In this document: positions 1 to 39,052 of the stretch, piece after piece
How positions within the stretch are numbered: position 1 is the stretch's first letter
Layout: the number at the start of each line of letters is the position of its first letter
Source of the DNA: Clostridiales bacterium
Lineage (GTDB): Bacteria; Bacillota; Clostridia; Oscillospirales; Oscillospiraceae
DNA length: 39,052 nt
Assembly: GCA_029267755.1 (NCBI GenBank)
Contig: JAJUHS010000006.1
Location: 1 to 39,052 of the forward strand
Reading direction: 5' to 3'
The notes under the pieces: generated by a model
The model's database searches: none
Seen by the model: only the letters and a program-made list of their open reading frames with translations
What the model was told of the DNA's origin: nothing
Position numbers and translations under genes: made by a program

Positions 1-1038
1 GATTTCTGCGTTAAGCTCTTTTTCAAGCTTTTTAAGCTCCTCCGATTTAGCGTGGTTAACATTGTTTCCCTGTCCGCCCAGTCCCGAGTTAACCTTAATG
101 CTGACTTTTATGCTGATATCATCTCCCTTTATTACGGGCTTGACTACGCTTTTCGCGCTGAAGATTTCTATATCTATCTTATCCTTGCTGTCGCGGTCGT
201 TTATGACTACAACGCCGCTCTTAACGTTATTCGTCACAAAGGAATAGCCGCGGCCCTGGATATTGTCAAGCTCCCCAACCATTTTAAAATCCTTGAAAAC
301 GGCGCTTTTGTTAAGCTTCAGAACCTTATCCTTGGTGTTCTCCTCGCTTTTTCCGCCGCCGCTGCTCGCTTCTCTTCCGGCCTCCTTTTTTACGTCTTCC
401 TGTTCTATCAGTTCAATTATAGGAACTACCGAGGCTTTGGATTTCGAAAGCATATTTTCCAAAAACTCTCTTACCTGGATATTATGGAACTGGGAGGTGT
501 TCCTATGGCCCTCAAGCACCTTTTCAATTTTGTCGGCGGGTATCTTGTCAAGATGCGGCTTCATATTCAGTATTTCGCTTGCCTTACCCTTAGCTACCAC
601 CATCCACGCGGTTGTTCTGGGTTCCGTATCCCTTGTCATAAAGTCCAGATATTTTAAAATGCCTTCTTCCGCGACTGACTTGCCGAAAACTATTACTCTG
701 TTGTGCCCGAAAAACGGCTTGCGCTGCACAATGCGGGTTAAGTCCCTTACGGTGTTGAACATCGTTTCCCCCTCGGATTCGATGTTCCAGAAGGTGTCGC
801 CACCGCCACCACCGCCTTTTGAGCCGCTTCCGGACTTTATTCCGCCCGGCATCGCAAGCTGCTCGATCAATTTGAATTTTCCTTCGCTTGAGCCCTTGTC
901 AATGCCGACTGCGACTACGAATGAGAAGTTGTTAAGCTCATGATAGCTCCAACACCCCGACTGGCTCAGAATAATTGAAGTGAGGCATGCCAAAACAATT
1001 GCCTTTTTGATTTTCTCTTTACTGTTACTATTGAGCAT
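1..1038 (-). CDS. Ger(x)C family spore germination lipoprotein (3' end outside window)
   Basis: The first 346 codons of a Ger(x)C (GerAC-type) protein, the lipoprotein subunit of a nutrient germinant receptor on the inner membrane of the spore. A basic N-terminus and a hydrophobic stretch lead to a lipobox ending SQSGC, with Cys29 as the probable lipidated residue, followed by WSYHELNN, the usual start of the mature protein in this family. Later stretches (TRDTEPRTTAWMVVAKG, HRNTSQFHNIQVREF) fit the GerC N-terminal domain. Two low-complexity inserts are visible: a run of six glycines near residues 75-80 and a Ser/Gly/Lys/Glu-rich stretch near residue 225. The start overlaps the end of the upstream gerA-type gene by 11 bases, so the two are translationally coupled. 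The reading frame is still open at base 1; the family is normally about 370-400 residues, so little should be missing. Confidence 0.88.
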   Translation of the reverse strand, partial: MLNSNSKEKIKKAIVLACLTSIILSQSGCWSYHELNNFSFVVAVGIDKGSSEGKFKLIEQLAMPGGIKSGSGSKGGGGGGDTFWNIESEGETMFNTVRDLTRIVQRKPFFGHNRVIVFGKSVAEEGILKYLDFMTRDTEPRTTAWMVVAKGKASEILNMKPHLDKIPADKIEKVLEGHRNTSQFHNIQVREFLENMLSKSKASVVPIIELIEQEDVKKEAGREASSGGGKSEENTKDKVLKLNKSAVFKDFKMVGELDNIQGRGYSFVTNNVKSGVVVINDRDSKDKIDIEIFSAKSVVKPVIKGDDISIKVSIKVNSGLGGQGNNVNHAKSEELKKLEKELNAEI

Positions 1039-2656
1039 TATTATTTACTCCCGGCATCTGATTATCGCCCTGCCTTTTCAAATCAACAGGGTTAATGTTT
1101 TCCGGCCTGTTTGTCATTTTCCACAGCGGGAACCTCAGAATAAAGTCTTTGAAACAGGTGGTCCTTAAAGGCACCACGGGAGACAGATAGGGCGTCCCGA
1201 AAGAGCTGAGGGAAGAAAGGTGTATTGTCATGCCAAGCAGACAGACGATAATGCCGAAGCCGCCCATTACGGATCCCATAAAAAACGTAATAAACCGCAG
1301 TATTACCGCAGATTCGGTCTGCGAAGTAACAATGAAGCTGCTGACCGCGGTTATGGCTATAACAATGACTGTGAAGTCCGAAACGATGCCGGCGGCAACG
1401 GCGGCCTGGCCGATCACAAGCGCTCCGACAATGCTGATGGCCTGTCCGACGGGGCGCGGCAGCCTTACGCCCGCTTCCCTCAGTATTTCAAACACGACCA
1501 GCATTAGGAGCATTTCAACAAACAGCGGGAAAGGAAGGCCCTCCTCCGAGGCCGCCAGGGTGAAAAGCAGAGGAGTAGGAATAAGCTCGGGATGATAGGT
1601 GAGCGCCGTGAGGTAGGCGGCCGGGGCAAAAATCGAAATAAGATATGCAAGATACCTGAAGATCCTGAGTATGCTTGCAGACATGAACCTCATATAGTAG
1701 TCTTCGGAGGTCTGAAAGCTCTCTATAAAAAGCATGGGGACGGTAAGAACGAACGGGGTGCCGTCCACAAGTATCGCGGCGCGTCCTTCCAACAGCTTCC
1801 CGGCAACAACGTCCGGTTTTTCGCTGTTTCCTATTGTAGGGAATACTGAAAAAGGGGCGTCCTCGATATACTGCTCTATATATCCGGATTCAAGGATCGA
1901 GTCCGTGTCAATCTTTCTGAGCCGTTTTTTTATTTCCTCGATAAGCGAGGGGCTGGCGATGCCTTTTATATAGGCTATACAGATATCGGTCTTTGTGCGC
2001 CGGCCTATCTTCATGCTTTCCAGAACCAGATCCGGGTTTTTTACCTTTCGTCTCAGAAGGGCGGTGTTTGTGCGCAGCGTTTCGCAGAAGCCCTCACGCG
2101 GCCCGCGGACGACCACCTCGGTTTGGGGCTCCTCTATGCTGCGGCTTTGCCATTTTCTTGTGCTTATGACAAGGGCCTTGTCAAACCCGTCTATAATCAT
2201 CACCGTATCGCCCGACATGCAGCCGTCGACTATTTTCTCAATTTCGGAAACCTGATTTACTTCTCCGACTGCAAGAAGGGTTGCTTCAAAGCTATCCAAA
2301 GTTATTTTGCTGTTTTCGTTTCCGTATATAAAACGGTGGTCATACATAAGGGGTTTGATAATATGGGCGTTGATAGACCCCTTATCTGTAAGGCCGTCAA
2401 CATAATATAAAACGGCTCTCATGGCGGGTTCTTGACCGAAGGTGAACTCGCGGGTTATAATATCGTTGCTTTCACCGAAAATGTTTTTAAAAATATCCAG
2501 GTTTTTATCGATCGATCGGGTTATATTTATTAACGGCGACGCCGAGGGCTCCACATAATCCTCTCCGTCGGAAGCGCCGCTTTCCGGGGCTTCATCCGAG
2601 GCGTTTCGGGTCATGTTGTTTAAATGAAAAAGTACTTTGCGGAAATATTCAAGCAT
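1028..2656 (-). CDS. GerA family spore germination protein (GerAA-type subunit)
   Basis: A 542-residue protein of the GerA family, the A subunit of a nutrient germinant receptor. After an acidic, variable N-terminus come the soluble N-terminal domains and then a membrane domain of several helices from about residue 330 to 490. Stretches such as AILVDGTPFVLTVP and FQTSEDYYMRF are characteristic of the family. An AAGGGG ribosome site lies about 10 bases before the chosen ATG. The Ger(x)C gene overlaps its 3' end. No GerB (amino-acid permease-like) gene sits between or upstream of the two, although A, B and C are commonly encoded together; it may lie beyond the left edge. A sigma-G-like promoter match lies upstream. 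Confidence 0.93.
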   Translation of the reverse strand: MLEYFRKVLFHLNNMTRNASDEAPESGASDGEDYVEPSASPLINITRSIDKNLDIFKNIFGESNDIITREFTFGQEPAMRAVLYYVDGLTDKGSINAHIIKPLMYDHRFIYGNENSKITLDSFEATLLAVGEVNQVSEIEKIVDGCMSGDTVMIIDGFDKALVISTRKWQSRSIEEPQTEVVVRGPREGFCETLRTNTALLRRKVKNPDLVLESMKIGRRTKTDICIAYIKGIASPSLIEEIKKRLRKIDTDSILESGYIEQYIEDAPFSVFPTIGNSEKPDVVAGKLLEGRAAILVDGTPFVLTVPMLFIESFQTSEDYYMRFMSASILRIFRYLAYLISIFAPAAYLTALTYHPELIPTPLLFTLAASEEGLPFPLFVEMLLMLVVFEILREAGVRLPRPVGQAISIVGALVIGQAAVAAGIVSDFTVIVIAITAVSSFIVTSQTESAVILRFITFFMGSVMGGFGIIVCLLGMTIHLSSLSSFGTPYLSPVVPLRTTCFKDFILRFPLWKMTNRPENINPVDLKRQGDNQMPGVNNNAQ

Positions 2657-2692
2657 TCGGCATTTTCCCCTTAATTAATTATTCTTTTTTGA

Positions 2693-2723
2693 TATTATGC
2701 TTATAAATGACAAAAAATATTTA
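2693..2723 (-). promoter_or_regulatory. possible sigma-G-type promoter of the gerA-gerC operon
   Basis: On the minus strand, TAAATA (2723-2718), an 18-base spacer and CATAATA (2699-2693) match the forespore sigma-G pattern TGAATA-17/18-CATACTA with one mismatch in each element. It lies about 37 bases upstream of the gerA start. Germinant receptor operons are known sigma-G targets in Bacillus. The match is imperfect and the region is AT-rich, so chance is possible. Confidence 0.35.
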
Positions 2724-2753
2724 CGGAGAAAGCTGCGGCTGTGGGGTATATTT

Positions 2754-3398
2754 ATGATTGGAAATGAAACAAAAGCGTCTGTCGAATTATATAAAGAAAT
2801 CGATTTTCATCTGATGAACGACGAAACCCCGTCGCTGTTCCTTTCGGAGATCAGCTGGAGCGGGGAATTTAAGGAGTATCCTTTTTCGCTCATATATGAG
2901 CTGAAAAATACGCCGCAGTCGCCGCAGCATCATCCTGAGGGAAGCGCATGGAATCATACGCTGATGGTTACGGACCAGGCGGCAAAGAACAAAAGCCGAA
3001 GCAGGGATCCACGCGCCTTTATGTGGGCAGCCCTTCTCCATGACATCGGAAAGCCCTCGACCACAAGGATTAGAAACGGCAGAATCACGTCCTACGACCA
3101 CGATACCGTCGGCGCGGAGCTGGTCAAAGACTTTTTCGGGGAATTTAACGAAAAAAGCGATTTTGTTAATAAAGTGTCCAATTTGGTGAAATACCATATG
3201 CAGATACTTTTCGTATCTAGGAAAATGCCATGGGAGGATATTAGAGGCATAAGGGAAAACAGCGACGCTGAGGAGATTGCCCTGCTGGGACTTTGCGACA
3301 GGCTTGGCAGAAAGGGCGCCGATCAAGAAGAGGAGCAGGAGAATATACGCCTGTTCCTTGAAAAATTCAACGAACCGGAAGGAAATGGGAATGGCTAA
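2754..3398 (+). CDS. HD-domain (HDIG-type) phosphohydrolase-like protein
   Basis: A 214-residue protein with an HD metal-dependent phosphohydrolase domain. Visible ligands are His68 (WNHTLMV), His96-Asp97 (LLHDIGKPS), His116 (YDHDTVG) and His148 (KYHMQ), with a later Asp in LLGLCDRLGRKG. This arrangement resembles the HD domain attached to many bacterial CCA-adding tRNA nucleotidyltransferases, but no nucleotidyltransferase domain is present, so it is a stand-alone form. The substrate cannot be read from the sequence. I chose the ATG at 2754, which has GGGGT just upstream, over the ATG 57 bases earlier, which has no ribosome site. The gene overlaps the following 51-residue gene by 8 bases. 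Confidence 0.82.
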   Translation: MIGNETKASVELYKEIDFHLMNDETPSLFLSEISWSGEFKEYPFSLIYELKNTPQSPQHHPEGSAWNHTLMVTDQAAKNKSRSRDPRAFMWAALLHDIGKPSTTRIRNGRITSYDHDTVGAELVKDFFGEFNEKSDFVNKVSNLVKYHMQILFVSRKMPWEDIRGIRENSDAEEIALLGLCDRLGRKGADQEEEQENIRLFLEKFNEPEGNGNG

Positions 3399-3546
3399 GG
3401 CAGGAATGAGAAGGCCGGACCCTAGAGACCCTCACGGAACCGAAAGCAACCGCATAACTCATTTTCCGAAGAACGAGCAGGAACCGGTTCCGGAGGTTCA
3501 GGGAAAAGCCAGGCATAAAAAAAGAAAAGTCATAGAACCTAAATGA
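3391..3546 (+). CDS. 51-residue conserved-looking small protein of unknown function
   Basis: A small, highly basic, soluble protein starting MAKAGMRRPDPRDPHGTESN and ending in a Lys/Arg-rich tail (KARHKKRKVIEPK). GGAAGGAA precedes the ATG and the start lies inside the last codons of the HD gene, so translation is probably coupled. From memory, similar short proteins with an MRRPDP...HGTESN core occur in other Clostridia; this was not checked. There are no cysteines, transmembrane segments or obvious catalytic motifs. A strong hairpin follows immediately, marking the end of the two-gene unit. Function unknown; a nucleic-acid-binding or ribosome-associated role would only be a guess from the charge. 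Confidence 0.75.
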   Translation: MAKAGMRRPDPRDPHGTESNRITHFPKNEQEPVPEVQGKARHKKRKVIEPK

Positions 3547-3574
3547 TTCGGGGGGCATCCTATGCCCCCCGAAT
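3546..3574 (+). terminator. hairpin ending the HD/small-protein unit
   Basis: A perfect 13-bp inverted repeat (3546-3558 and 3562-3574, GC-rich core GGGGGGCAT) around a 3-base loop, overlapping the stop codon of the 51-residue gene. There is no T-run after it, so it may be a weak intrinsic terminator or an mRNA 3'-end stabiliser. Confidence 0.6.
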
Positions 3575-3654
3575 ATTGCATATGCATAATCTTCCGGTGA
3601 TTAAATAGCCGCAACTGCGGATAATAAACGACGGAGGCATAAGGTAATTGAGAA

Positions 3655-4308
3655 ATGCGAAAGGAATCATTGGAAAATATGAGAATGCCCAATATTAAAA
3701 AGCTGACCGCATGCTTTATGGTTTCGGCGCTGTTTCTGCTGCCGGCGGGAGCTTTCGCCCAGAGCGGCACATATACCGTCGTCCCGGGAGACACGATGTG
3801 GAAGATTGCGGTCAAATACCAGATAGGCGTCAGCGAGCTGATAAAAGCCAATCCGCAGATATCAAACCCCTCCCTCATATATGCGGGGCAGAAAATCAAT
3901 ATACCGAGCATAGACGACGTAAAGGCGCTGGAGCAGAAGGTAATAGACCTTGTTAATAAACAGAGAGCCGCTTACGGTCTGCCGCTTCTTACGGCCAATT
4001 GGGAGCTTTGCAGGGTGGCAAGATACAAATCTCAGGACATGATTGACAAAGGATATTTCGCACATCAGTCGCCGACCTACGGTTCTCCCTTCAAAATGAT
4101 GGAGGACTTCGGAATCAGGTTTACCGCCGCGGGCGAGAACATTGCCTACGGACAGCGCACGCCCGAGGAGGTAATGAACGCATGGATGAATTCTTCCGGA
4201 CACAGAGCGAACATTTTGAGCCGGACCTATAATCAGATAGGGGTGGGCGTAGCGAAAGCCTCAAACGGAACCTTCTACTGGACGCAGATGTTTATTAAGA
4301 ATCCGTGA
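3655..4308 (+). CDS. exported LysM-CAP (SCP/YkwD-like) domain protein
   Basis: A 217-residue secreted protein. It has a signal peptide (hydrophobic core FMVSALFLLPAGAFAQ, likely cleavage after AFA), one LysM domain at about residues 38-82 (TYTVVPGDTMWKIAVKY to YAGQKINIP) that should bind peptidoglycan or the spore cortex/coat interface, and a CAP domain at about 92-217 with the family signatures AAGENIAYG, MNSSGHRANIL and FYWTQMF. LysM-CAP fusions are common in spore-forming Firmicutes, where relatives are cell-wall or spore-coat proteins; the biochemical activity of bacterial CAP domains is poorly known. The start is uncertain: AAGGT sits 9 bases before the chosen ATG, and ATGs at codons 9 and 11 would also leave the signal peptide intact. 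Confidence 0.9.
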   Translation: MRKESLENMRMPNIKKLTACFMVSALFLLPAGAFAQSGTYTVVPGDTMWKIAVKYQIGVSELIKANPQISNPSLIYAGQKINIPSIDDVKALEQKVIDLVNKQRAAYGLPLLTANWELCRVARYKSQDMIDKGYFAHQSPTYGSPFKMMEDFGIRFTAAGENIAYGQRTPEEVMNAWMNSSGHRANILSRTYNQIGVGVAKASNGTFYWTQMFIKNP

Positions 4309-4336
4309 TTTAAGGTGGAGAACTTTTGACAGTATA

Positions 4337-4363
4337 AATCCATGGTGCAGGCCATGGATTTTT
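4337..4363 (+). terminator. intrinsic terminator after the LysM-CAP gene
   Basis: A 9-bp perfect inverted repeat (AATCCATGG at 4337-4345, CCATGGATT at 4352-4360) followed by further Ts. It lies about 30 bases after the stop codon and before the promoter of the marR-ABC operon. Confidence 0.8.
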
Positions 4364-4394
4364 GCTTATAAATAGAAAGTTAACAATTTGGCTG

Positions 4395-4423
4395 TTGACA
4401 GTGCGGGCCACAAGTGCTACAAT
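4395..4423 (+). promoter_or_regulatory. sigma-A promoter of the marR-ABC exporter operon
   Basis: Consensus TTGACA (4395-4400), a 17-base spacer and TACAAT (4418-4423), 55 bases before the marR start. AT-rich dyad-like sequence (GTTAATAATTAA, near 4432-4445) between the start site and the ribosome site is a plausible place for MarR autoregulation, but no clean operator palindrome can be assigned. Confidence 0.82.
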
Positions 4424-4477
4424 CTCTAAAGCTGTTAATAATTAATGGTGTTAGATATTCGCAGGGGGTGGTGAAAT

Positions 4478-4912
4478 ATGATAGATCCTGAGTTAACGAA
4501 TGAAGTACTCACCAAATCCAGGGTTATGTTTTTTGAAATCAAGAAACGGCAGATCAATTCGGTTCTGCATGGGGAAATGTTTATTCTGCATTTCATCTCG
4601 CATAAAAAAGCGCCGGTTTTGCCAAGTGAGCTCAGCGTAGTAACGAGAACAAGCTCGGCACGCGTAGCTATGGCGCTTAAAAATCTCGAGAGCAAGGGCT
4701 TTATTGAGCGGAACATAGACAAAGCGGACAGGCGAAAGGTTCTTGTGACAATTACGGAAAAAGGGATCAAAGAGGTTGAAAAGCAGCATGACAAAATACG
4801 GGCAATAATGGAAAAGCTGATAAACGAACTGGGCGAGGAGGATGTAAGGGAGTATCTCCGCATTGTGGACAGAGTGATTGAGATATCCCGAAAAATGTCT
4901 GCGGACGAATAA
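4478..4912 (+). CDS. MarR family transcriptional regulator
   Basis: A 144-residue winged-helix regulator. The helix-turn-helix (about residues 45-75, LPSELSVVTRTSSARVAMAL) is followed by the wing with the family signature DKADRRKVLVTITEKG (about 85-100) and a C-terminal dimerisation helix. The ribosome site AGGGGGTGG lies a few bases before the ATG. It is the first gene of an operon with two ABC exporter subunits, the usual setting for a MarR repressor that controls a multidrug exporter and is released by its ligand. The ligand is unknown. Confidence 0.92.
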   Translation: MIDPELTNEVLTKSRVMFFEIKKRQINSVLHGEMFILHFISHKKAPVLPSELSVVTRTSSARVAMALKNLESKGFIERNIDKADRRKVLVTITEKGIKEVEKQHDKIRAIMEKLINELGEEDVREYLRIVDRVIEISRKMSADE

Positions 4913-4951
4913 GCGGATAAATTATTATTGTTGCATATAAGGAGCATATTC

Positions 4952-6721
4952 ATGATCAGAATTTTCAGGCATTTGAAATCAAAAGAGTGGTCGTTGATAC
5001 TCATAAGTGTGGTGCTTATTACGGCCCAGGTCTGGCTTGACCTGAAGCTGCCCGACTACATGAACGAAATAACTAAGCTCTTGCAGACAAAGGGAAGCAC
5101 CATGTCCGATATTTGGCGGTCAGGCGGCAAAATGCTGCTTTGCGCGCTCGGAAGCGGCGTTGCTTCCGTTATGGTAGGATACATAGCGGCAAGGGTGGCG
5201 GCTGGCTTTTCCCATACGCTCCGAGCCAAGCTTTTCTCAAGAGTGGAAGCATTCTCAATGGAGGAAATCAATGGCTTTTCAACCGCAAGCCTCATTACCC
5301 GCTCCACCAACGACATAACCCAGATACAAATGATGGTGGCAATGGGTATGCAGATTGCGATCAAATCTCCGATTATGGCCGTTTGGGCAGTATTCAAAAT
5401 TTCGAGCAAAAGCTGGGAGTGGACGGCGCTTACGGGCGGATGTGTGCTGCTGCTGATTATTATGCTTAGTTCGGTGATGGCTTACGCTTTGCCTAAATTT
5501 AAGAAGATACAGTGGCTGACCGATAATCTGAACCGAGTTACGCGCGAAAACCTGACGGGCATCCGAGTGGTACGCGCCTATAACGCAGAAAAGTACCAGG
5601 AAGAGAAGTTTGAGGCCGCAAACGAAGCGCTCACATCAAACAACCTTGCAGTTCAAAGCGCAATGGCTATTTTTAACCCCGGAGTACGTTTTATAATGAG
5701 CTCACTTACACTCGGTATCTACTGGATAGGTGCGTTCCTTATAAACGCCGCGGCTCCGGCCGATAAAGTCGCCTTGTTTTCGAACATGGTCGTTTTTTCG
5801 GGATATGCCATGCAGGTGCTCATATCCTTTATGATGCTGACAATGATATTCATCATGGCTCCCAGGGTATCGGTATCCGCGAAGCGCATAAACGAGGTGC
5901 TTGAAACAAAGCCTAAAATCCTCGACGGAAGCGTTACCGAGTCCCAGGAGGGGGTTGCCGGCGAAATAGAATTTAGAAACGTCAGCTTCAAGTATCCCGA
6001 CGCCGAGGATTATGTTCTGCACGATGTTAGCTTTAAGGTGAGCAAGGGCGAGACGGTGGCCTTCATAGGTTCCACCGGCAGCGGCAAAAGCACGCTTATC
6101 AACCTCGTCCCGCGCTTTTATGACGTGACCGAGGGACAGGTGCTTGTCGACGGCATAGACGTCCGGGACTACACTCAGGAGGCGCTTCATAATAAGCTCG
6201 GCTATGTGCCGCAGAGGGCGGTTCTTTTTTCCGGTACCGTCAGTTCGAACGTGGCTTACGGGGACAACGGAAGAGCTGAAACCGATGAGGAGAGGGCGGA
6301 GAGTATCAGGAAGGCTGTATACGTCGCCCAGGGAACGGAATTTGTGGAGAAAATGGAAGGAACTTATGACGCCCCCATCTCACAGGGCGGAACCAACGTG
6401 TCCGGCGGACAGAAGCAGCGCCTTTCCATCGCGCGCGCTATATACAGAAGGCCCGAGATATACATTTTTGACGATACCTTTTCAGCTTTGGATTACAGAA
6501 CGGACAGAATGCTCCGAGCTATGCTGAAAAAGGAAACAGCGGGGGTTACAAGCCTCATCGTCGCGCAGCGCATAGGAACCATTCGCGACGCGGACCGCAT
6601 CGTAGTGCTTGACGAAGGAAAGGTCGCAGGGATCGGCACTCACGATGAGCTTATGAAAAACTGCGATGTTTATAGGGAAATAGCTTATTCTCAGCTTTCA
6701 AAGGAGGAACTCGGCGCATGA
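4952..6721 (+). CDS. heterodimeric ABC exporter, subunit with degenerate ATP site
   Basis: A 589-residue half-transporter of the multidrug/lipid exporter type: six membrane helices in the first 320 residues or so, then a nucleotide-binding domain. The Walker A motif GSTGSGKST is at about 373-381, the signature VSGGQ at 483-487, and Walker B ends IFDD (Asp507-Asp508), with Asp508 where the catalytic Glu normally stands. That substitution marks the degenerate member of asymmetric exporters such as TM287/288 and BmrC/BmrD. I placed the start at 4952, where AAGGAG lies 7 bases upstream, rather than at the in-frame TTG at 4928. The stop overlaps the next ATG by 4 bases (ATGA), so the two subunits are made together. 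Substrate unknown; the MarR neighbour suggests drugs or a toxic metabolite. Confidence 0.93.
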   Translation: MIRIFRHLKSKEWSLILISVVLITAQVWLDLKLPDYMNEITKLLQTKGSTMSDIWRSGGKMLLCALGSGVASVMVGYIAARVAAGFSHTLRAKLFSRVEAFSMEEINGFSTASLITRSTNDITQIQMMVAMGMQIAIKSPIMAVWAVFKISSKSWEWTALTGGCVLLLIIMLSSVMAYALPKFKKIQWLTDNLNRVTRENLTGIRVVRAYNAEKYQEEKFEAANEALTSNNLAVQSAMAIFNPGVRFIMSSLTLGIYWIGAFLINAAAPADKVALFSNMVVFSGYAMQVLISFMMLTMIFIMAPRVSVSAKRINEVLETKPKILDGSVTESQEGVAGEIEFRNVSFKYPDAEDYVLHDVSFKVSKGETVAFIGSTGSGKSTLINLVPRFYDVTEGQVLVDGIDVRDYTQEALHNKLGYVPQRAVLFSGTVSSNVAYGDNGRAETDEERAESIRKAVYVAQGTEFVEKMEGTYDAPISQGGTNVSGGQKQRLSIARAIYRRPEIYIFDDTFSALDYRTDRMLRAMLKKETAGVTSLIVAQRIGTIRDADRIVVLDEGKVAGIGTHDELMKNCDVYREIAYSQLSKEELGA

Positions 6722-8553
6722 GCAACAATTATTCGGATAGCCAGAAAAGCCCAAAACGCGGCGGACCCATGGGGGGGCCGGGGGCAATGCGGCCGGGTGA
6801 AAAGCCAAAGGACTTCAAAAGGTCAATCGGAAGTCTGATTGCTTACTCCCGTAAATATATACCGGCGATTCTGATTGCCGTTTTATGCGCAGTGGCGGGA
6901 ACGGTGTTTTCACTGATCGGGCCTGATTGGCTGAAGACTGTGACAAACACCATCATGGAAGGTATGATGAAAGGCGGAATCGATCTTGACAAAATCGTAA
7001 GGATATGCACGACGCTCCTCATACTTTATGTGGCCGGAGCGCTGCTGACCTTCATTCAGGGGCGGATAATGGCATACGTTACCCAGAAAATTTCAAAGGG
7101 GCTGCGTACCGACATTTCTGAAAAGATTAACCGACTTCCGCTCAGATACTTCGATTCGACCACCTACGGCAACATTCTGAGCCGAGTCACGAATGACGTG
7201 GATATGATATCGCAGTCTCTCAACCAGAGCATCGGCCTTCTGGTAACATCCCTTACGATGCTGGTGGGCTCGGCTGTGATGATGCTGATAAACAACGTGA
7301 TACTGACCCTGACCGCCGTACTGGCCACGCTTATCGGCTTTTTGGCGATGACGGCAATAATGAAAAACTCGCAGAAGTATTTTTCGAGGAACCAGAAGCA
7401 TCTAGGAGAAATTAACGGGCATATTGAGGAAATTTACTCCGGACACAATATCGTGAAGGCCTATAACGGGGAAAAGGCCGCAAAACGAACCTTTGACGAC
7501 ATCAACGACAGGCTTTATGAGAGCAACTGGAAATCGCAGTTTTTGTCGGGCCTTATGATGCCTATTATGGTATTCATAGGAAACTTAGGTTATGCTGCGG
7601 TCTGTGTAGTCGGAGCCTCGCTTGCGATGAACGGGAAGATCAGCTTCGGCGTCATCGTCGCGTTTATGATCTATATACGCCTGTTTACGCAGCCGCTTTC
7701 CCAGATTGCTCAGGCCGCGACAAGTCTGCAATCCGCGGCCGCGTCGTCAGAGCGCGTTTTTGATTTCCTCAGAGAGCAGGAGATGCCCGAGCAGAAGGCC
7801 ACCGCCGAGCTTAAAACCGCGAGAGGTGATGTGACCTTCAGTCATGTTCACTTCGGATATAATCCGGAAAAAATTATAATAAACGATTTTTCCGCCGAAA
7901 TTAAGGCGGGGCAGAAGGTGGCTATTGTCGGTCCCACGGGCGCCGGCAAAACGACGATGGTAAACCTGCTGATGCGCTTTTATGAAATGAACAGCGGGGA
8001 AATACTGGTAGACGGCGTGCCCATCTCAAGCCTCTCCCGGGAAAATGTGCACGACTTGTTCTGCATGGTGCTTCAGGACACATGGCTCTTCGAGGGAACG
8101 ATCAAGGAAAACATTATATACAGCAAAAAGGGCGTATCTGACGAGGATGTTGTAAAAGCCTGCAAGGTCGTGGGGCTTCACCACTTCATACGCACGCTGC
8201 CGCACGGATACAATACGATTCTGGATGACAAGGCGAACCTGTCGGCGGGCCAGAAGCAGCTTGTCACTATCGCCCGCGCCATGATCGAAAATTCGCCGCT
8301 GCTTATTCTCGACGAGGCAACAAGCTCAGTAGACACGCGCACCGAGATACTTGTTCAGGAGGCAATGGATAAGCTGATGCAGGGCCGCACCTCGTTTGTA
8401 ATCGCGCACCGCCTATCGACAATTAAAAACGCCGACATAATTCTCGTTATGCGCGACGGCGATATCGTCGAAAGCGGAAAGCACGAGGAGCTGCTCGCAA
8501 AGGGAGGCTTTTACGCCGAGCTTTATAACAGCCAGTTTGAAAAAGCCTCGTAA
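6718..8553 (+). CDS. heterodimeric ABC exporter, subunit with consensus catalytic Glu
   Basis: A 611-residue half-transporter, partner of the preceding gene. A Gly/Pro/Met-rich cytoplasmic tail (residues 15-30, with PMGGPGAMRPGEKPKDFK) precedes six membrane helices; I recall this kind of tail from related clostridial exporters. The nucleotide-binding domain has Walker A GPTGAGKTT at 405-413, signature LSAGQ at 508-512, Walker B LLILDE with Asp532 and catalytic Glu533, and a switch His in VIAHRLST. The signature carries Ala in place of the first Gly (LSGGQ). In a head-to-tail dimer this signature faces the other subunit's Walker A, so it belongs to the degenerate site. A strong hairpin follows the stop codon. 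Confidence 0.94.
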   Translation: MSNNYSDSQKSPKRGGPMGGPGAMRPGEKPKDFKRSIGSLIAYSRKYIPAILIAVLCAVAGTVFSLIGPDWLKTVTNTIMEGMMKGGIDLDKIVRICTTLLILYVAGALLTFIQGRIMAYVTQKISKGLRTDISEKINRLPLRYFDSTTYGNILSRVTNDVDMISQSLNQSIGLLVTSLTMLVGSAVMMLINNVILTLTAVLATLIGFLAMTAIMKNSQKYFSRNQKHLGEINGHIEEIYSGHNIVKAYNGEKAAKRTFDDINDRLYESNWKSQFLSGLMMPIMVFIGNLGYAAVCVVGASLAMNGKISFGVIVAFMIYIRLFTQPLSQIAQAATSLQSAAASSERVFDFLREQEMPEQKATAELKTARGDVTFSHVHFGYNPEKIIINDFSAEIKAGQKVAIVGPTGAGKTTMVNLLMRFYEMNSGEILVDGVPISSLSRENVHDLFCMVLQDTWLFEGTIKENIIYSKKGVSDEDVVKACKVVGLHHFIRTLPHGYNTILDDKANLSAGQKQLVTIARAMIENSPLLILDEATSSVDTRTEILVQEAMDKLMQGRTSFVIAHRLSTIKNADIILVMRDGDIVESGKHEELLAKGGFYAELYNSQFEKAS

Positions 8554-8575
8554 CAGACTGTTAACCGATTTTAAT

Positions 8576-8622
8576 AAAATATCCGTATGTTCAACCATAT
8601 TTGAACGTACGGATATTTTGAT
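8576..8622 (+). terminator. intrinsic terminator of the marR-ABC operon
   Basis: A long, nearly perfect inverted repeat: AAAATATCCGTATGTTCAA (8576-8594) pairs with the stretch from 8601 to 8619, which ends TACGGATATTTT, around a short loop, and more Ts follow. It starts about 22 bases after the stop codon. Confidence 0.82.
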
Positions 8623-8807
8623 TTGCCGGGTTTTTATCCGATTCGCCTCGCTTTGTGGAGGTATGTCGGCATAAAACGGACCGGTGTTACGCGAATTTAA
8701 AAAAAATTAATAATTATGTAACATATAGAGACCCGGGATATGCTACTATGAAAAAGTAAATTGTAAACTTGAATTAATAAAAATGTTAAGGGTTTGAAAT
8801 ATTTTAG
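8623..8807. other. non-coding stretch before the glycosyltransferase gene
   Basis: Between the exporter terminator and the glycosyltransferase promoter I see no open frame of useful length on either strand, no tRNA-like fold and no clear riboswitch. The right half is AT-rich. Confidence 0.5.
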
Positions 8808-8836
8808 TTGAAATTTATCGAGCACGGTATTATACT
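8808..8836 (+). promoter_or_regulatory. sigma-A promoter of the family-2 glycosyltransferase gene
   Basis: TTGAAA (8808-8813), a 17-base spacer and TATACT (8831-8836), about 60 bases before the start codon. Confidence 0.75.
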
Positions 8837-8896
8837 ACACAGTGACGGAAGAGAATATTAATTATAAGACCCCTAAGGGATATGAAAGGCAATATT

Positions 8897-10156
8897 ATGA
8901 TACAGTGGCTAAAGTATATGAATTTGACAATTTTTGTGCTGTTTTTCATTTTTTATGCTTATCAGTTCGGATATGTATTTGTGCGGCTTATTAAGAAGAT
9001 GCCCAAATTTCAGGCAGATAAGCTGCATAAGTATGCGGTTCTGATAGCGGCGAGAAACGAAAGCGCGGTAATCGGCGCGCTTATCGACAGCATAAAGGCG
9101 CAGAATTATCCCTCTGAGCTTGTTGACATAATTATTGTCGCGGACAACTGTGACGACGATACTGCGGAGATTGCCAGACAGCATGGCGCGGACATGGTGA
9201 TAGAGAGGCACAACCTCCAGAAAATCGGCAAGGGATACGCCCTCAACTATGCTTTTGACCACATTAAGAATACATGCGGAATACGTCATTATGAAGGCTA
9301 TATGGTATTTGACGCCGACAACCTTCTCGACGAAAACTACATAAGAGAAATCAATAACGTGTTCGATAAGGGATACCGTGTCGTAACGAGTTACAGAAAT
9401 TCGAAGAACTACGGTTCAAACTGGATCTCAGCGGGATATTCCCTCTGGTATCTCCGCGAGTCCAAGTACCTCAACGGCTCGAGAATGCTTTGCAATTCAA
9501 GCTGTGCAATTTCTGGAACAGGCTTCCTTGTATCGAGCGAGATATTCGAAAAGGACGGCGGTTGGAAGTACAACCTCCTGACCGAGGATATCGAATTTAC
9601 CATCGCCAAGGTAATAGAGGGCGAGGTGTTCGGATACTGCGAATCCGCCATTCTATATGACGAGCAACCTATCAACTTCAAGACCTCATGGAAGCAGAGA
9701 ATGCGCTGGACAAAGGGCTTCTATCAGGTTATGGCTAATTACGGAGTCAATCTTTTCAAGGGGATATTCCACAAGGGTGGATTTAACTGCTATGATATGT
9801 TTGCAAACATAGCGCCCGCCACCTTGCTTACGATTTTGACGGTGGTTATCAACTTCAGCGCATTTTTATACGGTTCGCTGTTCGGCTACAAGGTAATAGC
9901 CATTACTTCTATACTCGAGGTTTGGGCGGCCGCAAGGAACATATACTTTACTTTGTTCTTCTTCGGGCTGATTACAACGATAACCGAGTGGAAGTATATA
10001 TACTGCAGCAACCTGAAGAAGATAGTTTATCTGTTCACTTTCCCGATATTTATGTTCACATACATGCCTATCGCGATAGCCGCGTTGTTCAAAAAGGTTA
10101 CATGGGAGCCCATCCGCCATACCTTTGTTGAAAGAGTCACCGTAACAAACAGATAA
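8897..10156 (+). CDS. membrane glycosyltransferase, family 2 (processive type)
   Basis: A 419-residue membrane-bound family-2 glycosyltransferase. One N-terminal helix (about 9-30) precedes the catalytic domain: AARNES nucleotide-binding start (51-56), VADNCDDDT (81-89), the metal-binding DAD (Asp139-Asp141), the TEDIEF acceptor-site motif, and the QRMRW box typical of processive enzymes (chitin, cellulose and PNAG synthase relatives). Three or four helices follow at the C-terminus. It probably builds or modifies a cell-surface polysaccharide from a nucleotide sugar; neither sugar nor product can be read. The start at 8897 has AAAGG 7 bases upstream; the ATG at 8882 sits one base from its ribosome-like site. 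It has its own promoter and terminator, with no partner gene in the unit. Confidence 0.88.
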   Translation: MIQWLKYMNLTIFVLFFIFYAYQFGYVFVRLIKKMPKFQADKLHKYAVLIAARNESAVIGALIDSIKAQNYPSELVDIIIVADNCDDDTAEIARQHGADMVIERHNLQKIGKGYALNYAFDHIKNTCGIRHYEGYMVFDADNLLDENYIREINNVFDKGYRVVTSYRNSKNYGSNWISAGYSLWYLRESKYLNGSRMLCNSSCAISGTGFLVSSEIFEKDGGWKYNLLTEDIEFTIAKVIEGEVFGYCESAILYDEQPINFKTSWKQRMRWTKGFYQVMANYGVNLFKGIFHKGGFNCYDMFANIAPATLLTILTVVINFSAFLYGSLFGYKVIAITSILEVWAAARNIYFTLFFFGLITTITEWKYIYCSNLKKIVYLFTFPIFMFTYMPIAIAALFKKVTWEPIRHTFVERVTVTNR

Positions 10157-10175
10157 TAATTCAGAGTCGTTTTAG

Positions 10176-10206
10176 AGCGGCACGGGCGAAACCCGTGCCG
10201 CTTTTT
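10176..10206 (+). terminator. intrinsic terminator after the glycosyltransferase gene
   Basis: An 11-bp perfect GC-rich inverted repeat (AGCGGCACGGG, 10176-10186, and its complement at 10192-10202) followed by a run of five Ts. Confidence 0.92.
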
Positions 10207-10321
10207 CCTATTAAATTGTTGTGCTTTTTTCTAAAACATGTTAGTATAATTAATATGCGATTGCCTGTACTACTTTGGCGCGGGGCTGAGCATACGGTCT
10301 GCGAAAACGGAGGTTATTATC

Positions 10322-11158
10322 TTGAAAATTTGGTTTGCGGTATTTTTGGGTCTGGTACAGGGCGTAACTGAGTTCCTGCCCGTATCCAGTTCAGGACATC
10401 TTTCTATTCTTCAGAATATGTTCGGTATGGAGAATGTCGAGCAAAGCCATCTGCTTTTTGATGTGCTTCTGCATCTCGGGACTCTTGTATCGGTGTGCAT
10501 AGTTTACAGAAAGGATATTGCGGATATCATCAGGGCATTTGCAGCCTTGTTCAGAAGGGGCGGCGGCAAAAGGGAGGGCGAAGCGAAAACAAGATCCTCG
10601 GCGCGGCTGCTCATAATGGTTATCGTCGCGACGCTCCCGCTTTTCGTCGCCGTATTCTTTGACGATTATGCAGAAAAGCTTTACAGTAATACTCTTTTCA
10701 TAGGGTTTGCACTTATAGTGACCGGGATTTTGCTTTTCGTATCCGATAAGGTCGTTCACGGCAAAAAGAACGAAAAGAACGCCACGATGGGCAACGCTCT
10801 GATTGTCGGCATAGCGCAGGCGATAGCTATCGTTCCCGGCCTTTCGCGTTCAGGGTCGACGATCTCGGCCGGTATTTTTCAGGGCTTTGATCGTGAGTTT
10901 GCGGTTAAGTTTTCGTTTATTATGTCCATTCCGGCAATACTGGGGGCTAATCTGCTGAGCCTTTTCAAGGCTTTGAAAGCGGGGGTCGATTTCTCGCTTA
11001 TTCCGGTTTACCTGATAGGCGTGGTGGTAGCATCTGTATCAGGCTACTTTGCTATAAATCTGGTAAAGTACATATCTAAGAAGGATAAGTTCGGCGGATT
11101 TGCATATTATTGCTGGGCCGTAGGACTTATTACGATCATACTTACGGTTATAGTATAG
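10322..11158 (+). CDS. uppP: undecaprenyl-diphosphatase UppP (BacA family)
   Basis: A 278-residue polytopic membrane enzyme that dephosphorylates undecaprenyl diphosphate so the lipid carrier can be reused for peptidoglycan and teichoic acid synthesis; in other species extra copies give bacitracin resistance. The two family motifs are present: QGVTEFLPVSSSGH at residues 13-26 and PGLSRSGST at 172-180. The length is typical. Translation starts at a TTG with GGAGG 8 bases upstream, and no better start exists. TATAAT at 10245-10250 could be the -10 box, but no good -35 is visible. No terminator separates it from the spoIIIE-type gene 58 bases downstream. Confidence 0.95.
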   Translation: MKIWFAVFLGLVQGVTEFLPVSSSGHLSILQNMFGMENVEQSHLLFDVLLHLGTLVSVCIVYRKDIADIIRAFAALFRRGGGKREGEAKTRSSARLLIMVIVATLPLFVAVFFDDYAEKLYSNTLFIGFALIVTGILLFVSDKVVHGKKNEKNATMGNALIVGIAQAIAIVPGLSRSGSTISAGIFQGFDREFAVKFSFIMSIPAILGANLLSLFKALKAGVDFSLIPVYLIGVVVASVSGYFAINLVKYISKKDKFGGFAYYCWAVGLITIILTVIV

Positions 11159-11216
11159 TCCCACGCGGCACGGATATTTAATTCCGGATAGTTTCCGCTG
11201 CCTAAGGAGTGTAAAA

Positions 11217-13670
11217 ATGGCTGCACGAAAGAAAGTTCAGAAAAGAAAAACGAATAACGTAAACGATAAGCCCCCGAAGCGCAGGGAGATCGGGGCTGCG
11301 GTTTGCCTGTTTCTTGGCATATGCTCGGTTTTCGGCTATTTCAGAAGCGAAGCATGGTTTATAAAACTCGTCCGGACGATCGGAACCGGATTATTCGGAT
11401 TGGGCTTTTATATAATGCCGATATGTCTTTTAGGATGCGCCTACATTCTTGCGTTCCACAGGGGGCGTCCCGTGAGACTCAGGGTTACCTGCACGCTTTC
11501 GATAATACCCGTGCTGGGCATAATTCTTCATTTTGCCCTGTGCAGGGTGGATTACGAGTGGACGGGAGGAATACTTAAGCTTCTGTATAGCGACGGAATC
11601 GCGCTGAGAAGCGGGGGCGTTATAAGCGGCCTTCTCGCGGTCGGCCTGATAAAAATGCTCGGCCTTATTTGCGGGGTGATTATAGTGGCGCTGCTGCTCG
11701 TAATTCTGTCGATGGCTGCGTTGCACATAACGCCGTCCGCGCTTGCCGATTTTAAGAAAAACCATCCTAAACGTGAGTATAAGCCTGTTGAGGAGGAAGT
11801 GCCAGCAAAGCGTGTTTCCCAGAGGACGGAATATGTACCGGACGCGAGGGATACTGAGTTTACGGCAATAAAAAAGGCCATAGACATCCCAGTGGACGAT
11901 CCTCCGCTTGCCGACAAGAAGAAAACCACATTCTTTAATAAAAACCCCGGCGCCGCGCCTCCGGACAGGGCTTTCGCGGCGGAGCCGGCCGCAAAAACCG
12001 TCCAGGAAATAAAGCCGGACATGCCTCCGTTCAATGTCGAGCAGGCAATTGAACCGGCAAAGCCCAAAAAGGAAGAGATAGCCGCGGAACAGAAGTCGGT
12101 CGCCAAAACAATCGAGCAGAATATGGCACATTCCGACGACTATATATTCCCGCCGGTAAATCTCCTGACCGAGGTAAGGCATACTGCGTCAACTGCCGGC
12201 GACAGCGAAATGAGCATAAACGCCAGACGTCTTGAAGCTACCATGCACAACTTCGGAATAAACGCGAAAATTTCCAATATTACAAGGGGACCGACTGTTA
12301 CGCGTTACGAGGTCGAGCTGGATCAGGGGGTGCGCCTTAACAAGCTTACAAACCTTGCGGACGACATCGCACTTTCGCTCGGCACATCCGGTGTGCGCAT
12401 CGCTCCGATACCGGATAAGATTTCGATAGTCGGCATCGAGGTGCCGAACAAGCTCGTAAGCACGGTCTTTATCCGTGAGCTTATCGAATCGCAGGAGTTC
12501 AGAAACGCGGCCTCAAAGGTGACCTTTGCAATAGGCAAGGATATAGCGGGAAAATGTGTCGTCGGCAATATCGAAAAGCTGCCGCACATGCTTATCGCCG
12601 GCACCACGGGAAGCGGTAAGTCCGTATGCATGAACTCGCTTATTATCAGCCTGCTTTACAAGGCAAAGCCCGAGGAAGTCCGCTTTATAATGATCGACCC
12701 GAAGATGATAGAGCTTGGAGTTTATAACGGCATCCCGCACCTGCTGATACCGGTCGTTACGGATCCTAAAAAGGCTGCGGGAGCGCTTCAGTGGGCCGTT
12801 ACTGAAATGATGAAGCGTTACAGGCTGTTTTCGGAAATAGGCGTAAAGAATATTACTACATATAACGCCGCCTGTGACAAGGATCCCGAGCGCCAGAAGC
12901 TGCCGCAGGTGGTTATACTGATAGATGAGCTTGCCGACCTTATGATCGCGGCGGCTAAAGAGGTGGAGGAGTCCATCTGCCGTATCGCCCAGATGGCGAG
13001 AGCGGCCGGTATGCACCTTATAATCGCGACTCAGCGTCCCTCCGCCGACGTAATAACGGGACTTATGAAAGCCAACATACCATCGCGTATCGCATTCGCG
13101 GTCGCATCCCAGCTTGAAAGCCGTATAATCATGGATACTCCGGGCGCCGAAAAGCTGATTGGGCGCGGCGACATGCTTTATTTCCCGCTTGGATCGGGAA
13201 AGCCGATGCGCGTACAGGGAACGCTTATCAGCGAGGAAGAGGTGGAGGCGGTCGTAGAGTTCGTTAAGAAAAGCGGAGCTCCGCAGTATTCCGACGAGAT
13301 CATCGACCATATCGAAAAGGCGGCGGAGGAAAAGAAGTCCGGAGCGAGTTCCGACGGTGCGCTCGACTGCGAGAGTGACGATGGAGACGAGCTTTTGCCC
13401 GCCGCTATCGAGGTGGTTCTTGAATCCGGACAGGCATCCGTTTCAATGCTTCAGAGGAGACTCAAGCTGGGCTATTCCAGAGCCGCAAGGCTTGTCGATC
13501 AGATGGAGGACCGAGGTATAGTAGGCCCGTTTGAGGGCTCAAAGCCGAGGCAGCTTCTTATTACCAAGGCCCAGTGGCAGGAGATGCAGCTTATTAACGG
13601 CACGGCGCCTGGCGACAGGTTCTTTGCACCTGACGGAGAGGACGACGGATCCGAAGAAGACGACGAGTAA
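11217..13670 (+). CDS. FtsK/SpoIIIE family DNA translocase
   Basis: An 817-residue DNA translocase with membrane helices in the first 170 residues or so, a low-complexity Pro/Lys/Glu-rich linker (about 180-300), the motor domain with Walker A GTTGSGKS at 462-469 and Walker B VVILIDELADLM, and a C-terminal winged-helix gamma domain (ELLPAAIEVVLESGQAS to the RQLL region) that reads polar DNA sequences. These proteins pump chromosomal DNA through the division septum or, in sporulation, into the forespore. A single protein may do both jobs; the window cannot tell SpoIIIE from FtsK/SftA, but the length and membrane domain favour SpoIIIE. AAGGAG sits 8 bases before the ATG. Confidence 0.94.
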   Translation: MAARKKVQKRKTNNVNDKPPKRREIGAAVCLFLGICSVFGYFRSEAWFIKLVRTIGTGLFGLGFYIMPICLLGCAYILAFHRGRPVRLRVTCTLSIIPVLGIILHFALCRVDYEWTGGILKLLYSDGIALRSGGVISGLLAVGLIKMLGLICGVIIVALLLVILSMAALHITPSALADFKKNHPKREYKPVEEEVPAKRVSQRTEYVPDARDTEFTAIKKAIDIPVDDPPLADKKKTTFFNKNPGAAPPDRAFAAEPAAKTVQEIKPDMPPFNVEQAIEPAKPKKEEIAAEQKSVAKTIEQNMAHSDDYIFPPVNLLTEVRHTASTAGDSEMSINARRLEATMHNFGINAKISNITRGPTVTRYEVELDQGVRLNKLTNLADDIALSLGTSGVRIAPIPDKISIVGIEVPNKLVSTVFIRELIESQEFRNAASKVTFAIGKDIAGKCVVGNIEKLPHMLIAGTTGSGKSVCMNSLIISLLYKAKPEEVRFIMIDPKMIELGVYNGIPHLLIPVVTDPKKAAGALQWAVTEMMKRYRLFSEIGVKNITTYNAACDKDPERQKLPQVVILIDELADLMIAAAKEVEESICRIAQMARAAGMHLIIATQRPSADVITGLMKANIPSRIAFAVASQLESRIIMDTPGAEKLIGRGDMLYFPLGSGKPMRVQGTLISEEEVEAVVEFVKKSGAPQYSDEIIDHIEKAAEEKKSGASSDGALDCESDDGDELLPAAIEVVLESGQASVSMLQRRLKLGYSRAARLVDQMEDRGIVGPFEGSKPRQLLITKAQWQEMQLINGTAPGDRFFAPDGEDDGSEEDDE

Positions 13671-13730
13671 TAATAAAACCAAACGGGATGTCGGTCTTAT
13701 TGAAATCAGCAGATCATTTCAGGAGAATAT

Positions 13731-14966
13731 ATGGAATCAGAAGAAAAAAAGCAGAGATTATGGAACCGCACCTTTATTTGCGCCGTACTATGCCAGGCAT
13801 TAATGACGACATCCTCAGCCATAGCCAATCCTCTTATCACGACCTACACAAATTTTCTGGGTGCAGACGCCATGACAGTGGGATTCCTTACCGGGATGCT
13901 TTTCGGAGTCGCAAATCTGATGAGACCTTTCTCAGGGCCAGCGATAGTAAGATTTGACAAGAGGCATCTGCTCATATTCAGCGCGGTACTCGGAATAGTT
14001 TTTAATGTTGTATACGCCGTTTTCAACAACATATCCATGTTCGTTGTGGCCAGAGTCTTACAGGGCATTCAGTTCAGTATCATCGGCTCTCTTATTATGA
14101 CGATCGTAGGCGACAACATTCCAAAGGAAAAGCTGGGGTCCGGCATCGGCATTTACAGTATCGCGGGAACCGTTGCAACGGCTGTTGGCCCGTCGATAGG
14201 ACTGGCTCTCAATGCTTTCGGGAAAGCGCGTTACGGAGAGGCTTTTGGATTCAAGGCTATATTCTATGCGTCCGCAGCGCTCTTTGTCGTTTCGTTGATA
14301 CCCGCTTTTCTGATAGATCCCCAAAAGACAAGCAGAAAACAAATCGCCGCGGCAGGGGTATGGTACAGGAATATTATCTCTCCGCCGGCAATCCCGCTGG
14401 CGCTCTGCATGATGTTCAACTTTATCGCATATTCAATTCCCAACACTTATATGGTGCCCTATGCCGCCGAGAAGGGGTTTGCGGGGGTCGGAACATTTTT
14501 CACGATTTACGCTGCCTTTACTCTTGTTACAAGGCCGGTGTCCGGGAAAATAGTCGACCGCTTTGGAGCGTCTTCAATCATCTATCCAAGCGTGTTTTTA
14601 TACATCGCATCTTTTTTGATGCTGTGGAAGGCGCAGAGTATGACGGCGGTTTATATAAGCGCGGTATTGTCCTCACTCGGCTTCGGAGCGTCCTTCCCGG
14701 TTTTCCAGTCGCTCTGTCTTCAGGTGGTACCGCGTATCAAGCGGGGAGCCGCGAGTAATACTGTTTTCATCGGGATAGATATAGGGCAATTTTTCGGTCC
14801 CATAATTGGCGGCACACTGATTAGTGCCTATGCAACCACGGGTCATGCGTACTCCACGCTTTTCCTGCTCGGAGTTGTCCCAATCATAATATCCGCCGCA
14901 ATATATGCAGCATTCAGAAAGTACCTTGTCCGAAAAATCCGGGAAGCAGAGGAGCACGGAGAATAA
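13731..14966 (+). CDS. MFS family transporter (drug efflux-like)
   Basis: A 411-residue major facilitator with about twelve hydrophobic segments. It has the LMRPFSGPAIVRFDKRH loop between helices 2 and 3 (a variant of the family GxLaDrxGrk motif) and the equivalent RPVSGKIVDRFGA loop between helices 8 and 9. It resembles drug or metabolite efflux proteins, but the substrate cannot be predicted. AGGAGA precedes the ATG. It lies 60 bases after the spoIIIE-type gene with no terminator between, so partial co-transcription is possible, and a hairpin follows. Confidence 0.88.
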   Translation: MESEEKKQRLWNRTFICAVLCQALMTTSSAIANPLITTYTNFLGADAMTVGFLTGMLFGVANLMRPFSGPAIVRFDKRHLLIFSAVLGIVFNVVYAVFNNISMFVVARVLQGIQFSIIGSLIMTIVGDNIPKEKLGSGIGIYSIAGTVATAVGPSIGLALNAFGKARYGEAFGFKAIFYASAALFVVSLIPAFLIDPQKTSRKQIAAAGVWYRNIISPPAIPLALCMMFNFIAYSIPNTYMVPYAAEKGFAGVGTFFTIYAAFTLVTRPVSGKIVDRFGASSIIYPSVFLYIASFLMLWKAQSMTAVYISAVLSSLGFGASFPVFQSLCLQVVPRIKRGAASNTVFIGIDIGQFFGPIIGGTLISAYATTGHAYSTLFLLGVVPIIISAAIYAAFRKYLVRKIREAEEHGE

Positions 14967-14976
14967 AATATAATCA

Positions 14977-14997
14977 GGGGCTGCATTTTGCAGCCCC
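14977..14997. terminator. hairpin between the convergent MFS and ypeB genes
   Basis: A 9-bp perfect inverted repeat (GGGGCTGCA and TGCAGCCCC) around a 3-base loop, 10 bases after the MFS stop and 5 bases before the end of ypeB. Only short T tracts flank it, so it probably acts as a modest terminator for both converging transcripts. Confidence 0.7.
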
Positions 14998-15002
14998 CAT
15001 TT

Positions 15003-16358
15003 TCAAATCGTCAGAGTTCCGCCCTCGTCCTCAAGCAGGATGAGGATTTTCTTTTCCTTTCCGGTCTGGGCATCGACATAAATAAGGTAGTGGCGCCCTT
15101 CGGGCGAGAGGCATTTGAATTCGTGGCAGAGCACCTCAAGCTTGCCGTCGGTTGGAATGACGGTTAGAGCGTGCGACAGGATTGTTAGCGAGGGGGAAAC
15201 TACCTTTTTTGCCTCAATTTCGGGGACTATAACCTGCGGGAGGTTTCGCATCGTATGGTTGGTGACATAGCCGACTGCCTCAAAGCCAATGATCGAACCC
15301 GTGTCGAGAGATACCGATACCTTGACAAGGTCGGGATAGCATATTACGCCGTCCTGCACCGACGCAAAATTGATAAGAGCCACGTTGTTGTTTACGGTCC
15401 AATAGCTGCTGTGCATTTCGGGGAACCAGTGGTCGGCCAGAAAGTTTTTGGCGATATCGACGGCCCCCTCGGGAGAAATGTTTGCCGCGTCGGCGGAAAA
15501 ACCATCGATGACGCTGAGAACAACGCCGCCCTGTTTGGTGACGACGACGGTCACATCGCCGCGGTCGGTCGAGGCGTTTACGAGGTAGGCCGGAATCCTG
15601 CCGCCCCTGTTTCCTATACTTGAAGTTTTTTCAAGCGGAACGTCGAGAAACTCTGCAGCTTTCAAACGCGCGGTCTCAGCGTCTACTTCTGGCATGCCGT
15701 CGATAAGAAGCGGCTTTTGGGCTTCGACGTGCCCCGAGAAGGGACCGTCGTATATGAGCGTCGGAATTTCCGGGAATTCGCTTTCGATAAGCTTAAAGCT
15801 GTCGCCGACGGTGGTGGGAGATGCGTTTTCCTCGGTGCGGTCAACCCTTTTTTCAGAAGTTTTCAGCTTTGAAATCGACATCGTGCCATGGCCGACCTCG
15901 GCTTCGATCTGCGTAAGCTTGGAGGAAAGAGCAGCCGCTGTCAGCGAAAGGCTTTGAAGGTTTTCCATATCCTTTTGCAGAGGCATGTCGCCGCCGGCGG
16001 TCAGCACCGACAAAGCGTAGGCATAATCGCCGACCCGGGTTATAAAGCCGGCTGTTTCGGTCAGGTCAATGTCTGAAAACGGGAGCTCGCCCAGGGACAT
16101 TTGGGCCGCCATGGCTTTTCCGAATATCTGTGTGGTTATTGCGTTTATCATCGGAGCGGTTGTGGAGTATTTCACCTTTGAAAGAGCGGTGTCAATTTCG
16201 TTTATGGACGAAACCAACTCTGTGAAGGATCGCTGATAGGCGTTGTTTATAAAACGGTCGTACCTTTCAATGTCAAGGCGGTTCTTATATGACATGCCGC
16301 CGAACGCAAAAACCGCGGCTATGAGATAGCTTATAAGCAATATGTTTTTTTTGCGCAA
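15003..16358 (-). CDS. ypeB: germination protein YpeB
   Basis: A 451-residue protein matching YpeB: an N-terminal membrane anchor (about residues 6-21), a long helical region, then PepSY-like repeats (PEVDAETARLKAAEFL and ISPEGAVDIAKNFLADHWFP) and a YPDLVKVSVSLDTGSIIGFE segment. In Bacillus, YpeB keeps the cortex-lytic enzyme SleB stable in the dormant spore, and sleB-ypeB usually form one operon; here no sleB is next to it. The start is unusual. I prefer the TTG at 16358, which has AAAGGGG about 8 bases upstream, to the GTG at 16367, which overlaps that site. The ribosome site lies in the 3' arm of a hairpin that also resembles the terminator of gltX. Confidence 0.9.
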   Translation of the reverse strand: MRKKNILLISYLIAAVFAFGGMSYKNRLDIERYDRFINNAYQRSFTELVSSINEIDTALSKVKYSTTAPMINAITTQIFGKAMAAQMSLGELPFSDIDLTETAGFITRVGDYAYALSVLTAGGDMPLQKDMENLQSLSLTAAALSSKLTQIEAEVGHGTMSISKLKTSEKRVDRTEENASPTTVGDSFKLIESEFPEIPTLIYDGPFSGHVEAQKPLLIDGMPEVDAETARLKAAEFLDVPLEKTSSIGNRGGRIPAYLVNASTDRGDVTVVVTKQGGVVLSVIDGFSADAANISPEGAVDIAKNFLADHWFPEMHSSYWTVNNNVALINFASVQDGVICYPDLVKVSVSLDTGSIIGFEAVGYVTNHTMRNLPQVIVPEIEAKKVVSPSLTILSHALTVIPTDGKLEVLCHEFKCLSPEGRHYLIYVDAQTGKEKKILILLEDEGGTLTI

Positions 16359-16403
16359 AAAAATCACCCCTTTCGGTTAGATTTACCGTAAAAGGGTGAT
16401 TTA
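16358..16403 (-). terminator. hairpin: gltX terminator overlapping the ypeB ribosome site
   Basis: Read on the minus strand, AAATCACCCTTTTACGGT (16403-16386) pairs with the stretch 16377-16361 (ACCG to GGGTGATTT) with small bulges, and seven Ts follow. This is a good intrinsic terminator placed 27 bases after gltX. The 3' arm holds the AAAGGGG ribosome site of ypeB, and the T-run runs into the ypeB start. Confidence 0.72.
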
Positions 16404-16429
16404 TTCAGAGAAAGATATGGAATTGCTTT

Positions 16430-17941
16430 TTAGTGGGTAGCGGAGTTCAATTTTTTGATTCCGCTCTTAATTCTTGAAATGGTTTCTTCCTTTCCTAGGA
16501 TATGGCAAATCTCAACGGCGCCTCCAGGCGTCACAGCCTTTCCGGAAACCGCTATTCTGATCGGCCAGAGCAGGGTCGCATTTTTGACTTCGAGCTTTTC
16601 GACAAGGCTGAAAAGAGCGTTGTGGACGCCTTCATGCGTCCAGTCGTCTATATCCTCCAGCACTGGAAGGGCTGATTCTAGCATTTTAAGGGATACTGAC
16701 TCGTCTGTTTTTGACTTTTTGTTTATATACAGAGATTTGTCGTATTCGGGAAGCCTGTCAAAGAAGTCTAGTTTATCAGGAATGTCGGTCAGCTTCTCGC
16801 AGCGCTGGTGAAGTATTTCGGCTATCGCCATGGTATCGGTACATTTTTTTACCGAGGACTTTATATAAGGCAGGGCAAGCCTGTGGAAATCATCAAGACT
16901 CATAGCGCGAATATATTCGCTGTTAAAGTAATTGAGCTTGGCAATATCGAAAATAGCGGGGGATTTTGATATGCCGCCGATATCAAAAACATCCACAAGC
17001 TCGGGAAGCGTAAAGATCTCACGTTCTCCGCCGGGACTCCAGCCCAGCAGCGCAACATAATTAACAATAGCGTCCGAAAGATATCCGAGCAGGAGCAGGT
17101 CCTCGTACGAGGGATCTCCGTGGCGCTTGGACATCTTGTTGTGGGCGTCACGCATAACGGGGGGGCAATGGATATAGTTCGGCACATCCCAGCCGAACGC
17201 CTTATAAAGCAGGTTGTACTTCGGCGTGCTGCTGAGGTATTCCGAACCTCTGACTACGTGGGTTATGCCCATGAGATGATCGTCGATTACGTTTGCAAAG
17301 TTGTAGGTCGGCAGTCCGTCGGATTTTATAAGCACGTTGTCGTCCAGCGTATCGTTTTCAACCGTGATTTCACCGAAAACCATGTCGGAGAACGTGGTTT
17401 TTCCTTCGGGAATCTTCTGGCGGATAACATAGGGAGCTCCGGACTTGAGTTTTTCCTCTATCTCCCGTTCGGAAAGGCGGCTGCAGCGTCCGTCGTACTT
17501 TTTTATCGCCTTTTCGTCGGACGGGTCTTCGTCATCTGCGTCGTCCCTGCCACAGAAGCAGCGATACGCACCGCCCTTTTCTATAAGAAGCTCGGCGTAT
17601 TTTAAATAGAAATCGCGGCGCTGCGTTTGGGTGTAGGGGCCTACCGGCCCGCCAATATCCGGCCCCTCGTCATGGGCGAGGCCACACTTTTTCATGGTTT
17701 TGTAGATTACGTCTATCGCCCCGTCAATGTAGCGTTCCTGATCTGTATCCTCGATACGAAGTATAAACTTGCCTCCGTACTTTCGGGCAATCAGATAGGT
17801 ATAAAGCGCGGTGCGAAGATTGCCGACGTGCATATAGCCCGTAGGACTCGGAGCGAAGCGGGTACGTACCCCGCCCCTCGGAATTCGGCTTTCCATCTCG
17901 TCGAACCATGCCATATTGATGCTGCTCATCTTTTGGATCAT
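16430..17941 (-). CDS. gltX: glutamyl-tRNA synthetase
   Basis: A 503-residue class I aminoacyl-tRNA synthetase that charges tRNA-Glu (and tRNA-Gln too, if the organism uses the transamidation route). It shows the ATP-binding HIGH-type motif HVGN at 38-41 within [14 protein letters not shown], the KMSKR loop at 269-273, and possible zinc ligands Cys128, Cys130 and Cys153. The C-terminal anticodon-binding helical domain is complete. The start is uncertain: AAAGGA abuts the ATG at 17941 and is 12 bases from the ATG at 17929. It has its own strong promoter, divergent from the aminotransferase operon. Confidence 0.97.
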
Positions 17942-17993
17942 TCCTTTCGGTGCACTCGAAAAAAGCGGAACCTTTTCGGCTTTTACATTGTTA

Positions 17994-18022
17994 ATAATAT
18001 TTTATTTAGCGGGCGATGTCAA
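17994..18022 (-). promoter_or_regulatory. sigma-A promoter of gltX
   Basis: On the minus strand, perfect TTGACA (18022-18017), a 17-base spacer and TATTAT (17999-17994), 53 bases upstream of the gltX start. Confidence 0.82.
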
Positions 18023-18113
18023 GCAGGGGCGGCTCTAAAGTCCAAAAAACTATTTTCAAATACCGTATATTGTGATAAAATACCTTGATAAAAATAGAAC
18101 AGGGAGTGTTTGC

Positions 18114-19307
18114 ATGGAATTTGTTTGTTCTGAAAGAATGATGTCGCTTAAACCGTCGACCATACGCGAAATGCTTAAATATACATCCGACCCTACGGTA
18201 ATATCTCTCGCCGGCGGGAATCCCTCTGCTGACCTGTTCCCGGCAAAGGAGATCGAGGCCGCGGCGACTGAAGTATTGAAAAACAATGCGGCTGTCGCTC
18301 TTCAGTACGGCCTTACCGAGGGCTATCCCCCTCTCGTGAAGCAGATACGTGAGCGCATGAAGAATAAGTACGGCATCGACACGCCGGGAGATGAGATTCT
18401 TATCGTTCACGGCGGGCAGCAGGTTATCGACCTCGTGACAAAATGCCTTGTAAACGAGGGCGACACGGTGATTTCGGAGAACCCCAGCTTTATCGGTGCA
18501 CTGAACACCTTCCGTTCTTTTAAGGCCAATATCGTAGGCATACCAATGGATTACGAGGGTATGAGGATTGATATGCTCGAAAAGGCGCTTAAGACGGAAA
18601 AAAACGTAAAGCTTATATATACCATCCCGACCTTCCAGAATCCGATGGGAGTAACGATGTCAGAGGAGCGCAGACGGCGCCTCTACGAGCTTGCGGTTCA
18701 GTATAACGTACCAATAATCGAGGACAGCCCCTACTTTGAGCTTTCGTATTCCGGAGCACCGGTTATTACTCCCATGAAAGCCATGGACAGAACCGGCCAT
18801 ATTATTTATGCCGGAAGCTTTTCAAAAGTTATTTCACCGGGAATCCGCATCGGCTACGCGATTGCGCCCGCAGACCTCATATCCAAGATGACAGTCGCCA
18901 AGCAGGGCGTGGATGTCTGCACAAACCAGCTCATGATGGTTACCATTTCAAAATACCTTGAGCGCTTTGACCTTGACGAGCACATCAGGGACTGCTGCGA
19001 GGTCTACACCAAAAAGCGCGATTACATGATTGAGTGCATAGACAAATACTTCGACAAGCGCGTAACGCATACCACGCCAGGCGGCGGACTCTTCATCTGG
19101 TGCGATCTCCCCGAGGGATATTCTGGCACCGATCTTTGGAGATATGCACTGAACAAAAAGGTCGCCTGCGTGCCCGGAGCCACCTTCGACGTAAAATCCG
19201 ATCCGTCGAACAGGGGCTTCAGGCTGAACTTCTCGCTGCCGAGCCTCAAGGAAATAGACGAGGGCTGCCGCATATTGGGCGAGTGCATTAATGAATTTCT
19301 GAAATAG
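18114..19307 (+). CDS. class I/II PLP-dependent aminotransferase
   Basis: A 397-residue fold-type I aminotransferase. Lys238 in GSFSKVISPGIRIGY is the probable pyridoxal-phosphate lysine; other landmarks are LAGGNPSADLFP, the cofactor loop IVHGGQQVIDL, TIPTFQNPMGVTM and the carboxylate-binding Arg in GFRLNFS. It resembles the 2-aminoadipate/aromatic aminotransferase group related to the MocR C-terminal domain, which is broad in substrate, so no specific reaction is assigned. The start at 18114 has AGGGAG upstream; the earlier ATG at 18072 lacks one. It leads an operon with trpS 11 bases downstream, which hints at aromatic amino acids but does not prove it. Confidence 0.92.
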   Translation: MEFVCSERMMSLKPSTIREMLKYTSDPTVISLAGGNPSADLFPAKEIEAAATEVLKNNAAVALQYGLTEGYPPLVKQIRERMKNKYGIDTPGDEILIVHGGQQVIDLVTKCLVNEGDTVISENPSFIGALNTFRSFKANIVGIPMDYEGMRIDMLEKALKTEKNVKLIYTIPTFQNPMGVTMSEERRRRLYELAVQYNVPIIEDSPYFELSYSGAPVITPMKAMDRTGHIIYAGSFSKVISPGIRIGYAIAPADLISKMTVAKQGVDVCTNQLMMVTISKYLERFDLDEHIRDCCEVYTKKRDYMIECIDKYFDKRVTHTTPGGGLFIWCDLPEGYSGTDLWRYALNKKVACVPGATFDVKSDPSNRGFRLNFSLPSLKEIDEGCRILGECINEFLK

Positions 19308-19318
19308 AGGATAACATA

Positions 19319-20317
19319 ATGGATGACAAAAAGGTAATTTTCAGCGGCATACAGCCTTCCGGCGAGCTTACTCTCGGTTCCTATCTCGGGGCCATAAGAA
19401 ACTGGGTGAGTCTCTCGGAGGACTACAACTGTTACTACTGCATAGTCGATATGCATGCTATAACCGTCAGGCAGAATCCTGCGGAGCTGAGACGCCGCGC
19501 GCTTGAGCAGCTTGCACAGTATATAGCCTGCGGACTTGACCCGCAAAAGAATACGATATTTATTCAGAGCCACGTTTCCGCGCACGCCGAGCTTGCGTGG
19601 GTTCTCAGCTGTTATACGATGTTCGGAGAGCTTTCCCGCATGACGCAGTTTAAAGATAAGAGCACGAAGAACGCGGACAATATCAATGCGGGCCTTTTTA
19701 CCTATCCGGCGCTGATGGCGGCGGATATTCTGCTGTACCAGACCGACCTTGTGCCGGTAGGCGAGGACCAGAAGCAGCACGTCGAGCTTACGCGCGACGT
19801 GGCGCAGAGGTTTAACGGCATATACGGCGACGTATTCAAAATGCCGGAGCCCTTCATACCGAAGGTTGGGGCAAGGATAATGAGCCTTACGGCGCCAGAA
19901 AACAAGATGAGCAAGTCGGACAAGGACCCCGGAGGCTGCATATTCCTGATGCAGAAGCCGGAGGATATCATGCGCTCCTTCAAAAGGGCTGTTACGGACA
20001 GTGAAATGTGCGTAAAGTACGATCCTTCCAACAAGCCCGGAGTTTCAAACCTGATGACGATCTATTCCGTCGCCGCCGGCAAGAGCTTTGCCGAGATAGA
20101 GGCACGGTTCGAAGGAAAGGGCTATGGAGATTTCAAAACCGAGGTCGGGGAGGCCGTCGTGGAAATGCTCCGCCCAATCAGGGAGGAAGCCGAGCGCCTT
20201 ATTAAAGACAAGGCGTATCTGGAAACCATCTGCAGGGAGGGCGCCGAGCGCGCCGCGACAGCCGCGTCCAGGACTCTCAGAAAGGTTTATAAGAAGATCG
20301 GCTTTGTTGAAAGATAA
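19319..20317 (+). CDS. trpS: tryptophanyl-tRNA synthetase
   Basis: A 332-residue class I synthetase of normal bacterial length that charges tRNA-Trp. PSGELTLGSYLGA (residues 13-25) carries the HIGH-equivalent TLGS, close to TIGN of the Bacillus-type enzyme, and KMSKS is at 196-200. VGEDQKQHVELTRD and the dimer-interface segments are typical. AGAGG lies about 9 bases before the ATG. It sits between the aminotransferase and tagO in a same-strand block with gaps of 11 and 20 bases, so transcription is probably shared. Confidence 0.97.
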   Translation: MDDKKVIFSGIQPSGELTLGSYLGAIRNWVSLSEDYNCYYCIVDMHAITVRQNPAELRRRALEQLAQYIACGLDPQKNTIFIQSHVSAHAELAWVLSCYTMFGELSRMTQFKDKSTKNADNINAGLFTYPALMAADILLYQTDLVPVGEDQKQHVELTRDVAQRFNGIYGDVFKMPEPFIPKVGARIMSLTAPENKMSKSDKDPGGCIFLMQKPEDIMRSFKRAVTDSEMCVKYDPSNKPGVSNLMTIYSVAAGKSFAEIEARFEGKGYGDFKTEVGEAVVEMLRPIREEAERLIKDKAYLETICREGAERAATAASRTLRKVYKKIGFVER

Positions 20318-20337
20318 TAATCCTAAGGAGTGGTACC

Positions 20338-21459
20338 ATGTCCGAGGAGACAAAATTCCTGTTAAATTTGATAATTACACTTGCCGTTGCATTCGCGATA
20401 AGCTTTGCCACTACACCAATAGCAAAAAGCTTTGCGCATAAGGTCGGCGCCATCGACATCCCGGATGACGAAAGGCGCATACACAAACAACCGATTCCAA
20501 GACTGGGAGGACTCGCGATTTTTCTCGGTTTCGTTTTAAGCGTCGTTCTTTTCTCGGTTATCGACAGACAGCTTCAGGGCGTGCTTTTGGGCGCGGTCGT
20601 GGTTGTCGTAGTCGGAGTAATAGACGATATCGTGCAGCTTAAAGCAATGGTAAAGCTTGTATTCCAAATCCTCGCCGCACTTATCGCCGTATACCACGGT
20701 GTAAAAATAGAATTTCTTTCCACGCTCAATTTCTTCGGCTCCGGCGATTTCTTCTCGCTGGGCTTCCTCTCAATACCGATAACGATTTTTTGGATAGTAG
20801 CGATTACCAACTCGGTTAATATCATAGACGGGCTTGACGGGCTTGCCGTCGGCGTTTCCGCAATAAGCTCCATTGTAATGCTTGTCATATCTATTGTCGT
20901 AGCGGACAACAACATCGCGATAGTTATGGCGGGACTTGTCGGAGCCTGCCTCGGCTTTATGCCCTACAATATGAATCCTGCTAAGATATTTATGGGCGAC
21001 TCGGGCTCGCTTCTTTTGGGCTACGTTCTGGCGACGGTTTCGATTATAGGGCTTTTCAAGTTCTACGCGCTGGTATCGTTCGTCGTGCCCTTCCTCGTCG
21101 TAGCGTTCCCGCTTTTCGACACCACTTTCGCTTTTTTCAGAAGGATACTCAAGGGCCAGAGCCCAATGCACGCCGACAGGGGGCACCTCCACCACCGTCT
21201 TATCGATATGGGCCTTTCCCAGAAGCAGGCTGTGGCGATCTTGTACTCGGTAAGCGCCGTGCTCGGACTGGTTGCGGTCGTACTGACGACAAGCGGTGTC
21301 ATGAGGGCAGTGCTGATAATCGTAACGTTCGCAGTGGCTATCGCGGTGACCGCATTTGTAACAAAAACCACTTATCAGGCTTACTTCGAGGAACGTATGA
21401 AGAATGACAGCGAAATAGACAACGGCAGCGGCGACGGTAAGACTACCTCGCAGAGATAG
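20338..21459 (+). CDS. tagO: undecaprenyl-phosphate GlcNAc-1-phosphate transferase (TagO/WecA type)
   Basis: A 373-residue polytopic enzyme of the MraY/WecA superfamily. It moves a sugar phosphate, typically GlcNAc-1-P from UDP-GlcNAc, onto undecaprenyl phosphate, the first step of wall teichoic acid or related polymer synthesis. Visible motifs are IPDDERRIHKQPIPRLGG (41-58), the catalytic Asp pair in VIDD (96-97), NSVNIIDGLDG (158-168), FMGDSGS (218-224) and the His-rich HADRGHLHHR loop (278-287) that separates WecA/TagO enzymes from MraY. AAGGAG lies 8 bases before the ATG. The next gene, 19 bases on, encodes the UDP-GlcNAc 2-epimerase of the same pathway. Confidence 0.93.
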   Translation: MSEETKFLLNLIITLAVAFAISFATTPIAKSFAHKVGAIDIPDDERRIHKQPIPRLGGLAIFLGFVLSVVLFSVIDRQLQGVLLGAVVVVVVGVIDDIVQLKAMVKLVFQILAALIAVYHGVKIEFLSTLNFFGSGDFFSLGFLSIPITIFWIVAITNSVNIIDGLDGLAVGVSAISSIVMLVISIVVADNNIAIVMAGLVGACLGFMPYNMNPAKIFMGDSGSLLLGYVLATVSIIGLFKFYALVSFVVPFLVVAFPLFDTTFAFFRRILKGQSPMHADRGHLHHRLIDMGLSQKQAVAILYSVSAVLGLVAVVLTTSGVMRAVLIIVTFAVAIAVTAFVTKTTYQAYFEERMKNDSEIDNGSGDGKTTSQR

Positions 21460-21478
21460 CCGGAGGAAGATAATTATA

Positions 21479-22627
21479 ATGGATAAGATAAAAGTTATGT
21501 CCGTTTTCGGCACCAGACCTGAGGCAATCAAAATGGCACCACTGGTTTTGGAGCTTAAGCGGCGCCCCCAAATAGAAAGCCTTTGCTGCGTCACGGCCCA
21601 GCACCGTGAAATGCTGGATTCTGTGCTTGATACCTTCGGAATAAAGGCGGATTACGATCTTGATATTATGGCAAAGGGACAAACGCTTTCCGATATTACA
21701 ACCAGGGCTTTGAAAGGCCTGGAAAAGGTATTTGAAACGGAAAAACCGGATCTCGTTTTGGTACACGGAGACACCTCGACCACTTTTTCGGGCGCCTTGG
21801 CGGCCTTTTATTCCCAAATTAAGGTGGGACATGTCGAAGCGGGACTTCGCACCTATGACAAGTATTCTCCCTTTCCAGAGGAGATGAATCGGAAGCTCGT
21901 CGGATCGATTGCCGACCTGCACTTCTGTCCGACCCGGAACAATGCGGAAAATCTCAATAAAGAGGGAATAATCGACGGGATTTTCATTACTGGCAATACA
22001 GTCATAGACGCAATGAAGTATACCGTTGACAAGACAAATAACTTTACAGATAAAATTCTTGCGAGCCGGGATTTTTCGGCCAAAAAGCTCATACTTATGA
22101 CCTGCCATCGCAGGGAAAACTACGGTGAGCCCATGAGGAACATATTCAGGGCCGTCAAAAGGATAGCTGAAACATTTGAGGATACTCATATTATCTATCC
22201 TGTGCACCTAAGTCCCGTCGTCCGCGAAGCTGCCTCCGAGATTCTCGGCAGCGTTCCGAGAGTGCAGCTTATAGAGCCGCTTGACACCGTCGAAATGCAT
22301 ACGCTTATGTCTCGTTGCTACATGGTTATGACAGACTCCGGAGGGATTCAGGAGGAGGCACCGGCGCTTGGAAAGCCGGTTCTGGTGCTCCGGCGCGAAA
22401 CGGAACGCCCGGAGGCCGTTGCGGCCGGAACTGTAAAGCTTGCCGGCGTCGATGAAAACGAGATTTTTGAGCTTGCGGCCGATCTTTTAACCAGCAGGGA
22501 AAGCTACGATAAAATGGCAAAGGCCGTAAACCCTTATGGGGATGGCAGAGCCTGCGAGAGGATCGCCGAGGCGGTCCTGTGGAGTTTCGGCTTCAGAGAC
22601 GACAGACCGGAGGATTTTAGACCATAG
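21479..22627 (+). CDS. wecB: UDP-N-acetylglucosamine 2-epimerase (non-hydrolysing)
   Basis: A 382-residue epimerase (WecB/MnaA family) that interconverts UDP-GlcNAc and UDP-ManNAc in the cytoplasm. It has the GT-B fold landmarks GTRPEAIKMAPL near the N-terminus, VHGDTSTTFSGALAAF, HVEAGLRT, the substrate-binding TCHRRENYG, and TDSGGIQEEAP in the C-terminal domain. With TagO it supplies the GlcNAc-ManNAc linkage unit used for wall teichoic acids or similar polymers. The rest of such a pathway (TagA, polymerase, exporter) is not in the window. Confidence 0.96.
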   Translation: MDKIKVMSVFGTRPEAIKMAPLVLELKRRPQIESLCCVTAQHREMLDSVLDTFGIKADYDLDIMAKGQTLSDITTRALKGLEKVFETEKPDLVLVHGDTSTTFSGALAAFYSQIKVGHVEAGLRTYDKYSPFPEEMNRKLVGSIADLHFCPTRNNAENLNKEGIIDGIFITGNTVIDAMKYTVDKTNNFTDKILASRDFSAKKLILMTCHRRENYGEPMRNIFRAVKRIAETFEDTHIIYPVHLSPVVREAASEILGSVPRVQLIEPLDTVEMHTLMSRCYMVMTDSGGIQEEAPALGKPVLVLRRETERPEAVAAGTVKLAGVDENEIFELAADLLTSRESYDKMAKAVNPYGDGRACERIAEAVLWSFGFRDDRPEDFRP

Positions 22628-22674
22628 AAGCAGAAGACCTTTAACTTAATGGGAAAGGAGCCGGGGAAGGGAAT

Positions 22675-23436
22675 ATGGGCCATAATAAAACCATGGTTTT
22701 CGCTTTGGCCGGCACCTTTTTGGTTTTTTTAGCAGTAGCTCTGTTCTTGATTTTTTCCTACCGTTCGGAGCATACCGAGGAGGTTCTGCTGCCTGCGCCG
22801 GCAGTAACGGGAGATGCAAATTATCCTTCAGATCCGGGAAACTCCGATAATTCAGGCATAACCTCGTTGCAGGTGACAGTTGAAAATGCACAGGCCGTAA
22901 TAAGCACACTGAAGCGCCCTGAGAGCTTTTCTGAGGATATTGTTATAGAAACCGCATGGTCAGGGGGCAAGTCCAAGTTCGAGGTGTCAACGTGGTCAAG
23001 GAAGGGCACCGTCAGGACTTCAATCAAGCCTTCGGAATCGAAATATAAAAAGGAAGTTATATTAACGCAGGATATGCTTTACGTTTGGTACGACGGGGAA
23101 TCCCATTATTATTCGGGCAAACCGGGAAACGAAACCGCCGCCGACGATTATCAGATGATACCGACTTATGAGGATGTGCTTAAAATAAGCAAAACCCATA
23201 TCCTGGAGGCCGGTTTTGCGCAGAAAAACGACGAGCCCTGCATCTTCGTCAGGGCTCATGGAGAACTGGGATATACCGATATTTACTACATTTCAGTCGC
23301 CACCGGACTGCTCTACGCGGCCGAAAGCTATGACGGCGAAACGCTTATATACAGTATGACTGCCGCAAACGTATCGCTCGGCCCCCCTCCGGACGACAAA
23401 TTCGTTCTTCCGGATGGGAAGAGCGTTTTGTCGTAA
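22675..23436 (+). CDS. unknown membrane-anchored extracellular protein
   Basis: A 253-residue protein I do not recognise. One N-terminal helix (about residues 7-28, MVFALAGTFLVFLAVALFLIF) anchors it; a Pro/Ser/Asp-rich spacer (about 38-62) follows; the rest is rich in aromatic and alternating hydrophobic residues (LYVWYDGESHYYSG, DIYYISVATGLLYAAES), suggesting a beta-sheet domain outside the membrane. The overall pattern is reminiscent of LolA/LppX-like sheets, which is inference only. There are no catalytic motifs and a single cysteine in the outer domain. It follows mnaA by 47 bases with a GGGGAAGGGA ribosome site and ends the operon, so a cell-envelope role is plausible. Confidence 0.72.
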   Translation: MGHNKTMVFALAGTFLVFLAVALFLIFSYRSEHTEEVLLPAPAVTGDANYPSDPGNSDNSGITSLQVTVENAQAVISTLKRPESFSEDIVIETAWSGGKSKFEVSTWSRKGTVRTSIKPSESKYKKEVILTQDMLYVWYDGESHYYSGKPGNETAADDYQMIPTYEDVLKISKTHILEAGFAQKNDEPCIFVRAHGELGYTDIYYISVATGLLYAAESYDGETLIYSMTAANVSLGPPPDDKFVLPDGKSVLS

Positions 23437-23437
23437 A

Positions 23438-23482
23438 ATAATAGTACGCCAGCGGCGCTTTTAGCCGGTGGCGAACTATTAT
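23438..23482. terminator. large bidirectional hairpin between convergent operons
   Basis: Two 19-base arms (23438-23456 and 23464-23482, ATAATAGT...GGC and GCC...ACTATTAT) pair with few mismatches around a 7-base loop. It lies between the stop of the unknown membrane protein (plus) and the end of the three-gene minus operon. Ts follow the arm on the minus strand (TTATTTTAC), so it probably stops both transcripts. Confidence 0.7.
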
Positions 23483-23516
23483 GATTGATATATCAAATCA
23501 CAATAAAGTGAAGTGT

Positions 23517-23807
23517 CTACTTCATAAAAAGCATCACTGCAAGTATTATCAGGCATTCCTCGTCGCCGTTTTTCAGAAACAGCAGAAACAGTATCGTGAA
23601 AAGCATTATATCGCCAAAGTCCAGATCCTTTGGCAGAAATCCCAGCAACGACGAGAGCGGACTGCCGGATTCGGGAGCCGTGCGCTGAGCGTGCCGCTGC
23701 TGCGGCGGCGGCAGCGGATCATAGCCGCAGTTATTGCGGCGGCAGGGCTCGGACTTTGGCTCCGTCCTGCAATATTCCTTGCAGCGGCATGTATATCTGT
23801 TATACAT
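23517..23807 (-). CDS. Cys-rich small membrane protein of unknown function
   Basis: A 96-residue protein, last in a three-gene operon. The N-terminus holds five cysteines (Cys7, Cys9, Cys13, Cys22, Cys27) among basic residues, then a Pro/Gln-rich linker, then two short hydrophobic segments (IMLFTILFLLFL and CLIILAVMLFM) separated by an acidic turn (KNGDEE), which could form a small helical hairpin in the membrane. From memory, a Leu-rich pair of segments around an acidic turn is a recurring small-protein pattern in Clostridia; this was not checked. The start at 23807 has GGAGG 8 bases upstream, lying inside the end of the previous gene, which it overlaps by 8 bases. Function unknown. Confidence 0.68.
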   Translation of the reverse strand: MYNRYTCRCKEYCRTEPKSEPCRRNNCGYDPLPPPQQRHAQRTAPESGSPLSSLLGFLPKDLDFGDIMLFTILFLLFLKNGDEECLIILAVMLFMK

Positions 23808-24177
23808 TTCTTGAGCCTCCGAATTCGGGTATAACGTTTTTTGCAACCTTTGCAAGTTTTGCTATCTGCATAGCCTTATCGATTTTTTGACGCCTCTCAA
23901 TTTTTAAATAGGGCTTTATTGCCGCAATCAAAGCGGTTTTATCGCTTGGGGAGCTATACTCCTTAAGTACCGAACTTAGAATGCCCATTATCTGAGGGTC
24001 AAATCCCTCGGGGAAGCCGGAGCTGCCATGAGTATTAGGGTTTTCGCCCGGCTCCCTCTGAGGGCCGCTTTGGTTTTCGTTGCTTTCTCCTGAAAGGGAG
24101 CGGGCGAGCTTAATTATCTGCTCCAGGCTCTCAGGCGACTTCAGCAGATCATTTATTTTGTCCTCAAAATCTCCCAT
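23800..24177 (-). CDS. unknown soluble protein, middle gene of the three-gene operon
   Basis: A 125-residue soluble protein. The N-terminal part is helical and acidic (MGDFEDKINDLLKSPESLEQ), a disordered Ser/Asn/Gly/Pro-rich linker follows (about 33-58), and a basic helical C-terminus contains SDKTALIAAIKPYLKIERRQ and KIDKAMQIAKLAKVAKNV. A DKTALIxAIKPYL-ERRxKID core is familiar from uncharacterised clostridial proteins, as recalled and not searched. The ATG at 24177 has AAAGGTG 7 bases upstream; the in-frame GTG at 24186 is part of that ribosome site. Function unknown. The basic tail might contact nucleic acid or membrane phospholipid. Confidence 0.7.
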   Translation of the reverse strand: MGDFEDKINDLLKSPESLEQIIKLARSLSGESNENQSGPQREPGENPNTHGSSGFPEGFDPQIMGILSSVLKEYSSPSDKTALIAAIKPYLKIERRQKIDKAMQIAKLAKVAKNVIPEFGGSRNV

Positions 24178-24203
24178 ATTGCTCACCTTTCACAGAAAAA
24201 TTT

Positions 24204-24467
24204 TTACTTAAACATGTCGGAGATTTGTTTCGCAAGCCTTTGGCCTTCTTCTGTTTGGAGGACTGAGCTGAGGAGGCGCTGCAAATCGCCGGTGTCTCCG
24301 CTTTTCATGGCCTTGCGGACCAGATCGCTGTCGGCGAACTTCTCTTTTATGCGCTGCCCGTCTTCGGACATGGCAAGATTCTTCAGGTCGGGGACCTTTT
24401 CCGAGATTTTTGCGCTGTTCATTGCGTTCAGCATATCGATGGCAAGGCCTTCAAATTCATTATTCAT
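24204..24467 (-). CDS. unknown 87-residue helical protein, first gene of the three-gene operon
   Basis: A small, probably all-helical, charged protein without cysteines or membrane segments. Two stretches look like an internal repeat: MSEDGQRIKEKFADSDLVRK (about residues 33-52) and LQTEEGQRLAKQISDMF (about 70-86), both of the form (S/T)E-(D/E)GQR-(I/L). The middle has KSGDTGDLQRLLSSVL. GGAGG lies 7 bases before the ATG. It starts a tight minus-strand operon (26 bases to the next gene) and has its own promoter match. Function unknown. Confidence 0.7.
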   Translation of the reverse strand: MNNEFEGLAIDMLNAMNSAKISEKVPDLKNLAMSEDGQRIKEKFADSDLVRKAMKSGDTGDLQRLLSSVLQTEEGQRLAKQISDMFK

Positions 24468-24496
24468 TTATATACCTCCACTATCATCCTAGTTTC

Positions 24497-24525
24497 AGTA
24501 TATTCAATCGGTCGGAAGAGGTGAA
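24497..24525 (-). promoter_or_regulatory. probable promoter of the three-gene unknown operon
   Basis: On the minus strand, TTCACC (24525-24520), a 17-base spacer and TATACT (24502-24497), 30 bases before the first ATG. The -35 box overlaps the ribosome site of the divergent phosphoesterase gene. Confidence 0.5.
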
Positions 24526-24532
24526 TGAAGCC

Positions 24533-24985
24533 ATGAAATTATTAATTTTATCCGACTCTCACGGTAAATATGAGTTCATAAATACTGCAATATTAAAAGA
24601 AAGGCCGGATATGATACTGCACCTCGGGGACGGTGTTTTCGACCTTGCGCGTATTAGGGCAGACTATCCGATTCCGGCTGTGGGCGTAAAGGGCAACTGC
24701 GACTTCAGTGCGGAAGAACAGGCGGTAAGATCATTTATCATCGAGGGGGTCAACGTATATATGACCCACGGTCATATATATGACGTAAAGCACGGTTACG
24801 CCACGGCGATAGACGCGGCCAGAAAGGCATCCGCCGACATACTTCTTTTCGGGCATACGCATAAGGCGGTATACGAGCTGTCGGGCGGCATCCATGTCAT
24901 GAATCCCGGCAGCATACGCGACGGTTGCTACGGTACAATAGAGATAAAAGACGGGAAGCCGATGTGCAGACTTAAAAAAGTATAA
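24533..24985 (+). CDS. YfcE-type metallophosphoesterase
   Basis: A 150-residue calcineurin-like phosphoesterase of the small YfcE/MJ0936 group. All the metal-binding motifs are present: Asp8-x-His10 (LSDSHG), Asp33 (LGDG), Asn55 (GNCD), His79 (MTHGH) and GHTH at 107-110. Family members hydrolyse phosphodiester model substrates in vitro; the natural substrate is unknown. I used the ATG at 24533, which gives the canonical MKLLILSDSHG start and has AGAGGTG upstream. It is divergent from the three-gene operon with a 65-base gap. Confidence 0.92.
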   Translation: MKLLILSDSHGKYEFINTAILKERPDMILHLGDGVFDLARIRADYPIPAVGVKGNCDFSAEEQAVRSFIIEGVNVYMTHGHIYDVKHGYATAIDAARKASADILLFGHTHKAVYELSGGIHVMNPGSIRDGCYGTIEIKDGKPMCRLKKV

Positions 24986-25001
24986 TACGCCGGAATAAAC
25001 A

Positions 25002-25040
25002 ACGCTGCATTCAGCATCTGAGCTGAGTGCAGCGTATTTT
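25002..25040 (+). terminator. intrinsic terminator after the phosphoesterase gene
   Basis: 14-base arms (ACGCTGCATTCAGC at 25002-25015; its complement with one G-T pair at 25022-25035) followed by ATTTT. It faces the convergent cysK gene, which ends 48 bases further on. Confidence 0.85.
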
Positions 25041-25087
25041 AATCAAAGAGGTCAGCCGTCGATGGGCTGGCCCCTTGTTATCATTTG

Positions 25088-25990
25088 CTATATCAGTGCG
25101 GTGCTGAAGTATCTCTCGACTCTGTCCGGCAAAATGGTAACTATCCTTTTATCCTTGCCGAACTTATTTGCCATGTGAACGCAGGCCCATACGTTCGCAC
25201 CGGAAGAGGTTCCAACCAGAATGCCCTGCCTATTCGACAGAGCCCTCGCAGTGTTTATCGCGTCGTCGTCTGTGACCTCCACCACCTCGTCAATGAGGGA
25301 TGTGTCTAGGATTCCGGGAATGAAGCCGTCACCTATGCCCTGGATCTTGTGCAGCCCCGGCTCGTGCCCCAGGAGAGCTGACACGTTTTTAGGCTCCACC
25401 GCGATGACTTTGGCTTCAGGGTTCTTTTCCTTGACAAATTTGCCGACTCCCTGAAGAGTTCCGCCGCTGCCGAGGCCCGAAACAAATACGTCCACACGGC
25501 CATCCATCTGCGCCCATATTTCCTCCGCTGTCGTCAGATAGTGAATGAGGGGGTTATCGGGGTTTTCAAACTGCTGGGGAACAAAAATGTTTGGATTAAG
25601 CTGTTTCTGCCTCTCAACCTCAGCTACCGAACCGCCTATACTTTCCTTTGCGTCCGTCAGTATAAGCTCGGCTCCAAGGGCACGGATAATCTTTTTTCTC
25701 TCCTCGCTCATATTTTCCGGCATAACGATTATTACCCTATATCCCTTTTGAACGCCTACCAGCGCAAGACCGATGCCGGTATTGCCAGATGTCGGCTCCA
25801 TTATCGTCATGCCGGGCTTGAGGAGGCCTTTTTCCTCAGCCCTCTCGATCATGTATTTTGCAACTCTGTCCTTTATGCTGCCGCCGGGGTTGAAATATTC
25901 GGCTTTTGCGAAGATGTTAAGTCCCGTCAGCTTTTTTAGGCTGACCATGGGAGTGTTCCCGATAATATCAATTATGTTTTCGGTTATCAT
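25088..25990 (-). CDS. cysK: cysteine synthase A (O-acetylserine sulfhydrylase)
   Basis: A 300-residue fold-type II PLP enzyme making cysteine from O-acetylserine and sulfide. Lys40 in NPGGSIKDR is the cofactor lysine; TSGNTG (67-72) binds the substrate carboxylate; GLGSGGTLQGVG holds the cofactor phosphate; GTSSGAN is near the C-terminus. I placed the start at 25990 because GGAGG lies 6 bases before that ATG and overlaps the earlier ATG at 26002. It follows sufC-sufB on the same strand, but a terminator and a -10-like box (TATAAT at 26052-26047) lie between, so it probably has its own promoter. Confidence 0.95.
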   Translation of the reverse strand: MITENIIDIIGNTPMVSLKKLTGLNIFAKAEYFNPGGSIKDRVAKYMIERAEEKGLLKPGMTIMEPTSGNTGIGLALVGVQKGYRVIIVMPENMSEERKKIIRALGAELILTDAKESIGGSVAEVERQKQLNPNIFVPQQFENPDNPLIHYLTTAEEIWAQMDGRVDVFVSGLGSGGTLQGVGKFVKEKNPEAKVIAVEPKNVSALLGHEPGLHKIQGIGDGFIPGILDTSLIDEVVEVTDDDAINTARALSNRQGILVGTSSGANVWACVHMANKFGKDKRIVTILPDRVERYFSTALI

Positions 25991-26092
25991 TTTGACCTCC
26001 ATATTGCCTAAACTTTGGCAAAATTCAAATCAATTTATTTCAATTTATTATATCCCGGAGAGACGGTACCTGTGCTGCGTTTGGAAAATAGG

Positions 26093-26126
26093 CAAAAAAC
26101 GCCCTCTTGAATCAGAAGGCGTTTAG
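26093..26126 (-). terminator. intrinsic terminator after sufB
   Basis: On the minus strand, AAACGCCTTC pairs with GAGGGCGTTT around a short loop and ends in a run of six Ts, directly after the sufB stop codon. Confidence 0.85.
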
Positions 26127-26128
26127 CT

Positions 26129-27049
26129 TTATCCCAGGAATCCTTTTAAAACCGTATCCTCCGCCTCTTTTTCCGTAAGACCCAGAGTCATAAGCTTAAC
26201 AAGCTGGTCGTTGGCGATTTTGCCGATAGCTGCCTCATGAATAAGCTGCGCGTCGGAGTGGAAGGCGGAAATCTCGGGGATGGATGCGACCTTTGCGTTG
26301 TCCATTATGATTGAATCGCACTGTATGTGTCCGCGGCACTTTTTGTATCCGCGCAGATTGAGGTGGAAGACCTGCTCTGAATCGTCCTGAGCCACGGAGC
26401 GGGAAATAATCTGGGCGCTCGAGTCCTCTCCAACCATTTCAACGGTTATTATTGAATCGGCGGTCTGGCTACGATAGGTCAGCAACCTCTCTGTAACTAT
26501 AAGGCGAGCGTTTTCGCGGAGTATCACCTTGGTGTCCCGAACCGTCCTGTCGACGCCCTTAATCTGAACCATTTCGAGCTCGACAACCCCGTTTTCTTCC
26601 ACTTCTATGATGGTTTTCGGATTGAGGATCCTTTCTCCAGTACCGTTGCCCTCGCCGTAATGCTTTTCGACGTACTTCATACGGGCGCCCCTGCGGACAA
26701 AGAACTCATGAATACCGTCATGCTGGGCCTTCTCACTGCCGGGGTTATGAATGCCGCAGCCGGCAACTATTACGACGTCCGAGTTTTCACCAACCTCAAA
26801 GGTATTGTACACAACGTCGTTCAGACCCTCTTTAGAGAGTATGACGGGGATATGCACGCTTTCGCCCCTGGTTCCGGGCTTGATTATAATGTCTATGCCC
26901 GGCTTATCCTTTTTAGTGACAATGTCTATGTTCGCCGTTGTGTTTCGGCTGATGCCCTCCCCGTTTTTTCTTATATTGTAAGCGCCCTGGGGAACGCCGT
27001 GCAGATCGGCAATTTCCTCCAGAAGCTTTTTATCGACTGCATTCAGCAT
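26129..27049 (-). CDS. sufB: SufB/SmsB-type Fe-S cluster scaffold protein
   Basis: A 306-residue SufB/D-family beta-helix protein, much shorter than the roughly 495-residue SufB of E. coli and close in size to the two-gene SmsB type. The C-terminal core keeps Cys244 in IQCDS and His271-Glu272 in LIHEA, which line up with the cluster-building Cys and His-Glu of SufB rather than SufD. It should receive sulfur and iron on a complex with SufC. GGGGG lies about 8 bases before the ATG, and the gene overlaps the end of sufC by 20 bases. No sufD, sufS, sufU or iscU is next to it. Confidence 0.9.
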   Translation of the reverse strand: MLNAVDKKLLEEIADLHGVPQGAYNIRKNGEGISRNTTANIDIVTKKDKPGIDIIIKPGTRGESVHIPVILSKEGLNDVVYNTFEVGENSDVVIVAGCGIHNPGSEKAQHDGIHEFFVRRGARMKYVEKHYGEGNGTGERILNPKTIIEVEENGVVELEMVQIKGVDRTVRDTKVILRENARLIVTERLLTYRSQTADSIITVEMVGEDSSAQIISRSVAQDDSEQVFHLNLRGYKKCRGHIQCDSIIMDNAKVASIPEISAFHSDAQLIHEAAIGKIANDQLVKLMTLGLTEKEAEDTVLKGFLG

Positions 27050-27782
27050 TCGTCACGCCCCCTTTTATACAATTCTCCTTGCACAGGCAGTCTTTGTCAA
27101 TCATTGAAATCTCGCCGAGAAATTCCTCGTGGCTTGTCCTCCGGGCGACGGTACCGTCGGAGATGAGAATCACCTCGTCGGCAAGTCTCAAAATACGCTC
27201 CTGATGTGAAATGATAACGATAGTAGTATCGTACTTCCTGTGCAGGGCCTCGAAGGTTTCGGTCAGACGCTGAAAGCTCCAAAGATCGATGCCGGCCTCA
27301 GGTTCGTCGAACACCGCAACCTTCAAATTGCGGGCGAGTATGCTCGCAATCTCGATGCGTTTAAGTTCACCGCCCGAAAAGGTGGAGTTTATCTCGCGGT
27401 CCAGATAATCCTGGGCGCAAAGTCCAACGTCGTACAAAAGTTGACACTGGTCTATTTTCGCGCCACCTGCCGCAAGCTTGAGTAGATCGCGAACTCTAAT
27501 GCCCTTGAAACGCGCGGGCGCCTGAAAGGCGTAACCTATGCCAAGCTTTGCACGCTCGGTGATGCTCATATGGGTGATGTCTGTATCGTCTAAAAAAATC
27601 TGGCCGCCGCTAGGCTGGAAAATACCCATAATCACCTTGGCAATGGAGGACTTCCCGCCGCCGTTAGGCCCGGTCATTACATAGATTTTATTGTTTTCCA
27701 AAGTCATGGTGACGTTATTCAATATTTCCTTGCTGCCGCTGTCGTCAACCGCGGTAACACAGACACCGTTCATTCTTAGCAT
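27030..27782 (-). CDS. sufC: SufC/SmsC-type Fe-S assembly ATPase
   Basis: A 250-residue soluble ABC ATPase with Walker A GPNGGGKSS (38-46), signature FSGGELKR (135-142), Walker B VAVFDE (155-160) and the SufC-typical PEAGIDLWSF. It powers conformational change in the SufB scaffold. It carries a C-terminal extension with four cysteines (Cys232, Cys234, Cys238, Cys248; CLCKENC); I do not recall this from classical SufC. AGGGA precedes the ATG. The upstream 157 bases are AT-rich with no convincing regulator site. Confidence 0.92.
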   Translation of the reverse strand: MLRMNGVCVTAVDDSGSKEILNNVTMTLENNKIYVMTGPNGGGKSSIAKVIMGIFQPSGGQIFLDDTDITHMSITERAKLGIGYAFQAPARFKGIRVRDLLKLAAGGAKIDQCQLLYDVGLCAQDYLDREINSTFSGGELKRIEIASILARNLKVAVFDEPEAGIDLWSFQRLTETFEALHRKYDTTIVIISHQERILRLADEVILISDGTVARRTSHEEFLGEISMIDKDCLCKENCIKGGVTNAECSR

Positions 27783-27939
27783 GCTTATCCCTCATTGAAA
27801 AGTTATTATGTCAATTTTATAGGTTTTAAGTATTATTTTATCATGTTTTTACAAAAAAACAATTAAATATTTCAGAATGTCTTATATATCGCAATTTTTT
27901 AATTATGCCAAGCAACGCCAAGCTTCTGTCCAATATGGT

Positions 27940-28356
27940 TTAATCGGCGGTTAAATCGGGCAATACAGTAACCTCCACACGGTTTCCGTCAGGATCTAAT
28001 AAGCAAGCCTCATAATAGCCGTCGCCGGTTTGATGAGGTTCGAGAACAACAGGAATACCCAATTTATGTGCTTTTTTTACTATACTATCTACTTCGTCCT
28101 TGGTTTCCATCGAGAAAGCAATGTGCGTAAGCCCGATTGACTCATGTCCGTTTGCGTTGCTCCCTGAGGGTATGGTTGGCATATGCATCAGTTCAAGGCG
28201 ACTGCCTTCGCCGAATGAAATAAAATAAGACTCAAAGTTATGATGAAACTCTGAAGCGCTTGAGTATTTCTCGTTTGCTGACCCATTGAAAAAGGAACAG
28301 TAAAAATCCTTCATACCCTCAAGATTATTAGTCCAAATTGCTATATGCTCCAACAT
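27940..28356 (-). CDS. VOC-family metalloenzyme (glyoxalase-like)
   Basis: A 138-residue vicinal-oxygen-chelate protein with two beta-alpha-beta-beta-beta modules. The four expected metal ligands are His4, Glu55 (SRLELMH), His78 (GLTHIAF) and Glu128 (NRVEVT), with DPDGNRVE near the end. The complete ligand set fits a lactoylglutathione lyase or related lyase/isomerase/dioxygenase, but this family is too varied to name the substrate. An AGGAGG site precedes the ATG. It appears monocistronic. Confidence 0.88.
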   Translation of the reverse strand: MLEHIAIWTNNLEGMKDFYCSFFNGSANEKYSSASEFHHNFESYFISFGEGSRLELMHMPTIPSGSNANGHESIGLTHIAFSMETKDEVDSIVKKAHKLGIPVVLEPHQTGDGYYEACLLDPDGNRVEVTVLPDLTAD

Positions 28357-28522
28357 TTTGGTTCCTCCTGTTTTTTGATTTTTATGTCAGTTTTGCTTAT
28401 ATTTAAATATTTAAACCAAAGAGCACAAGAGATGCACAGCAAAAGTCCGACTTATTGCAGGAGCTATTAAGAAGCTGACGAAGGTCTCTGGATACCGCAC
28501 TCGAAAGCACCTTAATGCAAAG

Positions 28523-28554
28523 AAGCCCGAAACCCAGTTCAAGGTTTCGGGCTT
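28523..28554 (-). terminator. intrinsic terminator of the tRNA-Thr gene
   Basis: 12-bp perfect arms (AAGCCCGAAACC at 28523-28534 on the plus strand and its complement at 28543-28554) that begin at the tRNA 3' end on the minus strand; TCTTT follows. Confidence 0.85.
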
Positions 28555-28629
28555 GGAGCTGGCAAGGTGACTCGAACACCCGACCTGCTGATTACGAATC
28601 AGCTGCTCTACCGGCTGAGCTATGCCAGC
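28554..28629 (-). tRNA. tRNA-Thr (anticodon CGT)
   Basis: A 76-base cloverleaf with acceptor GCTGGCA/TGCCAGC, discriminator T and encoded CCA, D stem GCTC/GAGC, anticodon stem GCTGA/TCAGC around the loop TTCGTAA (anticodon CGT, reading ACG), a 5-base variable loop and a T arm with loop TTCGAGT. It has its own promoter and terminator, so it is a single-tRNA transcription unit. No integration remnants are visible at its 3' end. Confidence 0.96.
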
Positions 28630-28670
28630 GTATACCGCCGTCTGAATAATATCAAAACGCAACACATGCG

Positions 28671-28699
28671 AGTATAGCACAATCGATATTTTTAGTCAA
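28671..28699 (-). promoter_or_regulatory. sigma-A promoter of the tRNA-Thr gene
   Basis: On the minus strand, TTGACT (28699-28694), a 17-base spacer and TATACT (28676-28671), about 42 bases before the tRNA 5' end. Confidence 0.85.
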
Positions 28700-28940
28700 T
28701 AAAAAAATACGATTACATTTTGTATTTTGCAGGAAAACTTTCCTTATGGCCTCTGAAAAATAAAACATAAAGCAACAAAAAGTATAACTTTTAAATATTA
28801 ATCGTAATTAAGGCGATAAAAAAATCTAAAAAACAATAGCGTCATTTTTTGTTTTTTAACGGGTCAAATAAGCAAATACTAGATAATCTCCGAAAAAGGA
28901 AGTATACATAAACAAAGCGCATAAACATATTTACAAATAG

Positions 28941-28970
28941 TTATTCACATTCTCCACAGAGTTATCCACA
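28941..28970 (+). promoter_or_regulatory. cluster of three DnaA-box-like sites
   Basis: TTATTCACA (28941-28949) and TTATCCACA (28962-28970) fit the DnaA-box consensus TTWTNCACA; TTCTCCACA (28950-28958) differs by one base. The first two abut directly and the third follows after 3 bases, all in the same orientation, next to an AT-rich stretch. In Bacillus, DnaA-box clusters occur at oriC and also at several other loci. Confidence 0.55.
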
Positions 28971-29021
28971 ATGCTGAAAAGCTTATGCCACAAAGGATCC
29001 GGGCTGTTATGGAAAATAATG

Positions 29022-29105
29022 TAATTGGCTGGAGCGCTTGTTGTTTGCTATGCTATTATTTAAAGATGTTTACATAATTAATTTTATATTCATTTCAGCC
29101 AATTA
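29022..29105. repeat. 10-bp perfect inverted repeat, arms 64 bases apart
   Basis: TAATTGGCTG (29022-29031) and CAGCCAATTA (29096-29105). There is no coding sequence between the arms and the pairing does not extend. Possible protein-binding dyad or chance. Confidence 0.4.
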
Positions 29106-29150
29106 TTTAGAAAAGTAGAAACGGTTTTGCAGGGAATCGAAAAATAAAAT

Positions 29151-30167
29151 TCAAAAGGATATATCGTCAGCATCCATAGTTGCATAGGCATTGAGATCCG
29201 CCTTGGCGATATTGCCTGCAAGATACTCATAATAGCCTTGGCATCCGATCATAGCTCCGTTATCCCCGCAAAGCTTCGGCGGCGCAAGGTATAGAGTTTT
29301 CCCGGCAAGGGAGCAGGCCTTCGTGAGATCCTCGCGTATGCGGGAGTTAGCGGCCACGCCGCCCGCACACACGATAGTATCGCGCTCGGTCATCTTTGCT
29401 GCCTCCATAACTCGGGGAATAAGGGAATCGCTGACAGCAGCGGAAAAGGAAGCCGCGAGAGAAGCCTTGTCAAGCTCCTCGCCCTTTTGAGAGGCGTTGT
29501 GAGCGATATTTATAACGGCGGTCTTTAGTCCAGAAAAGGAAAAGTCCAGCGGGTTGTCGTCAACCTTAGCACGGGGCAGGTAATACTTCATATCGTCGCC
29601 AGACTTTGCCAAAACGTCTACTGCCGCTCCTCCGGGGTAACCGATACCAATCACACGGGCGGCCTTATCAAAGCATTCTCCGGCCGCGTCGTCGCGCGTC
29701 GTGCCAAGTATCCGCATTCTGGTATAGTCCTGCACGTCTAAGATAAGGCTGTGCCCCCCCGAAACGACAAGGGCAATAAAGGGAGGTTTAAGCTCTGGGT
29801 ACGCGATGTAGTTTGCCGCTATATGGCCCCTTATGTGGTGTACCGGGATAAGCGGAACACCGAGGGCAGAGGCTACGGACTTTGCAAAGTTGAGACCTAC
29901 GAGCAGCGCGCCTATAAGCCCCGGGGCGTAGGTGACAGCGACGGCGTCGATATCGCTTTTTTTGATTCCAGATTTCCTGAGAGCGGATTCGGCGAGTCGG
30001 GTTATTACTTCAATATGGCTGCGGGAAGCCAGCTCCGGAACGACGCCGCCGTAAACGGCATGGAGGTCGACCTGAGAGTATATTTCGTCCGCAAGGACCT
30101 CGCGACCGTCTTTTGTGACGGCTACGGCGGTTTCATCGCAGGAGGATTCAACCGAGAGGATTATCAA
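29151..30167 (-). CDS. tsaD: tRNA N6-adenosine threonylcarbamoyltransferase
   Basis: A 338-residue Kae1/TsaD protein that, with TsaB and TsaE, transfers the threonylcarbamoyl group to A37 of ANN-decoding tRNAs. The N-terminal nucleotide loop (SVESSCDETAVAV), the metal-binding His111-x3-His115 (HHIRGHIAA), VSGGHS and CAGGVAANSRIRE are all present. Translation starts at a TTG overlapping the rimI stop (TTGA), so the two are coupled. TsaB and TsaE are not in the window, although tsaE-tsaB-rimI-tsaD is a common order. Confidence 0.97.
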   Translation of the reverse strand: MIILSVESSCDETAVAVTKDGREVLADEIYSQVDLHAVYGGVVPELASRSHIEVITRLAESALRKSGIKKSDIDAVAVTYAPGLIGALLVGLNFAKSVASALGVPLIPVHHIRGHIAANYIAYPELKPPFIALVVSGGHSLILDVQDYTRMRILGTTRDDAAGECFDKAARVIGIGYPGGAAVDVLAKSGDDMKYYLPRAKVDDNPLDFSFSGLKTAVINIAHNASQKGEELDKASLAASFSAAVSDSLIPRVMEAAKMTERDTIVCAGGVAANSRIREDLTKACSLAGKTLYLAPPKLCGDNGAMIGCQGYYEYLAGNIAKADLNAYATMDADDISF

Positions 30168-30628
30168 GGTTCTTCATTCCTTTCGTTGAGGAAGACGCGG
30201 GTCATGAGTATTGCGTCCTCGGTCGGTAGCCGGTAATAGTTTTTGCGGCGTCCGACCTTCTCAAAACCAAATTTTTTGTATAGGGATATTGCAGGGTAGT
30301 TGCTCTCACGCACCTCGAGAGTCAAAAAAGAAAGCCCTTGGTTAAGGCTGTGGCTTATCAGCTCACCTATCAGCGCGCCCGCCACACCCTTTCTGCGGTG
30401 GTCGGGGCTGACAGCAATATTCGCGATATATCCCTCGTCCAGCACGGCCTGCATACCGGCGTAGCCGATAAGCGCGCCGTCGTCTGCGACCGCGGCAATG
30501 TAGTGCGAGAGGGGGTTCTTAAGCTCGCCGAGGAGCATGCCTGCCGACCAAGGGGCGGAAAAGCAAAGCTTTTCAAGCTCGGCTGCCTCCGAGAGGTGAG
30601 AAGGCTCCATCTTAAGTATCCGAAACAC
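30164..30628 (-). CDS. rimI: ribosomal-protein-alanine N-acetyltransferase RimI
   Basis: A 154-residue GNAT acetyltransferase. The acetyl-CoA loop is HRRKGVAGALIGEL (about 87-100), preceded by YIANIAVSP and followed by LEVRESNYPAISLYKKFGFEKVGRRKNYY, the RimI signature region. RimI acetylates the N-terminus of ribosomal protein S18 in E. coli. The start is a GTG with GAGGT 6 bases upstream. It lies 9 bases after polA and overlaps tsaD by 4 bases. Confidence 0.92.
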   Translation of the reverse strand: MFRILKMEPSHLSEAAELEKLCFSAPWSAGMLLGELKNPLSHYIAAVADDGALIGYAGMQAVLDEGYIANIAVSPDHRRKGVAGALIGELISHSLNQGLSFLTLEVRESNYPAISLYKKFGFEKVGRRKNYYRLPTEDAILMTRVFLNERNEEP

Positions 30629-30637
30629 GTTTTTACC

Positions 30638-33202
30638 TCATTTCGCGTCAAGCCAGTTCTTTCCGCTGTGCGCCTCGGCGGGAAGCTGGACGGAAAGGGA
30701 GATGACTCCCTCCATTTCCTCGTCTACCAGCCTTTTCACCGCTTCGGCCTCGTTCTCGGGCGCTTCGACAATAAGCTCATCGTGTACCTGGAGAAGAAGC
30801 TTCGACTTCAGGCCTTCCTTTTTAAGCCGGTTGTATACCCTTATCATCGCAAGCTTGATGATATCCGCCGCAGTGCCCTGTATCGGGGTATTTAGGGCGA
30901 CGCGCTCGCCGAAGGAGCGTATGTTGAAATTCTTGGATTTCAGCTCCGGCAGATAACGCCTGCGCCCGAAAAGCGTCGTTACATAGCCGTCGCGCTTGGC
31001 CTCTTCGACGACAGTTTTCATATAGTTTCTAACGCCGCGGTACTTTTCAAGGTAGCTTTCGATATACCTTTTCGCCTCGCCCGCCGATACGGAAATGTCC
31101 TTGGCGAGAGAGAAGGCAGAGATGCCGTAGACTATGCCGAAGTTTACGGCCTTCGCCCTGCTTCTCTGAAGGGGCGTCACGTCCTCAAAGGCGACGTTGA
31201 ATACCTGGGACGCCGTGAAGCGGTGGATATCCTCGCCGTTTTTGAAGGCATTTATCATCGCTTCGTCACCAGAGATGTGCGCGAGGATTCGAAGCTCGAT
31301 CTGCGAATAGTCGGCATCTATCAGAACCTTCCCGGGCGAGGCGATGAACATCCTGCGCAGCTCGCCGCCGAGCGAGCGCCTTATGGGAATGTTCTGAAGG
31401 TTAGGTTCTGTGGAGGAAAGACGGCCGGTCGCGGTCACGGTCATCTGAAAACTGGTGTGGATCCGCCCGTCTGGGGCAATGACCTTCAACAGGCCGTCGG
31501 CATAGGTGGATTTTAGCTTTGTAAGCTCACGGTAAGTGATTATTTCGCGTATGACAGGATGCTTGTCTATAAGCTTTTCAAGCACCTCGATATTTGTTGA
31601 ATAACCTGTCTGCGTCTTTTTCGGGGAGGGGAGCATGAGCCTTTCGAAAAGCACCTCGCCGAGCTGCTTCGGAGAATTGACGTTAAACTCTGTGCCCGAA
31701 AGCTCAAAAATCCTCGCCTGCACCTTGTCAATTTCGGAGGTAAGCGACTCGCCGAAGTCGGAGAGGGCACGCCTGTCTACGAGAAAACCCTCGTGCTCCA
31801 TATCCGCAAGCACCTCGCAGAGCGGAAGCTCGATATCGTAATACAGCCTGTCCATCTGAAGCTCTGAAAGCTTGTCCCTGAGCACTTCATAAAGCGAGAA
31901 TACCGCTGCCGCATCAGGCAGCTCTGCGCCTAAATAGCGCGAGGAGAGCGCCGAAAGCTCATACTTGCTGTCGGTCGGGGAGAGAAGATAGGCGGCGAGA
32001 GCCGTATCAAACACGAAGCCGTCGAGCGGCAGCCCTTCTTCTATAAGCAGGCGCATGATGTCCTTGATGTTGTGGGATACCTTCTTGACGTCGGAGCTGA
32101 AAAAGCCGCGCAGGAAGCCATTGTAATTCTCGCCGCAGGCGCCCCAAACGACGACACCTATGCGCCTGCCGTCGCAGATTTCGATAGTGTTCAGGCCGTC
32201 ACGGCAAATAAATGATACGAATTCTGCGCTTTTACACCTTTCAAGCAGGGCCAAAAGCGCTTCGGCATCTGAAATGTTCTCAATTTCGGGCGAGATAACA
32301 GCAACCTTAACCTCTGAATCCGGAGCGGACGTTGGTGAAAGCCCGAATTTTTCTATAAACTTATTGAATTCAAGCTTTTTGAAAATTGAAAAGAGAGCCT
32401 CGCTGTTTGCGGGCTTACGAGCACACGTCTCGGGCGTAAAGTCCAGCGGCGCGTCCGACTGAAGCTCAGCAAGCCTGTACGAAAGCTCCGCGTCGGCCTT
32501 GCCGCTGCGCAGCTTGTTACGGATAGAATCCTTAATATCGAGCGTTTCAAGGTTCTCGTATATCTCCTTTACGGTTCCGAAACGCCGTATAAGATCAAGG
32601 GCGGTTTTTTCCCCTATTCCGGCAACTCCCGGATAGTTGTCCGAGGAATCGCCCATCAGCGCCTTTAAATCCACGATTTGGCGAGGCTCAAAACCATAAT
32701 CCTCAAGAAACACGGCGGGAGTGACGCTCTTGGAATCGGTCTGCCCCATGCGGGTGGAAACCAGCTTTACGGTCGTTTTATCGTCGACAAGCTGAAGGCT
32801 GTCCCTGTCGCCGGTGACGATTACGCAGTCCCAGCCGCTTTTACCGCACCTGTTTGCAATCGTAGCAATCAAGTCGTCAGCTTCAAAGCCGGGAAGCTCA
32901 AAGCGCGGGATATTCATCGCGTCCAGCACTTCCTTTACAAGCGGAAGCTGAGCGGCAAGCTCATCCGGCATGCCCTTGCGGTTTGCCTTGTATGCGTCGA
33001 ACTGCTCGTGGCGGAAGGTCGGAGCCTTAAGGTCGAAGGCGACGCACACAGCGTCGGGGCTTTCCTCGTTCAGAAGCTTTTGCAGGATGCTTACAAAGCC
33101 GTAAACCGCATTTGTATATAGCCCCTCCTTTGTTGAAAGCAGGCGTATGCCGTAGAAGGCGCGGTTAATTATACTGTTGCCGTCAAGCACCATAAGCTTC
33201 AT
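30638..33202 (-). CDS. polA: DNA polymerase I (proofreading domain apparently inactive)
   Basis: An 854-residue family A polymerase used in Okazaki fragment processing and repair. The N-terminal 5'-3' exonuclease domain is intact (LMVLDGNSIINRAFYG, FEADDLIATIA, GDRDSLQL, MGDSSDNYPGVAGIGEKTA). The middle domain (about 300-450) lacks the DxE motif expected for 3'-5' proofreading; the matching segment reads AEFVSFICRDG. The polymerase domain is complete: motif A with Asp641 (DYSQIELR), the O helix with Lys694 and Tyr702 (KAVNFGIVYG) and motif C with His807-Asp808-Glu809. GGAGG precedes the ATG. It probably shares a transcript with rimI and tsaD. Confidence 0.97.
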   Translation of the reverse strand: MKLMVLDGNSIINRAFYGIRLLSTKEGLYTNAVYGFVSILQKLLNEESPDAVCVAFDLKAPTFRHEQFDAYKANRKGMPDELAAQLPLVKEVLDAMNIPRFELPGFEADDLIATIANRCGKSGWDCVIVTGDRDSLQLVDDKTTVKLVSTRMGQTDSKSVTPAVFLEDYGFEPRQIVDLKALMGDSSDNYPGVAGIGEKTALDLIRRFGTVKEIYENLETLDIKDSIRNKLRSGKADAELSYRLAELQSDAPLDFTPETCARKPANSEALFSIFKKLEFNKFIEKFGLSPTSAPDSEVKVAVISPEIENISDAEALLALLERCKSAEFVSFICRDGLNTIEICDGRRIGVVVWGACGENYNGFLRGFFSSDVKKVSHNIKDIMRLLIEEGLPLDGFVFDTALAAYLLSPTDSKYELSALSSRYLGAELPDAAAVFSLYEVLRDKLSELQMDRLYYDIELPLCEVLADMEHEGFLVDRRALSDFGESLTSEIDKVQARIFELSGTEFNVNSPKQLGEVLFERLMLPSPKKTQTGYSTNIEVLEKLIDKHPVIREIITYRELTKLKSTYADGLLKVIAPDGRIHTSFQMTVTATGRLSSTEPNLQNIPIRRSLGGELRRMFIASPGKVLIDADYSQIELRILAHISGDEAMINAFKNGEDIHRFTASQVFNVAFEDVTPLQRSRAKAVNFGIVYGISAFSLAKDISVSAGEAKRYIESYLEKYRGVRNYMKTVVEEAKRDGYVTTLFGRRRYLPELKSKNFNIRSFGERVALNTPIQGTAADIIKLAMIRVYNRLKKEGLKSKLLLQVHDELIVEAPENEAEAVKRLVDEEMEGVISLSVQLPAEAHSGKNWLDAK

Positions 33203-33248
33203 AGACGGGAACCTCCTTGTTATCTAATCAGTAAATTATACCACATTT

Positions 33249-34778
33249 TTACGATTTAAACAAGGCGGCAAAGCTGCGTACATCGGATTTGGTGAGGCAG
33301 GAGAAGACGCGCAGGAAAATGTAATAGAATATTAGCGTCAAAAGTATATGAACTGTGATTGATAACGCGGAGGCGGCAAGCGGCAGCCCGACTGTTCTAA
33401 GCAGGAGTATTGACAAGTTTACTGCGCCGAGAATACAAAATACGGATCGCAAAACATCTCGAAACGGTATCGCAACGGTTATTACCTTTGAAAGTCTCCT
33501 AATGCTGAGCACAAAATTGAAAACCTCGGTAAACCATATCGTAAAAGCGTAGGCGGGGACCGCGTAAACCGGCAGCAAAAAGTAGACCATAATTACGCTG
33601 AGGCCGGCGTCCGCTATGTTGACGTACATCGAGTACATATGCTCGCCGAGCCCCTTAAGCATTCCGTCGGTTACGGTGTCCATATACATTATTATGACGA
33701 GGGGGGCGAAAACGCGGATATAATACCCCGCCTCGGCGCTGCGGTACAGGGCATCCCCAAGTTCCTTTGAAAAAGCAAAAAAAACCCCGCAAATCCCGAT
33801 CGAAAAGAATAGGCACAGCGACAAAATGCGGCTTACTATACGTTTTGCGAGTGCCGTATCCCCGCGAACCTGGGCGTCCGTAAGGTTCGGGACAACCATT
33901 TCTGCGACCGAGGTGAACGCGGCTATGGGGAACAGGACCGCAGGGAGCACCATGCCCGAGATGGTACCGTAGGACGCGAGCGCCGAATCCTGAGCTATTC
34001 CGGACTTTCTAAGCCCGGAGGGGACAAGCAGGTGCTGAAGCGTGCCGAGCGCGGTGCGCGCATAAGCGCTCAGTGCGACGGGTACGGCGATTTGGAGCAT
34101 CCGCCTTGTCATGCCCGCAGGGTTCGCACCAGTTTTTTTATATCTCCGGACGTCGAGCAGGTAGAGAGCGTATACAAGGACCGTAGATAAAAATTCACCG
34201 ATGACATTTCCTATCGAAACGGCGGCGCAGGCATACTTAAGATTTTCGGCAGGGACGAGCGAAACAAGGAACATAACGGCGGCGAGCCGTATTATATGCT
34301 CAAAAATCTGTGCGGATGACGATTTTACAATCCGCTGGACGGCGGTGAAGTATCCGCTCATAACCGACGAGATGGCTATGAAGGGAAGGCTGAGTGCGAG
34401 TATGCGGATGGACAGAACTGTCCGGCTGTCACCAATCCATATGGCGCCTATCCGGTACGCGCCGAAAAGCATTATTGCGCAGGCAGCAAATCCGAAGGTC
34501 AGCGCGTATAGGAGGCATCGCCGCACCGCGGGTCTGATGCCCCCGGGCCTGTTAAGCCCGATTTCCTCGGAAACCAGACGGCAGACAGCAAAGCGTATTC
34601 CGGAAACTGCAAAGGTGACCGCAAGTATCTGGACAGACATGATAAGCTGAAAAAGGCCGATCCCGGCGGCACCTATCTTATTTGACAGGAATACCTGAAA
34701 GTACAGTCCGATTCCCCGTATAATAAGGGATGCCAGAGTAAGTAAAATTGTATTTAAAACGAATTTTTTTGCCCGCAT
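33249..34778 (-). CDS. SpoVB-like MOP-superfamily lipid flippase
   Basis: A 509-residue polytopic protein with about 14 helices, starting MRAKKFVLNTILLTLASLIIR and reading like the SpoVB/MurJ/RfbX branch of the MOP superfamily (IGAAGIGLFQLIMSVQ, SGYFTAVQRIVKSSSAQIFEHIIR, PIAAFTSVAEMVVPNL). In Bacillus, SpoVB is needed for spore cortex synthesis and probably flips a lipid-linked precursor; MurJ flips lipid II. The sequence pattern is nearer SpoVB, but I cannot decide between a sporulation and a vegetative role. GGGGG lies a few bases before the ATG. It is followed by polA after 46 bases. Confidence 0.85.
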   Translation of the reverse strand: MRAKKFVLNTILLTLASLIIRGIGLYFQVFLSNKIGAAGIGLFQLIMSVQILAVTFAVSGIRFAVCRLVSEEIGLNRPGGIRPAVRRCLLYALTFGFAACAIMLFGAYRIGAIWIGDSRTVLSIRILALSLPFIAISSVMSGYFTAVQRIVKSSSAQIFEHIIRLAAVMFLVSLVPAENLKYACAAVSIGNVIGEFLSTVLVYALYLLDVRRYKKTGANPAGMTRRMLQIAVPVALSAYARTALGTLQHLLVPSGLRKSGIAQDSALASYGTISGMVLPAVLFPIAAFTSVAEMVVPNLTDAQVRGDTALAKRIVSRILSLCLFFSIGICGVFFAFSKELGDALYRSAEAGYYIRVFAPLVIIMYMDTVTDGMLKGLGEHMYSMYVNIADAGLSVIMVYFLLPVYAVPAYAFTIWFTEVFNFVLSIRRLSKVITVAIPFRDVLRSVFCILGAVNLSILLLRTVGLPLAASALSITVHILLTLIFYYIFLRVFSCLTKSDVRSFAALFKS

Positions 34779-34808
34779 AAGTCAGCCCCCAAAAGGTCCG
34801 GATAAAAC

Positions 34809-34814
34809 ATTATA
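34809..34814 (-). promoter_or_regulatory. possible -10 box of the SpoVB-like gene
   Basis: TATAAT on the minus strand about 30 bases before the start codon. No good -35 hexamer at 16-18 bases is visible, so sigma-A use is uncertain. Confidence 0.35.
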
Positions 34815-34869
34815 ATAGGGAAGATGGACATATATGACAGGCTGCGGCAAATATGGTATATATACGAAG

Positions 34870-34900
34870 AGCAGCCCGCCTTGCCGTACAGCGGGCTGCT
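34870..34900 (-). terminator. hairpin after recG
   Basis: 10-bp perfect GC-rich arms (AGCAGCCCGC at 34870-34879 and GCGGGCTGCT at 34891-34900), about 10 bases after the recG stop. No strong T-run follows on the minus strand. Confidence 0.62.
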
Positions 34901-34910
34901 GGTGATGTCG

Positions 34911-36953
34911 TCAGTTGAATGTAAAGGCGTTTAATTCGAAAAGCTCGTCTATCCTCTGGCGCAAAAGCTCATTTTCAGGCTTTGAAAGCCCGGGGTCATG
35001 TCCGAGAAGCTCGAAAGCCGCATCCTGCGCTTCGGTCAGCAGGTTCATATCCGCAGACAGGTCGGCGATCTTCATCTCGGGCAGGCCGTGCTGGCGCGAG
35101 CCGAAAAAGTCTCCCGGCCCGCGTAGCCTCAAATCCTCCTCAGAGATTTTGAAGCCGTCGTTCGTCTTGCACATTATGCTTATTCGAGGATTCTCGGAGC
35201 CGTTTTCGCAGAATAAAATGCAGTATGATTTGTGCTCTCCGCGACCGACGCGGCCGCGAAGCTGGTGAAGCTGGCTCAGGCCGAAACGCTCGGCGTTTTC
35301 GATTACCATGAGCGAGGCGTTCGGCACGTCGACGCCGACCTCGATTACCGTCGTGGCAACGAGGATATCAGTTTCGCCTGCGGCAAACGCTTTCATGACT
35401 GCTTCCTTTTCCGCATTTTTCATCTTGCCATGGAGAAGAGCGACACGCAAATCGGGGAAAACATCGTTTTTCAGATGCAGGTAGTACTGCTCGGCCGCCT
35501 TAAGGTCGAGGGCTTCATTTTCTTCCACCATAGGACAGACATAGTAGGCCTGACGGCCTTCGGAAATAAGCTTCCGAGTAAACTTTATTATACGGGCTCG
35601 CATTTTCTCGTCTACGCCGAACGTATCCACAGACTGCCTGCCGGGCGGCATTTCGTCGATTATAGAAATATCTAGCTCGCCGTATATTATCAGGGCCAGG
35701 GTTCTTGGAATCGGGGTCGCGGACATTACGAGGACATGCGGGTTCTCGCCCTTACCGGTGAGCAAGCTTCTCTGGTTCACGCCGAAGCGGTGCTGCTCGT
35801 CTACGATAACAAGGGCGAGATGCTTAAACTCGACTCCGGAGGTGAGAAGCGCGTGCGTTCCGACAAGAACGTCCACATCGCCCGAAACGAGGGAGTTTTT
35901 TATCTCGCGCTTTTGCTTCGCGCTCATGCTTCCGGTCAAAAGCCCGACGGTAATGCCGAGCGGCGAGAGCATTTTCGTAAGCGTCTCAAAATGCTGCTGA
36001 GCCAGAATCTCTGTAGGAGCCATGAAGGCCGTCTGATAGCCGGAACGGTAAACGTACCACGCTGCTGCGGCGGCGCAGAGGGTTTTGCCGGAGCCGACAT
36101 CGCCCTGTATAAGGCGGCTCATGGGCTTTCCGGAGAGCATATCGGCAATTATTTGTTCTACTACTCGCCTTTGAGCCCCGGTTGGGGAAAAAGAGAGTGA
36201 GGAATAGAATTCACCGATATCCGCATCCTTTGGCACAGTTCCGTTTTTTTCGGTGCGGCGTCCCTTAAGAAGCCGCAGGGAGCAGGCAAGAACGAAAAGC
36301 TCCTCAAAAATAAGCCGCCTTCTCGCAAGCATAAGCGAGTCCATATCGGCCGGGAAGTGTATATTGTGATATGCGAAATCGGCGTGGGCGAGGGAATGCT
36401 TTTCGCGGACGGGAGCTGGCAGAACATCAGGAATTATTCCGCGAAGCTCGTCAAGTCCGCTTCTCACCGTTCGGGCAAAAAGATTCTGCCCGATATTCGC
36501 GGTAAGGCGGTACACCGGCATAATGCGGCCAGTTATTTCCGATTTTCCCTCGGGCTCGAATACAGGGTTGGTCATCTCAGGGCGGTTAAGCGTGCCGCCG
36601 ATCTTTCCGTAAAAAACATATGAAGAACCGTACTTCAGAGAGTCCTTAACGTAGGCCTGATTGAAAAAGGTCACGTCCAGAGAGCCGCTGTCGTCCGAAA
36701 TGCGCAGCTTTACAAGGTCCAGGCCCTTTCGGATATGGCTGAGCCTGGGCGTTGATACGACAAGGGCGCGGACACAGGCAACGTCGTCCGGACGCAGAGT
36801 ATCGATCGGGCGAAATGAGCTCCGGTCCTCATACGCGCGCGGGAAATATGACACGAGGTCGCGCAGAGTGACGATGCCTAGCTTCTTTAAAAGCCTCGCC
36901 CGCGTGTCGCCAATCCCTTTTATATTCCGAATATCAGTATCAAGTCCGGTCAT
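34911..36953 (-). CDS. recG: ATP-dependent DNA helicase RecG
   Basis: A 680-residue branched-DNA helicase that remodels stalled forks and recombination intermediates. An N-terminal helix-hairpin-helix-like start (IRNIKGIGDTRARLLKKLGI) leads to the wedge OB-fold domain. The motor has Walker A GDVGSGKT (284-291), DEQH box (385-388), VMSATPIPRTLAL and the motif VI region QLHQLRGRVGRG. The C-terminal RecG-specific segment LRGPGDFFGSRQHGLPE is complete. GGAGG lies about 9 bases before the ATG. Confidence 0.97.
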   Translation of the reverse strand: MTGLDTDIRNIKGIGDTRARLLKKLGIVTLRDLVSYFPRAYEDRSSFRPIDTLRPDDVACVRALVVSTPRLSHIRKGLDLVKLRISDDSGSLDVTFFNQAYVKDSLKYGSSYVFYGKIGGTLNRPEMTNPVFEPEGKSEITGRIMPVYRLTANIGQNLFARTVRSGLDELRGIIPDVLPAPVREKHSLAHADFAYHNIHFPADMDSLMLARRRLIFEELFVLACSLRLLKGRRTEKNGTVPKDADIGEFYSSLSFSPTGAQRRVVEQIIADMLSGKPMSRLIQGDVGSGKTLCAAAAAWYVYRSGYQTAFMAPTEILAQQHFETLTKMLSPLGITVGLLTGSMSAKQKREIKNSLVSGDVDVLVGTHALLTSGVEFKHLALVIVDEQHRFGVNQRSLLTGKGENPHVLVMSATPIPRTLALIIYGELDISIIDEMPPGRQSVDTFGVDEKMRARIIKFTRKLISEGRQAYYVCPMVEENEALDLKAAEQYYLHLKNDVFPDLRVALLHGKMKNAEKEAVMKAFAAGETDILVATTVIEVGVDVPNASLMVIENAERFGLSQLHQLRGRVGRGEHKSYCILFCENGSENPRISIMCKTNDGFKISEEDLRLRGPGDFFGSRQHGLPEMKIADLSADMNLLTEAQDAAFELLGHDPGLSKPENELLRQRIDELFELNAFTFN

Positions 36954-36975
36954 ATCTTCGCCTCCAATTACTTGG

Positions 36976-37004
36976 ATTTTACAATATTATCCTCAAAATA
37001 TCAA
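36976..37004 (-). promoter_or_regulatory. sigma-A promoter of recG
   Basis: On the minus strand, TTGATA (37004-36999), a 17-base spacer and TAAAAT (36981-36976), 23 bases before the start codon. The leader would be short. Confidence 0.6.
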
Positions 37005-37217
37005 CCGCAGCCGTAAAAGTCATGGCGTTTTGCCGAATTTGCTAAAACCAGGGGGAACCAAAAAATTACCCTATTTTTTGCGTCCAGTAAGGCTTTGCAT
37101 TGCTGTTTTTTCTGCACAATACATACCTCGATCAAATATTATGGAAATGAAACAGTATCGTTTCTCATTTGCCGGTTTCACGGACACACTAACTGACGTT
37201 TTTAAGCTGGGATATAA

Positions 37218-37685
37218 TTGGAGTTTGATTTTGAACAGATTGCCGAAAACCTTAGAAATCAGTCGTATACTTATTTAGGTTCCGGCTCCGGAAGAAAAGT
37301 ATTTGATATGGGCAACGGCTTCGCCGTAAAGGTGGCCAAAAACAGGAAAGGAATAGCTCAGAATAAAGCGGAATACGATATCTGCAAATCAGGCGCCCCT
37401 GATGTGTTTGCGCGTATTATCAAGGTTTCCGAGCATTTCGATTTGCTGATAATGGAAAAGGCCGAAAAGCTGGAGGACTTTTCTGTTGTATTAAAGCACT
37501 TTAACGTAAGAAACTTCAAAGAGTTGTTTAAATTGAAGGAATTCAGGGAACTTTCGTATACATACGGTCTGCTGCCGGACGATCTGGTGAGAAGGGACAG
37601 CTGGGGAACGATAAACGGCACGCCGGTAATTATCGACTATGGATTCACGGCGCAGGTCAGAAATCGTTACTACTTTCCGTTTTAA
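37218..37685 (+). CDS. compact protein-kinase-like protein (155 residues)
   Basis: A very small kinase-fold candidate. The N-terminal lobe shows a glycine-rich loop (YLGSGSGRKVFDMG, about 19-32), the AVKVAK lysine (Lys38) and a possible helix-C Glu52; LLIMEKAEKL (76-85) resembles the hinge. The C-terminal part has PDDLVRRDSWG, where Asp122 and Asp127 sit at the catalytic-loop Asp and Asn positions, and IIDYGFT (Asp140) in the place of DFG. Residues between the hinge and catalytic loop are few, so much of the C-lobe is missing; it may be a minimal or non-catalytic kinase relative. The start is a TTG right after an in-frame stop, with only weak ribosome-site sequence; the next in-frame ATG would cut the glycine loop. 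A terminator follows. Confidence 0.7.
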   Translation: MEFDFEQIAENLRNQSYTYLGSGSGRKVFDMGNGFAVKVAKNRKGIAQNKAEYDICKSGAPDVFARIIKVSEHFDLLIMEKAEKLEDFSVVLKHFNVRNFKELFKLKEFRELSYTYGLLPDDLVRRDSWGTINGTPVIIDYGFTAQVRNRYYFPF

Positions 37686-37723
37686 CATTGGGGCACCACA
37701 AAAGCTGGCAAGACACGTTTTGT

Positions 37724-37755
37724 CGGGCCGCCGATTAAATCGGCGGCCCGTTTGG
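37724..37755 (+). terminator. intrinsic terminator after the kinase-like gene
   Basis: GC-rich arms CGGGCCGCCGA (37724-37734) and TCGGCGGCCCG (37740-37750) around a 5-base loop, followed by TTT and, a little later, a longer T-run. Confidence 0.85.
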
Positions 37756-37775
37756 AATTTTTATGGATTAAATGA

Positions 37776-37805
37776 GCATAATGTATCGGGTATTGGACAT
37801 AAAGT
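37776..37805 (+). promoter_or_regulatory. possible sigma-E-type promoter of the deacetylase gene
   Basis: GCATA (37776-37780), a 17-base gap and CATAAAGT (37798-37805) resemble the mother-cell sigma-E pattern (ATA element, CATACANT -10) with one mismatch in the -10. The related pdaB gene of Bacillus is, to my knowledge, sigma-E dependent. It fits the distance to the start codon (31 bases) but remains a weak match. Confidence 0.35.
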
Positions 37806-37836
37806 AAAATACAACAAGAGAAGGTTGGGGGTTAAG

Positions 37837-38619
37837 ATGATCAATTTTGGAAAACGGACAGGCAGGGTAATTATATTGAAGCGCAGCGTTTTGTCAATTT
37901 TAGCGGGAACATTAGTGCTTTGCATGATGTTTTATATAATCGGCGGAGCGCCATTTGCCGGGGCAGAGGCCGCCACACGGGAGCTGCCGATATACTGCGT
38001 GCAGCGCGATAACAAGCAGGTCGCGCTGACCTTCGACGCGGCTTGGGGAAACGAGGATACGCAGCTCCTGATAGATATTTTGGGGCGCTACAAGGTAAAA
38101 GCCACTTTTTTTGTGGTTGCGGACTGGGTGAAAAAGTATCCGGAATCCGTCAAAGCGCTCCATGACGCGGGGCACGAGGTCATGAATCATTCGAGCACGC
38201 ATGCCCATTTTTCAAGGCTGACCGCCGACGAGATAATATCCGATGTAAATAACTGCAATGATAAAATAGAGGCGGTGACAGGTGTACGCCCGATACTGTT
38301 CCGTCCGCCCTTCGGCGAGTATGACGACCATGTGATAAAGACGCTGAACGGCATGGGTATGTATACTATACAATGGGACGTCGACAGCTTGGACTGGAAG
38401 GGGATTTCAGCATCGGAAATTACAAACAGAGTCACCGGCAAGGTCAGAGCCGGCTCGATTATACTTTTCCACAACGCGGCGATCCACACTCCCGAGGCTT
38501 TGCCTGGGATCATCGAATGGCTGCTCAAAAACGGTTACTCGCCGGTGAAGGTTTCAGAGCTGATCTATAGGGACAATTATACGATAGACCATACGGGAAA
38601 ACAGATACCAACAAACTGA
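37837..38619 (+). CDS. polysaccharide deacetylase, PdaB-like
   Basis: A 260-residue NodB-domain protein with an N-terminal membrane anchor or signal (about 11-45). The catalytic-base motif reads TFDAAWGNEDT: Asp67 is kept, but the second Asp of the usual TFDDG is Ala68. The metal-binding His118-x3-His122 (NHSSTHAH), RPPFGEYDD, WDVDSLDWKG and the C-terminal LFHN are present. This variant is like sporulation deacetylases of the PdaA/PdaB type that act on cortex peptidoglycan or maintain the spore after engulfment. The start at 37837 has GGGGG just upstream; an open frame extends further left through the terminator but is not credible. Confidence 0.88.
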   Translation: MINFGKRTGRVIILKRSVLSILAGTLVLCMMFYIIGGAPFAGAEAATRELPIYCVQRDNKQVALTFDAAWGNEDTQLLIDILGRYKVKATFFVVADWVKKYPESVKALHDAGHEVMNHSSTHAHFSRLTADEIISDVNNCNDKIEAVTGVRPILFRPPFGEYDDHVIKTLNGMGMYTIQWDVDSLDWKGISASEITNRVTGKVRAGSIILFHNAAIHTPEALPGIIEWLLKNGYSPVKVSELIYRDNYTIDHTGKQIPTN

Positions 38620-38641
38620 GATAAAGATAAAACGTAAAATG

Positions 38642-38671
38642 ATCCCCGGAGCAATAGAACGCTCCGGGGAT
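38642..38671. terminator. hairpin between the convergent deacetylase and mntP genes
   Basis: 11-bp perfect arms (ATCCCCGGAGC at 38642-38652, GCTCCGGGGAT at 38661-38671). Short T tracts on the minus side (CATTTTACG). Probably a shared terminator. Confidence 0.7.
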
Positions 38672-38682
38672 ATGCCGTTAAA

Positions 38683-39052
38683 TCAGAAATTAAAATTAAA
38701 CAAATGCTCTACAAGTATCTTAACGCCCAGTGCGACGAGGACGACGCCTCCAGCAAATTCAGCGCGCGATTTGTACTTCATTCCGAATACGTTGCCAAGC
38801 TTAACGGCTGCGACAGACAGAACAAAGGTCGTAATTCCGATAAGCGCAACGGCGTTTGTTATGTTTACATTCAGAAAAGCAAAGGTTATCCCGGCGGCAA
38901 GCGCGTCTATACTGGTGGCGACGGCCAGCACCAGCATGCTGAAAAATGAAAGCGAATCCCCGGCAGGCTTGTCGTCCCTGCTGAAGGACTCCCGTATCAT
39001 TTTGACGCCTATAAATCCGAGCAGTACAAACGCTATCCAGTGATCAACCACC
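38683..39052 (-). CDS. mntP: manganese efflux pump MntP (C-terminal part; start outside window)
   Basis: The last 122 or so residues of a MntP (YebN) family membrane protein, which exports Mn(II). The frame is open to the right edge of the window, so the N-terminal third of the usual 185-190 residues is missing. Visible are a helix ([15 protein letters not shown]), a short charged loop, then the conserved [18 protein letters not shown] with the Asp used in metal transport, and two more helices ([18 protein letters not shown]). Confidence 0.9.

Follow-up and report, generated by a model that had tools for sequence, protein, structure and literature searches.

Three small genes of no recognisable function lie close together on the minus strand of the stretch of DNA that we analysed (39,052 nucleotides, hereafter the window, on contig 18 of a 2.0-Mb genome that is 93% complete), and they raise the question of what such a gene set does for its host. 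A sequence-only reading had taken them for an operon with a promoter match and a shared terminator, and had supposed them to be a conserved but undescribed clostridial system. Our analysis provides good support, at the level of genome comparison, for the idea that these genes, here called A, B and C, are a real, conserved and so far unnamed sporulation operon; the link to sporulation is well supported, whereas the mechanism is something that we infer. The question has some weight, since what is known of spore assembly comes mainly from Bacillus subtilis and C. difficile, whereas most spore-forming bacteria of the animal gut are, like the source organism, relatives that have not been cultured or are hard to handle in the laboratory. 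With carriers in the majority of the sampled genomes of the order and in about half of those of the class, A-B-C would mark spore formation in metagenomes, and it would give a direct entry to the building of the spore surface in the form that passes between hosts. The features discussed below are the following:

24467-24204, minus strand: gene A, 87 amino acids, ATG start; charged helical protein with two DGQ/EGQ repeats
24177-23800, minus strand: gene B, 125 amino acids, ATG start; N-terminal helices (LxSPExMEQI), variable linker, conserved C-terminal region
23807-23517, minus strand: gene C, 96 amino acids, ATG start; starts with MYNRY, followed by a variable Pro-rich linker and, at the C-terminus, a short hydrophobic hairpin (DFGDIMLFTILFLLFLKNGDEECLIILAVMLFM)
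24497..24522, minus strand: putative sigmaK/sigmaE-type promoter, proposed from sequence; -35 AC at 24522-24521, 16-bp spacer, -10 AATATACT at 24504-24497
23438..23482, minus strand: terminator-like hairpin common to the operon and perhaps also used by the convergent gene, which has its end at 23436

Spread and order of the three genes

Ribosome-site-like GGAGG, AAGGTG and GGAGG precede the starts of A, B and C, respectively, and the overlap of B and C, when recounted, is 8 bp; the coordinates, the ribosome sites and the overlap that had been read from the letters thus all stand. In the comparison with four genomes of the same genus, codon position 3 was the most variable and position 2 the least variable in 12 of 12 comparisons of A, B and C, and the three frames therefore behave as genes. 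A terminator-like element was recovered as well, as a strong hairpin at 23482-23438: the 76-nt stretch that holds it folds with -24.5 kcal/mol (z -4.66), and none of 200 shuffles was equally good. Beyond it, a plus-strand gene (22675-23436) that is convergent with C encodes a 253-amino-acid protein that has a hydrophobic stretch at its N-terminus and matches no Pfam family, and look-alikes of this protein occur at the same place in L002, L004, L005, L010 and L024.

B is the most convenient guide to the spread of the locus. A search with the single sequence found it in 34 of 40 relatives, and a profile built for B matched 134 of 147 genomes of the order at one place each (seven genomes show two adjacent pieces) and 132 of 243 genomes of the class, where G363 and G396 are the only ones with matches at two separate places. 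Of 199 genomes sampled across the phylum, eight gave a match; two of these belong to the window's own family, and the match is weak in the other six. We read 104 of the loci (L031-L134), and B was present as an open reading frame in 103. By the thresholds set, a small open reading frame on the same strand lies directly upstream of B in 95 of the 103 and C directly downstream in 93, with some of the misses due to contig ends (L034, L051) or to a C below threshold that is visible by eye (L068, L076). When the C profile alone was run on the 243 whole genomes of the class, it matched 119, every one of them a B-bearing genome, and in all 119 C follows directly downstream of B, with both on one contig and one strand (median gap between the matches 56 bp, maximum 714); 27 of the 119 matched genomes had supplied the C model and 92 had not. 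There were 13 B-bearing genomes of the class with no C match. Among the genomes of the order that were tested for C, 8 of 13 B-bearing ones and none of 13 B-less ones had it. For A, the least conserved of the three proteins, the class-level sets A5 and A6 were chosen by position, while those for B and C were chosen with the order-level profiles, which makes comparisons that use the latter partly circular. The order-level A profile matched one class-level A set (92.8%, E 4e-7), and this first set matched the second (96.6%, E 6e-10); against our reading, however, the order-level profile compared only weakly with the second set (37.8%).

According to these matches, A-B-C is a single-copy locus in nearly all of its carriers and its order is conserved, which the earlier reading had proposed to test. 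Small adjacent genes, one of them with a hydrophobic hairpin, could also make up a membrane-peptide toxin-antitoxin or a phage-derived cassette. However, the presence once per genome in nearly all carriers, the depth of a class and the fixed order disfavour such a cassette already, no mobile-gene context was noticed in the loci read, and we regard this explanation as highly improbable. Nor could the proteins be placed in a known family: scans of Pfam (the window proteins and members of A1, A2, A3, A7 and A8) and of NCBIfam (the window proteins and members of A7 and A8) gave no consistent match, and the scattered hits to single members reached E 0.00094 at best. The supposition of a conserved, undescribed clostridial system is borne out by these results.

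Kept and lost with sporulation

A link to sporulation had been put forward for testing, and the distribution of B speaks for it. As markers of spore formation we searched for SpoIVA (PF09547) and GPR (PF03418), and we also searched for SigK/SigE. Among the 147 genomes of the order, 128 have SpoIVA and 128 have GPR. Eight genomes have neither of the two, and B is absent from six of these eight; the six are all at least 88% complete, and completeness is 55% and 62% for the two with B. The six marker-less genomes without B belong to three lineages. In genus g54, G076, G092, G106 and G131 have neither SpoIVA nor GPR nor B, and G058 keeps SpoIVA, GPR, B and C; the loss of sporulation in this genus is apparently recent. 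Similarly, in genus g50, G050 has lost SpoIVA, GPR and B, and G141 keeps all of these as well as C. The third lineage is represented by G162. On the other side, B is missing in 7 of 139 genomes of the order with at least one spore marker, and 12 genomes have B without SpoIVA, both of which count against the reading.

In the class, 127 genomes have B and SpoIVA, five B only (G207, G215, G238, G258 and G348), 56 SpoIVA only and 55 neither (Fisher p 1.5e-17, with genomes treated as independent and not corrected for kinship). SpoIVA is thus found in 127 of 132 genomes with B and in 56 of 111 without. Nearly every genome with B has SpoIVA as well, but in many spore-formers the profile does not detect a B: 56 of 183 SpoIVA-bearing genomes of the class lack a detectable B, whole families among them. 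As far as can be read from gene content, the distribution of B follows spore formation, but B is not universal among spore-formers.

The five genomes with B and no SpoIVA and the 56 with SpoIVA and no B would also suit a membrane complex of vegetative growth or general stress that is common in spore-forming lineages merely through shared ancestry rather than shared function. The neighbourhood of the operon points in the same direction, since the genes around it are mostly housekeeping genes that differ between lineages; among the best 25 of 581 families listed for the 121 flanking open reading frames, thioredoxin reductase came first (8) and type III pantothenate kinase second (6). Two loci have other company, which speaks for sporulation: in L158 the operon adjoins a convergent spoIIE, the phosphatase part of which matches the solved SpoIIE (E 4e-27), and in L121 it lies before a gene of the DUF1256 family, which is the YyaC family. 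A vegetative or stress role is, however, hard to bring together with the co-loss with sporulation inside genera g54 and g50 and with the enrichment of a mother-cell-type promoter described below, and we consider it quite improbable.

A mother-cell-type element upstream of A

The promoter match that had been proposed survives only in part. There is a promoter-like element upstream of A, but the sigma70-type match TTCACC-17-TATACT (24525-24497, 9/12) is at the level of chance, as the region has three such sites where 1.7 are expected (sd 1.7). A much better sigmaK/sigmaE-type element lies at the same place, and the sigma70 assignment was therefore replaced by one of the mother-cell type. The window's own element is ACCTCTTCCGACCGATTGAATATACT with a 16-base spacer, i. 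e. AC-N16-AATATACT at 24522-24497. Reading the DNA across loci, we found a recurrent (C/GA)ATATA(A/C)TG-like block upstream of A in the relatives. According to an excerpt of PMC3789822, sigmaE and sigmaK of C. difficile have a common -10 and differ in the -35, which is ATA for sigmaE and AC for sigmaK; a sigmaK promoter given there as an example is CATATAAT/AC.

We counted such elements in 96 windows around the starts of A (95 loci and the window), with 584 starts of open reading frames, spurious ones included, as the control. The strict sigmaK pattern AC-N16/17-CATANNNTA is present in 18 of the 96 windows (shuffle mean 0.6%; controls 4/584), and dropping the final A raises the number to 35 (shuffles 2.0%; controls 14/584). 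A relaxed version occurs in 60 windows (shuffles 13%; controls 67/584). When the -10 is taken as [AC]ATANNNT, 59 of 96 windows have AC at 16-17 bases as compared to 29 of 584 controls, and 22 of 96 have ATA, the sigmaE form of the -35, as compared to 25 of 584. Three observations count against this reading: the AC-type pattern is absent from 37 of the 96 windows, the -10 of the window is AATATACT rather than CATANNNT, and in many members of the order the AC box overlaps the ribosome site of the divergent gene. In the window, the latter is a gene for a YfcE-type metallophosphoesterase (PF12850; 24533-24985, plus strand). Of the 54 loci without a divergent gene able to supply the AC, 30 still have AC and 15 have ATA. 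Thus, the operon is preceded by a predicted sigmaK/sigmaE-type promoter that is strongly enriched across the relatives in silico.

The source genome has two candidate sigma factors. One scores 290 bits against the SigK model, just below the cut-off of 298.65, and lies beside a gene read as dpaA, which has AC-N17-AATAGAAT 29 bases before its start; the other adjoins a gene read as spoIIGA and was therefore taken as SigE. A scan of this genome for the element of the operon gave ten places and none in the reversed control. Several of the places are inside coding sequence, so that the element does not define a regulon alone. Besides the operon, by eye only one element is well placed before a gene of note: AC-N16-AATATACT lies 35 bases before an asparagine-synthetase-like gene (L141, contig 64 near 11268). 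B. subtilis has a sporulation-specific asparagine synthetase gene, asnO.

Since the locus is single-copy and conserved in order, is kept and lost with sporulation, and has a sigmaK/sigmaE-type promoter, A-B-C is very probably a sporulation gene set transcribed by mother-cell sigma factors. In an excerpt of PMC3789822, C. difficile is described to have an operon of similar design, with few small genes under a mother-cell promoter of the sigmaK type. We found no relation in sequence between that operon and A-B-C, which has no enzyme partner; moreover, of the three products of A-B-C one has a hydrophobic hairpin and two are helical, and their presence in the spore is putative. A keyword search of the literature, which had most subscription journals outside its scope, returned nothing that we recognised as the A-B-C module, which is weak evidence that the module is undescribed.

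The proteins and their possible place in the spore

A had been described as a charged helical protein with an internal repeat, and indeed the repeat (SEDGQRI.. / TEEGQRL..) is retained in the consensus of the family and the AlphaFold2 model has six helices (pLDDT 80.5, pTM 0.63); the conserved residues of A include GD and EG motifs. A Foldseek search of the PDB with this model, allowing E up to 10, gave four matches and none at or below 0.001. The helical YlbF/YmcA proteins (RicA/RicF, DUF964) are among these few (Foldseek E 7.3-9.8; VIA-align Z 2.1-3.0), at values too weak to be evidence of a kinship with A. The A profile also matched sequences of solved structures down to E 8e-6, namely designed helical proteins and the like, and we take these matches to reflect composition. 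The model of B is poor (pLDDT 65, pTM 0.28), and the B profile found nothing better than E 0.073 among the sequences of solved structures. In B, N-terminal helices with an SPE motif are joined to a conserved C-terminal region (DPxxM...LLxALKPYLxxxRxxKxDxAxxIAxLA); the linker between them is very variable in length, and P61, K88 and P89 are among the conserved residues.

C starts with MYNRY or a similar sequence (42 of 93 C proteins fit the pattern) and ends in two hydrophobic stretches of a median of 13 residues with a short acidic turn between them, a hairpin that was called in 89 of the 93. The window's C has the N-terminal cysteines and the hydrophobic hairpin ascribed to it before: five cysteines lie within residues 1-27, and each of the two hydrophobic stretches is about 12 residues long. 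The metal or disulfide chemistry that had been suggested on account of these cysteines has to be given up: 71 of the 93 C proteins have none in the first 45 residues, and the four that have at least three are all of the window's genus, while in a further relative (L158) three cysteines are at other positions. The stretches also fall short of the 18-20 residues or so that an integral membrane protein needs. They are too short for ordinary transmembrane helices, and membrane insertion itself is thus an assumption; a peripheral hairpin, a re-entrant hairpin and a packing element within a coat layer are all possible.

For A-B-C we propose the following role. The operon would be expressed late in sporulation, on the side of the mother cell, and C would insert its short hydrophobic hairpin into a membrane that faces the mother-cell cytoplasm; the likeliest candidate is the outer membrane of the forespore. 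From there, its disordered arm with the MYxRY tip would reach out, the helical proteins A and B could dock on C, and the resulting patch or layer may tie spore-envelope material to the forespore surface or help in maturation. That A-B-C helps to build the outer layers of the spore is probable, and one complex of the three proteins at a membrane, as envisaged from the gene layout, is plausible. The location at the forespore surface together with the tethering role is a tentative proposal, with the balance leaning somewhat against it; for the complete statement of a mother-cell sporulation operon with a location and mechanism of this kind, we see the chances as about even.

The hairpin of C would not have to be an anchor. 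A-B-C could encode structural or accessory proteins of the spore coat or crust that co-assemble in the mother-cell cytoplasm, with the hairpin as a packing or polymerisation element. The stretches of C with their polar turn are short for a bilayer, the maximum Kyte-Doolittle mean over 19 residues in the window's C is 1.55, and the mother-cell-type promoter fits a coat role equally well; moreover, at 18 of 60 class and phylum loci one or more additional small genes, whose products have two short hydrophobic stretches, lie upstream (counted by eye and with no control), as in an expanded structural set. However, none of the proteins matches a named coat family, and the conserved acidic residues of the turn (DxGD.., ..DEE) would also suit a re-entrant hairpin in a membrane. 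A coat role of this kind is therefore unlikely in our view, though it deserves to be taken seriously.

The forespore-surface proposal has a precedent in the membrane-to-coat base of the spore that is formed by SpoVM, SpoIVA and SipL, where a small peptide inserts into the membrane and works, on the side of the mother cell, with partners that are helical or soluble; the task that C would have is of the same kind. However, SpoVM is one short amphipathic helix, whereas in C a long arm is combined with two hydrophobic stretches, and the sigmaK-type promoter suggests a later time for A-B-C. It is tempting to speculate that A-B-C is the core of a spore-envelope scaffold specific for the Clostridia. 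Hairpins of the C type, which would have multiplied into arrays in some deeper lineages, would make up an unbroken layer within the outer forespore membrane or on its surface, and A and B would connect this layer to the coat. Such a scaffold would do part of the job of the SpoVM/SpoVID-type base in Bacillus, and it would have been overlooked because the proteins are small, fast-evolving and unnamed. We consider this wider idea improbable.

In the deeper lineages, arrays of small hydrophobic genes lie upstream of A or B in L075 (2592-3339), L076, L077, L093, L098, L104 and L112, with for example GDSSLLFFILVFLLLFY repeats; ten proteins from the array loci, nine of them small and hydrophobic, had no Pfam match above the cut-off. 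This suggests that C is part of a larger set of hairpin proteins there, perhaps hairpin spore proteins. In L075-L077 (family f43), the gene upstream of B is a different small hydrophobic protein, and a fusion of A and B looked likely by eye, but the A profiles reached only 5.6-9.4 bits at these loci, where the A3 profile had its match at rank 5 of 950 long open reading frames. Finally, the B open reading frame of L087 is 376 amino acids long and combines a B-like region, a hydrophobic stretch and apparently repeated units of the B C-terminus.
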